Source: Gemmatimonadota bacterium (GTDB lineage: Bacteria > Gemmatimonadota > Gemmatimonadetes > Gemmatimonadales > Gemmatimonadaceae). From it: 64,000 bases of DNA. The stretch is from NCBI GenBank assembly GCA_026387915.1, contig JAPLKS010000018.1, forward strand, positions 1-64,000, written 5' to 3'. Below the pieces are notes generated by a model. The model did not search any database. It was not told where the DNA came from and saw only the letters and a list, made by a program, of their open reading frames with translations. Made by a program: the position numbers and the translations under genes. Positions 1 to 64,000 of this stretch are shown piece after piece (position 1 is the stretch's first letter; every line of letters begins with the position of its first letter).

Positions 1-307
1 CCGGGGCCGCGAGGGTGACCGAGAGCGTCAAGCCGGTCGGCATCGCCGAGGCAATGCTCCCCGTGATCTTGGCACTCGACTGGTTGGTCGTAACGGAATA
101 GGTCGAGCCGGTCGCCGTGGCCGAGGTCGGCGCGCTGCCGGTCGTCGCCGCGTTGATCAAGAGGCTCGGGGATCCCGAGACGCTGATCTGATTGATGGCA
201 TCTACCTGGAACGTTACAGTCTGCGTTGCGGTCTGCGCGAACCCTGTACGGCTGCCAAGGACCAGGAGGGCCGCGATCACAAACTTCGTGCTCATGTGCT
301 TGTACAC
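1..307 (-). CDS. Secreted protein of unknown function, 3' part outside window
   Basis: About 102 codons are visible and the frame stays open to the left edge. The protein starts with a typical signal peptide (MSTKFVIAALLVLGSRTGFAQ, cleavage after FAQ). A beta-rich, Ser/Thr/Ala-rich segment with VTFQVDAINQISVSG follows, looking like a pilin-, fimbria- or surface-type domain. Two starts are possible. GTG at 307 has AAGGAG five bases upstream (313-318); ATG at 295 sits too far from that site, so GTG is preferred. The gene is divergent from the response regulator. No named family is claimed; export is well supported. Confidence 0.7.
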   Translation of the reverse strand, partial: MYKHMSTKFVIAALLVLGSRTGFAQTATQTVTFQVDAINQISVSGSPSLLINAATTGSAPTSATATGSTYSVTTNQSSAKITGSIASAMPTGLTLSVTLAAP

Positions 308-464
308 GGGGTCTCCTTGGAAAGGGGTTGAGGTCGGTTTTGACCTACGGGATAAGAATCGTCGGTTTTATTTTTGGTTGGGTTACACAATCCACACAAC
401 ATCATTACACTTCTGTCATAGTCTCAGTCGCTAGAGTATGCTGCGGTAATTTTTCAGCGGAGGG

Positions 465-1154
465 ATGTCGGTGCGCGCGCTCATCGTTGAGGATGATCGA
501 ACTATGCGCCTGCTCATGGAGCGACTGCTTCGTGAGCTCGGGTTCTCCGTGGTGGAGGAGGTCGAAACGGCGACCGGCGCGCGTGCGCGCGCGCTGACGA
601 CGGCGTACGACGTCATCATCCTCGATCTCCAACTCCCCGACGGCAACGGCGTGCCGCTCCTCAACGCACTGCGCCGCGCGGGGCGCGATACTCCCGTGCT
701 CGTCGTCACGGGCACCCTCAGCAATGAAGTCACCGTGCGCGCACTCGATGCCGGCGCCGACGATTGCATTGGCAAACCCATCGACGTGGATGTCTTCAAG
801 GCGCGTGTGCGCGCGCTCGTGCGCCGCGGCGGGGCCAAGCGCACGGAGCAGCTCGCCGCTGGCAACGTGGTGCTCAACCGGCTCGCGCGCGAAGTGTACG
901 TGGGCACCGAGTTAGTGCCCTTTGCCGCACGCGAGTTTGCTTTTCTCGAGTATTTTCTGATGCGCGTGGGCGAAGTCGTGCCGCGTAGTGCGCTTCTCGC
1001 GCACGTGCTTGAGTTGGCCTACGACCCGGGCACCAACGTCATCGACGTGAACATCGCGCGGCTCCGCCGTAAGCTCGCCTCCGCCCGCGCCACCGTGACC
1101 ATCGCCACGCGGCGCGGGGCGGGGTTCGTCCTCTCGGCGGGCAAAAAAAAGTAG
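465..1154 (+). CDS. OmpR/PhoB-type response regulator (orphan)
   Basis: A two-component DNA-binding response regulator of 229 residues. The receiver domain (1-115) has the acidic pocket E9-D10-D11, the phospho-acceptor D54 (in IILDLQLPDGNG), T82 and K104 (IGKP). A winged-helix transcriptional regulator C-terminal domain fills about residues 130-226, ending in the wing ATRRGAGFVLSAG. No histidine kinase lies next to it, so the partner is elsewhere. GTG at 471 may be the true start, because GGAGGG (459-464) directly abuts the ATG at 465 but lies six bases from that GTG. The stop codon sits inside the terminator hairpin shared with the convergent peptidase gene. Confidence 0.93.
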   Translation: MSVRALIVEDDRTMRLLMERLLRELGFSVVEEVETATGARARALTTAYDVIILDLQLPDGNGVPLLNALRRAGRDTPVLVVTGTLSNEVTVRALDAGADDCIGKPIDVDVFKARVRALVRRGGAKRTEQLAAGNVVLNRLAREVYVGTELVPFAAREFAFLEYFLMRVGEVVPRSALLAHVLELAYDPGTNVIDVNIARLRRKLASARATVTIATRRGAGFVLSAGKKK

Positions 1155-1176
1155 CGGCGCGCGAGCGCCGCTACTT
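1149..1176 (-). terminator. Hairpin terminator between convergent genes
   Basis: A perfect 12-bp stem, AAGTAGCGGCGC (1149-1160) with GCGCCGCTACTT (1165-1176), closes a GCGA loop. Read on the minus strand it is followed by eight Ts, so it suits the M28 peptidase gene. The plus-strand response regulator stop codon lies in the left arm. Confidence 0.8.
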
Positions 1177-1198
1177 CACCCCGACTTCTCGCGTCCCG

Positions 1199-2458
1199 CT
1201 ACTTCTTGACGATCGTCGCGCCCGTGAGCTGACCCAGAGCGCCAAGCGTGGTCTGCGCTGCGTTGAGTCCGAGCCGGAAGTCTTTGTCCGAGAACGTCGA
1301 GAACATGTCCGTCACCTGATGCCAGTGCGGATCCCAGCCGTTGCCGATCTGTGCGCCGCGCTCGTTTTCGCGCAGGCTCACCGAAGGCACAATGTCTTGG
1401 AACGGCCCTGAGTCGGTGTTCGTCATGTGGCTCCCCACCGAGGCAGGGTAATCGGTGGCGTATTTTTCGTTGGCCGCGTGCAACACCCACGCCAGTGCCT
1501 GTGAGCCGCTCACCATTTTTGACGCCACCTGAAACTCCACGTTCACGTCCGCTTCGGGGCGCTGCTCTTTCGGAATGGTGCCATCGGGGTTCGGCATGCC
1601 GTGATCAAACAGCATCATGTCGTGCTGGATCATGCCAAGCCATTTCGGCTCCGGATATTTGCCCGATCCCGCTGGGCTTTCTTTGCCCTGCAGCGCTTGG
1701 CGCTGGTCGATGTAGGCGCGCGCGCCGTTGAGCCCGGTTTCTTCGTTGTTCCAGAGGGCAAAACGAATCGTGCGCTCGGTGCGCACCTCAGGATTGCTGA
1801 AGATGCGCGCCAGTTCCATCACGATCGCCGTGCCGGAGCCGTCGTCGTTGGCGGCCTCGCCCCAGCCGTGGCCATCCATGTGCGCGCCCACGATGTACAT
1901 CTCCTCAGGGTGCGTGCTGCCCACTTTGGTGCACACCACTTCCTGACGTTTGCCGGGCGTGGTGGGCTGTGCATTGAGCGCGCGAAGCTTGGGGTCGGTT
2001 TGCGCGAGTGAATCGTTGTTCACGCCGGTGCGCGTGCGCATACCACGTGGCCTCCCGCCGCCCTGCGCCACCAATGGCGCGCCACCGCGACCACCGGCTG
2101 CTCCTGCGCCACCAGCGCGCCCAGCGGCCCCTGCTGCACCCGCCGCACCAGCACCACCAGCGCGCGGGGCTGGCGGCTGAAAATCATAGGTGAGCCGTTC
2201 GACGTCAGCGCAGCCATAGCTCTTGAGTTGCTTTTCAATCCACTCCACCGCGGCCTGATTGCGGTCGGTGCCCTGGCGGCGATCGCCAAACTGCGTGAGC
2301 CCCTTGATCGTCGCCTTGTACCGCTCGAGGTCGAGTTGTGCCACCATCGACTTGATGGGATCGGTAGAATCGGCGGCGGCGGGCGCACCCTGCGCCGGCA
2401 GCGAAGAAGCGATGACGGCAACCAAACCAGTTGCCAGGATCGAGAAAGGGACGCGCAT
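1199..2458 (-). CDS. Secreted M28-family zinc peptidase
   Basis: A 419-residue exported metallopeptidase with a signal peptide (MRVPFSILATGLVAVIASSLPAQG). The M28 metal-binding elements appear in order: GAHMDGHGWGEAANDDGSGT (His and bridging Asp), NNEETGLNGARAY (catalytic base and zinc-ligand Glu pair), QHDMM, and a late SHMTNTDSGPFQD His segment. A low-complexity Ala/Gly insert at about residues 100-135 lies before the catalytic core. M28 enzymes of this kind are aminopeptidases or carboxypeptidases acting outside the cytoplasm; the substrate cannot be told here. It is the first of four M28-type genes within 12.8 kb. Confidence 0.92.
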   Translation of the reverse strand: MRVPFSILATGLVAVIASSLPAQGAPAAADSTDPIKSMVAQLDLERYKATIKGLTQFGDRRQGTDRNQAAVEWIEKQLKSYGCADVERLTYDFQPPAPRAGGAGAAGAAGAAGRAGGAGAAGGRGGAPLVAQGGGRPRGMRTRTGVNNDSLAQTDPKLRALNAQPTTPGKRQEVVCTKVGSTHPEEMYIVGAHMDGHGWGEAANDDGSGTAIVMELARIFSNPEVRTERTIRFALWNNEETGLNGARAYIDQRQALQGKESPAGSGKYPEPKWLGMIQHDMMLFDHGMPNPDGTIPKEQRPEADVNVEFQVASKMVSGSQALAWVLHAANEKYATDYPASVGSHMTNTDSGPFQDIVPSVSLRENERGAQIGNGWDPHWHQVTDMFSTFSDKDFRLGLNAAQTTLGALGQLTGATIVKK

Positions 2459-2546
2459 CGAACAACTCCCGGAATGTGGGGACGATCAGGCCATCGCCAT
2501 CCAACCTTAACGCACGGCTACCATCGAATCGCTGAAACCGCCGCCC

Positions 2547-2708
2547 TCAGGGCAGGTGCTCGCGAATCCACTTCGCCGAGTAGTACAGCGCCACGCCACT
2601 CGCGACGGTGCTCAGAAAAAACGCCGTCATAATGCCGACCTTTGCGCCAAGCCACCACGCGATGCCGCCGGCAAACGAGGCCGCGAGCGTATTGATGAGC
2701 CACTTCAC
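2547..2708 (-). CDS. 53-residue membrane mini-protein, coupled to the DUF1801 gene
   Basis: A short frame starting at GTG 2708 encodes 53 residues (VKWLINTLAASFAGGIAWWL... ending KWIREHLP). Its GTG overlaps the TGA of the preceding DUF1801 gene in a GTGA junction, the usual sign of translational coupling. Two hydrophobic helices (about residues 4-20 and 22-43) separated by a Gly/Lys turn, with a basic amphipathic C-terminus, suggest a small inner-membrane hairpin. Composition and codon use look coding. The function is unknown. Standard length cut-offs would miss it. Confidence 0.72.
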   Translation of the reverse strand: MKWLINTLAASFAGGIAWWLGAKVGIMTAFFLSTVASGVALYYSAKWIREHLP

Positions 2709-3193
2709 TTTCGACGTACCGATTTGGCCATGGCGATGTAGTCCGCCATCGGCGTTGCGGCGACGATGGCGCCGATGACATCGAGAGCGAGATCGTCGGC
2801 GCGTGTGAAGCGCACGCAGGCCTTTCCCATGTTCAGTTTCTTTCCCGCCGCCTTGAACCCATCGGCCAGTTTCTGCTGGAGCGGCTTGCTCCCGTACACA
2901 TTCACCAGGTGGAGCGACAGGTAGTTCTTTTGCGGACCCATCGCCACATACCAGAGCGGGTGTCCATTGTAGGTGTCAGGGTAGGCGGTCAGCGGCACCA
3001 CCCAGCAGGTGAGGCTTCCCTGCGCCACCTCCTTGTACCCCTTGGGGAGGTGTTGCTTCACAACCCGCTTCACTTTGGCCAATTCGGCGGCGGGAACCAC
3101 CGCTGCCGCCTTCGGACCGGTGGCTTTCACGGTGACTTTCTTGGGTGTCACCTTTGCGCGAGCCGATACACGACCCACAACTTTCTTTCTCAT
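2705..3193 (-). CDS. DUF1801 (YdhG-like) protein with Lys-rich N-terminus
   Basis: 162 residues. A basic, Lys/Ala/Val-rich leader occupies residues 1-40. A DUF1801/YdhG-like domain follows, recognised from PLWYVAMGPQKNYLSLHL and the late GKACVRFTRADDLALDVIGA stretch, ending in an MADYIAMAKSV helix. The family is small, cytoplasmic and poorly understood; some members are described as iron-chaperone-like. The basic leader resembles the tails on other proteins in this window. It is the first gene of a two-gene unit with the 53-residue membrane protein. Confidence 0.85.
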   Translation of the reverse strand: MRKKVVGRVSARAKVTPKKVTVKATGPKAAAVVPAAELAKVKRVVKQHLPKGYKEVAQGSLTCWVVPLTAYPDTYNGHPLWYVAMGPQKNYLSLHLVNVYGSKPLQQKLADGFKAAGKKLNMGKACVRFTRADDLALDVIGAIVAATPMADYIAMAKSVRRK

Positions 3194-3294
3194 GGCGTGC
3201 CTCCTACCGCAAAGCTACGGCTCGGCGGAGGGGCTGTCACGCCTGAATCCCCCCAGCGCTCGGCATTTGTGTCCCACGGGCCACGTGCCGATAC

Positions 3295-4539
3295 TTGGCG
3301 CAGCACCTCGAATACCGAACCCATCCTGTGTCAGACATTTTCCTTGTTCGTCAGCCGGTCTTTGATAAGGCTGAAACAGCGGTTGGTTACGAACTCCGGT
3401 TCCGCGATAGCGGCGACGGGGGCGACGCCTTTGCGCGCTCGTTCCTGAGCGGCGGGTTCGACGTTGTGCGTGGTGGGCTCCCAGCGTGGGTGCGCGCGAG
3501 CGAACGGGAACTCGATAGCGAAATCTTCATGTCGCCGGACCCGAAGTCGCTCGTCGTGCTGTTGCCGCCCGACCTGCCGGCCACCGACGATCTCGTCGCC
3601 AAAGTGGCCAAACTCGCCGCTCACGGCATTTTGGTAGCGCTCGACGAGTTTCAGCGTCCGCAGAGTTCCACCGATCCGGTTCTCAAGTTCCTGCCGCACG
3701 CGGGCATTATCCGTATCGACCTTCGTGCATTTGACGTCGCCACCATTGAGCCGCTCGTTACGGCGCTCAAAAAGCAGCATAAAACGGTCGTCGCCGACCA
3801 CGTGTTCGACGCCAAGACCTATCACGCCTGCGTCGCCGCAGGGTTCGACGGATTCCAGGGCCCGCACTTCGCGCGCCCGGAGCCGTTGCCGTCATCTGAA
3901 CTCCCGACCTCCACCGTCGCCGCGCTTCGCGTGATGGCGATGGCCCGTAACCCCGACGTTTCTGAGCGCGAACTCGAGCGCGCCATCTCCTCCGACCCCG
4001 CGATCACCTTCCAGCTCCTGCGCATCGTTAACTCGGCGTCGGTGGGTGGGCGCGGGATCTCGTCGATTGCGCATGCGCTACGCCTCGCGGGGCGCGCCAC
4101 CCTCGTGCGTTGGCTGGCGCTCGCTGCCTACGCCTCGCGTGCGGGCAAGTCGGGCATCACCGACGAACTCACCCGCCAAGCGGTGCAGCGCGGATTTTTC
4201 TCCGAAGAACTCGCCAAGCGCTCGCCGGGGCACGATGCAGGCACGGCATTCCTCGTGGGCCTCTTCTCGTTGCTCGACGCCGTCTTCCGCGTGCCGCTCT
4301 CCGAAGTGCTGGAGCGCATCAACTTGGCGGGCGAAGTCAAATCCGCACTGCTCGATCGACAGGGCCCGTACTCAGACGCCCTGCAGGTGATTGAGTCGTA
4401 CGAACTGGGACTTTGGGAAGGTGCGGGCGAAGGTGCGCGGGCACTCGGGATTGACCCGAGCGCGCTCCCCGAGATCTATTCGGTCTCGCTCACGGCGGCC
4501 GAAGAGCTTGTTCCCTCAGCAAAAACCGCCGCCGCGTAA
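3295..4539 (+). CDS. EAL-like plus HDOD signalling protein (YuxH/CdgJ type)
   Basis: 414 residues. The N-terminal half is an EAL-like fold (starting IFLVRQPVFDKAETAVGYEL) that lacks the usual catalytic acidic set, as in YuxH-type proteins. The C-terminal half (about 205-390) is an HDOD domain (ERAISSDPAITFQLLRIVNS, SIAHALRLAGRATLVRWLAL). Such proteins regulate motility or second-messenger signalling without necessarily cleaving c-di-GMP. The longest frame starts at TTG 3295; GTG 3328 is one residue before the conserved domain and is an equally good start. The stop codon TAA lies in the loop of the following terminator. Confidence 0.9.
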   Translation: MAQHLEYRTHPVSDIFLVRQPVFDKAETAVGYELRFRDSGDGGDAFARSFLSGGFDVVRGGLPAWVRASERELDSEIFMSPDPKSLVVLLPPDLPATDDLVAKVAKLAAHGILVALDEFQRPQSSTDPVLKFLPHAGIIRIDLRAFDVATIEPLVTALKKQHKTVVADHVFDAKTYHACVAAGFDGFQGPHFARPEPLPSSELPTSTVAALRVMAMARNPDVSERELERAISSDPAITFQLLRIVNSASVGGRGISSIAHALRLAGRATLVRWLALAAYASRAGKSGITDELTRQAVQRGFFSEELAKRSPGHDAGTAFLVGLFSLLDAVFRVPLSEVLERINLAGEVKSALLDRQGPYSDALQVIESYELGLWEGAGEGARALGIDPSALPEIYSVSLTAAEELVPSAKTAAA

Positions 4540-4559
4540 CAGACGCGGCGGCGGTTTTT
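4521..4559 (+). terminator. Bidirectional rho-independent terminator
   Basis: Arms AAAAACCGCCGCCGCG (4521-4536) and its exact complement (4544-4559) enclose a 7-base loop containing the HDOD gene stop codon. A-run and T-run flank the GC stem, so it can serve both this gene and the convergent M28 gene. Confidence 0.9.
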
Positions 4560-4569
4560 TGTTTGCGGC

Positions 4570-6381
4570 TTACGGAACCAGCGGCTTGGGCGGCTTAGCC
4601 GGCTTGCTGCCATTCATGCGCGGACGCGGACCGTTGGCCACCTCGACCGTCAACTGCTCGATGTAGTTGGTGATCTTGGCGTAGTGCGGATAATCAATGA
4701 ACTCCGCCTCGTCGGTCTTCTGGTGATAGTCGCCGTGCAGTCCCGTAAAGAAGAAGGCAATCGGCACGCCCTGCAGCGCGTAGTTGTAGTGATCGCTGCG
4801 GCCGTAGATGTTGTTGTATCCCGACCACGAAATGGGATCGTCAAACTTGTAGTCGAGCGCGAGCGGCTTGGCCGTCTTCTTATTCACCGCGGCCACCGTC
4901 TCGCCGAGATCCTTCGAGTCAAAGAACGATCCCACCACGCCGAGGTAATCCGGCCCACCACCCGGCAGATCTTCGGCACGGCCACGGCCAATCATGTCGA
5001 TGTTGAGCTGCGCCACGATCGAATCCATCGGCACCGTGGGATTGCGGGTGTAGAACGCGGAGCCCACGAGTCCCGCTTCTTCGCCCGTGTGCCACACGAA
5101 GAGCACCGAACGCTTGGGCTTCACCTTCATGGCTTGAATTGCTTCGGCAATCTCGAGCACGGCCATCGAACCGGAACCGTCATCGTCGGCGCCGTTGTTG
5201 ATGGAGTCGAGGCGCGGCTTCGGCACGAGTTTGCGGATGCTGTCCATGTTGACATGGATCGTCGCCATCTGCGCCGGCGTGAGCGCGGTCATGTTGTTGG
5301 CGAGGAGGAGCTTGTTGCGTTCGTTGTTGAACGCCTTGAGCGAGTCCTTGTCTACCGGCGTGTTGAAGCCGACGTGATCGTTGTGACCGCCAATGGCCAC
5401 GTACTGTCCACGTAGCGCCGGATCGCTTCCCGGAATGATCGCGACCACATTGCGCGCCCACTCACTCGGCAGTTCGGTGTAATCGAGCGACGCGTTGACC
5501 GTGCCACCCTTGATGCCGAGGGTGAGGCCGTCAATCGCGCGACCACCAAAGAGGGCCGCTGCGGCGCTCTTGGTAACGCGGATCTCAGCGGCGGGAGCCA
5601 TGGCACCGAGTTGCGTACGCAGAATGGCCATCGAGTCGACGGGGGCATTCGGTGCGGCTCCACCCGCGCGCCCACCGCGCCCTGCGCCACCGGCCGACGC
5701 AATCGTCGGCGTATTGATGGCCGCGCGCTGCGCATCGGTCAGCGCGTCGAGATCAATCGTGGCCACGGCGGCCGCATCCACAAAGCGTGACGGCGCCGGC
5801 GGGGCAAAGCCACCACGTCCACCGCCACCCGCGCCACGTCCAGCGCCCGGCGCAACCGGAGCAGCCGGCAACAGCACCACGAACTTGCCCGCGGCCTGCG
5901 CGGCGGTAATCTGCTTGGTGGTGTCGCCCGCGGTGCCGCCGAAGATCACGTCGGCATTTGCCACGGCGCGCGGTGCGCGCGCGCCTGGGACGCCAACCCA
6001 ATCTTTTTCCCACGCGAGCGGGTTGCCGTTGGCCGTCAGCCGCGAGTGGTTGGTGAACTGGCGCGTGTGGTAGGGGAGCACCTGAAAGAAGGTGCCGTTG
6101 TCGCCGGCGGGCACGAGGCCGAGTCGCTTGGCTTCGGCGGCGATGTAGGTCGTCCCCTTCATGTTGCCGACGCGGCCGACCTGCCGGCCCATCATGGAAT
6201 CGTCGGAGAACTGATAGAGGCGAATTTGGAGATCGCGCACCGAGATCGCGGCCGTGGTCGGCGCGGGCTTCATTTTTTCGGGATTGCCGAAGGCGTTGAG
6301 CTTGCCCGCGGCCTGCGATGTGGCGGTGGCCGGAATCGCGATCGCCAACAGGCAGGCGAGCTTCGTCGAAATGCGACGCAT
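4570..6381 (-). CDS. Secreted M28 peptidase with PA-type insert
   Basis: 603 residues with a signal peptide (MRRISTKLACLLAIAIPATATSQ). Residues about 120-300 form a protease-associated-type region carrying Ala/Gly/Pro-rich low-complexity loops. The M28 core carries GGHNDHVGF, NNGADDDGSGSMAVLEIA, HTGEEAGLVGSAFY, LNIDMIGRG and GDYHQKTDE, so all five zinc-site positions and the Glu base are present. The start ATG is supported by GGAG a few bases upstream. It is divergent from the beta-barrel gene at 6645 and probably acts as an extracytoplasmic aminopeptidase. Confidence 0.93.
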   Translation of the reverse strand: MRRISTKLACLLAIAIPATATSQAAGKLNAFGNPEKMKPAPTTAAISVRDLQIRLYQFSDDSMMGRQVGRVGNMKGTTYIAAEAKRLGLVPAGDNGTFFQVLPYHTRQFTNHSRLTANGNPLAWEKDWVGVPGARAPRAVANADVIFGGTAGDTTKQITAAQAAGKFVVLLPAAPVAPGAGRGAGGGGRGGFAPPAPSRFVDAAAVATIDLDALTDAQRAAINTPTIASAGGAGRGGRAGGAAPNAPVDSMAILRTQLGAMAPAAEIRVTKSAAAALFGGRAIDGLTLGIKGGTVNASLDYTELPSEWARNVVAIIPGSDPALRGQYVAIGGHNDHVGFNTPVDKDSLKAFNNERNKLLLANNMTALTPAQMATIHVNMDSIRKLVPKPRLDSINNGADDDGSGSMAVLEIAEAIQAMKVKPKRSVLFVWHTGEEAGLVGSAFYTRNPTVPMDSIVAQLNIDMIGRGRAEDLPGGGPDYLGVVGSFFDSKDLGETVAAVNKKTAKPLALDYKFDDPISWSGYNNIYGRSDHYNYALQGVPIAFFFTGLHGDYHQKTDEAEFIDYPHYAKITNYIEQLTVEVANGPRPRMNGSKPAKPPKPLVP

Positions 6382-6540
6382 TCATGCTCCAAGGTGAAGG
6401 ATCAAACGACGGCAACGGGCCCCAGCGCTCACGCGCTGGCCCCGAGGTGTCTGCTGGCTGTACGCACCGTGCGTACTGGCCGTTGCCGGCCCGAGGGAGA
6501 CCCTAATCAGGCCACTAACCGGTCTGGCGCCTCCTCTCTG

Positions 6541-6570
6541 AGTCGCCCCTGAGTCGCCCCTGAGTCGCCG
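6541..6570. repeat. 11-bp tandem repeat (2.7 copies)
   Basis: The unit GAGTCGCCCCT occurs twice exactly (6541-6562), followed by a partial third copy. It lies between divergent genes just upstream of a promoter-like region. Confidence 0.75.
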
Positions 6571-6580
6571 AGGCGGCGAC

Positions 6581-6613
6581 CGGTTTGACGGAACCGGCCA
6601 TATACCATAGTGT
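6581..6613 (+). promoter_or_regulatory. Candidate promoter with overlapping inverted repeat
   Basis: TTGACG (6586-6591) is a good -35 element; TAGTGT (6608-6613), 16 bases on, is a weak -10. The -35 lies inside an inverted repeat CCGGTT-N6-AACCGG (6581-6598), which could be an operator for the barrel gene starting at 6645. Prediction only. Confidence 0.35.
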
Positions 6614-6644
6614 ACAAGATGACGCACCCTGCTTTGGAGCGCCA

Positions 6645-7388
6645 ATGACCAGATTCGTTCGGGCCCTCTGCATTGCCTCGGCGTTCGCGGTGGCGTCCCC
6701 CGCGTACGGCCAGGAAAATTCGGGCAACGGTTTTCTCTTCCACACGCCCACCGTGACGTTTACGCTCACGGGCGGCTACGCCATGCCAACGGCGTCGAGC
6801 GACATCTATTCTCAGTTTCGCCAAGATCTCACGCTGAATCAGCGGTCCTTCGACGCTTTTAATTTGGCGGGAGAACTCGCGTTCCGGCTGACGGCGCGCA
6901 CGGACGTGGTGGTGAGCGTCGCGTATGCGGGCGCCGACAAGCCGTCGGAGTTCCGGCACTGGACCGACAATCTTGATCTCCCTATCCAGCAGCACACGAG
7001 TCTTGCGCGCTGGCCGGTGACTGTCGGTGCCAAATACTATCTCACGGGCCGCGGCCGCTCGCTCGGTGACTTCGCGTGGGTGCCGGCACGGTATTCGGTA
7101 TTCGTCGGTGCAGGTGCCGGTCTGATGGGATACAAGTTTCACCAAGAAGGCGACTTCATCGACTCCAAATCGCTGCACGTCTTTCACGACAGCTTCAACA
7201 CCGAAGGTTGGACGCCCACGGGATACGCCTCCGGTGGCATGGATTACGCGCTCTCGCCCAAGTGGGCGCTCACGACGGAACTCAAGTACCACGTCGCCAG
7301 CGGCGATCAGGGGACGAGCTTTGTCGGATTCAATCGTATCGACCTGTCGGGGTTCAATGCCTCGGTGGGATTCACCGTTCGTTACTGA
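6645..7388 (+). CDS. Outer-membrane beta-barrel protein
   Basis: 247 residues from ATG 6645, which is preceded by TTTGGAGC and opens a clear signal peptide (MTRFVRALCIASAFAVASPAYGQ). An in-frame TTG at 6585 would add a leader that spoils the signal peptide. The mature part alternates aromatic/polar strands and Gly/Asp turns (FTLTGGYAMP, VFVGAGAGLMGYKF, YASGGMDYALSPKWALTTEL) and ends in a beta strand GFTVRY, as expected for an OmpA-like or OMP-b-brl barrel of eight or so strands. No catalytic motif is seen. The next gene starts five bases downstream, suggesting an operon. Confidence 0.87.
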   Translation: MTRFVRALCIASAFAVASPAYGQENSGNGFLFHTPTVTFTLTGGYAMPTASSDIYSQFRQDLTLNQRSFDAFNLAGELAFRLTARTDVVVSVAYAGADKPSEFRHWTDNLDLPIQQHTSLARWPVTVGAKYYLTGRGRSLGDFAWVPARYSVFVGAGAGLMGYKFHQEGDFIDSKSLHVFHDSFNTEGWTPTGYASGGMDYALSPKWALTTELKYHVASGDQGTSFVGFNRIDLSGFNASVGFTVRY

Positions 7389-7393
7389 ACCGG

Positions 7394-8725
7394 ATGGTCC
7401 ACATGACATACCTCCCGCCGTTCGTTCGTCGTGCTTTCTCGCTGCTCACGCTGTCCGCGCTGCTGTTGCCCGCGCGCACCGTCGCGGCGCAGGCCGCCGG
7501 TGACTCCCGCTGGCAGCCGTTCTTCGGGTGCTGGGAAGCGCCGGCGCCCACCATTCGGGTGATTGGCGCGACCACCGCGCCGCGCTCGCCATTGCGGTGC
7601 GTGGTGCCGAGTGGCGGCGGCGCGGACGTGATAACCGTGTCATCGGACGGGAAGATGACCGAGCGTCAGCACTTTGTGGCGGATGGCACTGAGCAGCAGG
7701 TCACGCGCGACGGGTGCACGGGCGTGGAAGGTGCGGGCTTCTCGAAGACCGGCTTCGTGGTGTACGTCCACAGCAGCTTCGAGTGCGAAGGCAATCTGCA
7801 TCGCTCGGCGAGTGGGCTGTTTTCGATGACCCCCAAGGGTGAGTGGATCGACATCGAAGGGGTCACCTCCGGCAAGAGCACCGGAGTGCACGTGCTTCGG
7901 TTTGTGTCGACGGATGACCTCAAGGGTGTGCCGAGCGAAATCACCGAAGCACTCAAGGGGCGCACGTTGCCGGTGAGCGCTGCACGCACGGCGGCCATCG
8001 AACTCACGGCGGTCGACATCGCGGACGCTTCCATTCGTCTTCCTGAAGGCGTGGTGCAGGCGTGGTTGATGGAGCGCGAGCGCGGCTACGTGATCAAGGT
8101 CAATGCGGCCATGCTGACGGCGCTCGCTGATCAGGGCGTGCCGCCGAAAACCGTTGATGTGCTCGTGGCGCTCGCCTATCCGCGCGTGTTCGCGCTCGAT
8201 CCCAGAACCAACGACGCGTCGTTGCGTGCTGCCGCCGAAGGTGGCGCGGGCGGAACAGAGTCGTCGCTCGCCAGCGGCAGTCGCATCTTTGGCTACGACG
8301 CCTATGGCATGCCGATCTACGACTACAGCGATCTGCGGCGTTGCCTCGCGTACTCGATGTCGTATTTGACGATGTGTGATCGCTTTGGAATGCTCGGCTA
8401 CTCAGCGTACGGGTATGGCTCGTATGGTCGATACGGCTACGCCAATAACTACGGCTATCCGTGGGGCGGCGGCGGCTATCCTGGTGGCGGTTGGTATGCG
8501 CCGTCGGGGCCGGTCGTCGTCACGGTGCGGCCAACCGATACGGGGATTGCTGGTGGTTCGCCTGGGCATGTCGTGAAGGGCCGCGGCTATTCGGAAGGCT
8601 CGTCGACGAAGTCAGGGAATCCCAGCGCATCGGCTACGTCTGGTTCCGCCGGTGCTTCTGGCTCCAGCTCGGGCGCGGCATCGCCCGCCGCGAGCTCGGA
8701 ACGCACCGCGAAACCGAAGCCATAA
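7394..8725 (+). CDS. Exported protein with Tyr/Gly-rich and Ser-rich C-terminus
   Basis: 443 residues from ATG 7394 (ATG 7403 is an alternative). A signal peptide (RRAFSLLTLSALLLPARTVAAQA) leads a folded domain (GDSRWQPFFGCWEAP, then Cys-containing beta-rich sequence) to about residue 270. A segment about residues 318-385 follows, rich in Tyr and Gly (FGMLGYSAYGYGSYGRYGY and GGGGYPGGGWYAPSG), and then a Ser/Ala/Gly tail. I do not recognise a family. The conserved-looking opening W-x-FFGCWEA may be a lipocalin-like or wall-facing domain. It follows the barrel gene and ends at a strong terminator. Confidence 0.8.
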   Translation: MVHMTYLPPFVRRAFSLLTLSALLLPARTVAAQAAGDSRWQPFFGCWEAPAPTIRVIGATTAPRSPLRCVVPSGGGADVITVSSDGKMTERQHFVADGTEQQVTRDGCTGVEGAGFSKTGFVVYVHSSFECEGNLHRSASGLFSMTPKGEWIDIEGVTSGKSTGVHVLRFVSTDDLKGVPSEITEALKGRTLPVSAARTAAIELTAVDIADASIRLPEGVVQAWLMERERGYVIKVNAAMLTALADQGVPPKTVDVLVALAYPRVFALDPRTNDASLRAAAEGGAGGTESSLASGSRIFGYDAYGMPIYDYSDLRRCLAYSMSYLTMCDRFGMLGYSAYGYGSYGRYGYANNYGYPWGGGGYPGGGWYAPSGPVVVTVRPTDTGIAGGSPGHVVKGRGYSEGSSTKSGNPSASATSGSAGASGSSSGAASPAASSERTAKPKP

Positions 8726-8747
8726 TCCAAACGGCAGGACGGCATAC

Positions 8748-8787
8748 AAAAAGACGGGTCGCCGGAACACTGGCGACCCGTCTTTTT
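8748..8787 (+). terminator. Bidirectional rho-independent terminator
   Basis: A 16-bp perfect stem, AAAAAGACGGGTCGCC (8748-8763) with GGCGACCCGTCTTTTT (8772-8787), and an 8-base loop. A-run and T-run on both sides serve the two convergent genes. Confidence 0.92.
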
Positions 8788-8826
8788 TCTTTGTCCGTCG
8801 GCGACGCTGTGTGTCGACTGCGTGCG

Positions 8827-10962
8827 TTACTTGCCAGCGGCCTTCGGCACGAGCTTGATCGAGCCTGCCGTTGCTCTCGCCTTCAGCACCGCCATCACTT
8901 CGCTCAGCGGCAGCGGCGTGAACTCACCGCTGAGGAAATCGCGAATCTGCAAGACCGTCATTTTCTTCGGGAGCAGCAAACCAAACTCGGCGTTGAACTC
9001 GTCGGGGAGCGACGGGCCACCAGCGGCGCCACGACCACCGCCACCGCCACCGCCACCGCCACCGCCGCCGCCTCCTCCTCCTCCTCCAGCACCGCGTCCG
9101 CCCGCGCCAGCAGCCTGCGGGACCGCTTCCACCACGATGTTCGCCGCTTCCTTCTCCTCGGCGGTCATCACCGGCTCGGCGGCCGGTACGTTCCGCTGCG
9201 CGGCCTGCATTTGATACGCGGCCTTCACTTCGTTGAGCAGCGCGTTGGCGCGCGCGTCAATCAACGGTTCAAAGCCGGCCACACGCTTCTTGCCTACGTC
9301 AACGTTGGTCCAGAGCACGCTCGCCGTGCGCACCACCGCCTTTTCGATTCCGGCTTGGTGCACAATGGCGTTCTTGGCTTCTTTGTACGCGGTCGTCAAC
9401 GCGGACGCATCGGTGGCGTCGGCGAGATAGCCGAGCCCCTTGGTGTGCGACTCGCCCATGCGCGAGAGTCCGCGACCGAGGTTGTCATTCACGACGCGCG
9501 CGGCCATATCGTCGGTGCCAATCGCGAGCACGGAGAGCGCACCGAGCCCAACAGCGGCCGCGCGTTTGTACTGCGTCGGATCCTGTTTGTCGGGCGTGTC
9601 TTCGGACGAGTGGTACCACATATCCGGCCAGGTAATGAACATCACCGCCGGAATCCCGTGCTGCATGTAGGTGACGTGGTCGCTCGAGCCGTAGTGCTTG
9701 TCAATCTTGATGTAGAACGCATCCTTGCTGCCGTGCGGCGACTCCACCGGCTGCGTGGGCGCGTAGCCGCTCAGCGAGCGACGGAAGCGCACGCGTTCGC
9801 GCGAGATGTCGGCGATGTACTCCATCACGCTCTGCGCGATGTCGTTGAGATAGCTCGGAAAGGTGTCGGGCGTGCGCTGCAACACCCAGAAGCTCCGGCT
9901 GTCGGCAATACGAATCGCTTCCATGTCGAAGTTGAGCGTGCCAATAATCACCGCCTTCTTTTCGGGATGCGCGGTGAGATACGCATTGGTGCCCTGAATT
10001 TCCGGCACCCACTGGAAGTTGATCGTGCGCTTTGGACGCGGCAGTTTGCCTTCGGCAATCAGCTTGATGTACGCACGGCCGATTTCGAGCGTCAGTGCGC
10101 AGCCCGAGTTGTCGTCGTTGGCGCCCTGCTTGATCACGCCTTCATACAGGTGACCACTGATGGCCACTTCCTGCGTCGTGCTGCCATCACCAGGAATCTC
10201 GGCGTGCACGTACTCGGCTTTGTTCGACACCTGCACGCTCTTGGTGATAGAGCGAATGGTGATCTTCTCTCCGCGGAACAGCAGCGCCTGCAGGTTGTGA
10301 TGCGCTTCGGGCGTGACTGACCACGCCACCGTCCCCGGCTGCGCGTTCACGGTGCTCGAAACAATCTGCGTCGGGAAGTCGATGGCGCGCTGATAGCCAA
10401 TGGCGCTTACACCAAGCACACCAATGGCGCCGCGCTGAATGGCCAACTGGTACGAGGACGAGGTGGAGCCGGAGGAGAGGACGAACTTTCCTTTCACGTC
10501 CTTGCCTTCAAAGTCCTGTGCTCGGCCAGCGGACACATCCACGAGTTCGGCGCTGAAATCGCCATTGGCATTTAGCGAGGCGAGCGCGAGCGCGATGTCG
10601 TGAATGTCAAAGAGTTTCGTATGCTTGGGCGTCGTCATCCAGAGCTCGCCCTGCGTGGGCTGCCACGCGGTGCCGCCGCTCTGGTACACCTCAATGGAGA
10701 CATTGCTGAAGCCGTATTGCTTGGCGAAATCCGCCATCACGCGACTCTCGCGGTACGGTCCGCTGTACTCCTCGGGGAGTCGCACGCGCTGATACGGCAC
10801 GAGCTCAAGGATGTGGTGCATCGCCCGCTCGCCCGAGACCTCATTGATGATCGCCGTCATCTGGGCCTGCGTGAGCAGCGTCCGGTCCTCGCGTTCCTGC
10901 GCAACGAGGAACACGGGGAGGGCCATCGCGATCGCGGCGATCGCGCGTGTCGTGCATCTCAT
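8827..10962 (-). CDS. Secreted M28-like peptidase, variant active site, poly-Gly segment
   Basis: 711 residues with signal peptide (MRCTTRAIAAIAMALPVFLVAQ). A PA-like region (about 145-190) precedes the peptidase fold with ISGHLYEG, GANDDNSGCALTLEIGR, WVPEIQGTNAYL, LNFDME and WYHSSEDTPDK. The usual Glu-Glu pair is Glu-Ile here (PEI.GT), and HxD is HLYE, which resembles the DUF4910-type aminopeptidase branch rather than classical M28; a changed metal site is inferred. Near residue 625-645 there is an uninterrupted Gly run encoded by CCACCG/TCC repeats. The frame is intact. Confidence 0.9.
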   Translation of the reverse strand: MRCTTRAIAAIAMALPVFLVAQEREDRTLLTQAQMTAIINEVSGERAMHHILELVPYQRVRLPEEYSGPYRESRVMADFAKQYGFSNVSIEVYQSGGTAWQPTQGELWMTTPKHTKLFDIHDIALALASLNANGDFSAELVDVSAGRAQDFEGKDVKGKFVLSSGSTSSSYQLAIQRGAIGVLGVSAIGYQRAIDFPTQIVSSTVNAQPGTVAWSVTPEAHHNLQALLFRGEKITIRSITKSVQVSNKAEYVHAEIPGDGSTTQEVAISGHLYEGVIKQGANDDNSGCALTLEIGRAYIKLIAEGKLPRPKRTINFQWVPEIQGTNAYLTAHPEKKAVIIGTLNFDMEAIRIADSRSFWVLQRTPDTFPSYLNDIAQSVMEYIADISRERVRFRRSLSGYAPTQPVESPHGSKDAFYIKIDKHYGSSDHVTYMQHGIPAVMFITWPDMWYHSSEDTPDKQDPTQYKRAAAVGLGALSVLAIGTDDMAARVVNDNLGRGLSRMGESHTKGLGYLADATDASALTTAYKEAKNAIVHQAGIEKAVVRTASVLWTNVDVGKKRVAGFEPLIDARANALLNEVKAAYQMQAAQRNVPAAEPVMTAEEKEAANIVVEAVPQAAGAGGRGAGGGGGGGGGGGGGGGGGGRGAAGGPSLPDEFNAEFGLLLPKKMTVLQIRDFLSGEFTPLPLSEVMAVLKARATAGSIKLVPKAAGK
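9035..9087. repeat. CCACCG/TCC simple repeat inside a peptidase gene
   Basis: About five CCACCG units run into CCGCCG and then five TCC units. On the coding (minus) strand this yields a poly-Gly tract. Such tracts are prone to in-frame length change. Confidence 0.85.
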
Positions 10963-11050
10963 GGTGGTTACGCCTGTGTAAGGGTGAAAACCTGTCTCTC
11001 ATCTTACGACTTTCTGGCTCGTGCCGCTGAGCGGGGCAGGGCAGGCCGTA

Positions 11051-11111
11051 GCAAAAGGCCCCCCGCAGGAGGCGCTCGCTGTGAGGACGCCGGATGCGGG
11101 GGGCCTTTTGC
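11051..11111 (-). terminator. Long-loop GC hairpin downstream of an M28 gene
   Basis: Arms GCAAAAGGCCCCCCGC (11051-11066) and GCGGGGGGCCTTTTGC (11096-11111) form a perfect 16-bp stem with a 29-base loop. It lies just after the stop of the gene ending at 11159 and upstream of the start at 10962. The CCTTTTGC end gives only four Ts. Confidence 0.6.
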
Positions 11112-11158
11112 AAAGGCCGGGTCGGCACGGAGCAACTCCGCGCCGAAAACAGAAACAC

Positions 11159-12844
11159 CTACGGCTTCATCATCTTCTCACGCGCCGCGCGGAACTCGTT
11201 CCCCACGCGCCACTCCGGGAACTTCTCCGCGCCCGCCAACCGGTAGCCCATCGAGAGCAACAGCTTGGCATCCAATACTTCGCCGGAGAGATCCCAATCC
11301 TTCTTGATCTCGTCGGTCGGCTTGTGGTAGTCGTTATTGGTGTACTCATCGCGCTTCTGGCGACCGTAGCCTTCGGGCTTCCCGGTGTAATCAATGCCGC
11401 CTTCGGGATCAAAGGCCGGCACGCCCACCTTCGCAAAGTTGAAGTGGTCGCTGCGGTAATAGAAACCCTTTTCCGGCTCTGCATCCGGCCGCAGCACGCG
11501 CCCCTGCTCGGCGGCGGCGGCTTTGGCGTAATCGTCGAGCTCCGACGCGCCCAAGCCGATCACCGTCAAATCCTTGGTGGGTCCCCACTGCTGTGCGCCA
11601 TCCATGTTGATGACCGCCACCGTCTTGGCCAGCGGATACACGGGCGTCACCGCGTAGTAGGCGGAGCCGAGCAGCCCTTGCTCCTCGGCGGTTACAGAAA
11701 GGAAAAGGATCGAGCGCTTGGGCGGCGTCTTCATCGCGACGTAGCCCTTGGCGATGGTCAGCAGCGCGGCCACGCCGCTCGCGTTGTCGAGTGCGCCGTT
11801 GTAAATGGAGTCGCCATTCACTTTGGCACCCACGCCGAAGTGGTCCCAGTGCGACGTGTAGATGACGTACTCATCCTTCAACTTCGGGTCACTCCCTTCG
11901 AGCTTCGCCATGGCGTTGTGCGAGTCCACCGTGCGCAGCGAGTTCTCGAGCGACACGTTGGCGGTGATGCCAAATGGCACCGGCTTGAACTCTTTGGTCG
12001 CGGCTTTCGCCTTGAGTGAATCAAAGTTCTGACCGGCCATCGTGAACAATGCTTTCGCTTGCTCGAGCGTGATCCAGCCTTCCACATCGCTGCGCGCCAT
12101 ATTCTTGTCGGGCGTTACGAGGTCGAACTGCTCAGAAACTCGGCCCTGCACCACGGCAAAGGGATAGCCCGCGCGTTCCGTCTCGTGCACAATCAGCACG
12201 CCGGCCGCCTTATGGCGCATCCCCTGTTCGTACTTGTAGGTCCAGCGTCCGTAGTACGTCATGCGCTGGCCGCCAAACTGCGCGGTGTCGGCGAGCGGCG
12301 GATCGTTCACCAGCACAACGATCGTCTTGCCCGTCACGTCGACGCCCTTGAAGTCGTCCCACTGGAACTCGGGCGCTTCCACGCCATAGCCGACGAACAC
12401 CAGTTCTGAGTTCTTGAGCGCGGCGGTGGGCGCGACATGCTTGGTCCACGCCACAAAGTCGTCGCGCCATTTGAGCGACTTCGTCACGCCGCCCTTCGTG
12501 AAGGTCAGCGACGGCACGTTCTTTACCGTGATGCCGACAAGCGGCACGTTCTGCGCGTACGTGCCATCCGTGTTGCCCGGCTTGAGGCCAAGCGCTTGGA
12601 ACTGCGAGGTGAGATACGCGAGCGTCTTGGTTTCGCCGAGGCTTCCGGGCTGGCGCCCGAGCAGCGAATCGGCGGCTAAGACGCGGATGTGCTGCATGAT
12701 GGTCGCCGTATCAATCGCGGCCATGGCCTCAGCAGGCACCGGCGCCGCGAGAGCGGCGTCCGTGTTCGATGCGCCATCTTTGGGCCCGCACGCCGCGAGG
12801 GCGAGCAGGGCGGGGACGAGCAACGGAAATGCGCTGCGCTTCAT
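11159..12844 (-). CDS. M28-family peptidase lipoprotein with PA domain
   Basis: 561 residues. The N-terminus MKRSAFPLLVPALLALAACG carries a lipobox (LAAC), so this member is probably lipid-anchored in the envelope. A PA domain lies at about residues 130-260 (VFVGYGVEAPEFQWDDFKG, AAGVLIVHE). The catalytic part has YTSHWDHFG, GALDNASGVAALL, TAEEQGLLGSAYY, NMDGAQ, YRSDHFNFAKVGVPAF and DYHKPTDE, a full M28 zinc site and Glu base. It is the fourth M28-type gene in the cluster. Confidence 0.94.
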   Translation of the reverse strand: MKRSAFPLLVPALLALAACGPKDGASNTDAALAAPVPAEAMAAIDTATIMQHIRVLAADSLLGRQPGSLGETKTLAYLTSQFQALGLKPGNTDGTYAQNVPLVGITVKNVPSLTFTKGGVTKSLKWRDDFVAWTKHVAPTAALKNSELVFVGYGVEAPEFQWDDFKGVDVTGKTIVVLVNDPPLADTAQFGGQRMTYYGRWTYKYEQGMRHKAAGVLIVHETERAGYPFAVVQGRVSEQFDLVTPDKNMARSDVEGWITLEQAKALFTMAGQNFDSLKAKAATKEFKPVPFGITANVSLENSLRTVDSHNAMAKLEGSDPKLKDEYVIYTSHWDHFGVGAKVNGDSIYNGALDNASGVAALLTIAKGYVAMKTPPKRSILFLSVTAEEQGLLGSAYYAVTPVYPLAKTVAVINMDGAQQWGPTKDLTVIGLGASELDDYAKAAAAEQGRVLRPDAEPEKGFYYRSDHFNFAKVGVPAFDPEGGIDYTGKPEGYGRQKRDEYTNNDYHKPTDEIKKDWDLSGEVLDAKLLLSMGYRLAGAEKFPEWRVGNEFRAAREKMMKP

Positions 12845-12928
12845 GATGGATTCCTCTCAAAGAGCCCGTGTAAAGCGGGGATTGAACGGCGTGTGCTACC
12901 TAACGGACTGCCTCACGGTCGGTCGCGA

Positions 12929-14428
12929 CTAGCGCGACCGACCGCCGCCGGAACCACCGCGTCCGGAACCGCCCGAGCTCGACCCACCAGGCCCGCGTGC
13001 ACCACGTGCCCCGCGGCTCGGTCCGCTGCCGCGGTGCGGCGCTACGCCGCGGCTTGGCCCAGCAGAAGAACTGGTGTTGCCACTGCGCGGCGCCCCAGCA
13101 TCACGCTGCGGACCGGTGCTCCGACTCGATTCCGAGCGTCCGGACTCGGCGCGGCTCGCGCCGCCACCACGTGCCGGACTGCTCCCCGGACGTCCGCCGC
13201 CCGACGACGGCGCACCACCACGACGCTTCGCCTTCTCCGCCGCGCGTCCGCGCTCTTCGGCTTTCCGCTTACGAATCTCGGCAATGCGTTCGGCAATCGG
13301 AATTTCGAGACGCCCTTCGGGCTTCGCCGAATAGTTGAAGTCGGGGAGCGTGACGCGCGGAAGGCGCTTGCCGATCGCTTTTTCGATGGCGCGCAAATCC
13401 GCTTCTTCGTCCGGCGCAACAAAGGTAAAGGCGTCGCCGGTGAGTTCCGCTCGCGCGGTGCGTCCCACGCGGTGGATGTAATCCTCGGGCACCGCTGGTA
13501 CGTCGAGGTTCACCACGTGACCCAGCGCTTCCACGTCAATGCCGCGTGCGGCAATGTCGGTGGCCACCAGCACGCGGTACGTGCCATTCTTGAATCCCGC
13601 GAGCGCCGCCGTGCGGGCCGACTGCGAACGATTGCCGTGAATGCGTTCGGCGTTGATGCCGTGCTTCACGAGGTAATCGGCCAAGCGATTGGCGCGATGC
13701 TTGGTGCGCGTGAACACCAGCGCTTCCTTCATCACGTCCTTGGTGAGCAACGCCACGAGCAACGCGGACTTCAGCTCCTGCGTCACCGGATACACCGCCT
13801 GCGTGATTCCGACGGCCGGCTTGGACTGCCGTTCGACGTTGATCGTGACGGGCGACTTGAGCATCTCGCGCGTGAGCTGCGCGATTGGCGGCGGCATGGT
13901 GGCGCTGAAGAACAGCGTCTGCCGTTTGACCGGCAGATGCTTAATGACGCGACGGATGTCGGGGAGAAAGCCCATGTCGAGCATCCGGTCGGCTTCGTCG
14001 AACACCAGATGCTCGATGCCGGTGAGCTTGGCGTACGGCTGCCGGAAATGGTCGAGCAGGCGTCCCGGAGTGGCGATGATGATGTCCACGCCGCTCCGGA
14101 ACGCATGTTCCTGAGGTCCCATGCCGACGCCGCCATACACGGTGGCAGCGGTGATGCCGGTGTGCACGGCCACATCGTTGATGCTTTCGAGAATCTGCGC
14201 GGCCAGTTCACGCGTCGGCGTGAGAATCAGCGCGCGTGTGGTGCCGCGCGGCTTCTCAATCAGCTTTTCGAGAATCGGGAGCACAAAGGCGATCGTCTTG
14301 CCGCTGCCAGTCATGGCGCAGGCGAGCACATCGTGTCCTTCGAGCGCCGGCGGAATAGCGTCGGCCTGAATTTGGGTGGGGCGGGTAAAGCCGAGTTCTT
14401 TCAGCCCACGCTGGAGGCTGGCGTGCAA
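12929..14428 (-). CDS. rhlE: ATP-dependent RNA helicase, RhlE type
   Basis: 499 residues from TTG 14428. All DEAD-box motifs are present: Q motif GFTRPTQIQ (13-21), Walker A AMTGSGKT (38-45), PTRELAAQ, DEAD, SAT, and HRVGRTAR in the second RecA domain. A Gly/Ser/Arg-rich disordered tail of about 130 residues follows, typical of RNA-binding extensions. The conserved N-terminal LSFGTLKLHASL reads upstream of the TTG, and no ATG/GTG precedes it before the in-frame TGA. CTG 14449, preceded by AGGA seven bases before, is a possible true start. The role is in RNA remodelling, ribosome assembly or cold adaptation. Confidence 0.93.
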   Translation of the reverse strand: MHASLQRGLKELGFTRPTQIQADAIPPALEGHDVLACAMTGSGKTIAFVLPILEKLIEKPRGTTRALILTPTRELAAQILESINDVAVHTGITAATVYGGVGMGPQEHAFRSGVDIIIATPGRLLDHFRQPYAKLTGIEHLVFDEADRMLDMGFLPDIRRVIKHLPVKRQTLFFSATMPPPIAQLTREMLKSPVTINVERQSKPAVGITQAVYPVTQELKSALLVALLTKDVMKEALVFTRTKHRANRLADYLVKHGINAERIHGNRSQSARTAALAGFKNGTYRVLVATDIAARGIDVEALGHVVNLDVPAVPEDYIHRVGRTARAELTGDAFTFVAPDEEADLRAIEKAIGKRLPRVTLPDFNYSAKPEGRLEIPIAERIAEIRKRKAEERGRAAEKAKRRGGAPSSGGGRPGSSPARGGGASRAESGRSESSRSTGPQRDAGAPRSGNTSSSAGPSRGVAPHRGSGPSRGARGARGPGGSSSGGSGRGGSGGGRSR

Positions 14429-14659
14429 CTTGAGGGTTCCGAACGACAGAGTGGCATCCTGCGAAAAGAGAGGTGTCGGGGGTCGCTGGAGTCACTCTCC
14501 AGCGTGCGTCCCACCCTCGAAATCTAACCCTTTTGGGCTGCAGATGCGGGCGGTTTTGAGGGATCCGAACAGGCAGACCGGTTGCCTCGCGCCCTCCGCG
14601 TGTCGAGGTTTCCGTGCGGCGCGGGCAGTTCGCACTGCGATGACCCCTCAGGAGCACTT

Positions 14660-16135
14660 GTGAGCACTCTCGAACAGCACTTTGCCCCCTTTCGGGCCAA
14701 CACGATCGGCCAGGACCAAACGTTCCTCTCGCCCTATGGTGAGCAACGCATTGTCTACGCCGATTGGACCGCCAGCGGCCGTCTGTACCGTCCCATCGAA
14801 ACGGCGCTCGTCGAGCGCTTTGGCCCGTTTGTAGGGAACACTCACTCGGAGTCATCGGTCACGGGGTCGGCGATGACGCTCGCGTATCACGAGGCGCATC
14901 ACATGTTGCGCGCGCATGTCAATGCGTCCTCCGATGATCTCATCATCGCATGCGGCTCTGGGATGACGTCGGCCGTCAACAAACTGCAGCGCATTCTCGG
15001 GCTCAAGGCACCGCAGGGACTGCGCCAGTACATCAACATTCCCGAGCGCGATCGCCCAGTGGTGTTCGTCACGCACCTGGAACATCACTCCAACCACACG
15101 TCGTGGTACGAGACGCTCGCCGACGTTGTGGTAGTGCCACCGGACGACGCGGGCGTGGTGAGCCTGGCCTCGCTCGAGGCGCAACTGCACGAGTATCGCG
15201 ACCGCGCGGTGAAGATTGGTGCCTTCTCTGCCTGCTCCAACGTGACGGGCGTGTTCACGCCGTATCACGCGATGGCCAAGCTCATGCATCGCGCCGGCGG
15301 AATCGCGCTCATCGATTTTGCGGCCTCGGCACCATACGTGACCATGGACATGCATCCCGCGGATCCCGAAGAGCGCCTCGACGCCGTGCTGTTTTCGCCG
15401 CACAAATTTCTTGGCGGGCCTGGATCATCGGGTGTCATGGTGTTCAATCGCTCGCTCTACAAGAACACGGTGCCCGACGATGCCGGCGGTGGGACCGTGC
15501 TGTGGACGAATCCATGGGGGCAGTACGCATTTATTGAAGACATCCAAGCGCGTGAAGATGCCGGCACGCCGGCGTTCTTGCAGACCATCAAGGCCGCGCT
15601 CGCCGTCCAAGTGAAGAATGCGATGACCGTCGAGGCCATGGGTGAGCGTGAAGCACAGATCGTGCCGTATGCCATGGACGCGCTCGCGAAAATCCCTGGT
15701 GTCCATCTGCTCGCGCCCGCCGGTCGCCATCGGCTCGCCATGCTCTCGTTCTGGGTGGAAGACATTCACTACAACCTGATGGTGCGCTTGTTGAATGATC
15801 GTTTCGGTGTGCAGGCGCGCGGCGGGTGCTCGTGCGCCGGTACCTACGGCCATTACTTGCTGCACGTGGATCCATCACGGTCCAAGGCGATCACCGACCG
15901 CATTGACCGCGGCGATCTCTCCGAAAAGCCAGGGTGGGTACGGCTGTCGTTCCATCCGTCTACGACCATGGCGGATATCGATCACGCCATCAACGCGGTA
16001 TCAGAATGTGTGACGCACGTCACACAATGGGCGAAGGACTACGTGTACTCGAACGTGACGAACGAGTATGCTCATGTGCGCGGCGATGCCGCGCTCAGGG
16101 CACGCGTGCACGACTGGTTCAAACTATCGGTGTAG
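14660..16135 (+). CDS. Class V aminotransferase-fold PLP enzyme (cysteine-desulfurase-like)
   Basis: 491 residues from GTG 14660, which has AGGAG (14650-14654) five bases upstream; an earlier in-frame start at 14582 would add an unconserved leader. The fold-type I PLP signature is clear: VYADWTASGRLYRPIE, CGSGMTSAVNKLQ, LEHHSNHTSW, the Asp in ALIDFAASAPYV and the Schiff-base Lys in LFSPHKFLGGPGSSG. A Cys pair in ARGGCSCAGTYGHYLL lies where desulfurases carry their active-site loop. It is longer than SufS/IscS (about 400) and has a C-terminal extension. The exact substrate is unknown. It is separate from the suf operon. Confidence 0.88.
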   Translation: MSTLEQHFAPFRANTIGQDQTFLSPYGEQRIVYADWTASGRLYRPIETALVERFGPFVGNTHSESSVTGSAMTLAYHEAHHMLRAHVNASSDDLIIACGSGMTSAVNKLQRILGLKAPQGLRQYINIPERDRPVVFVTHLEHHSNHTSWYETLADVVVVPPDDAGVVSLASLEAQLHEYRDRAVKIGAFSACSNVTGVFTPYHAMAKLMHRAGGIALIDFAASAPYVTMDMHPADPEERLDAVLFSPHKFLGGPGSSGVMVFNRSLYKNTVPDDAGGGTVLWTNPWGQYAFIEDIQAREDAGTPAFLQTIKAALAVQVKNAMTVEAMGEREAQIVPYAMDALAKIPGVHLLAPAGRHRLAMLSFWVEDIHYNLMVRLLNDRFGVQARGGCSCAGTYGHYLLHVDPSRSKAITDRIDRGDLSEKPGWVRLSFHPSTTMADIDHAINAVSECVTHVTQWAKDYVYSNVTNEYAHVRGDAALRARVHDWFKLSV

Positions 16136-16191
16136 TCGATGGAACGAATTCGCAAACGCGGCGTCTAATCGTCAACGTATTCGCCACGAGG

Positions 16192-17391
16192 ATGTTCATG
16201 GTCTGCCGTTGCAACTCGACGTTCCCCCGCCTGGCCGCACTATCGGTTCTCACCCTCGCGGCCTGCAGCAGCAGCGCGATCAACGCACCCGCGACAGGCG
16301 ACGGTCTCAGTACCGTCGCAACCGTTGCCGTGAATGCCGTAGCGCCCGTTGACGTCACGGTGCCGGTGTTGCCCGCCGTTCCGTTTCGCTACGCGGATGC
16401 CGCAATCGCGTTGCCATTCCACTTTACGGCGCCCAATGGCCCGCCAGGGAGCGTGGCGGCCACCGACAATACGCCCGCCAGTAATCGTGTGACCGACGCG
16501 GGCGCCACGCTCGGGCGCGTGCTCTTCTACGACAAGCGCCTGTCGGTCAACAATCAGGTCGCGTGCGCGTCGTGCCACGTGCAAGCGCGTGCGTTCGGCG
16601 ACAGCGCGCGACTCAGCCGTGGTTTCGCCGGGGGCTTCACCCATCGGCACTCGATGGCGCTCGCCAATGCGCGATACTATCAGCCCGGCCGCTTCTTCTG
16701 GGACGAGCGCGCGAGCAGTCTCGAAGTGCAGGTCCTGATGCCCATTCAAGATGCCACCGAAATGGGAATGACCTTGCCAGTGTTGCAATCCAAACTCGCG
16801 GCCACCACGTTCTATGCGCCGCTCTTTCGCGCGGCCTTTGGCACTACGGACGTCACGAGTGACCGCATCAGCCGAGCGCTCGCACAGTTCGTGCGCTCGC
16901 TGAGCTCGTACCGCGCCAAATACGATCAAGCCTTCGTCGGCAATGCGCCGCCGAACTTTGCCGCGGTTTTTGCGGCGCAAGAGCTACAGGGCCAACAGTT
17001 GTTTGTCGGCCGAGCGGGATGCGCGCGCTGCCATCGGACCGATGCGCAGGTGAGCAACACCGTCCACAACAACGGACTCGACGCCGTCCTCTCCGACACC
17101 GGCGCTGGCGGCGGCCGATTCAAGTCGCCCAGTCTCCGGAACATCGCGGTGCGAGCCCCCTACATGCACGACGGGCGGTTCACCACGCTCCGCCAAGTGG
17201 TGGAACACTACAACAGCGGCATTCAGGGCAGTCCCAATCTGGACCGCGTGCTACGTGGCCCCAACGGCCAGCCGCAGCGGTTAAATTTGACCAGTGCCGA
17301 GTTGGACGCGCTGGTGGCTTACCTTGGGACGCTCACGGATGCAAGTTTGCTGACCGACCCAAAGTTCTCGAGTCCATTCCCAAGGCCCTAG
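16192..17391 (+). CDS. Di-haem cytochrome c peroxidase family lipoprotein (MauG/CCP type)
   Basis: About 399 residues. The leader ends in LTLAACSSS, a lipobox, suggesting a periplasm-facing lipoprotein. Two haem c sites are present, CASCH (125-129) and CARCH (277-281), with the CCP-type landmarks LGRVLFYDKRLSVNNQVACA, SMALANARYYQPGRFFWDER, a PIQDATEMGM segment and RNIAVRAPYMHDGRF. Family members reduce peroxide or oxidise protein substrates. ATG 16198 is an alternative start with GAGG at a better distance. The stop codon is in frame with the following transporter gene. Confidence 0.93.
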   Translation: MFMVCRCNSTFPRLAALSVLTLAACSSSAINAPATGDGLSTVATVAVNAVAPVDVTVPVLPAVPFRYADAAIALPFHFTAPNGPPGSVAATDNTPASNRVTDAGATLGRVLFYDKRLSVNNQVACASCHVQARAFGDSARLSRGFAGGFTHRHSMALANARYYQPGRFFWDERASSLEVQVLMPIQDATEMGMTLPVLQSKLAATTFYAPLFRAAFGTTDVTSDRISRALAQFVRSLSSYRAKYDQAFVGNAPPNFAAVFAAQELQGQQLFVGRAGCARCHRTDAQVSNTVHNNGLDAVLSDTGAGGGRFKSPSLRNIAVRAPYMHDGRFTTLRQVVEHYNSGIQGSPNLDRVLRGPNGQPQRLNLTSAELDALVAYLGTLTDASLLTDPKFSSPFPRP

Positions 17392-17406
17392 GGCCGCGGA
17401 GGCCCT

Positions 17407-18639
17407 ACGAACTCCACCACGCCAGCGCGCCGATGGTCGCAACACTACACCGTCGTCGCGCTCTGCTTTGCGGCCATCTTCATCTCGTATCTCGACCGAA
17501 CCAACATTTCGGTCGCCTCCATCGCGATGAAAGAGCAGTTTGGGTGGACGGAGACCACGAAGGGCCTCGTGCTGTCGTCGTTCTTTATTGGCTACCTCCT
17601 GCTCCAGGTGGTGAGCGGCCTTCTCGCCAACAAGTACGGCGGTCGCGTGGTGCTGGGTGTGGCGGTGATCGCGTGGTCGCTCTTCACGGTGCTAACGCCA
17701 CCGGCCGCACTCTGGTCCCTCGGCACGCTCATCGCCGCGCGCATCGCACTCGGCTTGGGTGAAGCGGCGGTCTTTCCCGGCACGGTCAACATGATTGGCC
17801 GGTGGGTGCCCACGCAGGGGCGCACGCGCGCCATGGCATTTGCAACCAGCGGCATCTCGATGGGGACGCTCATCGCGCTCCCGCTCACGGCCTATCTGGT
17901 GCGCTCGTACGGATGGCCGATGCCCTTCTACCTGTTCGGCGCGCTTGGCTTGGTGTGGGCCATTCTCTGGTTTGTCTTCGTCGGAGAAGGACGCGGCGTG
18001 GAGGATGCGAAACCGCTCGCGGGTCGTGCCGTGCCGTGGCGCACCATCATGCGGACGCCGGCGGTGTGGGCGATCATCGTCAATCACTTTTGCCATAACT
18101 GGACGCTCTACGTGCTTCTGGCGTGGCTCCCGAGTTATTTCAAAGCCACCTTCGGTGTGTCGCTTGCCAATGCCGGCCTGCTCTCGGCAGCGCCATGGCT
18201 CGTGTCGTTCGTGATGAGTATCGTGATCGGTTTTGTGGCTGACGCGATGCTCGCACGTGGCTACAGTGCGACTTTCGTGCGCAAACTGCTGCAAGTCATT
18301 GGATCCGTGGGTGCAGCGGCTTTCATGCTGTTGCTGCACACGGCCCCCAGCGCAGCCATCGCGGCGGCTGTGATGTGCGGCGTCACCGGCATGCTGGCGT
18401 TCTGCTTTGCCGGCTTTGCGGTGAACTCGTTCGACATCGCCCCGCGCTATGCCGACGTGATCTGGGGCATCAGCAACACCTTCGCCACTATTCCTGGAAT
18501 CATCGGCGTATATGTCACCGGATGGCTCGTCGATCGTACCGGTGGCTACGCCGCGCCATTTCTCGTGACGGCGGGGCTCGCCTTTACCGGCGGACTCGTG
18601 TACTTGGCCATCGGTTCTGGAGAGAAAAAGATCGACTGA
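17407..18639 (+). CDS. MFS transporter (ACS family type) lacking a canonical start codon
   Basis: From residue R9 on, the translation is a standard 12-helix MFS protein: TM1 reads HYTVVALCFAAIFISYLDR with the conserved DRTNISVAS, followed by GYLLLQVVSGLLANKYGGR and ARIALGLGEAAVFPG. The first in-frame ATG (17527) would delete TM1. Upstream of it the frame is open back to the TAG of the cytochrome gene without ATG, GTG or TTG. ACG 17407 has GGAGG (17398-17402) four bases before it and is the best initiation candidate; a sequencing error (ATG to ACG) or TAG readthrough are alternatives. Anion/organic-acid symport is typical of this family. Confidence 0.85.
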   Translation, partial: TNSTTPARRWSQHYTVVALCFAAIFISYLDRTNISVASIAMKEQFGWTETTKGLVLSSFFIGYLLLQVVSGLLANKYGGRVVLGVAVIAWSLFTVLTPPAALWSLGTLIAARIALGLGEAAVFPGTVNMIGRWVPTQGRTRAMAFATSGISMGTLIALPLTAYLVRSYGWPMPFYLFGALGLVWAILWFVFVGEGRGVEDAKPLAGRAVPWRTIMRTPAVWAIIVNHFCHNWTLYVLLAWLPSYFKATFGVSLANAGLLSAAPWLVSFVMSIVIGFVADAMLARGYSATFVRKLLQVIGSVGAAAFMLLLHTAPSAAIAAAVMCGVTGMLAFCFAGFAVNSFDIAPRYADVIWGISNTFATIPGIIGVYVTGWLVDRTGGYAAPFLVTAGLAFTGGLVYLAIGSGEKKID

Positions 18640-18680
18640 CGACAAAGTCGCTGCGCGTTTCCCCAACCCCCCGGGGCTTT

Positions 18681-19805
18681 ATGTCGTATCGCATGTTGTG
18701 CTGTATCGTCTGGCTCGCCGCCTGTGGCAAGCACACGGGTGCCATTGATGGTCCCACCGTCGTCAGAAACGTCCCGTGGTCCGACAACGCGTGGACGCAA
18801 CCGGTTCCGAGCTGGGGCTCGCCGGTGCGGCTGGGCCTGCCCGTTCCGCTCGGCAACATTGTCCTCGGACCGTCGGGTGGATTTGGCGCATTCGGTGCGC
18901 ACGAAGGCGGGCATGTCGAAGGGCTCAATCACGTCTGGATTCCGATCACTCCGGGCACCGTTGTTCGCAGCTGGGCCGCCGGCAAGGTCACCAAGATCGA
19001 AGACATGGGCGACCGGGGGCTCGGCAACGGCGTGCACGAATACTTCGTGACCATCGACTACGGGCAAGGACTCGTCGGGAAGCATCTCGATGTTAGCCAG
19101 TCGCTCGTCAAACTCGGCGACACCGTCAAGGAAGGTGATCCGGTCGGCAATGCGCCCAGCGCCGAGTTTATGCTCATCGATGACAATCGCACCGACGGCG
19201 AACGCACGGGTGGCACGCCAACCACGGGTGGCTCGTATGTGTCACCCTTCGACTATCTGCGTGAGGATGTGAAAGCGTCGCTCATCGCTCGGCACATTGC
19301 GGAGCAGGTGGAGCCCTACTTCAAGGCTGGGAAAGTCGCAGGCAACCACCGTCCGTGGGAGCCGTTCCTCACGAACAAAATGTTGAACCATCCAGATCAC
19401 CTCGGTACGATCGTGGGCGAGTGGCTCCTCACCAACAAGGGGTGGAGTTCCATCGATCCACTCTACTACGAAGTGATGACCATTCACGACGTCACCAACG
19501 CATACGGTTCATTTCAGCGGATGGAGCTCGAGGATCACGACTGGTCTGTTCCTGGCAACAAGCGTGGCGCCGACGCCACCTGGCAGCGCGGCACGGAACC
19601 AGGCACGGTGATCGTGTCAATTCAGGGCAGTGCGCCGTGGTATGGTCGCTACACCGTGGACGACACGGGAAGCCGCGCCAAGCTGACCATTGAATGGCAG
19701 CATGCAGCGTATCCCACCGCCATCACCGCAAATGCCGCCGTCTACTCCGCCCGGACCACCGCCTATTTGCAGGCCGATGCACAAGCGCTCGGCGTGATCA
19801 AGTAA
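18681..19805 (+). CDS. M23/LytM-fold-like lipoprotein
   Basis: 374 residues from ATG 18681. MSYRMLCCIVWLAACGKHTG gives a lipobox (LAAC). The N-terminal part looks like a duplicated-hybrid-motif beta fold of M23 type: GLNHVWIPITPGTVVRSWAAGKVTKIE, YFVTIDYGQGLVGKHLDVSQSLVKLGDTVKEGDPVG. The usual HxxxD and HxH zinc ligands are not clear, so it may be non-catalytic. The C-terminal 220 residues are of unknown type. It follows the transporter by 41 bases and may be co-transcribed. Confidence 0.75.
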   Translation: MSYRMLCCIVWLAACGKHTGAIDGPTVVRNVPWSDNAWTQPVPSWGSPVRLGLPVPLGNIVLGPSGGFGAFGAHEGGHVEGLNHVWIPITPGTVVRSWAAGKVTKIEDMGDRGLGNGVHEYFVTIDYGQGLVGKHLDVSQSLVKLGDTVKEGDPVGNAPSAEFMLIDDNRTDGERTGGTPTTGGSYVSPFDYLREDVKASLIARHIAEQVEPYFKAGKVAGNHRPWEPFLTNKMLNHPDHLGTIVGEWLLTNKGWSSIDPLYYEVMTIHDVTNAYGSFQRMELEDHDWSVPGNKRGADATWQRGTEPGTVIVSIQGSAPWYGRYTVDDTGSRAKLTIEWQHAAYPTAITANAAVYSARTTAYLQADAQALGVIK

Positions 19806-19807
19806 AA

Positions 19808-19839
19808 GCGCCGCCGTCGCACAACAGCGACGGCGGCGC
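19808..19839. terminator. Hairpin terminator between convergent genes
   Basis: A 13-bp perfect stem GCGCCGCCGTCGC (19808-19820) / GCGACGGCGGCGC (19827-19839) with loop ACAACA. On the minus strand TTTT follows; on the plus strand no T-run follows, so it best serves the TPR gene. Confidence 0.75.
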
Positions 19840-19864
19840 AAAAACTCCTGCTACGATCAGGCGA

Positions 19865-20752
19865 TTAGGGCGCGCCGAGTTTTTTGCGCGTGAACGGCCG
19901 CACGAACGCCGCCGGCGGAGTGTGCGCCGTGGCAAGGTCGTACGCCTTCTGATATAGCTCCTTGGCCTTCGCCGCATCACCCTGCTTTTCGTACGTCATG
20001 CCGAGCAGGGTGTTCATAAAGGGATCGTTGGCGTTCCCCTGCATCGCGATGGTCTTGGTGAGTTCCGTCTGTGCGACCGCGAGATTGTTGGTATAGAGCG
20101 CCACGTAGCCGACGAGATACGGATAGAAGCGCTCCTGCTGCGCGGCCATGGCTGGATCGGCGTCGAGAATCTTACGCGCCGCCGCCACCTGCTTTTGCGC
20201 TTCGGCCGCATTGCCCGCACGCGCCGCGAGGCGGGCCAGTGCGTGCGTCAGGCGGAAGTCCCAGAGCGACTTGGGGTGCGAGCGCGGCTCCGGCTCTTTG
20301 AGTCCGAGTTCCGATCCACGGCGGTAGTATTTGTCTGCCGTCTTGAGGTCGCCAGCGTCGATGCACACGCGCGCGGCTTCGTTAGCCATCTCGCCCTGCT
20401 GATAAAACGCGTTCTGCGGCTCCGCCTGTTCGCGCGTGAGCCAATACGCGATCACCATTTCCTCGTACTTCACGGTGTTCGCGCAGTCGCCGTCAAAGGC
20501 GTACGACATGGCCATCGCGCGTTGTGCGGCGGATTTCGCCAGGGGATCCGGCGCGCTCTCGATGAGTTTTTGGAAGAGCTCGCGGGCTTTGGCCGTTTGT
20601 CCTTCCGTGTCGAGGCGCGACGCTTCGCGCAGGCTGTCGGAGCGCGGCGTACGCGGCGCGCCCTGTGCCGTAGCGACGTTGGCGTGCAGCACGACGGTGG
20701 CGAGGGCCACTGCGCCCAGGATACGGCGGGTCCAGTTACGTGTCGTCATCAC
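19865..20752 (-). CDS. Secreted tetratricopeptide-repeat protein
   Basis: 295 residues with a signal peptide (RRILGAVALATVVLHANVATAQG). The rest is helical with TPR-like pairs (GQTAKARELFQKLIESAPDP, AEAQKQVAAARKILDADPAM, AVAQTELTKTIAMQ, and the clearest unit DPFMNTLLGMTYEKQGDAAK). No enzyme motif is seen; a periplasmic scaffolding role is inferred. It lies 31 bases downstream of the small gene at 20784, so the two may be one transcript. Confidence 0.85.
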   Translation of the reverse strand: MMTTRNWTRRILGAVALATVVLHANVATAQGAPRTPRSDSLREASRLDTEGQTAKARELFQKLIESAPDPLAKSAAQRAMAMSYAFDGDCANTVKYEEMVIAYWLTREQAEPQNAFYQQGEMANEAARVCIDAGDLKTADKYYRRGSELGLKEPEPRSHPKSLWDFRLTHALARLAARAGNAAEAQKQVAAARKILDADPAMAAQQERFYPYLVGYVALYTNNLAVAQTELTKTIAMQGNANDPFMNTLLGMTYEKQGDAAKAKELYQKAYDLATAHTPPAAFVRPFTRKKLGAP

Positions 20753-20783
20753 ATTCTCCGTTAGATGCTACTGATAAAACATT

Positions 20784-21071
20784 TCACAGACCGTCGGTGA
20801 GCGCCAGTCGGCTTCCCGGAGGCACCGCGTGCTTGAGCTCCGCCACCGTCGGCGGCTTCTTGAAAAATAATCCGAGCGACACCCCACCCACTTCCATCGC
20901 ACTCAATTTCTCGACACCCGACACCTCGAGCTGACGCGCGGCGGCCGCGCCAAACACCAACGGTGGCGTGAACGTGCCGACTTTCGGCAACGCGCCGCGT
21001 GCAAAGGCAACGACCGTCGCACCACGCCCCGTCAGATTGATCACATTGCGCACCTCAACTTCGATCACCAT
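20784..21071 (-). CDS. EF-Tu domain-2-like small protein
   Basis: 95 residues. The opening MVIEVEVRNVINLTGRGATV followed by VAFARGALPKVGTFTPPL matches the translational-GTPase domain 2 beta-barrel pattern (a GRG turn, then G-x-L-x-VG). There is no GTPase domain. The C-terminal half (LEVSGVEKLSAMEVGGVSLGLFF) continues as beta strands, so the barrel appears complete. Function unknown; a stand-alone domain of this type could bind RNA or a protein partner. It is cytoplasmic by composition. Confidence 0.72.
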   Translation of the reverse strand: MVIEVEVRNVINLTGRGATVVAFARGALPKVGTFTPPLVFGAAAARQLEVSGVEKLSAMEVGGVSLGLFFKKPPTVAELKHAVPPGSRLALTDGL

Positions 21072-21170
21072 GCCGCATAGCCCAGTTAGTGGTTCGGTCT
21101 CCGAAGCCGCCTGCCGTAACAGAACGTTACTCGGTAGAGCTACGCATAGGCGCCGAGACCCTAATTCTAC

Positions 21171-21176
21171 TATACT
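21171..21176 (+). promoter_or_regulatory. Candidate -10 element
   Basis: TATACT lies in an AT-rich patch about 90 bases upstream of the desaturase start. No clear -35 partner was found at the usual distance. Confidence 0.25.
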
Positions 21177-21264
21177 TCAGAGATGCGCCGCGCGCGCGAA
21201 TCACGAGTGACGGGCCTGCCGACCTGCTTACACCATTGGCCCCCATTCTCGACCCCCGGAATCC

Positions 21265-22302
21265 ATGACCGAACAGCACACGGCGCCAAACGCCACGAGC
21301 ATCGCGGACAGCGCGGATTGGCGCTCCATCGTGGCCCGTTATGCCACCCCCGATTCGCTCCGGTCCATCCGGCAACTGGCCATCACACTAGTACTACTCT
21401 TCGCGTCGCTCTGGTTTGCGGCGTGGCTCATTCCGGTCGCGCCGTGGGCGAGCGTGCTGATGTTGCTCCCGATTGCCGGCTTTCAGATTCGTACCTTCAT
21501 CATCATGCACGATTGTGGTCACGGCAGCTTTTCGTCCTGGCCGCGCGTCAACGACGCCATTGGTTTTATCACCGGTGTGTTGACCTTCACGCCCTACGCC
21601 CAGTGGCGTCGCGAACATGCGCTTCACCACGCCTCGTCGGGCGATCTTGACCGCCGTGGTTATGGCGACGTCACCACGTTGACCTGCGCCGAATACCGAG
21701 CACTCTCGCGCTTCGGCCGTTTCAAGTACCGGGCCTACCGCAGTCCGTTCGTCCTCTTTGGTGTGGGCCCGTTGCACATGATGGTGCTCCAGCGCTTTCG
21801 CGCGCCGGGTGTCGCCACCGGTAAGAAGCAGTTGTGGAACGTCTGGATGACTAACATCGCGATGGCCGGCCTCGCCGCCATTGGGATCGTCGCGTTCGGC
21901 TGGAAGCCGGTGGTGCTCCTCTACCTCCCCGCGTTCTACCTCGCGGGCGCCGCCGGCATTTGGCTCTTCTATGTCCAACACCAGTTCGAAGACGCCTACT
22001 GGGAACGCCACAAGGCATGGGACTACGCCACGGCGGCAGTGATGGGCAGTTCGTATCTGCGCCTTCCCGCCGTGCTCAACTGGTTCACGGGAAACATCGG
22101 CTTGCATCACGTGCACCATCTCGGGCCGAAAATTCCGAACTATCGTCTCAAAAAAGCCCACGAAGAAAACGCCATCTTCCACGAAGCGCCGGTGCTCACG
22201 TTGCGCACTGCGTTCCGGTCGCTGCGCCTCACGCTGTGGGACGAGCAGACGGGCCGCATGGTGGGCTTCCGGGAGCTGCGGCATATGCCGCGCGCGGGGT
22301 AA
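21265..22302 (+). CDS. Membrane fatty acid desaturase
   Basis: 345 residues. The three histidine boxes of membrane di-iron desaturases are present: HDCGH (82-86), HALHH (118-122) and LHHVHH (281-285). Hydrophobic spans at about 38-80, 100-112 and 195-235 fit a polytopic inner-membrane enzyme. It introduces a double bond into fatty acyl chains of membrane lipids, with O2 and an electron donor. The regiochemistry cannot be told from sequence alone. The asparaginase-like gene starts seven bases later and is probably in the same operon. Confidence 0.93.
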   Translation: MTEQHTAPNATSIADSADWRSIVARYATPDSLRSIRQLAITLVLLFASLWFAAWLIPVAPWASVLMLLPIAGFQIRTFIIMHDCGHGSFSSWPRVNDAIGFITGVLTFTPYAQWRREHALHHASSGDLDRRGYGDVTTLTCAEYRALSRFGRFKYRAYRSPFVLFGVGPLHMMVLQRFRAPGVATGKKQLWNVWMTNIAMAGLAAIGIVAFGWKPVVLLYLPAFYLAGAAGIWLFYVQHQFEDAYWERHKAWDYATAAVMGSSYLRLPAVLNWFTGNIGLHHVHHLGPKIPNYRLKKAHEENAIFHEAPVLTLRTAFRSLRLTLWDEQTGRMVGFRELRHMPRAG

Positions 22303-22309
22303 CAGCACC

Positions 22310-22798
22310 ATGGCCGTTCGCATTTTTGTCACTGGCGGTACGTTCGATAAAGAATACAACGAACTGGCCGGCGCGCTGGCGTTCAATCGGAGTCACGTCG
22401 AAGACGTGCTCGAACGCGGCCGCTGCAAGCTCGATGTGGCCATCGACGTTCTGATGATGATCGACAGCCTCGATATGACCCCCGCCGACCGCCAGAAAAT
22501 TGTCGCGGCCTGCGCATCGTGCGCCGAGCCCCGCATCGTCATCACGCACGGTACCGACACCATGGTCGAAACGGCCACGGCGATTGCCGCCGCGGTCACC
22601 GACAAAACTGTCGTCCTCACCGGCGCGATGGTCCCCTTTGCCTTTGGCAGCTCCGACGGACTCTTCAACCTCGGCAGCGCCCTCTCCTTTGTGCAGGCGC
22701 TCCCCGTGGGCGTGTACATCGCCATGAATGGTCGCTGCTTTGCGTGGAACAACGTGCGCAAGAATCGCGACGCCGGCGTCTTTGAAGCATTGAACTAA
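22310..22798 (+). CDS. Single-domain L-asparaginase-like protein
   Basis: 162 residues. It matches only the N-terminal domain of asparaginases: IFVTGGTFDK (nucleophile Thr), ITHGTDTMVETA (second Thr and Asp) and DKTVVLTGAMVPFAFG (the catalytic Lys). The catalytic T/T-D-K set is kept, but the C-terminal domain of the usual 320-350-residue enzymes is missing. The frame ends naturally with TAA, so it is a short family member rather than a truncation. Hydrolysis of asparagine or a related amide is inferred. Confidence 0.88.
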   Translation: MAVRIFVTGGTFDKEYNELAGALAFNRSHVEDVLERGRCKLDVAIDVLMMIDSLDMTPADRQKIVAACASCAEPRIVITHGTDTMVETATAIAAAVTDKTVVLTGAMVPFAFGSSDGLFNLGSALSFVQALPVGVYIAMNGRCFAWNNVRKNRDAGVFEALN

Positions 22799-22800
22799 CC

Positions 22801-22827
22801 ACACCAACAACACCAACAACACCAACA
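22801..22827. repeat. 9-bp tandem repeat (3 copies)
   Basis: ACACCAACA is repeated exactly three times directly after the asparaginase stop codon, with degenerate units on both sides. Confidence 0.8.
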
Positions 22828-22839
22828 GCATCAACGGAG

Positions 22840-22876
22840 AAGGGGAGGAAGTCCGCGTGTCGGACTTCCTCCCCTT
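22840..22876. terminator. Perfect hairpin between convergent genes
   Basis: AAGGGGAGGAAGTCCG (22840-22855) pairs exactly with 22861-22876 around a 5-base loop CGTGT. No long T-run follows on either strand; termination is likely but not certain. Confidence 0.6.
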
Positions 22877-22894
22877 CATCTTTCCGATGCAGCG

Positions 22895-25800
22895 TTACTT
22901 CGCTTCGGGCAGCCCCGCCGCCTTCCGCTTCGCATTGAAGCCCGCAAGTCCGGTCGTCTTGAGCGCCGTCCACTTGGCCATCACCTCGGCGCCCTGCTTC
23001 CGCGAACGATCCACCGTCGCCAGCGCACGGTCCGTAGGTGCCACATCGGCACCCTGCATCGCCATCGCCGCCGACATCATCGCATTGCTCGCGGCTTCAA
23101 GCGTCACCGAGCTACCACCGGCACCGCCACCCCGACGCCCACCACCACCGCGACGACCACCGCCACGCTGCGGTGCCGGAGCGAGCGAATCAATCTTGGC
23201 CTTGAACGCCTCGGCATCAGCGCCCGTCAGCTTTTCAACCTTTGCCGACAGTGCGCGCGCCTCAGCACTGGCCGCGTGCGCTGCCGTTGCCGCATCCCAC
23301 AATCCGCGCGAAAGTTGCGCGATCTGCGCGAGCGCCACCGCAGGAGTTTTCACACGCGGGTCGAGCTTGAGCGTCAACGGCTGCGTGTAGCTCTTGCCGT
23401 CCACCGTCAGGCGCACTGTATAGTTGCCCGCCGGCGCCCACGGCGCATTCACATCGTCGTACGTGGCGTGCGGAACCGCACCCACGGCGCCTTCGTCACC
23501 ATTGTCTTCGATGTCCGCAACGGGCAGCGGATCAAAGTGCAGATCCCAGCTGAACCGGTGCATCCCAGCCTTCGCCGAGAGCGTGATCGGCTTGGCGGGC
23601 CAATAGAGCGGGAGTCCGCAGAACGTTGCGGTGGGACGCTGCTGACAGATCTTGTCGTACGCCGCCATGTCGTTGGCGGGATGTACGGCGAGTACTGGGT
23701 CCTTGGTCGAGTAGTCGCGCACAACCTTGCCGCTGCCGTCAAGAATCTCGAGTAGCACATCGCCGCTCGCATCGGCGGGCAGATAATAATCGAGAATCGC
23801 GCCCGGCATTGGATTTTCGCCGGCGGGAAGTTCGGGCGGCCACGGGGTGGCGTCGTTGGTGCCATGACGCACACGCACCGCGACCACCGGCTTCACGAGA
23901 TACGCGCGCTTGGCCGCACTCGCCGCACGGATGGCCGCCGCCTGACGCAACGGCGTGACGTCATCCAAAATCCAGAACCCACGGCCGTGCGTGCCGGCAA
24001 TGAGATCGGAGCAGAGGCAGCTACTGTCGTCCTTCACCTGTAAATCACGCACGGAAATCGCCGGCATGTCGTTACGCAGCGACTGCCAGTGATCGCCATC
24101 GTCAAAGCTCACCCACACCTGAATATCGGTGGCGGCGTAGAGCAGCCCCTTCTGCCGCGGATCTTCACGAATGGAGTTCGCCACCGATCCACCAGCGATG
24201 CCGCTGTTGATTTCGGTCCACGTCTTACCGCCGTCATGGGTGCGGAAAAAATGCGGATTCCAGTCATCGATGCGCATCGAGTTGGCGGCAGCGTACGCCG
24301 TCTGCGTGTCGAAGTGGCCGGCCTCAATGTTGAAAATGCGCGTCCACGCCTTGATGGCCGCAGGCGTCACGTTCTGCCACGAGGTGCCGCCGTTCGTCGT
24401 CACCTGAATGAACCCATCATCGGTGCCGGCCCACAACACATTGAGATCCTTCGGCGACGGCGAGAGCGCCGTAATCGCGCCCAGCGGACTGGGCGTCACG
24501 GTGCTCGCGTACTTACCAGCGCTCGCCGGTGCTTCCCAGGTTTGGCGCGCCAAGTCGCCACTGATGCGCGTCCAGCTCTTGGCGTGATCCACCGACTTCC
24601 ACACCACGTTCGACGCGTAGAACAACACGTCGGGCTTTACCGGCGACCACTGAATGGGCATCGTGCGCACGTTGCGGCCAAAGTTCTCGCCATTCGGCCC
24701 CTTCACGCTGAGATCCGGTCCCACCTGCGTCGTCTGCGCGGTCTTGCGATTGTACAGCGACACATTGGTGCGCGCGCTTGCATACACGAGATCCGGATCC
24801 TTCGGATCAGACGCTGCCACGCCGTATTCCTGAATGTTCACCGGATGCCAGTCGTGGAAGGTGATCTGTCCATCCATTGACCGGCTGGCCACGCAGGCTG
24901 ATCCCGAGTCCTGCTGACCACCGCACACGCGATACGGAAAATCGTTATCGGTGGAAACGTGGTACATCGCCGCCGTCGGCTGATTGTACCAGTTGCTCCA
25001 GCTGAGGCCGCGGTTCGCCGACACCACGCCCCCCTGATCGGACACCGCCAAAATGATGTCGGGATTATTCGGGTTGATCCAGTTCTTTTGATAGTCATCG
25101 CCGCCGGGAGCACCGCGCACCGCTGACCAGTTCACGCCGGCATCCTCGGTGCGCCACATTACCGTCGACGAGCTATAGACCACGTTCTCGTGCTTCGGGT
25201 CTACCACGATCGTTGGAAGATCGCCGCCGCCAATACGTGAAAGCGGACGAGCATCCGGCACACGCGTTGAACCCGCGGCAGTCACAGCGAGCTGCCAGTG
25301 TTCACCAGCATCACTCGACTTGTAGAACGCTACCGGCCCCGACGCTCCAGTCGCCGTGGCCGACGCGACCATCGCGTAGAGCACCTTCGCATTGCTCGGC
25401 GCCAGCGCGATGTTCGCCTGCAGTACCGTCGGCAATCCCTGCGTCAGCGGCTTCCACGTGGTGCCACCATCGGTGGACTTATAGATGCCATTGCCGCCGC
25501 CACCAAAACCGCCGCCTTCCCAGAACGCCTGCTGCTGCTGCCAGAGCGTCGCGTACACCACGTTCGGATCATTTGGGTCGATACGCACATCATTCGCGCT
25601 CGTGTACTCGTCGCGATACAGCACTTTCTGAAACGTCTTGCCACCGTCCAGCGAGCGGAACAACCCACGCTCGGCGCTTGGACCATAGGGGTGGCCAAGC
25701 GCGGCGACAAAGAGACGGTTCGGATCCTTCGGGTCCACGTCGATCATCGCGATCATCTGCGTGTCGAATAGCCCGAGGTGCGTCCACGTTTTTCCCGCAT

Positions 25801-26224
25801 CAATGGACTTGTAGATGCCATTGCCCGTGGCGAGGTCTGGGCGAATGATCCCCGCGCCCGTCCCCACGTAAATGATGTTCGGATTAGACGGGGCGACGGC
25901 AATGGCGCCAATAGAGCCCGTGGATTCCTTGTCGAATAACGGCACCCAGGTGGAGCCGTAGTCGGTGGTGCGCCACACCCCGCCATTATCAAAGCCGATG
26001 TAGAACGTATTCGGCTGGCTCGGCACGCCAGACAGCGCACGGGCACGCCCGGCACGCGTGGGGCCGATCTGGCGCCAATGCATCGCGGCGCCTGGGTCAG
26101 CCGACTGCGCGGAGGAAAGGACGGGAAGCGTCGCAGTGGCGACGAGGGTCATCAGGAACAGCGAGCGTGGAATGCGCACGGAAGTGCCTCGTGACGGAAC
26201 GCGGGTGGGATGCGTCGTCTGCAA
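22895..26224 (-). CDS. Secreted BNR/Asp-box repeat protein (VPS10/sortilin-like)
   Basis: 1109 residues with a signal peptide (RSLFLMTLVATATLPVLSSA). Residues about 45-740 carry repeated Asp-box blades: SIDAGKTWTHL, SLDGGKTF, STDGGTTWKPL, SSDAGEHW, THDGGKTW and SFDDGDHWQSL, which form a beta-propeller like sortilin or exo-sialidase-type folds. GTHGRGFWILDD ends the propeller. A beta-sandwich of about 170 residues and a helical region follow, with a Gly/Arg-rich loop near residue 1020. There is no clear glycosidase catalytic set. Such large propellers are common in soil and Gemmatimonadota-like bacteria and their function is unknown. Confidence 0.88.
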   Translation of the reverse strand: MQTTHPTRVPSRGTSVRIPRSLFLMTLVATATLPVLSSAQSADPGAAMHWRQIGPTRAGRARALSGVPSQPNTFYIGFDNGGVWRTTDYGSTWVPLFDKESTGSIGAIAVAPSNPNIIYVGTGAGIIRPDLATGNGIYKSIDAGKTWTHLGLFDTQMIAMIDVDPKDPNRLFVAALGHPYGPSAERGLFRSLDGGKTFQKVLYRDEYTSANDVRIDPNDPNVVYATLWQQQQAFWEGGGFGGGGNGIYKSTDGGTTWKPLTQGLPTVLQANIALAPSNAKVLYAMVASATATGASGPVAFYKSSDAGEHWQLAVTAAGSTRVPDARPLSRIGGGDLPTIVVDPKHENVVYSSSTVMWRTEDAGVNWSAVRGAPGGDDYQKNWINPNNPDIILAVSDQGGVVSANRGLSWSNWYNQPTAAMYHVSTDNDFPYRVCGGQQDSGSACVASRSMDGQITFHDWHPVNIQEYGVAASDPKDPDLVYASARTNVSLYNRKTAQTTQVGPDLSVKGPNGENFGRNVRTMPIQWSPVKPDVLFYASNVVWKSVDHAKSWTRISGDLARQTWEAPASAGKYASTVTPSPLGAITALSPSPKDLNVLWAGTDDGFIQVTTNGGTSWQNVTPAAIKAWTRIFNIEAGHFDTQTAYAAANSMRIDDWNPHFFRTHDGGKTWTEINSGIAGGSVANSIREDPRQKGLLYAATDIQVWVSFDDGDHWQSLRNDMPAISVRDLQVKDDSSCLCSDLIAGTHGRGFWILDDVTPLRQAAAIRAASAAKRAYLVKPVVAVRVRHGTNDATPWPPELPAGENPMPGAILDYYLPADASGDVLLEILDGSGKVVRDYSTKDPVLAVHPANDMAAYDKICQQRPTATFCGLPLYWPAKPITLSAKAGMHRFSWDLHFDPLPVADIEDNGDEGAVGAVPHATYDDVNAPWAPAGNYTVRLTVDGKSYTQPLTLKLDPRVKTPAVALAQIAQLSRGLWDAATAAHAASAEARALSAKVEKLTGADAEAFKAKIDSLAPAPQRGGGRRGGGGRRGGGAGGSSVTLEAASNAMMSAAMAMQGADVAPTDRALATVDRSRKQGAEVMAKWTALKTTGLAGFNAKRKAAGLPEAK

Positions 26225-26296
26225 CGCGACGGCTGATCGGCAACTGCCATGGAGTATGCAGTGCCGACGCCCATTCTGCCACGCATCCCGGCAAAG

Positions 26297-27601
26297 CTAG
26301 AAAAAGAAGAAGGTCTGCCCGCCGCCGTTCAGCGCATCCAGCCGCGGATTGACGATGCTGTTGAGAATGGAGCCAAAGGTGTAGGACAGCCCCACAAAGC
26401 CGCCGTACGAGAACGTCGTGGCCAGCGAGCGCTGCGACGTGAGGATCTCCGCTGGCGTGAGCCCGCCGGCCGCGATGTACAGCTGGTCGTGCACAATCGA
26501 GGCTGTGCCAAAGAAGTTGAGCGAGAGTCCACGCGCAATTCGGATGTTCGTGCTCAAAAAGGCACTCGCATTCTGTTTGGACAGGTCGTGCAGGTACTGT
26601 GAAAAGCTCAGCGATGCATTAAACGAGCCCCACGGCTCCTTCACCTGCGATGCCAGAATCACCTGATGGAGCGGCCGAGTCTCCTTCATTTTGTCGAAGA
26701 TGGTGGCCTCTTGATACCGGTACGTCGCGCCGCCGATGGCATAGAGCGCCACCAGCTGGTGTTGGGACGCTTGCTTCCACGGAAAGAAGTTGTACTCCGC
26801 CGAGCCCACGACCTTGGCGTACAGATCTTGATTGTTGAACTCGGAGTGCCCAAAGCTTCCCGTGCCGCCCACCGACCAGTGGTCGGTGAGGCTCTTGGCC
26901 ACGCGCGACGTACCACCCCAAGAGCGAAGAATGAACGAACTCGACGTGCCGTCATCGTACGTATAGTGCGATTCCCGGTAACTGCCGTTGAGGCTGAAGC
27001 TGAACTTGAGCGCCTCGGTCACTCGGCGCGCCGACGTCGAATACGACACGCTCCGCCGCGTGCTCTGCGACTCTCCGCCAAACGAGCCATTTCCGCTCAC
27101 GTCAAAAATCCACGAGTCCCAGGGATCTCGCATCGGTGAATTGACCGCGCCGTTCGCCGGCGCCTCGAATTCCACCCGGAGCTGCTTCGCGGCGGCCGTG
27201 GTGGCCACAAAACGCACAAGCCCGAGCTTGAACACGCGCACCATCTCACGCCGGATGTTGTCTTCCGTGGCGTCGGTGGAAATCGACGTCGTGAGCGTAT
27301 CGACGCGTCCGGCAAACGCGCGCAGGCCAATGAACTGCATCGTCACCTGCTGGCCGCCGCCACCATTCATGAGCCCGGTAGACAGCAGGTGCACGTCGGC
27401 ATCGTTGCGGTCGCGCGTGAAACTGACAAAGGCGATTTCCCGAAAAAAGAAATCGCGATCACACATCACATTCGGACAGTCCACGTACACTCGGAGGAGT
27501 GGTGAAGGAGCACTCAACGAGGGCGTAGCCTGCGCGGTGACGGTGCGAACGGGCGCCGAGCACAGCACGGCGAAGAACAGCGAAACAAAGAGCTGGCGCA
27601 C
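26297..27601 (-). CDS. Outer-membrane beta-barrel with N-terminal periplasmic domain
   Basis: 434 residues with a signal peptide (MRQLFVSLFFAVLCSAPVRTV). Residues about 35-155 form a soluble domain (LRVYVDCPNVMCDRDFFFRE, VSFTRDRNDADVHLLSTG, RREMVRVFKLGLVRFV) followed by a barrel of alternating strands (SFSLNGSYRESHYTYDDG, VGGTGSFGHSEFNNQDLYA, YSFG-type turns). It ends in FFFF, the aromatic C-terminus that targets outer-membrane barrels. The combination is familiar from uncharacterised proteins of Bacteroidetes- and Gemmatimonadota-type genomes; no function is assigned. Confidence 0.82.
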   Translation of the reverse strand: MRQLFVSLFFAVLCSAPVRTVTAQATPSLSAPSPLLRVYVDCPNVMCDRDFFFREIAFVSFTRDRNDADVHLLSTGLMNGGGGQQVTMQFIGLRAFAGRVDTLTTSISTDATEDNIRREMVRVFKLGLVRFVATTAAAKQLRVEFEAPANGAVNSPMRDPWDSWIFDVSGNGSFGGESQSTRRSVSYSTSARRVTEALKFSFSLNGSYRESHYTYDDGTSSSFILRSWGGTSRVAKSLTDHWSVGGTGSFGHSEFNNQDLYAKVVGSAEYNFFPWKQASQHQLVALYAIGGATYRYQEATIFDKMKETRPLHQVILASQVKEPWGSFNASLSFSQYLHDLSKQNASAFLSTNIRIARGLSLNFFGTASIVHDQLYIAAGGLTPAEILTSQRSLATTFSYGGFVGLSYTFGSILNSIVNPRLDALNGGGQTFFFF

Positions 27602-27752
27602 GTTCGGAGGGGAGAGAGAGGCGAACTCCGAAGCCTAGACAGTGGTGCGCCTGTTGCAAGAGCTGGGCAACCCTTATCCAGACAACTGTATCTCGCTCTT
27701 AGACACTTTCTTCCGCCGAATCGTTGCCGCAGTCAGCCCACGCGCGCTGGCC

Positions 27753-28967
27753 TCAGAGCCCGAGTCGCTGCTGGGCCGCTCCGACCGCATCCCGAAGCCG
27801 CACGACGTCAGCCTCGCTGTTGTACATATAGAACGACGCCCGCGTCGTCGCCGGCATCCCCATTTTCCGCATCAACGGCTGCGCGCAGTGATGTCCCGCC
27901 CGCACGCAAATGTTCTGCGCGTCAAGAATCTGCGAAAGATCGTGGGGGTGCACGCCGTCCACTACGAAGCTCACCACTCCGTTCGACCGCTGCGCCGAGG
28001 TGGGCCCGAGCACTTGAACACCCGCGAGCTCGCCGAGCGCCGTCGCTGCACTACGTCCGAGCGCCGTCTCGTGCGCGTGAATGGCGTCCATACCCACCGA
28101 TTCCAAATATCCAACCGCCGCACCAAGCCCAACGGCACCTTCCACATTCGGCGTGCCAGCCTCGAACTTGTGCGGGATCACATTCCACGTGGTCCGCTCG
28201 TCACCGACGAGCGAAATCATGTCGCCCCCAAACTGGTACGGTGGCATTTTCTCGAGAATCGCGCGCCGCACCACGAGCCCGCCAATCCCCATCGGGCCGA
28301 GCATCTTGTGCCCGCTAAACGCATACGCGTCCACGCCGAGCGCGTCGATGCCTACGGACAGATGCGGGACCGCCTGCGCCCCATCGCACACTACCAGCGC
28401 TCCCACCTTTCGCGCCAGCGCGGAAATCGCCGCTACATCGTTCATCACGCCGAGCGCATTGCTCACGTGCCCGAACGCCACGACTTTGGTGCGGTCGTTG
28501 ATCAGCGATGCGAGATGCGCGAGATCGAGCGCCGTGCCATCAGCCGTGAGTTCCGCAATGCAAAACTCCGCGCCAACGGCCAGGGCGAGCTGCTGCCACG
28601 GCACAAAGTTCGCGTGGTGCTCCATGCGTGTCACCACAATTCGGTCACCCGCCACCACGTTCGCACGGCCCCACGCCGTGGCCAGCAGATTGAGTGATTC
28701 GGTGGTGCCACGCGTGAAAATCAACGTGTCGGCATCCGCCACACCGAGAAAGCGCGCGACCTGCGCCCGGGCGTTGTGGTACGCCTCGGTGGCCAGTCCG
28801 CTCAGTCGGTACGCGCCACGGTGCGGGTTGGCGTTCGCGTCATCGTAATACGCGCGGATCGCATCAACCACCACCCGAGGCTTCTGGCTCGTTGCCGCGG
28901 AATCCAGATACACCAGCTCCGGATGCTTCGCCAACAACGGAAAATCCGACCGCGGTACCAGCCCCAT
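27753..28967 (-). CDS. sufS: Cysteine desulfurase SufS
   Basis: 404 residues. It takes sulfur from cysteine as a persulfide for Fe-S cluster assembly. The Schiff-base Lys is in YAFSGHKMLGPMG, the active-site Cys in RAGHHCAQPLM, and the group II desulfurase landmarks VYLDSAATSQKPR and HHANFVPWQ are present. It is the last gene of the suf operon, 19 bases after sufU, matching the SufS-SufU pairing known from Gram-positive systems. Confidence 0.96.
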   Translation of the reverse strand: MGLVPRSDFPLLAKHPELVYLDSAATSQKPRVVVDAIRAYYDDANANPHRGAYRLSGLATEAYHNARAQVARFLGVADADTLIFTRGTTESLNLLATAWGRANVVAGDRIVVTRMEHHANFVPWQQLALAVGAEFCIAELTADGTALDLAHLASLINDRTKVVAFGHVSNALGVMNDVAAISALARKVGALVVCDGAQAVPHLSVGIDALGVDAYAFSGHKMLGPMGIGGLVVRRAILEKMPPYQFGGDMISLVGDERTTWNVIPHKFEAGTPNVEGAVGLGAAVGYLESVGMDAIHAHETALGRSAATALGELAGVQVLGPTSAQRSNGVVSFVVDGVHPHDLSQILDAQNICVRAGHHCAQPLMRKMGMPATTRASFYMYNSEADVVRLRDAVGAAQQRLGL

Positions 28968-28986
28968 CCCTGCCTCCGTAACGCCG

Positions 28987-29442
28987 TTACCCCTCGTGGG
29001 GCTCCGTGCTCAGTTTTCCTTCGCCCGTCTCGAGTGCGCTCTTCATGGCGTGCCACGCCAGGCTCGCACACTTCACCCGCAACGGAAACCGGAAGACGCC
29101 GCCGAACGCTTTCAGGCGCCCCATACTCGCGCCATCCGTCTTGCCAGTGATCAGGTCGTGAAAATCATCGAACAACTTCTCGGCTTCCGCCTTGGTCTTG
29201 CCCTTGATCGCTGCGGTCATCAACGACGCGCTCGCCTTGGAAATCGAGCACCCCTGTCCCTGAAAACTCACGTCCTCGAGCGTGTCACCGTTGAGCTTCA
29301 CCCACACCGTCACTTGATCGCCGCACATCGGGTTCACTCCGTCCGCGTGGCCGGTGCTCGACTCCATCGCGCGAAAATTCTGCGGCCGACGGTTCTGGTC
29401 GAGGATAATGCTCTGGTACAGTTCGTCGAGTTCGGCGCTCAT
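28987..29442 (-). CDS. sufU: SufU-type sulfur transfer / scaffold protein
   Basis: 151 residues. The three conserved cysteines of the SufU/IscU fold are in NPMCGDQVTVWV, GQGCSISKASA and RVKCASLAWHA, and the SufU-specific insert region (AAIKGKTKAEAEKLFDDFH) separates the second and third. It accepts persulfide from SufS, probably through a zinc-dependent mechanism. It starts two bases after the sufD stop. Confidence 0.95.
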   Translation of the reverse strand: MSAELDELYQSIILDQNRRPQNFRAMESSTGHADGVNPMCGDQVTVWVKLNGDTLEDVSFQGQGCSISKASASLMTAAIKGKTKAEAEKLFDDFHDLITGKTDGASMGRLKAFGGVFRFPLRVKCASLAWHAMKSALETGEGKLSTEPHEG

Positions 29443-29444
29443 CG

Positions 29445-30746
29445 CTACTCCTGTACGGGGCTCACAAAGTGCGCAAAGACCGCCGCTTCCAGTTCGAGGC
29501 GCAACGTGTCCAGCTCAATCGTCTCCAGCACTTCGGCCGCAAAGGCATAGGTCAGCAGCGCGCGCGCGTTATCGGCGCCGATGCCGCGACTCTTCATATA
29601 GAACAGCCCAACCTGATCGAGCTTGCCCACCGTGGCGCCGTGCGTGCACTTCACGTCGTCAGCAAAGATCTCCAGCTGCGGCTTGGTGTCCACGCGCGCG
29701 CCCTCGCTCAGCAGCAACGCATGGTTGGTCTGCTTGCCGTCGGTCTTCTGCGCTTCGGGATCCACGTACACCTTGCCATTGAACACGCCGTGGCTCGAGC
29801 CGTCGAGAATGCCTTTGTACAGTTCACGACTCGCGCAGTTCGGGGCAATGTGCTCCACAAACGTCTGGTGATCGGCGTGCTGCGTGCCATCCACCAAGTA
29901 CAAGCCGTTGAGCTTGGCCTCCGCGCCAGGCCCGAGCATGCGCGTATAAACATTCGTACGGCTCAGCGCGGCCCCTTCAGCAAAGCTGAAGGAGTGGTAC
30001 ACCGAATCGCGTCCCTGTGTCACCTGCACGGTGCCCACATGGAACGCCTCGGTGCTCTCCCGTTGCACCTTGTAATGATCGACGCGCGCGCCATCTCCCA
30101 CTTCAATCTCGGCGACGGCATTCGTGAGGTACTGCGGCGTGCCCACGCTCACATACGTCTCAATAACCGCCATCTGCGCCTGTTCGCCCGCCACCACGAG
30201 GAGTCGCGGATACACGGCGCCGCCCGCGGCCTGCGTATCGCACACATGCACGATATGAATCGGCACGGGAATCACCGCACCCTTGGGCACGTGAATCACC
30301 ACACCATCCGTGGCGAAGGCCGTGTTCATCGCCGTGAACGTCTGATCCTCGTACGACGCGAGCTTGCCGAGCCGCTCCGCGACAAACTCCGGACGCGTCT
30401 TGATCATCTCGGCGAGCGTCGTCACCGTGACGCCTGCTGGCAGACCGTCCATATGGGAAAATTGCTTTTCGAATCGTCCGTTCACGAACACCAGCCGGTG
30501 CCACGAGGCGTCACCGCCGGCCAGTGCGGTAATGTCGTTCGCCGAGTGGGCGCTGGCGCCGGGCTTGACCGCTTTGAACGTGCGCTCAGCAATCGGCGTC
30601 ACGCTCGTGAAGTGCCAGTCCTCGTTGCGCGTGGTCGGAAAGCCCAGCGCGCTAAAGCGATCAAAGGCCGCGCGGCGTAGTTCCGGCAACCACCCATTCG
30701 CCGCCGGTGCGGCCGTGGTCGCAAAGGCATCCGCGTACGAAGTCAC
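29445..30746 (-). CDS. sufD: Fe-S assembly protein SufD
   Basis: 433 residues from GTG 30746, whose G-T-G overlaps the sufC stop as GTGA; a TTG at 30764 would extend the overlap to 22 bases and is less likely. The SUFBD beta-helix core is clear ([71 protein letters not shown]). It pairs with SufB and SufC as the scaffold complex. Confidence 0.95.
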
Positions 30747-31489
30747 GCGGCCCCCGTGATCCAATCGTACCCTTTGGCCTCGAGCTCCAATGCCAGTTCC
30801 TTGCCACCGCTCTTCACAATTTTGCCGGCGCTCAGCACGTGCACGAAGTCCGGAATGATATAGTTGAGCAGCCGCTGATAGTGCGTCACCACAATCGTCG
30901 CATTGTCCGGACGCTTCAGCTTGTTCACGCCCTCAGCCACGATGCGCAGCGCATCGATGTCGAGGCCGCTGTCGGTTTCGTCGAGAATTGCGAGCTTGGG
31001 CGCGAGCACCGCCATCTGCAGAATCTCATTGCGCTTCTTCTCGCCACCCGAGAATCCGGCGTTCACCGAACGGTGCAGCATGGCTTCGTCCATCTCCACG
31101 ATCTTGAGCTTCTCGGTCATCAGGTCGAGAAAATCCATCGGGTCCACTTCCTCTTCCCCGTTGGCACGACGCACTTCGTTGTACGCCGAGCGCAGGAAGT
31201 AGGCGTTGGTCACGCCCGGAATTTCCACGGGATATTGGAAGGCGAGGAACACGCCCTTCTGCGCGCGCACTTCCGCGTCCATGTCGAGCAGGTCTTCGCC
31301 GAGGTAGGTCACGGAGCCGCTGGTGACCTCGTAGCCCGGGTGCCCCGCAATGACCTGCGCGAGCGTGCTCTTGCCGCTCCCGTTGGGGCCCATAATCGCA
31401 TGCACTTCGCCCGGCTTGACGGTGAGCGAGATGCCCTTGAGGATTTCTTTGTCGCCAACGTTGGCGTGGAGGTTGTCGATTTTCAGCAT
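30743..31489 (-). CDS. sufC: Fe-S assembly ATPase SufC
   Basis: 248 residues from ATG 31489, where [20 protein letters not shown] begins like other SufC proteins; an in-frame extension upstream is not conserved. Walker [10 protein letters not shown], the signature [13 protein letters not shown] and Walker [17 protein letters not shown] are intact. It is an ABC-type ATPase that drives the SufBCD scaffold. The stop overlaps the sufD start. About 110 bases separate it from sufB, holding a short repeat. Confidence 0.96.
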
Positions 31490-31545
31490 AGTGGTGTTTC
31501 CGGTATGTATGCGGCGCGGCATCCCAAATGGCGAAACGCGCGGAT

Positions 31546-31587
31546 AGTGCGAGGTGAACGACGGTAAACGACGGTGAACGCGTAACG
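31546..31587. repeat. Short degenerate repeat between sufB and sufC
   Basis: Related units GTGAACGACGGT, AAACGACGGT and GAACGCGTAACGG lie in tandem. They resemble the ACGGTTAAC-type repeats near 45.48 kb and 47.83 kb. Confidence 0.45.
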
Positions 31588-31599
31588 GGACGAGCGGAC

Positions 31600-33033
31600 C
31601 TACCCGACCGATCCTTCGAGCGTGATGCCCAGCAACTGCTGCGCTTCGAGTGCAAATTCCATGGGCAGCTCCTTGAACACCTCACGGCAGAATCCGCTCA
31701 CGATCAGCGAAATCGCCTGCTCCGTGCTCAAGCCGCGCGCCTTACAGTAGAAGATCTGATCTTCGCCAATCTTGGACGTGCTCGCTTCGTGCTCGAGCGT
31801 CGCCGTGTTGTTGGCCACTTCGATATATGGAAAGGTGTGGGCGCCGCACTTGTTGCCGACGAGCATCGAGTCGCACTGGGTATAGTTGCGCGCGTTCTCG
31901 GCCTTGGGGAGCACCTTCACCTGTCCGCGGTACGAGTTCTGTCCCTCGCCCGCCGAAATCCCCTTGGAGATAATCGTGCTCTTGGTGTTCTTCCCCACGT
32001 GGATCATCTTGGTGCCCGTATCGGCCTGCTGCTTGTTGGCCACCACCGCCACCGAGTAGAACTCGCCGACGGAGTTATCGCCCTGCAGAATGACACTCGG
32101 GTACTTCCAGGTGATGGCCGAGCCCGTCTCTACCTGCGTCCATGAGATCTTGGCGTTGGTCATCGCCTTGCCGCGCTTGGTGACGAAGTTGTAAATGCCC
32201 CCCACGCCGTCCTTGTCGCCAGCATACCAGTTCTGCACCGTGCTGTACTTCACGCTCGCGTTGTCGAGCGCGATGATCTCCACCACGGCGGCGTGCAACT
32301 GGTTCTCGTCACGCTTGGGCGCCGTGCAGCCTTCCAGATAGCTGACGCTCGCGCCTTCGTCGGCCACAATCAGCGTGCGCTCGAACTGCCCCGTCTCGGC
32401 CGCATTGATGCGGAAATACGTGGAGAGTTCGATGGGGCACTTCACGCCTTTCGGCACATAGCAGAACGAACCGTCGCTGAAGACTGCGGAGTTGAGCGCG
32501 GCAAAGAAGTTGTCGCTGTACGGCACCACAGACCCGAGGAACCGCTGCACCAGCTCCGGGTGATTGTGCACCGCTTCGCTGAAGGAGCAGAAGATCACGC
32601 CGTGCTTGGAGAGTTCTTCCTTCATGGTGGTGCCCACCGAGACGGAATCGAAAATCGCGTCCACCGCGACGCCCGACATCCGCTTCTGTTCGTTGAGCGA
32701 GATGCCCAGCTTGGCGTACACCTGGAGGAGTTCCGGATCCACTTCGTCGAGCGACTGGAGTGGCTTCACGCTCTTGGGCGCCGAGTAGTAGCGGAGGTTC
32801 TGGTAGTCCACGGGCTTGTACTTGAGGTTCGCCCAGTGCGGCTCCGTCATGGTCTGCCAGCGGCGGAAGGCCTTGAGGCGCCACTCGAGCAGCCACGCCG
32901 GCTCATTCTTTTTGGAGCTAATGAGGCGAACCACATCCTCGTTGACGCCCTTGGGGATGGTGTCGGCGTCGATGTCCGACACGAATCCGTAGGCGTATTC
33001 CTTGTTGACCAGCGACTCAATCGAGGCGCTCAT
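31600..33033 (-). CDS. sufB: Fe-S assembly scaffold SufB
   Basis: 477 residues. It has the SufB landmarks [80 protein letters not shown] and the late [15 protein letters not shown] plus [20 protein letters not shown]. It is the cluster-building subunit of SufBCD. Its ATG overlaps the sufR stop as ATGA, so it is translated together with the regulator. Confidence 0.97.
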
Positions 33034-33692
33034 AGCGGCTCCTGGTGAACGGGCAGCGAACGGGCTGTGTATTCACAGCTCGAACAGCCGGTGGCAATGT
33101 GTTGATGACGTTCGATGGTGACGCCGAGGACGTCGGAGATGAAGGCGGCTTCGGCGGAACAGACTTCGGGGAACTGCGTGGCGATTTCCTTGACCACGCA
33201 GTTGTGCTCGCGAATGCGGACGTTGCCGGCCGCTTCGTCCGACTCGGCCATGTAGCCCTGCTGGGAGAGCAGGGCGGCGAGGGCACGGGCACGGGCAGGG
33301 AGGGGGAGCGACGCGAGGGCAGGCATCGCCTCGGCGGCGATCGTTTCCCACCGTTTTCGGAAAATGCGCACCACGCCTTCGGCGCCCTGCTCGGCGCGCA
33401 CAACAGTGAGCGCGTCGGCGAGCGGGTTGGCATAGGAGCGCGGAAAGAGCTCTTCGGCTTTAGCGGTGAGGGAGTACGCGTATACCGGGCCGCCCACGCC
33501 ACGTACTTCGCGGCGATAGCGGACGAGTCCCGTGTCTTCCATTTCCTTGAGAATGCGGCGAAGCGCATTGGCGGTGACGCCAAAACGCTGACCGAGTTCT
33601 TTGGCCGTTAGGGGCTGTTCTTTTCGCAGCGCAACGAGGAGATCATTGCGCATCCCCTTGAAGCCCGCGAGAGAAAAAGTGGACGCTTCCAT
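33030..33692 (-). CDS. sufR: SufR-type Fe-S-sensing transcriptional repressor
   Basis: 220 residues. An N-terminal winged helix-turn-helix ([20 protein letters not shown], residues 31-50) precedes an effector domain with cysteines at 165 (HNCVVKEI), 178, 203 and 206 (GCSSCE), matching the spacing used by SufR to bind a [4Fe-4S] cluster. In cyanobacteria and mycobacteria SufR represses the suf operon. As the first gene here it probably autoregulates through the inverted repeats just upstream. Confidence 0.92.
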
Positions 33693-33696
33693 TCCC

Positions 33697-33715
33697 GAAA
33701 AGTAGTCGTCTTTTC
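33697..33715. promoter_or_regulatory. Candidate SufR operator 1
   Basis: GAAAAG-N7-CTTTTC, five bases upstream of the sufR start codon. On the minus strand it overlaps a TTGACG (-35) / TACTTT (-10) pair with 16-base spacing, which would place transcription almost at the ATG. Prediction. Confidence 0.4.
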
Positions 33716-33742
33716 CTATTCGTCAACAAAAGTGTGTCCAGA

Positions 33743-33761
33743 TTATTCTTGCTCGGAATAA
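33743..33761. promoter_or_regulatory. Candidate SufR operator 2
   Basis: TTATTC-N7-GAATAA has the same 6-7-6 geometry as the site 28 bases away. Both lie in the only AT-rich patch of this area. Confidence 0.35.
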
Positions 33762-33784
33762 CGTGCCGCAGCGGCGATAAACGA

Positions 33785-33796
33785 AAACATATGTTT
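33785..33796. promoter_or_regulatory. 12-bp perfect palindrome
   Basis: AAACATATGTTT lies in an AT-rich stretch upstream of the suf operon. It could be a further regulator site; no protein can be assigned. Confidence 0.3.
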
Positions 33797-34180
33797 GTAA
33801 TAGTGAGATAAGTGCAATGAATTTACCAGTTGTAGCGGCTTTCTAATGTCGCCTGTCACGCTTTTAGTCGGTCGGCAACCCACCTTTCCCCTCGGAAGAA
33901 TAGGCCGTCAAAGAGGGGGTACAGTGTGGCACAGTTCCTGCCGATACTTATCGATGAAGGCATGCCTCTCGACGAAGTCAAAACATCGAGTTGGCGAGCC
34001 CACAATACGGCGCGCTCGGGTGGGGGCGCGTGTGCTGGAGACGAGGGGCAACCCTCGGCTTCGCTGGCGCCGCGGTGAGAGATCACCGCGGCGCACGTCT
34101 TTAACCGGGCTAAACGGTTGCGATGCCACCGCCCACCACGCATTCTGTTCTCTTCTCACACAGGTGCGGGGGCCGCGTCG
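33797..34180. other. Gene-poor stretch with a perfect GAGA-loop hairpin
   Basis: I find no convincing gene between the suf promoter and the membrane protein at 34181; the frames present have Arg/Ser-rich, shadow-like composition. A perfect 12-bp stem GCGCCGCGGTGA (34067-34078) / TCACCGCGGCGC (34083-34094) with a GAGA tetraloop is the one distinct element and is followed by CGTCTTTAAC. It could be the terminator of a small RNA. Confidence 0.5.
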
Positions 34181-34747
34181 ATGTTCTTCCTGAAGGAACT
34201 GTGGCTCCCCATGCTCCTCTCTGCCGCGCTCTGCTCCATCATCTCGGCCCTGGCCTGGACCGTGATGCCGCACCATCGCTTTGCCTGGAAGCGCCTTCCC
34301 ACCGAGCCAGACGTCCTCGACGCGCTCCGCAAGGACCTGCCGCCTCCGGGGCTCTACGCATTTCCCTACGCAGCCAACCGCGAACTCGACCGTGCGGACG
34401 TTAAAGTCGCCTTCGAAAAAGGGCCGGTGGGATTCCTCGCCATCGCCAATCGCCGACGGCCGAACCAGCCGGCCATGATGCTCGCCACGGTGCTCTACTT
34501 CTCCGTGACCTCCGTTGCCATTGGCTACATCGCCTGGCTCGCCGCGCCGGGATCCAAACTGGGCGTGCCGACCATACAGACCGCGCGCATCGTGTTCTCC
34601 GTGGCGTTGCTCACGTACGCGGCGAGTTCGTTGCCAGACAGTATCTGGTTCGGACGCCCTTGGCGCGCATTCTTTGCGCAACTGCTCGACGCTACGCTCC
34701 ACGCCGCCGCCACCGCCTTCCTGTTCGCGACGCTCTGGCCGTCGTAA
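34181..34747 (+). CDS. Integral membrane protein, unknown function
   Basis: 188 residues from ATG 34181 (an in-frame ATG at 34118 would add a non-hydrophobic leader). The first helix (LWLPMLLSAALCSIISALAW) is followed by a cytoplasmic or periplasmic segment HHRFAWKRLPTEPDVLDALR ending in PPPGLYAFPY, then three more hydrophobic spans (residues about 93-113, 124-145, 159-185). The arrangement recurs in conserved bacterial membrane proteins without known role. Confidence 0.8.
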   Translation: MFFLKELWLPMLLSAALCSIISALAWTVMPHHRFAWKRLPTEPDVLDALRKDLPPPGLYAFPYAANRELDRADVKVAFEKGPVGFLAIANRRRPNQPAMMLATVLYFSVTSVAIGYIAWLAAPGSKLGVPTIQTARIVFSVALLTYAASSLPDSIWFGRPWRAFFAQLLDATLHAAATAFLFATLWPS

Positions 34748-34863
34748 CCGGCGTGCCGTGTAGCAGCCGCACACGCGCTTCCCATTTGGCGCTCGCCACA
34801 CGGGATGCGGGGACGCGCCTTCGGCGATAAGTTCGCTCCGTACCCTCTGCGGAGTTTTCGAAA

Positions 34864-36711
34864 ATGATGTCCCGTGTCCGGACGGCGTGCGCGCTGGCCT
34901 TCGTGGTGCTCGCCGCCACGCTGTCGGCCCAAAGCGCGATGGTGCCCGACTCCAACTACACCTTCCATCGCAGCATGGTCACCATGCGCGATGGCGTCAA
35001 ACTCAACACCGTCTGGTTCGTACCCAAGAAGCAAACGGGCCCGTTGCCGATTCTCTTTGTGCGCACGCCGTACGGCGTGCCGGGGCCGAACTTCTGGCCG
35101 AGCAAAGCGTACGCCGAACTGCACGCCGATGGTTACATCTTTGCCGAGCAGGACATCCGCGGCAAATACGAAAGCGAAGGCACCTTCGTCATGCAGCGCC
35201 CTCCGCGCCTCATCGACGCCGGCGGTAAAGCGGCGATCGACGAGAGCACCGACGCCTACGATTCCATTGACTGGTTGCTCAAGGGAATCCCCGCCAACAA
35301 CGGCCGCGTGGGGATGATGGGCGTCTCGTATCCGGGCTGGACTGCGGCCATGGCGATGCTCGATCCGCATCCGGCGCTCAAGGCGGTGAGCCCGCAGGCT
35401 TCACCGAGCGACATGTGGCTAGGCGACGACTTTCACCACAACGGCGCCTTCCGCCTTAGCTACGGCTTTGAATATGCCTTTATGGTCGAGAACTCCAAGG
35501 GCGGCTCACAGTTCGAGTTCGAGAACTACGACACCTACGACTGGTATCTCAAACTCGGCGCGCTCTCCAACATCCAGAGCAAGTATCTCAAAGGCAAACA
35601 TCTCCCCACGTGGGACGATTTTCAGCAGCATCCCAACTACGACGAGTTTTGGCAGCGTCAGGCGATGAAGTCGTACCTCACGCGCGTCAATGTCCCCACG
35701 CTGAACGTGGCAGGATGGTGGGACCAGGAAGATTTCTACGGCCCGGTCACCATCTACCGTGAACTCGAAAAGCACGACAACAAATCGCTGAACTCGATGG
35801 TCGTCGGCCCCTGGCGTCACGGCTCATGGCGCGGCGGCGCTGGCGACAAACTCGGCAACGTGAGCTTCACCTCCGCCACGGGCGAATACTTCCGCGCCAA
35901 AATCGAAGCACCCTTCTTTGCCAAATATCTCAAAGACAAAGCCGTGCCCGCCCCTGCGGAAGCAACGGTGTTTGAGAGCGGGAGTAATGTCTGGCGCACC
36001 TTCACCGCATGGCCGCCCAAAGAAGCGGTCACGAAGTCGCTGTACTTCAACGCCAACGGCGCACTCACCTTCACCGCGCCAAGTGCGGCGGCGAATGCCT
36101 TTGACGAATACGTGAGTGACCCCGCGCATCCGGTGCCGTATCGTCATCGGCCGATTGAGCCGACGTACTACCCCAAGGGCAGTGGATGGGGCGTCTGGCT
36201 CCTCGAAGATCAACGCTTCGCGAGCGATCGCCCCGATGTGCTGCATTGGGAAACGCCGGTGCTCACCGAAGACGTGACCGTGGCGGGCGACATCACCGCC
36301 AAGTTGTTCGTGAGCACGACGGGGCAGGACGCCGACTTTGTGGTAAAGCTCATTGACGTCTATCCCGAAGACAACAAGCCCGACTTCAAGATGGGCGGCT
36401 GGCAACTGATGGTGGCCAACGATGTGTTCCGCGCGCGCTTCCGCGAATCATTCGAAAAGCCCAAGCCATTGGTGCCGGGGCAGGTGACCCCGATTACGAT
36501 CGACCTGCACACGCAGAGCTACAAGTTCCAGAAGGGGCACCGCATCATGGTGCAGGTACAGAGCAGCTGGTTCCCGATCATCGACCGCAATCCGCAAACG
36601 TGGATGCCGAATATTTTTGAGGCCAAGGACAGCGACTACCAAAAGCAGACGCATCGCGTCTGGCGTACCGCTGGCACGGCGAGCCGCGTGGAGATTGCGA
36701 CGGTGCCATAG
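34864..36711 (+). CDS. Secreted CocE/NonD-family hydrolase (X-Pro dipeptidyl-peptidase-like)
   Basis: 615 residues with a signal peptide (VRTACALAFVVLAATLSAQS). The alpha/beta-hydrolase part has the nucleophile in GMMGVSYPGWTAAMAM, the oxyanion RTPYG motif (LFVRTPYGVPG), DIRGKYESEG, and an Asp/His pair around VAGWWDQEDF and GPWRHGSW. A C-terminal beta-sandwich (about 400-610), typical of this family, closes the protein. Known members hydrolyse X-Pro peptides, cocaine-like esters or acyl substrates; the substrate here is not clear. Confidence 0.92.
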   Translation: MMSRVRTACALAFVVLAATLSAQSAMVPDSNYTFHRSMVTMRDGVKLNTVWFVPKKQTGPLPILFVRTPYGVPGPNFWPSKAYAELHADGYIFAEQDIRGKYESEGTFVMQRPPRLIDAGGKAAIDESTDAYDSIDWLLKGIPANNGRVGMMGVSYPGWTAAMAMLDPHPALKAVSPQASPSDMWLGDDFHHNGAFRLSYGFEYAFMVENSKGGSQFEFENYDTYDWYLKLGALSNIQSKYLKGKHLPTWDDFQQHPNYDEFWQRQAMKSYLTRVNVPTLNVAGWWDQEDFYGPVTIYRELEKHDNKSLNSMVVGPWRHGSWRGGAGDKLGNVSFTSATGEYFRAKIEAPFFAKYLKDKAVPAPAEATVFESGSNVWRTFTAWPPKEAVTKSLYFNANGALTFTAPSAAANAFDEYVSDPAHPVPYRHRPIEPTYYPKGSGWGVWLLEDQRFASDRPDVLHWETPVLTEDVTVAGDITAKLFVSTTGQDADFVVKLIDVYPEDNKPDFKMGGWQLMVANDVFRARFRESFEKPKPLVPGQVTPITIDLHTQSYKFQKGHRIMVQVQSSWFPIIDRNPQTWMPNIFEAKDSDYQKQTHRVWRTAGTASRVEIATVP

Positions 36712-36762
36712 ATGAGTCGTCCGCGCTCGCGATAACGCGAACGCGCGCACGGGCGGTGCACA

Positions 36763-36801
36763 AAAAAGCGCGGCGGCCTGCACAGGGCCTCCGCGCTTTT
36801 T
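36763..36801. terminator. Bidirectional terminator
   Basis: AAAAAGCGCGG (36763-36773) pairs with CCGCGCTTTTT (36791-36801). An inner GGCC/GGCC pair extends it. It lies between convergent genes. Confidence 0.82.
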
Positions 36802-36813
36802 GTGAGTTGTTCT

Positions 36814-37401
36814 CTACAGCTGTTCGCGCGTGTCGACGTTGCGCAGAATGCCGGGGTCGCGCACCGCGACCTCCACCACACGATCGCCGTAGCTGCGCAC
36901 CACCGCGCGTGCGCCACCGTCGGCCACCGTCAGCAACTCGCGCCACGTGTCGCGATGCGCGAAGAGCGGATGGCCGCGCTTGCCGTCGAACGTCGGTACC
37001 ACGAATGGTGCGCCGGTGCGTTTGGCAGCATCAATAATCACCAGCACGGTTTGCAACGATGGAAACGGATGATCCACTGGCCAAATGAGTGCGCCAACCG
37101 TCGGCTTACTCACCAACGCGGTGAGTCCAAGTCGCACGCTCACAATCTGCTCGGACTTGGGGTTCGCATTGCGCACGATGGTGAGCCCACGCGTCACCTC
37201 GTCCGTTTCCTTTGTGCCCTCGCGCGGCGGAAGCACGGCAACGATCGGCTGTGCGCTCGCATCGCGCGCGGTCTCGGCGATCACTTCGAGAAAAGTGCGC
37301 CCCGTGTGTAGCTCGGCGAACGCCTTTGGCTCACCAAAGCGTGTGCCAGCGCCGGCCCCGACGATGACCACCGCAACGGGAAAGGCGGACGAACTCGTCA
37401 T
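36814..37401 (-). CDS. MocA/MobA-like nucleotidyltransferase
   Basis: 195 residues from ATG 37401, which overlaps the FAD-subunit stop as ATGA. The opening VVIVGAGAGTRFGEPKAF is the NTP-binding signature of molybdopterin cytidylyltransferase (MocA) and related enzymes; WPVDHPFPS and PTFDGKRGHPLFA are typical of MocA. It probably adds CMP to the molybdenum cofactor for the xanthine-dehydrogenase-type enzyme encoded next door and at 44.5-47.4 kb. Confidence 0.88.
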   Translation of the reverse strand: MTSSSAFPVAVVIVGAGAGTRFGEPKAFAELHTGRTFLEVIAETARDASAQPIVAVLPPREGTKETDEVTRGLTIVRNANPKSEQIVSVRLGLTALVSKPTVGALIWPVDHPFPSLQTVLVIIDAAKRTGAPFVVPTFDGKRGHPLFAHRDTWRELLTVADGGARAVVRSYGDRVVEVAVRDPGILRNVDTREQL

Positions 37402-38363
37402 GCGCCGAACGACTGCATCGCGCGCCGGAGGAGCGCCTGCGCCTGCCACACCTTGTAGCCGTTATTCGAGAGCGGCTCCGCGTCGTACATCGCGCGCTCG
37501 GCGAGCGCGTCAATGCTGTCGCCATCCAACCCACCGCTCGCCACATCTTCGGCGATGCTGGAGTTCACCTCGTACGGGCCCGCCGCCACGCCGCCGAGCA
37601 CGAGGCGCACATTGCCGTCGGTACGCTTATGCGCGGCGAGCGAGACAAGGGCAAAGTCCCAGGCGCCGCGCTGCATCAGCTTCTCGTAGTACTGCGTGCC
37701 GCCCGCACTCGCGGCCGGTAGTTCCACCGCGGCAATCACCTCGCCGTGCGCGAGCGTGGTTTCCTGTTCGCGGTTTTCGTGTGCACCGGCGTACAGCTGC
37801 GACATTGAGATGGTGCGGCTTGCGCCATGGGCGCCAGCAATCTCAACAGTCGCGTCGAGCGCGGCGAGCGCCACGGCCGGATCGCTGGGATGCACCGCGT
37901 GACAGGGGCCGCGTCCAAAGATGGCGTGATACTGATTCTCGCCCTTCCAAGCGAGGCATTCCGCGCCGCCGTGCTTCCAGCACGGAAGATTGCGGCGAAA
38001 ATACCAGCAGCGAATGCGTTGGCCGAGGTTGCCGCCGATGGTGCCCATGTTGCGGAGCTGTGGCGTGCCAACGCTCGTGGCCGCTTGCGCGAGCGCGGCG
38101 AACTGTTCGGCGATCACCGGATGCGCGGCAATCTCCGCGAGGCGTGCGGTGGCGCCGATGCGCACCGATCCGTCGGCGCGCACGGTGATGTCGCGCGCGC
38201 CCGGAATGCGGCGCAGATCCACCAGCTCGCTCGGCGCGGCAATGCGCTCTTTGATGGTGACCAAGAGATCGGTGCCGCCGCCCAATGGCGCGGCGTCCTG
38301 CGCGACGAGCGCGGCGGTGGCCTCGTCGAGCGAGGCAGGGCGGAGATAGTGGAAGCCGGTCAT
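37398..38363 (-). CDS. FAD-binding subunit of a molybdenum hydroxylase
   Basis: 321 residues from ATG 38363 (MTGFHYLRPASLDEATAAL). The FAD-binding loops are present: PLGGGTDLLVTIKERI and TPQLRNMGTIGGNLGQRIRC. The extra Cys motif (RCWYFRRNLPCWKHGGAECLAW) matches the [4Fe-4S] insert of 4-hydroxybenzoyl-CoA-reductase-type medium subunits. It is the electron-transfer subunit. Its large and 2Fe-2S partners are not adjacent; they lie 6 kb away on the same strand. Upstream extension to 38666 is low-complexity. Confidence 0.9.
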   Translation of the reverse strand: MTGFHYLRPASLDEATAALVAQDAAPLGGGTDLLVTIKERIAAPSELVDLRRIPGARDITVRADGSVRIGATARLAEIAAHPVIAEQFAALAQAATSVGTPQLRNMGTIGGNLGQRIRCWYFRRNLPCWKHGGAECLAWKGENQYHAIFGRGPCHAVHPSDPAVALAALDATVEIAGAHGASRTISMSQLYAGAHENREQETTLAHGEVIAAVELPAASAGGTQYYEKLMQRGAWDFALVSLAAHKRTDGNVRLVLGGVAAGPYEVNSSIAEDVASGGLDGDSIDALAERAMYDAEPLSNNGYKVWQAQALLRRAMQSFGA

Positions 38364-38412
38364 TGTATAGGAAGGTGTCACGATTCGCGCCGTTGGGGTA
38401 GCTTGGAAGCGA

Positions 38413-39609
38413 GTGAATATTCCTTGCATGCTGCGTCCACGACGCTGGATTCTCTGGACCGTCCTTGTGGCGGGGTGTTCGCGTGCGCCGTCGCGGACGG
38501 CGGGTGTCGCGGATTCCACGGCGCATCCGCGCGAGGCGGTTCCCGCTGGGGCAAACGGGGCGTCCGCGCCGACCGTGCTTCCTGCAGGTACAGACCCGAC
38601 GCCATCTCGCCCTGCCACGCCCGCTTGGCAGGCGCCGCCGCCAACGCTCTCTCCACTTGCTGACACGATTGCGAGCTATCTGGTGTTCGCGCCCGTTGGT
38701 GAGCAGTGGTTTGTGACTGCGGTGCGCAACAAGAAACTGCTGATGGACATCGGGCGCGTGGATACCGAAGTGCGCCGCGACTCGTCGCGCGCGACAGCGT
38801 ACCGCGAGGCGGTCGCGCGCCGTTCCATAGTGCCGCTCGGCACGACCGTGACGCTCCGCACCGTAGTCGGCGCCGAAGAGGTGAGGGCAACGGCCGTCTC
38901 GACGTGGAACTCGCGGATTGTGTTGGTGCTCGAGGGGTCGGCGGCGTTGGATTCGTTGGTGCGCGCCACTCCCGCGCTCGTGGCATTGGCGCACGTGCAG
39001 TTGGCCGAAGGTGTGGTGGCGAGCAATGTGCTCAGTCGGCCACCCGGATCGCTGCCGGCTCCGGCGGTGGGTGGTGGTCGTGCTGGGGGCGCGGTTCCTG
39101 CGACGGGCAGCCGTCCAGCGACGAGTGCGAGCGGCGCGGCTTCTGCCGTGGACAGCTGCGATCGCACGGCGCCGCTTCCAGCGGAACTCACGCCGCGGCT
39201 CACCGTGTTGCGCGACTCACTCGATCACGCGATTCGCACCGGCACGCTCTCGCCGTACGAGCGGCTGCGCAAAGGGATGAACACGCGGGTGTCGCAGGTG
39301 CGTGGTTGCTTTGGTGGCGCGCGCCGGCTGGCCATGCTCGTGAGTGTGCGGGCGGGCGACGTGGAATGGTCGCGTGAGCGGCTCGTGCTCGTGGACACAC
39401 TCGGCAAAGCCACGTCGCTCCGGATAAGCGATTACCGGTTCCGTGCGCACGAACTGCTCGTGGCGTTCGACGCCAATGGGGATGCGGTGGACGATGTGGC
39501 GGTGCGCTCCACCACACAGCGCGCCGGCGGCACGTCCGTGCTCGCCGTGGACGTGAAGGGCCGGCGCGCGACGCGACTCAGCGTCGGGTTTGTCTGGGAA
39601 GACTTCTGA
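38413..39609 (+). CDS. Predicted lipoprotein, unknown function
   Basis: 398 residues from GTG 38413. The leader MLRPRRWILWTVLVAGCSRA carries a lipobox (VAGC). A Pro/Ala/Thr-rich linker (about 25-80) precedes a beta-rich domain (VFAPVGEQWFVTAVRNKKLL, LGTTVTLRTVVGAEEVRATA), a second Gly/Ala-rich linker and a C-terminal domain ending DVKGRRATRLSVGFVWEDF. I recognise no family. It is divergent from the FAD subunit with about 50 bases between. Confidence 0.75.
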   Translation: MNIPCMLRPRRWILWTVLVAGCSRAPSRTAGVADSTAHPREAVPAGANGASAPTVLPAGTDPTPSRPATPAWQAPPPTLSPLADTIASYLVFAPVGEQWFVTAVRNKKLLMDIGRVDTEVRRDSSRATAYREAVARRSIVPLGTTVTLRTVVGAEEVRATAVSTWNSRIVLVLEGSAALDSLVRATPALVALAHVQLAEGVVASNVLSRPPGSLPAPAVGGGRAGGAVPATGSRPATSASGAASAVDSCDRTAPLPAELTPRLTVLRDSLDHAIRTGTLSPYERLRKGMNTRVSQVRGCFGGARRLAMLVSVRAGDVEWSRERLVLVDTLGKATSLRISDYRFRAHELLVAFDANGDAVDDVAVRSTTQRAGGTSVLAVDVKGRRATRLSVGFVWEDF

Positions 39610-39613
39610 TGCC

Positions 39614-39648
39614 ATGAGCGGTGCGACGCCAAGCGCCGCACCGCTCAT
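39614..39648. terminator. Hairpin between convergent genes
   Basis: ATGAGCGGTGCG (39614-39625) pairs exactly with CGCACCGCTCAT (39637-39648). There is no T-run on either side. Confidence 0.5.
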
Positions 39649-39665
39649 CGTAACATCGCAGAGTC

Positions 39666-40613
39666 TTACTTGGCCGGCTTCAGCGTAAAGACGATGTAGT
39701 CGCCGATGCTGCGTTCGCTGCGGCCGTCGGCTTTATCGAGATCGTCAACTGGGATAAAGCTCACCACCTGCACCACTTTTCCTTTGAGGCGCTGCTTGGC
39801 GCGCTCAGCGGTTCCCATTCGGTAATCGCTGTGGAATGAGCCGTTGACGTGTAGCACCAGTGCGCGCGGCGGCGCGGCGGCAAAGGCGCGCGCAATAGAC
39901 TCGCCCATGGTTTCGTCCTTGACGCACTGCGCTTCGTACACGCGCTGGAGCATCGCTTTTTTGGCGGAGTCGGAGAGTTGCGGCCCTCCGGGGCCGTGGC
40001 CGCTCATGTCGCCCATGGTGGCGGAAAAGCGATCGAAGTAGCCGTCGTGCGGGCAGTTGTTGTTCTGCGCGACGTAGGTGCGTTCGGCCGCGTTCATGGT
40101 ATCGAGCACGGCGAGCCCCGCGCGGGCCACCGCGCTCGCATCACGGCGCGGCACGTTGCCGGCAATCACCGGCCACTTATAGAGGCGCGCGAACTCCACC
40201 ATCGGTCGGTAGTCTGTGTCGTAGCGCGGCCACGGGCGGCTGACGGCGAGGAAGTTCTTTTCTGAGAGCTTTCCAGCCAGGTAGTCGTCGAGCGGCCGTT
40301 GGGCGTCGCGCTCAAACATCTCGAGGGCGAGCACAATGTTTCCGCGTCGCCGAGTGAGCCCTTCGAGTGTGGCAGCCTCGAGGCGGTGCGTGATGGGATC
40401 GTCGTGCTGTTCGCCGAGGAAGACGACGTCGGCGTACATGAGGTCGGCGACCATCGACTCGAAGTCGGTGAACCTCTTGTTGCGCGTGTCGTAGACGCGG
40501 TGCGGGACGTAGGTGGCCTGCACCGAGTCCACGGCCGGCTTGGTCGGAGCTGGGACGGTGAGCGGTTGCTGGAATGCGACGGCCACCAGGAGAGCGCTGA
40601 GATTGGCTAGCAT
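39666..40613 (-). CDS. ChaN-like (haem-binding/Tiki-superfamily) exported protein
   Basis: 315 residues with a signal-like leader (MLANLSALLVAVAFQQPLTV). The ChaN domain is recognised from YADVVFLGEQHDDPITHRLEA, VLALEMFERDAQRPLDDYLAG, RYDTDYRPMVEFARLYKWPV and the late HVNGSFHSDYRMGTAE. ChaN-type proteins bind haem or belong to the Tiki/TraB metalloprotease superfamily; the GEQH and HVNGSFH segments carry the conserved His/Glu set. Probably envelope-located. Confidence 0.87.
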   Translation of the reverse strand: MLANLSALLVAVAFQQPLTVPAPTKPAVDSVQATYVPHRVYDTRNKRFTDFESMVADLMYADVVFLGEQHDDPITHRLEAATLEGLTRRRGNIVLALEMFERDAQRPLDDYLAGKLSEKNFLAVSRPWPRYDTDYRPMVEFARLYKWPVIAGNVPRRDASAVARAGLAVLDTMNAAERTYVAQNNNCPHDGYFDRFSATMGDMSGHGPGGPQLSDSAKKAMLQRVYEAQCVKDETMGESIARAFAAAPPRALVLHVNGSFHSDYRMGTAERAKQRLKGKVVQVVSFIPVDDLDKADGRSERSIGDYIVFTLKPAK

Positions 40614-40763
40614 AGAAAGGTTGATATTCTAAGTTTTATTTAGCATACTTCATCAAGAAGCAGCTGCGGGGAGGTCCGGAACATGAATTTCCGGGTGAGC
40701 TGTAAAATGTTACCGTTATATAAAAATAGCTGTTCAAATCATTATAACCGTGGCGTGTAGCAC
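40614..40763. other. AT-rich intergenic region
   Basis: Unusually AT-rich for the window, with TTATATAAAAATAG and TTATAACC as promoter-like hexamers between divergent genes. No clear -35/-10 pair can be fixed. Confidence 0.4.
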
Positions 40764-41579
40764 GTGACCAACACTCAGCAGACTAGCGAACGACTTCTTT
40801 TGGCGGTCGGCCGTCTCGATGCTTCGGCAAGGTTGGCGCCGGCAGGGTTGGCGCGCCTTTTGGAGCTTCGTGCTGCGGTGGTGCCCTTTGGCGCTGGCCC
40901 CGATGGAATGATCGCCCTTCTCCGCGGGGACCGCGAGGGGGAGGCGGCGCTCTGTGAGCATTTCGATAACCTGTTGGCCAGCAACGGGGCGCCGTTGGAG
41001 TTCGCGGTGGCGGACGGGCTCGCGCTCGCGCAGTTGGCGCTGGTGGCTGCTGCACGTGAAGACGTCAGTGATAGTGCCGTAGCTGGCACCGGCACTGGCA
41101 CCGGCACTGGCACCGGCATCGGTGCCGTAGCGGCGGCGCTGGAGTGCACGACGAGTCTCTGGCGCGGCGGTGCCCTCGGTGGGCCGTGGCTCACGCTCCC
41201 GATCAACGACGGGTTGCATCGGATTGCGCTGCTGGGAGCGCCGGAGGCGTGGCACGCGGCATCGGCACTGGCGCTCGAACATGAGGCGGTGGCCGTGCTG
41301 AATGGACTGACGCGTGCCCGTGAACGGCTCGCGGCTGACGAGACCAAAGTGGCCGCGCTCGGCCGCGCTTCGTACTCGGCGCTCGATCTCTTTCACTTAC
41401 TTGCTGACCGACTGATGCTCACGATCGGCGAGGCCGCCGACGCGCTGGGTCAAACGATCCCGACGGCGGGCGCCGCGATGGCGCGCCTTGAGCAACTCGG
41501 TGTGGCGCGGGAAGTCACGGGGCGCGCTCGTTCGCGTGCCTTTGCCTATCGCGCGCTGATCAATGGCGTGGCACCCTGA
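40764..41579 (+). CDS. Protein with Fic-C-terminal-like winged helix
   Basis: 271 residues from GTG 40764; no Shine-Dalgarno site is seen. The C-terminal about 70 residues (SALDLFHLLADRLMLTIGEA, DALGQTIPTAGAAMARLEQL, VAREVTGRARSRAFAYRAL) match the winged-helix tail of Fic-family proteins. The Fic catalytic motif HPFxxGN is absent; the N-terminal 200 residues are Ala/Leu-rich with an Ala-Gly-Thr-Gly repeat (112-126) coded by 12-bp tandem DNA. It could be a regulator using a Fic-type DNA-binding domain. The 3' end overlaps the convergent thioredoxin-like gene by 34 bases. Confidence 0.7.
   Translation: MTNTQQTSERLLLAVGRLDASARLAPAGLARLLELRAAVVPFGAGPDGMIALLRGDREGEAALCEHFDNLLASNGAPLEFAVADGLALAQLALVAAAREDVSDSAVAGTGTGTGTGTGIGAVAAALECTTSLWRGGALGGPWLTLPINDGLHRIALLGAPEAWHAASALALEHEAVAVLNGLTRARERLAADETKVAALGRASYSALDLFHLLADRLMLTIGEAADALGQTIPTAGAAMARLEQLGVAREVTGRARSRAFAYRALINGVAP
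41083..41118. repeat. 12-bp tandem repeat (3 exact copies)
   Basis: CTGGCACCGGCA x3 within a coding region, encoding alternating Gly-Thr. Copy number is likely to vary between strains. Confidence 0.9.
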
Positions 41580-42106
41580 GCGCGAGCGGCCGCCTCGAAT
41601 AGGGCGACGGTGGCGTCGACGGAGTGCTTGCCGCGGTCCTGCGCATACCAGCGACGCTTTTCGGTGATCAGAGCGTCTTTGGGCATGCCTTTCCACTCGG
41701 TGTCGACGAGCTGCTGCAGCGCCTGCGGCCGCGAGGCCCACCAGCCATGCTCCTCGAACTGGTCGTCAAAGGTCATGATGACGGGAATGGCGCGCTTGGT
41801 GATGTCGGTGAGATGCGCGTCCATCAAGTCCGGGTTGGCATCGCGCTCAAAGACGCGCAAATCCACGTTCGACGCCCGTGCGGCGAGTGCGGCGACGTAC
41901 GGGACCACGCCGAGCGAGTCGAAGCACCAGTCCGCCGAGAGCGCGGCGATATGCCAGTGTCCGCCGAGTGCTTCGACGCGGCGCACGGCCTCGTCGCTGA
42001 CGGTCGCGCGGGCGCCAATGGAGCGCCAGAGGTCGCCATTTTCGGTGGCTTCGGCGATCATCTGCTCAAAAGGTTGCGCGGCGAAGAATCGAGTGGAGTT
42101 CATCAT
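41546..42106 (-). CDS. Thioredoxin-fold protein with a single active-site Cys
   Basis: 186 residues. The fold is thioredoxin-like (WHIAALSADWCFDSLGVVPY, VDLRVFERDANPDLMDAHL, and the cis-Pro RAIPVIMTFDD). The usual CxxC is WCFDS, so only one Cys remains and disulfide reductase activity is unlikely; a bacillithiol/glutathione- or persulfide-related role is possible. It starts with tandem ATGs. It overlaps the convergent gene tail by 34 bases. Confidence 0.85.
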   Translation of the reverse strand: MMNSTRFFAAQPFEQMIAEATENGDLWRSIGARATVSDEAVRRVEALGGHWHIAALSADWCFDSLGVVPYVAALAARASNVDLRVFERDANPDLMDAHLTDITKRAIPVIMTFDDQFEEHGWWASRPQALQQLVDTEWKGMPKDALITEKRRWYAQDRGKHSVDATVALFEAAARAQGATPLISAR

Positions 42107-42441
42107 GTCTGCCGTCCGGGTCCTGGTTGGCGCCCATCGTGCTGGCGCTGCATGCAGTATGGAAAATCCCGTTGTGGAGCACAGTCAGGATATTACCATA
42201 TTACTATAAGGGAATCCACTACGCAAGATGGAAGGGCCGTTTTGAGGGGCGCTCTGGTGGCGGCGGCTGCGGCGGCGGCTACTGCGGCGGCGGCTGCGGC
42301 TTGGAACCCTGTGACGGGCCGAGGCCACCGGCCGACTGGCCGCGCGGCCGGGTATGTGGGATGTTGGGGTGTCAGTGCACACTGGAGGGATCCCCCTGCT
42401 CCTATGTGACGCGCGCCTCTGCGGGTCGTGTAAGGAGTGCC
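42107..42441. other. Intergenic region with GCGGCGGCT repeats
   Basis: 335 bases without a supported gene. An AT-rich part near 42190-42212 (GATATTACCATATTACTATA) may carry the promoter of the divergent genes. At 42257-42300 about four units of (CT/AC)GCGGCGGCGG lie in tandem. One frame through it gives poly-Ala, but its start and context are unconvincing. Confidence 0.5.
42257..42300. repeat. GCGGCGGCT-type minisatellite
   Basis: Imperfect tandem units of 9-12 bases, upstream of the M23 peptidase start. Confidence 0.7.
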
Positions 42442-43116
42442 ATGCGTTCCGTCTCGTTTCTCCTCATTCTCCCAATGCTCTCGGCTTGCGTGCCCGCGCT
42501 GCGGCCGTCGCCGACGTCTTCGGTGCTCGCACCGACCACGACCGCGGGGCGTGGGCGTCCGCTCCCAGAGCCACCGGCGGAGTCGCCAGCGCCTCCTGAG
42601 GCGCGGCCGGACGCGCGACCCGCGACCGCGTTCGAAATGATGGCGCCAGAGCTCGAAGCACTGCGCGATCGTGGCCTGCTCGTGCCGGTGGAAGGTGTTC
42701 AGGCTGGACACATTCCCGACACCTTCAACGAAGCGCGTGACGGCCAGCGTCGGCACAATGCGGTGGACATTCTCGCGCGGCGCGGCACACCAGTGCTCGC
42801 GGCCGACGACGGCGTGCTGTTACGAATGGGAAAGAACACGCTCGGCGGCAACGTGATCTGGGCCTCCGACGCGACGCTCTCCCTCGTGTACTACTACGCC
42901 CACCTCGACCACTGGGCGAGCGGACTCGTCGAAGGACAGCCCATCTCGCGCGGTATGGTGTTGGGGTACGTGGGCACGACCGGGAATGCGCCCAAGGACG
43001 TGCCGCACCTCCATTTTCAACTCCTCCGGATGAAGGATTTGCACCGATTCACCGACGGCCCGCCGATCAATCCGCTACCGTTCTTTCAGACGATTGCCAC
43101 AGGAATGAATCGATGA
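42442..43116 (+). CDS. M23 (LytM-type) peptidase lipoprotein
   Basis: 224 residues from ATG 42442, with AAGGAG (42432-42437) four bases upstream. MRSVSFLLILPMLSACVPAL has a lipobox (LSAC). A Pro/Ala-rich linker (about 18-62) leads to the M23 domain with RRHNAVDILA (the HxxxD pair), YYYAHLDHW and the HLHFQ zinc motif. It probably cuts peptidoglycan peptides in the periplasm. Its stop overlaps the YhbY start as ATGA. Confidence 0.92.
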   Translation: MRSVSFLLILPMLSACVPALRPSPTSSVLAPTTTAGRGRPLPEPPAESPAPPEARPDARPATAFEMMAPELEALRDRGLLVPVEGVQAGHIPDTFNEARDGQRRHNAVDILARRGTPVLAADDGVLLRMGKNTLGGNVIWASDATLSLVYYYAHLDHWASGLVEGQPISRGMVLGYVGTTGNAPKDVPHLHFQLLRMKDLHRFTDGPPINPLPFFQTIATGMNR

Positions 43117-43427
43117 CCGAAATGACGGGAAAAGAACGCGCGGATTTGCGCTCGGAATGCAACGCCCTCAAGGCGACGGTGCACGTGGGCGCGCAGGGAC
43201 TCTCGCCGACGCTCACCGCGTCCCTCGATGACGCGCTGCGCACGCACGAACTGGTGAAAGTGCAGCTCGGCAAGCCGGTCGATATGACCGCCAAGAAGGC
43301 GGCGGGCGAACTCGCAGGTCGCGTGAAGGCCGAGGTGATTCAGGTGATTGGCAAGACGTGCACGCTGTACCGTCGCAACAACGAGCTCAAGCGCAAGCAC
43401 GGTGCGCCGCCGCCCTGGCGGGCGTAG
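43113..43427 (+). CDS. yhbY: YhbY/CRM-domain RNA-binding protein
   Basis: 104 residues. A single CRM domain: LRSECNALKATVHVGAQGLS, LDDALRTHELVKVQLGK, and VIGKTCTLYRRN at the end, as in YhbY. It binds pre-50S ribosomal particles in Escherichia coli. Translationally coupled to the M23 peptidase through an ATGA overlap. Confidence 0.94.
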   Translation: MTEMTGKERADLRSECNALKATVHVGAQGLSPTLTASLDDALRTHELVKVQLGKPVDMTAKKAAGELAGRVKAEVIQVIGKTCTLYRRNNELKRKHGAPPPWRA

Positions 43428-43455
43428 CACAACGTAGTTTGGCGCGTCTCGGCGC

Positions 43456-43476
43456 ACGTCGCGCTGCGCGCGACGT
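43456..43476. terminator. Hairpin between convergent genes
   Basis: ACGTCGCGC (43456-43464) pairs with GCGCGACGT (43468-43476) around a 3-base loop; no T-run. Confidence 0.45.
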
Positions 43477-43481
43477 AAGCG

Positions 43482-44498
43482 TTACGCCGGCGTCTCGCCG
43501 CGCAGAATTGTAGCGAGCACGTCGTGATCGATGTTGCCGCCGCTCACAATGCCCACCACGCGGCGCGCGTTCTGTAACGCCACCACGTTGGCCCCTCGCG
43601 CGTTTGGGGTATGGAGCGTGAGCGCTGCGGCCAGCGACGACGCCCCAGCTCCCTCGGCGATCGTGCGCGTGCGTGTGGCGAGCTGACGGACGGCGTCGGC
43701 GATCTGCGCCACGGTCACGACCACCGTGCCGTGCAGGAGCTCCTGCGCGAGTGGCCACATCTCGTCCACGACGCGGTCGCTTCCCATGCCGTCGATAAAC
43801 GTGCGCGTGCGCGTGATCGCCGTGGGGTGGCCCGCAGCGAACGACGCGGTGAGCGGCGCGGCGGTGTCTACCTCAACCGCATAGATCTTCACGTCTGGGC
43901 GCAGGGCGCGCGCCGCCGCAGCGATTCCACAGGCGAGACCGCCGCCGCCGTAGGGAACGAGAATGGCGTCGACGTCAGCAGAGAGCGCTTCAAACAGTTC
44001 GACGGCGATGGTGCCGTTACCGGCCATCACCGCCGGATCGGCAAAGGGATGAATGAACTGGCCAGCCATCCCCGCGGCGCCATGGTCGAGCATTGTTTGC
44101 CACCACTGGTCGAATGGCACGCGAATCACGGTGCCGCCGAGCCGTTCGATGGCGTCTGTCTTTGCGCGCGGCGCGTGCTCGGGCACAATCACCTCGCACG
44201 CGATGCCGCGCGCGCGGGCGCAGAACGCCACGCCCTGCGCCATGTTGCCCGCGCTCGCCGTGTACACACCGTGCGCGAGCGATTCGGGTGTGGCAACCGC
44301 CATTGCATTCGCCGCGCCGCGGATTTTGAAGGCGCCAATGGGCTGGAGATTTTCGAGCTTCAGAAAAAGCTCCGGCGCCTCGGTGCGGTGCTCAAACGAC
44401 ACGAGTGGCGTAGGCAACGCGAGACCAGCGATGCGTGTTCGAGCGGCACGGACTTCATCGAGCGATGGCGCACGCAGCGGCGCGTGAGGCGGCCTCAT
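43482..44498 (-). CDS. Threonine/serine dehydratase-like PLP enzyme
   Basis: 338 residues from ATG 44498 (MRPPHAPLRAPSLDEVRAAR). The PLP Lys is in LENLQPIGAFKIRGAANAM, the phosphate-binding loop in YGGGGLACGIAAA and the substrate loop in TASAGNMAQG. Length and lack of a regulatory C-terminal domain fit the catabolic serine/threonine dehydratase or serine-racemase type. It starts eight bases after the stop of the molybdenum hydroxylase large subunit and shares its strand. Confidence 0.9.
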   Translation of the reverse strand: MRPPHAPLRAPSLDEVRAARTRIAGLALPTPLVSFEHRTEAPELFLKLENLQPIGAFKIRGAANAMAVATPESLAHGVYTASAGNMAQGVAFCARARGIACEVIVPEHAPRAKTDAIERLGGTVIRVPFDQWWQTMLDHGAAGMAGQFIHPFADPAVMAGNGTIAVELFEALSADVDAILVPYGGGGLACGIAAAARALRPDVKIYAVEVDTAAPLTASFAAGHPTAITRTRTFIDGMGSDRVVDEMWPLAQELLHGTVVVTVAQIADAVRQLATRTRTIAEGAGASSLAAALTLHTPNARGANVVALQNARRVVGIVSGGNIDHDVLATILRGETPA

Positions 44499-44505
44499 GC
44501 GCGCC

Positions 44506-46857
44506 TCATCGCGTGCCGGTAATGGCGGCCAATACGCGCCAGGGCGTGAGTGGAATCTGCGGGACCTCAGCGCCAATGGCGTCGGCCACCGCGGCGGCAA
44601 TCGCCGGCGCGGTGGGAATGATCGGCGGTTCGGCTATGCCGCGCGCACCGGTGTGATTCGCCGCGGTGTCGGAGCCGCCCGCCCAGAGCACGGTGATCAC
44701 GGGGACATCGGCCATGGTCGGAATTTTGTACTCGTGCATACTCGGATTGAGCACCACGCCCAGTCGTTCGTCTACGATGCGTTCTTCGTACAACGCATAG
44801 CCCAGGCCTTGGAGAATGCCGCCCTGCATCTGACTCTCCGCGAGCGCGGGATTGATAATGCGACCCGCGTCGTGCACGGCAACAATGCGCAGCACCGTCA
44901 CCATACCGGTGTCGATGTCCACTTCGACTTCGGCGAACTGCACCCCAAAGGTGTTGATGGCCACCCCGGCAGGGTTCGGGCCTCGCGAGCCTTTGCCGCT
45001 GATCATCACGTTGCCGAGGTTCTTGGTGACCTCGGCGAAGGTCATGGTGCGATCGGTGTCGCGCACCACGATACGTGAGTCGCGCGCCTCAAGTGTGTCC
45101 GGCGTGGTGTCGAGCATCGTCGCAGCGGCTTCGAAGAGCTGTCGCTGCGCATCCTCGGCGGCCATGCGCACGGCGGGGCCCACACTCGGCGTGGTCATAG
45201 AGCCCCACGAGTTGCCGGCGTAGGGCAGGCTTTGGGTGTCGCCGATGATGGCGCGCACGTCGGTCAATTTTGCGCCGATCGCTTCGGCCGCGATTTGCGC
45301 GAGCACCGTGCGCGAACCTGTGCCGAGGTCTTGTGTGCCCGCGAGCACGTCGATGCTTGCGTCGGCATTGATGCGCACGGTGGCGTAGCTCGGCGGACCG
45401 CCGCCGGTGGGCCACACTTGAGCGGCGAGGCCCACGCCGCGCCGTTTGCTGGGACTACTACCGCGAGTTGTCGGTAAACCGATAACGGTTAACCGTTCAC
45501 GGTCAACGACTGATGACGCTTTTGAATCCACCTCGTCCCAACCAAATGCTGCGGCGCCTTTTTCGTAGCATTCGAGCAGCGCGTTGCCGCTGAACGGGCG
45601 GTTTTGGCGAGGATCTTTTTTGGCAAAGTTCTTTTTGCGCAGCGCGAGCGGATCCATGTTGAGCTTGCGCGCGAGGGCGTTCATGGCGCCTTCCAATCCG
45701 AACGCGCCTTCCACGTAGCCTGGGCCGCGGAAGGCCTGCATGCCGCTCGTGTTGATGTACGCGAACGTTTCTTCGGTGCGCACGTTGGGGCAGGCGTAGA
45801 GTTCGTGATAAATCTGCGCGGGGCCGCCTTCCCAGCCGCTGATGCCGAGTGGAATATCACCAACCATTTGGATGGCGGTGAGCGTGCCATTCTTTTTTGC
45901 GCCGATGGTCACGCGCTGTACGGAGGCTGGTCGATTGCCCGAGTCGATTTGTTCGGCTTCGCGATCATTGATGCAGCGCACGGCGCGGCCGGTTTGCTTG
46001 GCGAGTAGCGCGGCGAGGATGGTATGTGTGCCAGCGCCGTTCTTGGCGCCGAAGCCACCGCCCATGTAGTCCTTGATGACGCGGACTCTGGAGAGCGGGA
46101 GTTCGAGGATGCGTGCGGCGTCGGCGCGCACGCGGAAGATGCCTTGTGTGCTTTCCCAGATGGTGAGACGATCGCCGTCCCATTCGCAGACGGCGCCGTG
46201 GGGCTCGAGTGCGGTGTGGAGGGCAACTGGCGTGCGGTATTCGCCCGTGACGATGACATCGGCGGCGGCGAGTCCGGCGGCAATGTCGCCGCGCGCCATC
46301 ACGAGCGGCGATTTGGGATTCACATTGCCGGCCGCGCGCACTTTGGGTGCGTCGGGGGCAACGGCGGCTTCGAAGGTGACGGCAAATGGTGCAGCGTCGT
46401 AGTCCACCGTAATGGCGTGCGCGGCGTTGCGGGCTTCGCGCACGGAGCTCGCGCACACCACGGCCACCGGTTGACCGGCATAGGCGATGTCGTTGCCGAG
46501 GAGTCGCGTTTTGGGCGGTGCGTCGCCAGGGCCCATGACGGCAAAAACGCCGGGCATCGCGCGCGCGGCCGTGGCGTCGAAGATGCGAATGGTGCCGCGC
46601 GGAATGGGTGCGCGCAGCATGTATGCGTGTAACATCCCGGGCCGTTCGATGTCGGCAGTGTAGCGTGCGCGGCCGGTGACTTTTTCGCTGGCGTCTACGC
46701 GCGTGGCGCTGGTGCCGACGATGTGGAGCTCCACATCATCGGTCCACGGCGTCGGTTCAAACGCGGGGAGTTCGACGGTGCGCGTTTCGGTGCGTCCTTC
46801 GACCTCAACGATCGTCTGGACGAAGCCACCCTTGGTGGACTTGGGCTTACGCGCCAC
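44506..46857 (-). CDS. Molybdopterin-binding large subunit of a xanthine-dehydrogenase-type hydroxylase
   Basis: 783 residues from GTG 46857, overlapping the 2Fe-2S subunit stop by 11 bases. Domain order: small MoCo-entry domain (GTSATRVDASEKVTGRARYT), then YMGGGFGAKNGAGTHTILAA, MQAFRGPGYVEGAFGLEGA and, near the C-terminus, GARGIAEPPIIPTAPAIAAA, whose Glu matches the catalytic base. It hydroxylates an N-heterocycle or aldehyde-type substrate, unidentified. Residues about 448-465 (SSVVDRERLTVIGLPTTRG) are coded by a repeat-like DNA segment that also occurs in intergenic DNA nearby. Confidence 0.93.
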   Translation of the reverse strand: MARKPKSTKGGFVQTIVEVEGRTETRTVELPAFEPTPWTDDVELHIVGTSATRVDASEKVTGRARYTADIERPGMLHAYMLRAPIPRGTIRIFDATAARAMPGVFAVMGPGDAPPKTRLLGNDIAYAGQPVAVVCASSVREARNAAHAITVDYDAAPFAVTFEAAVAPDAPKVRAAGNVNPKSPLVMARGDIAAGLAAADVIVTGEYRTPVALHTALEPHGAVCEWDGDRLTIWESTQGIFRVRADAARILELPLSRVRVIKDYMGGGFGAKNGAGTHTILAALLAKQTGRAVRCINDREAEQIDSGNRPASVQRVTIGAKKNGTLTAIQMVGDIPLGISGWEGGPAQIYHELYACPNVRTEETFAYINTSGMQAFRGPGYVEGAFGLEGAMNALARKLNMDPLALRKKNFAKKDPRQNRPFSGNALLECYEKGAAAFGWDEVDSKASSVVDRERLTVIGLPTTRGSSPSKRRGVGLAAQVWPTGGGPPSYATVRINADASIDVLAGTQDLGTGSRTVLAQIAAEAIGAKLTDVRAIIGDTQSLPYAGNSWGSMTTPSVGPAVRMAAEDAQRQLFEAAATMLDTTPDTLEARDSRIVVRDTDRTMTFAEVTKNLGNVMISGKGSRGPNPAGVAINTFGVQFAEVEVDIDTGMVTVLRIVAVHDAGRIINPALAESQMQGGILQGLGYALYEERIVDERLGVVLNPSMHEYKIPTMADVPVITVLWAGGSDTAANHTGARGIAEPPIIPTAPAIAAAVADAIGAEVPQIPLTPWRVLAAITGTR
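45466..45510. repeat. ACCGATAACGG-type repeat, copy inside the molybdenum hydroxylase gene
   Basis: AGTTGTCGGT, AACCGATAACGG (45477-45488), TTAACCGTTCACGG and ACGGTCAACGAC follow one another. The same words in inverted order occur at 47825-47902. The reading frame is kept. Confidence 0.6.
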
Positions 46858-47356
46858 GCGACGCTCCTTCGGCGGTCGTTATCGCGGCGTCGGCAGAGGC
46901 GCCTGCTCCCGCTTCGGCGGCGGCGCGAATGGCCTGCACGATCTTCGGGTACGTGCCGCAGCGGCAGAGATTCCCGCTCATGGCGGCACGGATTTCGTCG
47001 TCGGAGGGATGCGCGGAGTGGTCGAGCAGCGCCTGCGCCGCCACGAGCTGGCCGGGCGTGCAGTAACCACACTGGGCCGCGTCGTGCGCGATGAACGCCT
47101 GCTGTAGCGTGCTGAGTGACCCTGGCGGGGCGAGCCCCTCGACGGTGCGCACGGTGGCGCCGTCGCACGCCACGGCGAGCGTGAGGCAGGAGTAGGCCGT
47201 GGCACCATCCAAGAGGACGGTACAGGCACCGCATTCACCACGGTCACAGGTGAGTTTGGTGCCCGTGAGGGCCAGGCGGTCGCGGAGCAGTTCTAGGAGC
47301 GTTTCGTCGTCGCGAGGGGCAACGTCGTGGACGCGGTCATTGACGGTCAGTCGCAT
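46847..47356 (-). CDS. 2Fe-2S subunit of the molybdenum hydroxylase
   Basis: 169 residues from ATG 47356. The plant-type cluster ligands C37, C42, C45 and C57 (TCDRGECGACTVLLDG) and the second cluster C96, C99, C131, C133 (QCGYCTPGQ and NLCRCGTYPK) are all present. It passes electrons from the Mo site to FAD. The matching FAD subunit lies 8 kb away on the same strand. Confidence 0.94.
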   Translation of the reverse strand: MRLTVNDRVHDVAPRDDETLLELLRDRLALTGTKLTCDRGECGACTVLLDGATAYSCLTLAVACDGATVRTVEGLAPPGSLSTLQQAFIAHDAAQCGYCTPGQLVAAQALLDHSAHPSDDEIRAAMSGNLCRCGTYPKIVQAIRAAAEAGAGASADAAITTAEGASRGA

Positions 47357-47474
47357 CAGTTGAAATAGCTCTGCGGTCAGTGACGTGTCAAAGGCTCGCC
47401 ACGTCTTGAAGGCGGCGTGGTACATAGATAAGCTTCTTTTTCACACGACACTCCGTTTTCCGAGGAACTCCCTG

Positions 47475-47738
47475 ATGCCGTACATCATCACCGAAGCTTG
47501 CAAGGACACCAAAGACCGCTCCTGCGTGGACGTCTGCCCGGTGGACTGCATCTACGAAGGGCCGGAGATGCTGTACATCCATCCGGATGAGTGCATCGAC
47601 TGCGGCGCCTGTGAGCCGGAGTGTCCGGTGACCGCCATCTTCCCCGAGGAAGATGTGCCGGCCAACCAGAAGCAGTACGTGCAGATCAACCGCGACATCT
47701 TCAAGAGCGGGACCCCGCCGGGTCGGCCGCAGAAGTAG
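47475..47738 (+). CDS. fdxA: Seven-iron (3Fe-4S / 4Fe-4S) ferredoxin
   Basis: 87 residues from ATG 47475, with GAGGAAC upstream. Cysteines at 9, 17, 21, 25, 40, 43, 46 and 50 match the Azotobacter FdI layout shifted by one: C9/C17/C50 for 3Fe-4S, C21/C40/C43/C46 for 4Fe-4S and C25 as the free Cys. It is a soluble electron carrier. It is divergent from the molybdenum hydroxylase and followed by a strong terminator. Confidence 0.95.
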
Positions 47739-47756
47739 CGTCGGTTGGTTGGTTTG

Positions 47757-47789
47757 GAGCCGGGGCCCATGGGCTCCGGCTCTTTTTTT
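47757..47789 (+). terminator. Rho-independent terminator
   Basis: GAGCCGG (47757-47763) pairs with CCGGCTC (47776-47782), extended by an inner GGCCC/GGGCT, followed by seven Ts. Confidence 0.92.
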
Positions 47790-47824
47790 GTCACAGTATT
47801 TTCGAGTGGGCGGTAGACCGTCTT

Positions 47825-47902
47825 CCGTTATCGGTTTTCCGTACCCTGGACCGTTGCGATGTAAACTCTTTGTTTGCAACGGATTACGGTCAACCGACAA
47901 CT
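47825..47902. repeat. ACCGATAACGG-type repeat, intergenic copy
   Basis: CCGTTATCGGTT (47825-47836), TTTTCCGT, ACGGTCAACCGAC and ACCGACAACT (47893-47902) lie between fdxA and rnd. They are the inverse of the words in the copy at 45.48 kb. Confidence 0.6.
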
Positions 47903-47962
47903 GTCTACTCGCTGTTGTGACTCACAGACTAGATTGCTTTATTCAGCCAAATCACGGAATAA

Positions 47963-49264
47963 ATGCCTAACTCCCGCTCCGAAACCCCCAAGGTCAGCTA
48001 CGTCGATACCGACGCGGCTGTCGGGCGCGTTCTGGACGGGGTGTCCAAGGCCACGGAACTCGCGATCGACACCGAAGGGGCGAGTTTTCATCGGTTTGTG
48101 GATCGGATCTATTTGATCCAGCTATCCACGCGTGACACGCACCTCATCATCGATCCGCTTCCGATTGCGTCCCCCGCTGGGCTCGGCCGGATGCTCGAAG
48201 ATCCCAAGGTGCAGGTGGTCTTCCATGATGCCGACTATGATCTGCGCTTGCTGCATCAGGATTACGGCTGGCACATCACGAATATCTTCGACACCCGCGT
48301 CGCGGCGCAGCTCCTCGGCTTCACGTCGTTTGGCCTCGCGGCGTTGCTCGAGAAGTATTTCGGTGTGAAGCTCGACAAAAAACACCAGCGCGCCGATTGG
48401 TCAATGCGTCCGCTCACACAGGGCATGCTCGACTACGCGGCACAGGACACGATTCACCTACTGGGGCTGCGCGACTTGCTCAAGCAGGAGTTGGAAAAGA
48501 AGAAGCGTTGGGCTTGGGCTGAAGAGGAGTTCCACCGGCTCGAGGGAACGCGGTGGCAGCCAGAAGAACCGGGCTCGGCGTTTTTGCGTGTGAAGGGCGC
48601 GCGCGATCTCAACCGACGCGAACTGGCGCTGTTGCGTGAACTGGTGGCGTGGCGCGACGCGATGGCGTTGCAGCTCGATCGTGCGACGTTCCGTGTGGTG
48701 GCCAACGATGTGCTGCTCGAGATTTCGCGTCTTGCGCCGACCACGGCAGACGCACTGGGCGCCATCAAGGGAATGCCGCGTGGGATGATGGATCGCGCCG
48801 CGCGCGATGTGCTGGCGGCCGTGCAGCGAGGCCTCGCGGTGCCCGAGGCGCAGCAACCGAAATTTCCGCGCTCGGCGCGTTGGGATCGCGACCCGGAATT
48901 TGATTCCAAGGTCAGTACGCTCAAGACGGTGCGTGACGATGCGGCTAAGCGGCTCGAGTTGGATCCGGGCGTGCTCTGCTCGCGCGAGAAGATGGAGATC
49001 GTTGCGCGGTTGCTTCCGGAGAACGTGGACGCGATGCTCGAGCTTCCGGAACTGCGGCGCTGGCAGGTGGCGGAGTTGGGCGAGGGGTTTGTAAAGGCAC
49101 TCAAGCAGTTCCGTGGCAAGGGTGCGCCGAAAACCGCCGACAAGAGTGCGCCCGCTGCAACGGTCGCGGCTGCAGCTGTCGCGAAGGCTGCGCCGATGGC
49201 GGACGCTACGCCTGCGCCCGCTGCTCCCGCGCCGGCACGCGTCGAGTCACCCTACCTGGATTGA
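47963..49264 (+). CDS. rnd: Ribonuclease D
   Basis: 433 residues. The DEDDy exonuclease residues are D36 and E38 (IDTEG), D93 region (FHDADYDLRLL), and Y158/D162 (LDYAAQDTIHLLG). An HRDC domain follows (about 205-290), and a second helical domain in the C-terminal half. It processes 3' ends of tRNA and other stable RNAs. The C-terminus is an Ala/Pro-rich tail of about 40 residues. Confidence 0.95.
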   Translation: MPNSRSETPKVSYVDTDAAVGRVLDGVSKATELAIDTEGASFHRFVDRIYLIQLSTRDTHLIIDPLPIASPAGLGRMLEDPKVQVVFHDADYDLRLLHQDYGWHITNIFDTRVAAQLLGFTSFGLAALLEKYFGVKLDKKHQRADWSMRPLTQGMLDYAAQDTIHLLGLRDLLKQELEKKKRWAWAEEEFHRLEGTRWQPEEPGSAFLRVKGARDLNRRELALLRELVAWRDAMALQLDRATFRVVANDVLLEISRLAPTTADALGAIKGMPRGMMDRAARDVLAAVQRGLAVPEAQQPKFPRSARWDRDPEFDSKVSTLKTVRDDAAKRLELDPGVLCSREKMEIVARLLPENVDAMLELPELRRWQVAELGEGFVKALKQFRGKGAPKTADKSAPAATVAAAAVAKAAPMADATPAPAAPAPARVESPYLD

Positions 49265-49296
49265 TTCGGGGGGCGCGCCGCTCGGCGCGCGTGGTG

Positions 49297-49659
49297 CTAG
49301 AAGCCGAGGTACGCGCGGACGCGCGGCTCGATGCGGTCTGGGGTCCACATAGGGGACCAGACGAGATTCACCGACACCGATCCCACCCCGTCGATCTCGC
49401 CGAGTTTGTCTTCGGCGTCCTTCATGATCTCCGGGCCTGAGGGGCACCCCGGCGAGGTCAGGCTCATGTCGATGCTCACGTCGCTGCCGTAGACGCGAAT
49501 GTCGTAGATGAGGCCGAGGTCGAGGATGTTGAGATTGAGCTCGGGATCTTTCACGCGACGCAGCGCCAGCTTCACCAGATCCTCAGAAATGGCGTTGCCG
49601 GAAGCGGGCGGAACCGAAGCGTCGGGCGCGTCGGTGGGTGCGTGAAGTTCGTCGGTCAC
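49297..49659 (-). CDS. MIP18/SufT-family Fe-S assembly factor
   Basis: 120 residues. The domain of MIP18/DUF59 proteins: LALRRVKDPELNLNILDLGL, VSIDMSLTSPGCPSGPEIMK and VSVNLVWSPMWTPDRI, including the reactive Cys in PGCPSG. SufT-type proteins help mature Fe-S enzymes. It is not in the suf operon 16 kb away. A Pro/Ala-rich leader covers residues 1-22. Confidence 0.9.
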   Translation of the reverse strand: MTDELHAPTDAPDASVPPASGNAISEDLVKLALRRVKDPELNLNILDLGLIYDIRVYGSDVSIDMSLTSPGCPSGPEIMKDAEDKLGEIDGVGSVSVNLVWSPMWTPDRIEPRVRAYLGF

Positions 49660-49719
49660 GTGTGTGGGAGAGGGTCCAAGAAAGCTAATCGCCGAGCGCG
49701 GCCTGCGGTTCCCGCCGGA

Positions 49720-51135
49720 CTAGCCGTGGGTCGCTTTTTTCTTGGCGGGGCCGGCGGGCTTGGCCGTGGCGATGGACTTCTTGGCGACGGGTTTCTTGGT
49801 GGCCTGAGCGACGGACGCCTTCTTGGAGGCCGTGCCGCTCTTGGTCGCCGACTTGCTGCTGGCATTCACTTTCGTGCTGCTCTTGGAGGCGTTGCTCTTC
49901 CGCGCCTTGGCGGTGCGCACCGGCCGGTTCCAGCCGAGGGCTTTGTCGGCGCGGAAGCTGGCCGGCATCTCGGCAACCGCGAGGTTTTCGTCGGTAATGG
50001 CGAGCGCGGCAGCGTCGGCGAGATCGGCGCGGACGTCGGCAATCACCTTTGACGGGCGTCGTGCGCGCGCGGCGTGCACGCGGTTGGTGAGCAGAATGAC
50101 GAACATCTCGCGCTCAGGATCAATCCACATGGACGTGCCGGTAAAACCGGTGTGCCCAAAGGTGTTTTCGCCGAGGTAGGTGCCGGCGCCATGTTGTCCT
50201 TCGCCGACTTCCCATCCGAGGGCGCGACTGCCCGCGGCACGCGCCGTGAAGAGCTTGACGGTGGAATCCGCGATGATGCGATTGCCGTCGTAGATGCCGC
50301 CATTGAGGAGCATCTGCGCAAAGATCGAGAGGTCACCCGCCGTGCCGAAGAGTCCCGCGTGACCGGCGACACCGCCAAGCGCGTAGGCATTTTCGTCGTG
50401 CACCTCACCCTTGAGCGGATAGCCGCGGGGCGGGGTGACTTCGGTGGGGGCAATGCGATACACGAGCGAGTCGTTGGGCAAGAAGCCCGTGTCGGTCATG
50501 CCGAGCGGGCCGAAGACGCGGCGCTGGAGAAAGCTGTCCATGCGTTCGCCGGCGATGTTCTCGACGACCATGCCGAGGATGTCGGCGCCGAGATCGGAAT
50601 ACACAAAGCCCGTCCCGGGGCGGTATTCGAGCGGCGCGTCGAGGACGAGTTGTTTGGCTTCGTCGGGTGTGCGGGCGTGCCGCCACAGTTCGCGGCCAGC
50701 GGGGAGGCCGCCGCGATGCATCAGCAGCTGGCGCACGGTGACATCTTCTTTTTGCCCGCCGTTGAAGCCCGGCACATAGTGCGTGACTTTTTCGTCGAGC
50801 ACGAGCTTGCCTTCGTCAAAGAGCATCATGGCGGCGGTCGTGGTGCCAATGACTTTCGTGAGCGAGGCGAGGTCGTAGATGGTACGGTCGGGGAGGACGA
50901 GGGGGCTGTTCTTGGTCCAGCCAAGGCGTCCGAATCCTTTGGAGACCACGGTGGCGCCTTTGCGTCCTACAATCACGGAGGCGCCCGGGAAGCCGCCTGC
51001 GGTGATCCCCCTCTGAATGACGCGGTCGATGGTGGCCAAGCGTTCCGCCGACATGCCGACCGACTTTGGCGCCTTGACGGGAAGCCCGTCAGAGTGCGTC
51101 ACGATGGCAGCGGCGATGAGCAACGCGAGGAACAC
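49720..51135 (-). CDS. Beta-lactamase-fold serine hydrolase with Lys/Ala-rich tail
   Basis: 471 residues with a signal-like N-terminus (MFLALLIAAAIVTHSDG). The class C-type motifs are S91-x-x-K94 (LASLTKVIG), YSDLG and HTGFTG, so it is a peptidase/esterase of the AmpC/EstB group. The last about 64 residues (from ARKSNASKSSTKVNASSKSA on) are Lys/Ala/Ser-rich like a histone H1 tail, which is odd for an exported enzyme. Substrate unknown. Confidence 0.9.
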   Translation of the reverse strand: MFLALLIAAAIVTHSDGLPVKAPKSVGMSAERLATIDRVIQRGITAGGFPGASVIVGRKGATVVSKGFGRLGWTKNSPLVLPDRTIYDLASLTKVIGTTTAAMMLFDEGKLVLDEKVTHYVPGFNGGQKEDVTVRQLLMHRGGLPAGRELWRHARTPDEAKQLVLDAPLEYRPGTGFVYSDLGADILGMVVENIAGERMDSFLQRRVFGPLGMTDTGFLPNDSLVYRIAPTEVTPPRGYPLKGEVHDENAYALGGVAGHAGLFGTAGDLSIFAQMLLNGGIYDGNRIIADSTVKLFTARAAGSRALGWEVGEGQHGAGTYLGENTFGHTGFTGTSMWIDPEREMFVILLTNRVHAARARRPSKVIADVRADLADAAALAITDENLAVAEMPASFRADKALGWNRPVRTAKARKSNASKSSTKVNASSKSATKSGTASKKASVAQATKKPVAKKSIATAKPAGPAKKKATHG

Positions 51136-51404
51136 GACTGGCCTGGGATCAGGGGCGACAAAATGAAGCGGCCGGCTGGCAAGGATGAGTCAGCCGGCGG
51201 AACTGGTCTATAGATAGAGGATCGGCTAGAACTACGGGTTTCTGTCCTCTGAGTCAAGGACGAGGGGGCTGGCCGGGTGTCACGGCGCTCCCACGGGGCG
51301 GCTCTGGGAGTGGCGGGGGCGGGAGAACCCCGGATGGGGTATGCTGCTCGCGGGCGGCGGCGGCAACCTTTCGGGGGCCGCAGGGTGACCTAGAATACGA
51401 ACCG

Positions 51405-51983
51405 ATGACTCCCACCGACCAGATCACGATCCGTCGCGCCATGAATGGCGATGAGGGTGCGCTGCGCGCCATTTGGCAGCAGCATGCGCCGCGCATTGAC
51501 GCGCTCGTGCGACGGTTGGTAGGGGACCCGGATCACGCCGCTGATGTGGCACAGGAAGTGTGGATTCAAATCTTCCGTGCCCTCCCCACGTATCGCGGCG
51601 ATTCGCAGTTCTCGACCTGGGCGCACCGGATTGCCGTGAACCGTACGCTGAACGCGTTGCGGGCCTCGCGGCGGCACGATCGCGTGGAAGTGGAGCTCGA
51701 GGATGACACGTCGCTCGTGGAGCACGACGGTGATCGCTCATTGCTCGCGCAAACGATTGATGAGGCGATTCAGCAGTTGGCGCCGGGGGCACGGCAGGTG
51801 TTCGTCTTGCACGACGTGGAAGGCTACACGCACGAAGAAATTGCCGCCGAGTTGGGGATTACGGCGGGTGGATCGAAATCGCAGCTCTTCAAAGCACGCG
51901 CGAGGCTACGTCGGCTCCTCGCGCCGTTGGTGGACGTTGGGCCGGCAAGGGAAGACCAAGACGATGTTGCATCTCTCTCCTGA
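51405..51983 (+). CDS. ECF-type RNA polymerase sigma factor
   Basis: 192 residues. Sigma region 2 (HAADVAQEVWIQIFRALPTY, FSTWAHRIAVNRTLNALR) and region 4 (LAPGARQVFVLHDVEGYTHE, EEIAAELGITAGGSKSQLF) are complete. The sequence resembles RpoE-type sigma factors with a zinc-finger anti-sigma. The anti-sigma gene starts inside its last 20 bases. Confidence 0.94.
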   Translation: MTPTDQITIRRAMNGDEGALRAIWQQHAPRIDALVRRLVGDPDHAADVAQEVWIQIFRALPTYRGDSQFSTWAHRIAVNRTLNALRASRRHDRVEVELEDDTSLVEHDGDRSLLAQTIDEAIQQLAPGARQVFVLHDVEGYTHEEIAAELGITAGGSKSQLFKARARLRRLLAPLVDVGPAREDQDDVASLS

Positions 51984-52665
51984 ACGCATTGCGGCTTTGG
52001 CCGACGAAACGCCGACGCCTGCGGAAGCGGCACACCTTGGCGTGTGCAGTGACTGCACGGCGGAACTGGCGGCGCAGCGCAAACTGCTGCGGCTGGCGGC
52101 TGGTGCGCAGCCGATCGTTGGCGCACCGCTCACAGATTTTTCGGCGCTACTGCCGCGGTTGCGCGCCGAAGGCATTGCCGCGCCACGTGATGGTGTGGCC
52201 GTAGTGCGGCGTTGGACCGTGCGTGTGGCGGCCTCGTTGGTGCTGGTGGCGGGGGGAGCCATGGCGGGCCGCATGACAGCGACGACGTCGTTGCCGGTGT
52301 TGCCGATGCCGACGGCCGGAAACGCGGCGGTGGCATCTGCGCCGGTGACTGAAGCGTCGAGTTTCAAGTCGTCGGACGATGCGATGCAGGCGCTCACCGT
52401 GTCGCAGCGGACCTATGAAAACGCGGCGGCCTTCCTTGCGGCGCAGGACACCACCGCGCACTTCATTGGGCTCAACGAAAACACCTATCGCACGCGGCTC
52501 GAAGCGCTCGATCAAATGGCCGCCATTACGCGAGCGGCTTTGTATCAGGCGCCGCAGGATCCGGTGCTGAATCAAGCGGTACTGGCCACGCAGAGCGCGC
52601 GGTTGGCCACGTTGCGGCAGATCAATCTGACGACGACGTCGTCCAAACGGATGGTGAGTCGATGA
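51964..52665 (+). CDS. Anti-sigma factor with zinc-binding motif
   Basis: 233 residues from ATG 51964. The N-terminus has a ZAS-like motif (HLGVCSDC: His-x3-Cys-x2-Cys, residues about 20-27). One membrane helix (VRVAASLVLVAGGAMAG, residues about 84-100) separates it from a periplasmic domain of about 130 residues, which may sense stress. It probably binds and inhibits the sigma factor whose 3' end it overlaps by 20 bases; the downstream PDZ gene overlaps it as ATGA. Confidence 0.85.
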   Translation: MLHLSPERIAALADETPTPAEAAHLGVCSDCTAELAAQRKLLRLAAGAQPIVGAPLTDFSALLPRLRAEGIAAPRDGVAVVRRWTVRVAASLVLVAGGAMAGRMTATTSLPVLPMPTAGNAAVASAPVTEASSFKSSDDAMQALTVSQRTYENAAAFLAAQDTTAHFIGLNENTYRTRLEALDQMAAITRAALYQAPQDPVLNQAVLATQSARLATLRQINLTTTSSKRMVSR

Positions 52666-53756
52666 CCGGGCGGGAGTCGGTGCGCATTGGGCGCTGGATG
52701 CTCGCGCTGTCTGTCTTTTCGTTGGCGTCGTCGCTTCAGGCGCAGCAGCCTACGCATCGTGTGCGCGTGATGGTGCAGCGCGATTCGACGCGACCGGATT
52801 CGATGAGCGTGCGGTACCGCGTGAACCTCGACGCCATTTCGGCGATGATCAACGACCTCATGAACTCGCGTCAATTAGAGGCGCAACTCGCGGCGGGACT
52901 TCGCGGGCAGACCGATCCGGTACGCTTGAAGGCGCTTGAGGGCCGATTGGCGGACGTGGCACGGCGGCAGGCGGCGCTTGTGACCACGCTCCAACTCCAA
53001 TGCGCACGCGCGGAAGATCTGCCTGCGGGCTACCTCGGCGTGACCTTTGAGTTGCCGTCGCGCGTGGTGTCGTCGTTGGAACTCGGGTCGCCGGCGGAGA
53101 AGGCGGGACTTCGACAGGGCGATGAACTGCTCACCATTGGTGGATATCCCGCTGATCGCGCACCGTTGCCGTCGCTGCTGACGCCCGGGGCCAAGATTGT
53201 GGTGCGCTATCAGCGCGACGGTGCGGCGAAGGACGTCACGGTGACGGCGGCCAAGCGGCCAGAGGAGTTTGGCGCCACGGTCTGCACGGGGATTGATGAA
53301 CTCGTGGCGCCGGAGCGCACGGCGCCGATGGTTGAACGGTGGCGTGTGCCGGGGGTCGCCATTGTGCCGCGTACACCGAACGTGAATGGCGTGCCACGCG
53401 AGGCGCCGCTCCCGCCTACGGCGCCGATGATGGAGCACCCCAGTTTTGTCTTTGTGGGTCCGTCGTCGATGTCGGGGATGGGGCCGGTGGCGGGTGCGAC
53501 GCTTACGCCGGTGGATGATGATTGGCGTGAGACGCTGGGCGTACAAAAAGGATTGGTGGTGCTCGGCGTGTCGCCGGGATCGCCGGCAGCGGATGCGGGG
53601 CTGCACAACGGCGACGTCATTACGCAGGCGGGGGATGCGCCGGTGACAACCGTTATGGCACTGCGGCGATTGCTGAACAACACCGATGCGCGATCGGTGA
53701 AGTTGCAGGTGATGCGCAAGGGAAAGCCGCAGCTGCTGACGCTCAAGTGGCAGTAG
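52662..53756 (+). CDS. Exported two-PDZ-domain protein
   Basis: 364 residues with a signal peptide (GRWMLALSVFSLASSLQAQ). Two PDZ domains are seen: residues about 120-215 (YLGVTFELPSRVVSSLELGS, GLRQGDELLTIGGYP) and about 285-362 (LVVLGVSPGSPAADAGLHNG, DVITQAGDAPVTTVMALRR). No protease domain is found. In the sigma/anti-sigma operon it is a candidate periplasmic sensor that binds exposed C-termini. Translation is coupled to the anti-sigma gene. Confidence 0.9.
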   Translation: MTGRESVRIGRWMLALSVFSLASSLQAQQPTHRVRVMVQRDSTRPDSMSVRYRVNLDAISAMINDLMNSRQLEAQLAAGLRGQTDPVRLKALEGRLADVARRQAALVTTLQLQCARAEDLPAGYLGVTFELPSRVVSSLELGSPAEKAGLRQGDELLTIGGYPADRAPLPSLLTPGAKIVVRYQRDGAAKDVTVTAAKRPEEFGATVCTGIDELVAPERTAPMVERWRVPGVAIVPRTPNVNGVPREAPLPPTAPMMEHPSFVFVGPSSMSGMGPVAGATLTPVDDDWRETLGVQKGLVVLGVSPGSPAADAGLHNGDVITQAGDAPVTTVMALRRLLNNTDARSVKLQVMRKGKPQLLTLKWQ

Positions 53757-53761
53757 TAGTG

Positions 53762-53783
53762 GCGCGCGCTGTGTAGCGTGCGC
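53762..53783. terminator. Weak hairpin between convergent genes
   Basis: GCGCGCGCT (53762-53770) pairs with AGCGTGCGC (53775-53783) with one G-T pair, around a GTGT loop; no T-run. Confidence 0.35.
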
Positions 53784-53807
53784 GTGCCTTCCTGCGATTT
53801 CTCGCTG

Positions 53808-54602
53808 CTACTTCGCTGGGGGCGGCGCGAGTACGGCGCCAGGCGGCAGGTGATAAATCAGCGATGCCGTGCGAAGGTCAGCGGCCGAGAGCGCGGTGAC
53901 GTGCACGCGCGCCGACATGACGTCGTCGGGGTTGGGGCTGTGGTCGAGTCCAATCACATGCCCTACCTCGTGTAGCGTGATGGTGCGCACGGCAATCGCG
54001 TCAAACGGTTCGCCGCTTGAGCGATGCACGGCGATCTGCACATCCGCGCCGACAATCCACCAGTGCTGATCGCGCGACCAAAACGTTTTGCCCGCGGCCG
54101 CGTCGCCAAAGCGATCCACCCAGTGCACGAGGATCTCGGCCTGCGTGGAGTCGTCGAGAAAGAGGAACTTGAGTGGCACGCCCGCGGCTGACCACGTATA
54201 GAACGCATCGCGGGCACGCTCGGCGAAGTCGGGAAAAAAGTCTTTGAGTCCTGGGCGCGGATCGATCCATACGCGAATGGGATCGTTCCGGCGGTCCACC
54301 CATCGTCCGATGTTGCCCTGACGCGCGGCGAGGATGTCGTCGATGTACGTCGTGGTGTGCGCCTCGGAGAGTTGGCGCGCGATGTCGGCAAAATCTTTGG
54401 GACCGGGCGCGGCGAGCGCTGAGCGGCGCAGTCGGGGCCCCCCCTCTGGGCCATTCTCCTCAGCGGTAGCCACCGAGTCAAGCCAGAGCGAGTCGCTCAC
54501 CGCTTTAGGCGTTGGACGTCGTGGCGCGCGCGCGACTTCTACGCTCACAAAGGCGACGAGCGCGAGCACGCTGACCGCGAGCCATCGCTCCGCGCGTTTC
54601 AT
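53808..54602 (-). CDS. Matrixin-like (M10) zinc metalloprotease
   Basis: 264 residues with an N-terminal hydrophobic signal/anchor (WLAVSVLALVAFVSVEVA). The zinc motif HEVGHVIGLDH (H211, E212, H215, H221) and the Met-turn M229 define a metzincin of M10 type. The preceding domain (about 95-200) carries WVDRRNDPIRVWIDP and DAFYTWSAAGVPLKFLF as in matrixin catalytic domains. Exported or membrane-anchored protease. Its ATG overlaps the upstream hydrolase stop as ATGA. Confidence 0.9.
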   Translation of the reverse strand: MKRAERWLAVSVLALVAFVSVEVARAPRRPTPKAVSDSLWLDSVATAEENGPEGGPRLRRSALAAPGPKDFADIARQLSEAHTTTYIDDILAARQGNIGRWVDRRNDPIRVWIDPRPGLKDFFPDFAERARDAFYTWSAAGVPLKFLFLDDSTQAEILVHWVDRFGDAAAGKTFWSRDQHWWIVGADVQIAVHRSSGEPFDAIAVRTITLHEVGHVIGLDHSPNPDDVMSARVHVTALSAADLRTASLIYHLPPGAVLAPPPAK

Positions 54603-55522
54603 GCGCCGAGGTCTTTGGCGTCGAGAAAGGCGTGTACCGCGTCGAAGAACGCGAGCGGCTGCTCCCAGAACGGCATATGGCCGGCGCCGTCGATGAGCGT
54701 GAGCCGCGCGCGCGGAATGCGTGCGGCCGTCTGCTGCGCGAGCCGCGCGGGGAGCACATCCTGCGCGCCGTGCACCACGAGCGTGGTGGCGGCAATGCGA
54801 GAGACCGGTTCGGTCCAGTCGTAGCCTTCGCGCCGCAGCCGTGCGGCGACGGCCGCGCCGGTGGCGCTCGCATGCGGTGGCGGTGAGAAAGCGCGTCCGA
54901 ATTCTTGATCGTGAAAATACGCCGGATAAATGGCGCGACTGTACTCGGCGTGAATTGTTGGGTCGGGGCTGTGCAACGTATTAGGGTCGAGCGCAGCGAG
55001 CGCGTCATATTCGGCGCCGTGCAACGTGGCGAGCGCATCGGTATGAAGGTTGGCGACCCAATCGCTGGTCGCGCCAACGGCGTTCACCACGACGAGGCGC
55101 CGCACACCCGCGGCGTCGCGTTCGGCGCCGAGCATGGCGATGCCGCCGCCCCACGAGTGGCCGAGCAGATCCCAGCGCGCGATGCCGAGGGCTGTTCGCA
55201 GCGCGGGAATGTCGCCAGCGTCGAACTCAATTTTCGAGGCGTGCACCGCCGGCGGTGACTGCGAAGCGCCGCGCCCGCGCTGGTCGTAGAGCACGAGTTG
55301 GCGAGTGGCGGCGAGCGGTGCGAGCGAGGGCCAGAGTAGGGCATGGCTGTAGAGCATGCCGCCGTTGACGCATAGCAATGGCGGCGCGCCGCCCTCGACT
55401 TCTGGTGACATGAACACAGCGAAATCGAGTCCGCGCGCACGCACGGTGTGACGCGTGAGACGCGGCGTGCGCGGCTGCGATTTTTTGAATGCGGTGTAGC
55501 GTGCCCGCGTGGCGTTCGTCAC
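54599..55522 (-). CDS. Alpha/beta-hydrolase (proline-iminopeptidase-like)
   Basis: 307 residues. The nucleophile is in LLGHSWGGGIAML, the acid in LVVHGAQDVLPARL, and the His in LIDGAGHMPFWEQPLAF; the oxyanion stretch is LLCVNGGMLYSH. No signal peptide. It overlaps the matrixin-like gene by four bases and lies close to queG on the other side (four-base overlap at 55519-55522). Confidence 0.9.
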   Translation of the reverse strand: MTNATRARYTAFKKSQPRTPRLTRHTVRARGLDFAVFMSPEVEGGAPPLLCVNGGMLYSHALLWPSLAPLAATRQLVLYDQRGRGASQSPPAVHASKIEFDAGDIPALRTALGIARWDLLGHSWGGGIAMLGAERDAAGVRRLVVVNAVGATSDWVANLHTDALATLHGAEYDALAALDPNTLHSPDPTIHAEYSRAIYPAYFHDQEFGRAFSPPPHASATGAAVAARLRREGYDWTEPVSRIAATTLVVHGAQDVLPARLAQQTAARIPRARLTLIDGAGHMPFWEQPLAFFDAVHAFLDAKDLGA

Positions 55523-56619
55523 GGGGTTGCGTCCGCGGCGGTCGGTGGCGCGTCATCGATCACGAGTGGTGCTCCTGCGAGTGCCGCGCGCGCGTCGGGA
55601 TGCGTGCCGAACTGTTCGAGTGCCCATCGGGCGTGCCGGCGCACCATCGCATTGGTGTCGTGTGCGGCGCGCGCGAGTGCTGGAATGTCCGCGTCGTGCT
55701 GCCTGTTGCCGAGCGCCACGGCGACGTTCCGCGCAAAGCCGGCCCGTTTGGCGCGCGTGACGGCCGAATCGCGGAATCGTGCGCGAAATCCGGCGTCGTC
55801 GAGTGCGAGCATCTCGGCGAGGTCGGGCGATTCGCGCGCGGGGTCTGGAAGAAAATCAGCGGGGTTCACATCGCGGGCGAAGCGCTCGTTCCATGGGCAG
55901 ACATCCTGGCACACATCGCAGCCATAGATGTGGTCGCCCACGGCAGCCCGTAGCGTTTCGTCGATGTCGGTGCGGAGTTCGATGGTGAGATACGAGATGC
56001 ACTTTCTCGCGTCGAGGACGTGCGGTTCCGGAAATGCCTGCGTGGGGCAGGCGTCGAGGCATCGGGTGCAGCTGCCGCACCGGTCGGCGTCGAACGGTGC
56101 GTCGGCTTGCAGTGCGCTGTCGGTGAAGAGCGCGCCAATAAAAAAGAATGATCCACGCTCCGGATTGATGAGCATGGTGTTCTTGCCCACCCAACCCAAA
56201 CCTGCTTGGCGCGCGAGATCGCGTTCGAGAATGGGACCGGTGTCCACGTATGAACGCGTACGCGCACCGCATTCTGCGGTGAGCCACGCACCAAGGGCGT
56301 CGAGCCGGTCCCACATCACGCGGTGGTAATCGGTGCCGCGCGCGTAGCGGGCAAAGGGGCCCGCGGGTTGGCGTCCGCCGTAGTCGAGTCCAACGACAAT
56401 CGCGCTGCGCATACCCGGCTCTGCACGCGTGGTGTCGGCGCGCACGCCAGCGTGGCGCGCGAGCCACGTCATTTCACCGGCGAAACCCTTGGCCATCCAG
56501 TCATCGAATGCCGCCGCCGTGGACACGGGGCCGAGCGACGTGATGCCAGCCAGATCAAAGCCGAGGCCAAAGGCTTGTGCCTTGAGTCGCGCTTCGAGCG
56601 ACAATCGATCGGTGGTCAC
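55519..56619 (-). CDS. queG: Epoxyqueuosine reductase QueG
   Basis: 366 residues from GTG 56619, which overlaps the preceding stop as GTGA; the longer frame to 56859 reads another gene's DNA and is not coding. Two 4Fe-4S motifs (CGSCTRCLDACP and CDVCQDVCPW), the QueG landmarks GLGWVGKNTMLINPERGSFF, and HEAT-like C-terminal repeats (AALARAAHDTNAMVRRHARW) are present. It makes queuosine in tRNA anticodons, with cobalamin. Confidence 0.95.
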   Translation of the reverse strand: MTTDRLSLEARLKAQAFGLGFDLAGITSLGPVSTAAAFDDWMAKGFAGEMTWLARHAGVRADTTRAEPGMRSAIVVGLDYGGRQPAGPFARYARGTDYHRVMWDRLDALGAWLTAECGARTRSYVDTGPILERDLARQAGLGWVGKNTMLINPERGSFFFIGALFTDSALQADAPFDADRCGSCTRCLDACPTQAFPEPHVLDARKCISYLTIELRTDIDETLRAAVGDHIYGCDVCQDVCPWNERFARDVNPADFLPDPARESPDLAEMLALDDAGFRARFRDSAVTRAKRAGFARNVAVALGNRQHDADIPALARAAHDTNAMVRRHARWALEQFGTHPDARAALAGAPLVIDDAPPTAADATP

Positions 56620-56864
56620 TCCGTGTGCCGCACCCAGCGTGCGTAGCGAATGATGTCCTCGGCAGGAGGCACGGTGTTGGGATCGCCGTACGCGGTGTGC
56701 ATACGCCAGCGCACATAGTCGGCGGCGGGGAGCGGCAGGAACGGAAAGCGCGCGTACCAACCTCGCGCGCGAAAGCGCCACGCCACGCGGAGGAGGTCCA
56801 CGGCGAGCGATGGGCTGGCCAGCGAACGGGCCACCAGCGTCAGTATCAGGGAGAGCCACTTCAC
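56616..56864 (-). CDS. 82-residue protein coupled to queG
   Basis: MKWLSLILTLVARSLASPSL opens with a hydrophobic helix, then a basic, aromatic-rich segment (FRARGWYARFPFLPLPAADY, VRWRMHTAYGDPNTVPPAED). The stop is coupled to the queG GTG. The composition and the conserved-looking YGDPNTVPPAED region support a real gene; its role is unknown. Confidence 0.75.
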   Translation of the reverse strand: MKWLSLILTLVARSLASPSLAVDLLRVAWRFRARGWYARFPFLPLPAADYVRWRMHTAYGDPNTVPPAEDIIRYARWVRHTE

Positions 56865-56959
56865 ACTAGGAAGAATCGCGGCCCACCCTCACCCTCGCAA
56901 CCGTTATCGGCGGTTCCCCTCTCCCGCTATGGGCCGCGTGGGGCGAACTTCCGCTGGCT

Positions 56960-58279
56960 ATGTGGCTCTATCCTGTGATGCCGGCGCTGAGCCGGATGGT
57001 CTCGCAATCGTATTACCGACTGACGCTCGGGGGAGCTCGCGTACCCGTGAGCGGGCCGGTCTTGATTGTGGCGAACCATTCAAACGGACTGATTGACCCC
57101 GCGCTCATTGTGGTGGCGGCGCGTCGATCGGTGCGCTTTATGGCCAAGGCACCACTGTTTACCTACCCTGGCCTTGGGTGGCTGATTCGCGCGGTGGGTT
57201 CGGTGCCAGTGTATCGCCGGCAGGACGATCCCACGCGCGTGTCGGCGAACCTCGGCGTGTTTCGCGATGTGCACCAAGCACTCGGCGCCGGCTTTGCGCT
57301 CGGGGTATTTCCGGAAGGCACGAGCCACAGTGCGTCGCAGCTCCAGCCGCTCAAGTCGGGCGCGGCGCGGGTGGCGCTCGGCGCGTCCAAGGAAATCGGC
57401 GGGGCCTTTCCGATTGTGCCCATGGGATTGGTGTTTCGCGACCGACGGACCTTTCGGAGCTCAGCGCACGTGATCATCGGCGAGTCGCCGGTGTGGGACG
57501 ATCTCGCCGCGCGGGGCGACGACCGCGATGCGGTGCGTGAACTCACCAAGCGCATTGAAGCGTCCATGCGCGCCGTGACGTTCAATCTTCAGGATTGGAG
57601 CGACGCACAGCTCGTGCGCTGCGCCGAGCGTGTGTGGCACGCGGAGTTTGGTGCGGCGGATGATGCGCAGTCGGAGATGCACCGTTTGCGCATCACCACC
57701 GACGCTCTGGCGCAGCTGCGGCAGGGTGAAGGACACGATTGGCGGCGCGTGGGTCGCGAGTTGAAAACGCACGACCGCTTATTGGCACGACTCGGTTTGA
57801 CGCCGGTGACGTTGCATGACCAAGTGACCAATGATGCGGCGTTTCGCTGGCTGATATCGCGGATTCCATTGCTGCTGTTGTTGCCGCTGGCGGCGATGGG
57901 CGTGGCGCTCTTTTCGCTCCCGAGAGAGATCGCAGGACGGCTTGGCACGAAGCTCGCAATCAAAGAAGGCGACGACTCGCTGCCAACGCTGCGGGTGTTG
58001 TACGGTGGCGTGATTTTCCTGACGTGGTTCTTGTTGTTGTCGATTGGCGTGGGCTGTGTCGCCGGGTGGTGGACGGCCGCCGCGACGTTTGTGGCGCTTC
58101 CCTTTCTGGCGGTGGCGGCGTTGCTGGTGAGCGAATGGCGCGCGATGAGCTGGCACGAGATTCGGCGATTCTTCGTGCTACGCTTTCACCGCGACCGTGT
58201 GGCGGCGCTGCGGGATCGTCAGCGCGCCTTGGCCGCGGAACTGCGCGCGCTGTACGACGCGTTCGACGGCGTTCACTAG
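56960..58279 (+). CDS. PlsC-type lysophospholipid acyltransferase
   Basis: 439 residues. The acyltransferase block is VANHSNGLIDPALIVV (HX4D-like motif NHSNGLID), FPEGTSHSASQLQPLKSGAA (motif III) and VPMGLVFRD. Two or three membrane spans lie in the C-terminal half (about 300-380). It probably acylates glycerolipids at the inner membrane. The stop shares a CTAG with the convergent phosphodiesterase-like gene. Confidence 0.9.
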   Translation: MWLYPVMPALSRMVSQSYYRLTLGGARVPVSGPVLIVANHSNGLIDPALIVVAARRSVRFMAKAPLFTYPGLGWLIRAVGSVPVYRRQDDPTRVSANLGVFRDVHQALGAGFALGVFPEGTSHSASQLQPLKSGAARVALGASKEIGGAFPIVPMGLVFRDRRTFRSSAHVIIGESPVWDDLAARGDDRDAVRELTKRIEASMRAVTFNLQDWSDAQLVRCAERVWHAEFGAADDAQSEMHRLRITTDALAQLRQGEGHDWRRVGRELKTHDRLLARLGLTPVTLHDQVTNDAAFRWLISRIPLLLLLPLAAMGVALFSLPREIAGRLGTKLAIKEGDDSLPTLRVLYGGVIFLTWFLLLSIGVGCVAGWWTAAATFVALPFLAVAALLVSEWRAMSWHEIRRFFVLRFHRDRVAALRDRQRALAAELRALYDAFDGVH

Positions 58280-59700
58280 AAGAAACTCGTTCCGTCGAGT
58301 CCGGCGGGTAGCCGGATGTGCAGCGCCGAGAGCGCGCTGGGCATAACGTCCACCGTTCGGCGCGGCTGCGCGGCCACCGGCCGATTGAGCAGGAGCGGCA
58401 CCACCATGTGATCGCGATGGAGCGCGCCATGGCTCGAGACGTGGGGAATGGGCTCCCACCGCGCGCGAAAGTCCCATCCGCGAGCGGCACTGGCGATGAT
58501 GTCGCCGGCGCGTGGACTTGCGGCGAGCTGTAGCGCCTGCACGATTGCGTCGGGGTAGTCGGAGCCAGCGGTGGCGTCCCAGGCCGACTCGAGGGTGAGC
58601 CCTTCGAGCGGCCCCACGCCGAGGGGATCGCCGGTCTCGGGGCGATACGCCCATCGGTCGCGTTCGCGCACAATGCGCGCGCCGCCGCGTCCGTGGGCGC
58701 GCACCTCGCAGACGCGATCGCTCGTGGGAAAAAGGAGCAGATCAACCGACGGCAGCGCCAGCAGGCGATCCGCGAGCCACTGCCAACGTGCGGTGTGTGA
58801 CGGCCACCACTGTCGCGTTCGCTCGCGGAGATTCACATAGATGTGCGCCATCGCGTTGCCGCTGACCATTACAGCGGTGTCATGATTGGCGCCCATCACC
58901 CACGGGTGGGCGCGCACGCCGAGCCCCCAGTGGCGGAGCTGTGTGGCGAGGTCATCGTGCTGTGTGACCGGCGAGTGTCCGTGATCGCTGACGACCCACA
59001 GGTGCGTGCGTTCCCAGCGGCCGTCGCGCAGGGCATCGTCGCGCAGGCGTCCGGCGAGTGCGTCCACAATGCTCAGCGCTTCGAACACTTTTGGTGAATC
59101 GTGCCCCGTGGCGTGGGAGGCTTTGTCGATGCCGGTGAGGGCGCAAAAGGCGAAGATCGGTCGGTCGCGCTGCACGCGATGCGCGAACTCATCGGCGATG
59201 CGCCGGTCGATGGCGAGCCACCCGTCGACGCCGCCGCGCAAATGGGTGGCGAGCGCGTACAGTCCAAAGCCCAGGGATCCGCCAATCCGGTGCTGTTGTG
59301 GCAAGCCACGCCCAATGACGTTCAGGGCACCGAGCGCCGGTTCGGCGAGTTCAAAAATGGTGGGGGTGGTCGGGTCGAGGTCGCTGTCCACCTTGCCGAA
59401 ATCGACGCCGACATAGCTCCGAGTGCGGTGCCAGCGCGAGGTGGCGCGCCCCTCGCGATCGAACCATCGGAGTCCGGGGAGTCCGACGCTTCCTGGGTAA
59501 CGGCCCATAAGAAAGGGGGCGTACGCCGGCCCCGTCACCGACGGAAATACCGAGGTGACCGTATGCAGCGCCCCTTCGGCGCGCAGTTGGGCCAGTGCCG
59601 GCGCGCGGCCGGTGGAGATGGCCGACGCCAGCGTGTCGGGACGGATGCCGTCGGCCACGAGCACGATCACTCCGGCCGCTCGCGGGTCGCGGGAAGTCAC
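58276..59700 (-). CDS. Nucleotide pyrophosphatase/phosphodiesterase-like (alkaline phosphatase superfamily) enzyme
   Basis: 474 residues from GTG 59700. The metal site is built from VIVLVADGIRPDTLASAI (Asp), FPSVTGPAYAPFLMGRYPG (catalytic Thr in SVT), GIDKASHATGHDS and VVSDHGHSPVTQHDD. It matches type I phosphodiesterase / NPP enzymes. No signal peptide is evident. The start lies 21 bases from the divergent LOG-like gene. Confidence 0.9.
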   Translation of the reverse strand: MTSRDPRAAGVIVLVADGIRPDTLASAISTGRAPALAQLRAEGALHTVTSVFPSVTGPAYAPFLMGRYPGSVGLPGLRWFDREGRATSRWHRTRSYVGVDFGKVDSDLDPTTPTIFELAEPALGALNVIGRGLPQQHRIGGSLGFGLYALATHLRGGVDGWLAIDRRIADEFAHRVQRDRPIFAFCALTGIDKASHATGHDSPKVFEALSIVDALAGRLRDDALRDGRWERTHLWVVSDHGHSPVTQHDDLATQLRHWGLGVRAHPWVMGANHDTAVMVSGNAMAHIYVNLRERTRQWWPSHTARWQWLADRLLALPSVDLLLFPTSDRVCEVRAHGRGGARIVRERDRWAYRPETGDPLGVGPLEGLTLESAWDATAGSDYPDAIVQALQLAASPRAGDIIASAARGWDFRARWEPIPHVSSHGALHRDHMVVPLLLNRPVAAQPRRTVDVMPSALSALHIRLPAGLDGTSFF

Positions 59701-59721
59701 GCGAGAAAGTAAACTGCGTGA

Positions 59722-60747
59722 ATGGCAAGAGAACAGAAGAAACGCACCAAACCGGCAAAGGCGCCAACTAAAGTGCCGGCCGCCAAGCGGAAGACGCCGG
59801 CAAAGGCTGCCAAGGCTTCACAGACGACGAAATCCGCGAAGGCGGCGCCGCGCGGCAAGCGCACGCACGCGCAGTTGCTGCAGACGGCCGAACACCAAGC
59901 GCTGCAGGGCGTGCAGGCGCGGCACGTTGAAGGGCACGCGATGGCCGGTCGCGCCGTGGACGCTCCGGTGCGCGTGCAGACCGCCCCCAAGAGCTCCAGC
60001 AATGTGGATGACGCCATCCGCAATGTGGTCGAGTCGTATGTGACGGAAGATCAAAAACTGCTACAAGGGGCCTTGCAGGCCGACGACTTTACGCGCACCG
60101 ACCCATGGCGCGTGTTGCGGATTCAGGGCGAATTCATTGAAGGATTCGACAAACTCGCCAACGTTGGAAAGGCGGTCACCGTCTTCGGCTCGGCGCGCAC
60201 GTCGCCCGATGACGAGCAGTATCAGGCCGCCGAGATGCTGGGCGGATTGCTCGCGGAGCGCGGCTTTGCGGTGATGACGGGCGCTGGCCCCGGGATCATG
60301 GAGGCGGCCAACAAAGGCGCGCAGCTCGCTGGTGGGCGATCGATCGGGTGCAACATTGAGTTGCCGTTCGAACAAGGGTCGAATCCGTACGTGGATACGT
60401 CGGTGAACTTCCGATATTTCTTTGTTCGCAAGACGATGTTCATCAAGTACAGCGTGGCCTTTGTTATTTTCCCGGGCGGCTTTGGGACGCTTGACGAGTT
60501 ATTCGAAGCTGTGACGCTGATTCAGACGGGCAAAATCTCCCAGTTTCCGGTGGTGCTGTTTGGTCGCGCGTACTGGGCCGGATTGATGCGATGGTTGGAA
60601 TCACGGGTGGCGGGAGAGAAAAAGATTTCTCCAGGTGATCTCGATCTGATGTTCCTCACCGACGATCCCGAAGAGGCGGTGGAGTTGATTGCGGACGCCT
60701 ATGAAGCCCAAATGAAAACAGCTCGGCAACGGGCGGAGCGAAAGTAA
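59722..60747 (+). CDS. LOG-family (TIGR00730) Rossmann-fold protein with histone-like N-tail
   Basis: 341 residues. Residues 1-50 are Lys/Ala/Pro-rich ([20 protein letters not shown]...), like a histone H1 tail. From about residue 130 the LOG fold follows: [59 protein letters not shown] and the [12 protein letters not shown] motif (about 250). Related enzymes hydrolyse nucleoside 5'-monophosphates to nucleobase and ribose phosphate. Its stop and the next start overlap as TAATG. Confidence 0.9.
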
Positions 60748-62006
60748 TGGCGAAGGATAAACCGACGAGCCGTGCACGCGGCGGCTTCAAGGCCTCGCGT
60801 CACGGAACGGGGACAGCTGCAAAAGCCGCTGGCAAACGCGCGAGCGCGTCCGGACCAAAGGCCGCCCAGAAAAAGGCCGCCGAGGCGCGCGAAGCGACGG
60901 GCAAAAAACACTCGGCCGTGTCCGCCAACCGGTATCTCCGCGGCGCCAAAATTTCGCCCCGCCGCATTGACGGCACAGAGTCGGTGCGTGAGCTGATTGA
61001 AGGCACTTTCCAAGCGTATAACTCAGGTCGTCTGCGCGAGGCGTGTCAGTTGTATGCCGACTTGATGCTTGAGAAAGACGTCACGGTGGGCATGACGCTG
61101 ACGGGCGCGCTGACGCCGGCCGGACTCGGGATGAGCTGTCTGATTCCGCTGATCGAAGCAGGGTTCGTGGATTGGATTATTTCGACCGGCGCGAATCTAT
61201 ATCACGACACGCATTTTGGCCTTGGGCTTTCGATGCACCGAGGCAATGCGTCGGCGAGCGACGTGGATTTGCGCGAAGAAGGGGTGGTGCGCATCTACGA
61301 CATCTTCTTCGATTATGACGTGTTGCTCAGCACCGACGCGTTCTTCCGGAAGATCATTCGCGCGCCAGAGTTCCAGCGTCCCATGAGCAGCGCCGAGTTT
61401 CATTGGCTCTGCGGCAAGTACGTGGCGGAGCGCGAGCGCGTGCTCGGCGTGGGCAACAAGTCGCTACTGAGCGCGGCGTACAAATGCGGCGTGCCGATTT
61501 ACACGAGTAGCCCCGGCGATTCGAGCATCGGCATGAATGTGGCGGCGCTCGCGCTTGAGGGGTACAGCTGCACGATTGATCCAAACATGGATGTGAACGA
61601 AACGGCGAGCATTGTGCTGGCGGCCAAGCGCGGCGGTGGCAAGAGCGCGATCATGATTATGGGCGGCGGCAGCCCCAAGAACTTTGCGTTGCAAACCGAG
61701 CCGCAGATTCAGGAAGTGCTTGGCATTGATGAAAAGGGGCACGACTATTTTCTGCAGGTCACCGATGCGCGTCCCGACACGGGCGGCTTGAGCGGCGCGA
61801 CGCCCGCCGAAGCGGTGAGCTGGGGGAAGATCGACCCCGATCGGTTGCCGGACGCGGTAGTCTGTTATCTCGATTCGACGATCGCGTTGCCATTGCTGAC
61901 GAGTTATGCGCTCGCCAAGCGGAAGCCGCGGAAGTTGAAGCGGTTGTACGACAAGCGGGAAAAGAACATGGCGGTGCTGCGGGCGGAGTTCGAAAAGACG
62001 CGGTAA
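60747..62006 (+). CDS. Deoxyhypusine-synthase-like enzyme with Lys-rich N-tail
   Basis: 419 residues. A basic leader (about 1-55) precedes the DHS domain: [76 protein letters not shown] and [16 protein letters not shown], where K361 matches the catalytic Lys of human DHS. Bacteria have no eIF5A hypusine target, so homospermidine synthesis or modification of another protein is plausible. Coupled to the LOG-like gene by a one-base TAATG overlap. Confidence 0.9.
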
Positions 62007-62077
62007 CCTGAGGGCGGCGGCGCGCCGGACCGATTGCCGGACGCCGCTGGCTCGCATAGTTTTCTCTGTAATGAACG

Positions 62078-62116
62078 GCGCCCGGCCGCGAACAATGAGG
62101 TCGGGCGCTGGCGTTT
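62078..62116 (+). terminator. Terminator-like hairpin after the DHS-like gene
   Basis: GCGCCCG (62078-62084) pairs with CGGGCGC (62102-62108); AACG (62074) and CGTT (62112) extend the stem past a TGG bulge, followed by TTTT. Confidence 0.55.
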
Positions 62117-62147
62117 TATTGTCTCCCCCTTTCGATGGCGATGCCCG

Positions 62148-62633
62148 ATGATCGAAGCGCTCAAGGTGAAACTCGGTGCGGAGGTAGAAAAGCTCCGGTA
62201 CGAGTTGAACGTCACGCTGCCCTTTGAAATCAATCGGGCGGTGGAGATGGGCGACCTACGCGAAAACTCCGAGTACAAGGCGGCGCTCGAGCGTCAGCGT
62301 CTCGTGCAGGCGCGGCTCGGTCAGCTCACCATGCGGTTGAGCAAGCTCGCGTCGATCGACATCTCGCAGATTCCAACAGACCGCGTCGGGCTCGGCACGA
62401 AGATCGTGGTGGAAGATCAGGAGTCCAAGCATCGCGAGACCTATCACCTGATTTTCGGCGACTCCGTGGAGTTCGACGAAGGACACGTGACGATGAGCTC
62501 GCCGATTGGCCGTGCGATGCTCAACAAGATGAAGGGCGAAGTCGTGGTGCTGCGGCTGCCCGCGAGCACGCGCAAGCTACTCATTGTTGAGCTGGTCACG
62601 ATTCACGACGCGAAGCCGGAAGACCTCGACTAG
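62148..62633 (+). CDS. GreA/GreB-type transcription elongation factor
   Basis: 161 residues from ATG 62148 (GATGGCGATGCCCG upstream); the longer frame from 62034 adds an unconserved leader. The coiled coil (about 1-75) has the acidic tip region MGDLRENSEYKAALERQ with the Asp/Glu pair that enters the polymerase channel, and the C-terminal FKBP-like domain (about 85-160) includes HVTMSSPIGRAMLNKMKGE. The domain and motif give the family; whether GreA or GreB cannot be told. It shares CTAG with the convergent glpD stop. Confidence 0.9.
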   Translation: MIEALKVKLGAEVEKLRYELNVTLPFEINRAVEMGDLRENSEYKAALERQRLVQARLGQLTMRLSKLASIDISQIPTDRVGLGTKIVVEDQESKHRETYHLIFGDSVEFDEGHVTMSSPIGRAMLNKMKGEVVVLRLPASTRKLLIVELVTIHDAKPEDLD

Positions 62634-64000
62634 GGATCGATGGTAAAGAGACGCGCGAGTTCGGTGTGAAAGTCTTCCACCGCGCTCGCGCGTTGTGCAT
62701 TGGTCCAGCCGAGTTCCGCGGCGAGTTCTGAAGCGACCGTCTCTGCCTGCGCGCGTCCGTGATCGCGCTCGGTGAACGCGACTTTGGTGCGGCGAATGAG
62801 CACATCGCCGACGGTGCGCGCGAACTCCCGCGTTGGGTCGGGGAGTCGCTGATGCGCAGTGACGCAGGCGGAGGGCCGGCGGTCGAGTTGTCGTTCGACA
62901 ACATCGACCACTTCTTCGGCCATCGCGCGGTAGGTGGTGAGTTTGCCACCGGTGATAGCCACCACGCCGCGTGGGCCGATGGTCACGGCGTGTTCGCGGC
63001 TCGCGTCGCCAGCTGACGCAGCGTTTGACGCGATCAACGGCCGAATGCCTGCCCACGCGGTGATGACGTCGTCCGGAGTGAGCGCGGCGTTCGGCCAAAA
63101 GGCGTTTGCGGCGTCGAGCAGGTATTGCACGTCGGCGCGCGTGGCGCGCACCTGCGACGGATCGCGCGGCGGGTCGGTTTCCGTGGTGCCGATCACCGAC
63201 ACGGCGCCCCCAGGCAGCGTGAAGAGCACGCGACCGTCGGTGGGGGAGAGCATCGTGACGGCCGCGCGGTTGCCAATGCGGTCGGCCGGCACGGTGATGT
63301 GGACGCCCTTGGAGCCGTGTAGCGCCGGCGGGGCGTTCGGATCCTCCATCTGTGCGATGGTGCCGGTCCACGGCCCTGTCGCGTTGACGACTACCCGCGC
63401 CTGCAACTCGGCGCTTTCGCCAGTGGCGCGGTCGCGGATCTGGGCGCCGGACACACGGTCGCCGGTGAATCGGAGCGCCGTGACTTCCACGTAGTTGAGC
63501 GTGGCGGCGTTGGCGTTGGCCGCGCTCACGACGTTGGCGAGGGTCAGGCGCGCGTCGTCGGTGGCCGCGTCGAAGTAGCTCGCGCCGCCAGTGAGGGCGT
63601 CGTGTCGGAGGTTGGGTTCCGCCTCGAGCACTCCGTGCGCACTGAGCGCTCGATGCGGATGTTCGTTGCGAAAGAGGGCGAGCAGATCGTAGAGCCAGAG
63701 GCCCGCGACGATTTTCCAGCGCGGGAGCCGAGCGCCGCGGTAGACGGGCCAGGTGAACTGCAGCGGGTGAACGAGGTGCGGGGCGATCTCGTGCAGGATG
63801 CGTCGCTCGCGACTCGACTCAAACACCAAGTGCAGATAGCCGTGCTCGAGGTAGCGGACCCCACCATGCACCAAGCGAGAGGAGCGGCTGGAGGTGCCGC
63901 TGGCAAAGTCGTCCCGCTCTACGAGTACCGTGCGCAGGCCGCGGAGCGCGGCGTCGCGGGCAATCCCCGCGCCCGTAATGCCGCCGCCGATCACCAGCAG
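62630..64000 (-). CDS. glpD: Aerobic glycerol-3-phosphate dehydrogenase, start outside window
   Basis: 456 residues are visible and the frame is open at the right edge. The dinucleotide-binding start VIGGGITGAGIARDAALRGL, VERDDFASGTSSRSSRLVHG, the GlpD loop RYLEHGYLHLVFESSRERRI and SVIGTTETDPPRDPSQVRAT are typical of GlpD/GlpA-type FAD enzymes. It oxidises glycerol 3-phosphate to DHAP at the inner membrane. About 5-20 N-terminal residues are missing. C-terminal cap domain present (RAQAETVASELAAELGW). Confidence 0.93.
   Translation of the reverse strand: MLVIGGGITGAGIARDAALRGLRTVLVERDDFASGTSSRSSRLVHGGVRYLEHGYLHLVFESSRERRILHEIAPHLVHPLQFTWPVYRGARLPRWKIVAGLWLYDLLALFRNEHPHRALSAHGVLEAEPNLRHDALTGGASYFDAATDDARLTLANVVSAANANAATLNYVEVTALRFTGDRVSGAQIRDRATGESAELQARVVVNATGPWTGTIAQMEDPNAPPALHGSKGVHITVPADRIGNRAAVTMLSPTDGRVLFTLPGGAVSVIGTTETDPPRDPSQVRATRADVQYLLDAANAFWPNAALTPDDVITAWAGIRPLIASNAASAGDASREHAVTIGPRGVVAITGGKLTTYRAMAEEVVDVVERQLDRRPSACVTAHQRLPDPTREFARTVGDVLIRRTKVAFTERDHGRAQAETVASELAAELGWTNAQRASAVEDFHTELARLFTIDP

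Follow-up and report, generated by a model that had tools for sequence, protein, structure and literature searches.

In Streptomyces, the start codon of sigR is GTC (PMC5472188). Initiation at ACG has been followed in E. coli constructs, in which it is weak yet functional and measurable (PMC10449621; PMC6925171), and in one E. coli reporter it gave 0.1-1.5% of the ATG level (PMC6925171). IF3 discriminates against a mismatch at the second base of the start codon (PMC10158994). In E. coli gene pairs, reinitiation drops steeply with distance and is already down by 40-80% at +14 nt (PMC10666635). Among SLC17/ACS carriers, Asp46 and Arg47 in TM1 of DgoT serve in proton coupling and substrate binding (PMC6532931).

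Here we describe an MFS transporter gene that lacks a usual start codon and directly follows a di-haem peroxidase gene in a Gemmatimonadaceae genome (G000; 3.58 Mb, 23 contigs). The window, meaning the whole stretch of 64,000 nucleotides that was analysed, corresponds to C18:1-64000 of this assembly. Our best explanation, which we hold with roughly even confidence, is that the MFS gene (17407-18639) is intact, that its ancestral ATG (or GTG) has become ACG, and that this ACG now supports translation at a low level. The features on which the argument draws are collected in Table 1.

Table 1 Features at the junction of the peroxidase and transporter genes (window positions).
Feature	Position	Strand	Evidence and remarks
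di-haem peroxidase, MauG/CCP type	16192..17391	+	ATG 16192, TAG 17389-17391; PF03150 1.8e-48, Cytochrom_C 2.4e-08
predicted 7-bp perfect stem-loop, TAGGGCC-GCGGA-GGCCCTA	17389..17407	+	-13.3 kcal/mol; inverted repeat
MFS transporter frame, stop to stop, SLC17/ACS type by resemblance	17392..18639	+	415 codons; PF07690 2.4e-51
GGAGG, Shine-Dalgarno-like	17398..17402	+	4 nt 5' of ACG; read as GGAG, 5-nt spacer
ACG, proposed MFS start (fMet-NSTTPARRW...)	17407..17409	+	sequence; start sites of 22 relatives
DRTNIS motif, end of TM1	17494..17511	+	sequence; aligned with the DgoT Asp46/Arg47/Asn49 region
first in-frame ATG of the MFS frame	17527..17529	+	product of 370 aa lacking both TM1 and the DR motif

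An earlier note on this DNA had stated that the MFS frame holds no ATG, GTG or TTG between the peroxidase TAG and TM1, that GGAGG precedes ACG 17407 by four bases, and that TM1 with its DRTNIS motif is coded before the first ATG. Sequence and frame listing confirmed all three statements. The first ATG, GTG or TTG of the frame is ATG 17527, the bases that separate GGAGG from ACG are CCCT, and the stretch from TAG to TM1 holds just two near-cognate codons, ACG 17407 and a second in-frame ACG at 17419, which has no Shine-Dalgarno (SD) sequence. Gene callers limited to ATG, GTG and TTG would start the transporter at ATG 17527 and drop TM1 together with its substrate and proton residues.

To place this arrangement within the genome, 1.97 Mb (55% of the assembly) with 1,519 coding frames were scanned with a codon model trained on 420 long frames of the first 848 kb, and each frame was scored for coding signal before its first ATG, GTG or TTG. 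The MFS frame ranked first of the 1,519. The list also recovered prfB, whose programmed frameshift makes it a positive control, while several other top entries resemble wrong frames or ordinary genes. The prfB gene (L121:5391-6461, minus strand, on contig C9) has the usual programmed-frameshift arrangement with CTTTGAC. In the sampled genome, only 0.42% of all ACG triplets have GGAGG 3-10 nt upstream. At unambiguous starts of the same genome, GGAG with a 5-nt spacer is common (8 of 48 GGAG cases), and GGAGG with a 4-nt spacer was found in one of seven cases. The SD sequence therefore lies at a usable distance from ACG 17407, though partly within a predicted hairpin.

Comparison with relatives located the expected start. 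The comparison set comprised 22 full-length MFS homologues (60-69% identity), mainly of the same family, and in every one of them an ATG or GTG start precedes a RRW...YTVV stretch by a few codons; the window reads ACG NSTTPARRWSQHYTVV at this position and is the sole member of the 23 sequences without a usual start. Because the homologous starts all fall a few codons before RRW..YTVV, ACG 17407 is, judged from the alignment, at the right place for a mutated start codon. The earlier note had pointed to the start region of close relatives; in the closest one the codon is unreadable. The contigs of this nearest genome (G007; about 93-98% identical DNA) end at 14716 and 18721, so that window positions 14717-18720 are missing from its assembly. 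These borders are exact contig ends, and the segment may be strain-variable or merely unassembled.

Conservation in the MFS frame extends upstream of ATG 17527 and takes in both RRW and TM1. As a further candidate, an indel or frameshift might lead into the MFS frame from ATG 17433, which stands in a different frame just before TM1. This ATG overlaps the conserved RW codons (CGA TGG), however, conserved coding in the MFS frame already begins 5' of it, and no slippery sequence is evident nearby; we rejected this candidate as very improbable.

Analysis of the whole frame indicated an intact gene. The frame is open, with neither stop nor frameshift, and keeps its conserved motifs; at 110 otherwise invariant columns the window protein deviates at 3, the relatives at 0-5. 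By these measures the gene is without sign of decay or relaxed constraint. The same measures bear on a real and recent loss of the start, which would leave the gene silent, or with a truncated product from ATG 17527, before decay has set in. ATG to ACG is the type of single mutation that nearly silences a gene, the hairpin would further hamper initiation, and the locus falls within the G007 contig breaks and is possibly strain-variable. Against such a loss are the intact frame, the conserved motifs and the lack of any excess of unusual substitutions, and the product from ATG 17527 would be without TM1 and the DR motif, whose aligned Asp46 and Arg47 are functional in DgoT (PMC6532931). We consider it unlikely.

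An error at a single base was also weighed, either in the assembly or as a minority variant of the population, in which case the true codon at 17407 would be ATG and the gene an ordinary one. A single transition would bring back a usual start precisely where one is expected, and the ACG is located where a GC-rich inverted repeat containing GGC motifs ends, a context reportedly discussed in connection with Illumina errors. The assemblies of close relatives do not span ACG 17407. On the other side, the 201 kb that align to G007 (93% identity) contain no frame-breaking indel inside a gene that is not offset by a second, compensating one; as far as indels go this points to a sound consensus, substitution errors lying outside this measure. 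Such an error must moreover strike one of the three bases of a start codon, by our estimate a rare event at ordinary consensus error rates. We regard an error as unlikely, to about the same degree as a start loss.

The hairpin at the junction (Table 1) starts at the peroxidase stop codon, takes in the SD sequence and closes on the A of ACG. Among 1,502 gene starts sampled, it is the strongest structure in the -18..+3 interval. A 91-nt fold around the junction is not more stable than shuffled sequences (z 0.17). When compared instead with gene 3' ends, 7 of the 1,519 frames reach its value or a lower one directly at the stop, and an equally good hairpin is found within 60 nt of the stop in 18% of them. 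Since it is unexceptional at gene 3' ends, the structure may be just a plain 3'-end hairpin of the peroxidase gene. At several gene ends of this genome (for example C18:1152, C18:73226 and C22:243822), a hairpin likewise begins at a TAG stop codon and is closed by CTA, and at least one of these hairpins is common to convergent genes. An origin of the ACG by template switching from the inverted repeat was also considered and rejected, as the left arm copied one base further gives G, not C.

For initiation at ACG, the predicted hairpin cuts both ways. It would conceal the SD sequence and the start from free ribosomes, which speaks against an ACG start. Should ACG be in use, the hairpin would point to a need for ribosomes coming from the peroxidase gene, whose stop codon is followed by ACG 17407 after a gap of 15 nt. 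Given the steep loss of reinitiation with distance in E. coli gene pairs, a gap of this size counts against the proposed start, as do the very weak initiation at ACG in E. coli and the selection exerted by IF3. Coupling to the peroxidase is probable because the 7-bp hairpin spans the stop codon, the SD sequence and the A of ACG. The course of events that we propose is that an ancestral ATG or GTG of the MFS gene mutated to ACG, that initiator tRNA now decodes ACG 17407 as fMet, aided by the GGAGG just 5' of it, and that ribosomes arriving at the peroxidase TAG would open the hairpin that otherwise covers SD and ACG. Initiation of the transporter would then be coupled to peroxidase translation, and its output would be low. 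A stronger form of this idea, that the junction is a translational switch in which a natural ACG start and an SD sequence held in the hairpin allow the transporter to be made only during peroxidase translation, appears to us distinctly unlikely.

Of the three readings offered in the earlier note, a rare ACG start is the best supported, though short of proof; a hidden base error and read-through were the others, and start loss has been added here as a fourth. Read-through of TAG to give a peroxidase-transporter fusion did not survive the comparison. The two genes are in the same frame (17392-16192 = 1200), an agreement expected for one third of neighbouring genes, and past the TAG this frame stays open into the MFS gene. 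The peroxidase C-terminus SSPFPRP* matches the natural ends of homologues (FSNPFPKP*, FSNPFPR*), which stop at the same residue and are followed by unrelated DNA, so that the in-frame continuation is not conserved. In none of the relatives' MFS loci examined does a peroxidase gene adjoin the MFS gene; in one related genome (G017) the two share a contig at a distance of 6.4 kb. The peroxidase also bears a lipoprotein-like signal peptide of the export type, whereas the N-terminus of the MFS protein should be cytoplasmic, and a periplasmic lipoprotein joined to TM1 would presumably bring that N-terminus to the wrong face of the membrane. A fusion is accordingly hardly credible.

Other genes of this lineage also appear to lack standard starts. 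A DEAD-box helicase gene in the window (12929-14491, minus strand) has CTG at 14449-14447 with AGGA 7 nt upstream. The CTG is identical in G007 (L123) and G017 (L163), thus in three species, while in twelve others that are related the codon is TTG, GTG or ATG, and a conserved CTG start is likely from this comparison. As alternative starts, G000 and G007 have a TTG seven codons further on, and G017 has a GTG 15 codons upstream. The infC gene (L235, contig C11, near 143216) has no ATG, GTG or TTG before its conserved N-terminus and probably uses, by its sequence context and as other bacteria do, the ATT 7 nt downstream of GGAG. A Ser/Thr protein kinase gene (L208:3064-5388; C22:123064-125388) has no usual start before GTGGMARVY; its candidates CTG, ACG and ATC are conserved in G007, whose DNA upstream has diverged, and no clear SD sequence precedes them. 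A scan of IMG/VR gave no match. That the lineage tolerates other non-standard starts (infC ATT, helicase CTG) lends the ACG start indirect support, indirect because in E. coli both CTG and ATT outperform ACG as start codons.

The identity of the transporter follows from resemblance. The PF07690 match places the protein in the MFS fold family, and comparison with PDB sequences returned sialin (2.1e-61) and DgoT (1.8e-36), by which it resembles the SLC17/ACS type (TC 2.A.1.14) and would transport organic anions. NCBIfam searches gave TIGR00894 (5.5e-75, 252.7 bits against a cut-off of 626) and TIGR00893 (1.1e-59, 202.3 bits against a cut-off of 395), neither match reaching the curated cut-off of its named subfamily. 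In TM1, YLDRTNISVAS of the window aligns with YVDRANLAVAS of DgoT. For the peroxidase, the nearest NCBIfam families are MbnH/MauG-like, again below their cut-offs.

Set against the known carriers DgoT (6e9n) and sialin (8dwi), the window transporter shows likeness over its full length and DRxN in TM1. It scores higher to sialin over the full length, whereas its TM1 Asp is common to DgoT and absent from sialin, and its scores stay below the curated cut-offs of the NCBIfam subfamilies. The upstream gene likewise has the CCP_MauG and cytochrome c domains of MauG/MbnH-type di-haem enzymes and falls below the cut-offs of these named subfamilies. The start itself is best compared with the known non-canonical starts of bacteria. 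Unlike those of the infC and sigR type, the window ACG departs from ATG in its second base, is not shared by relatives and was seen in a single genome. Like infC (ATT/ATC) and sigR (GTC), the transporter is a conserved gene with an SD-like sequence and no ATG, GTG or TTG at its start, and low, possibly IF3-sensitive initiation would be expected of it as of them. Should the start be confirmed, a natural ACG case would join the short list of bacterial genes with non-standard starts, alongside which the same genome supplies the CTG helicase and ATT infC as further test cases.
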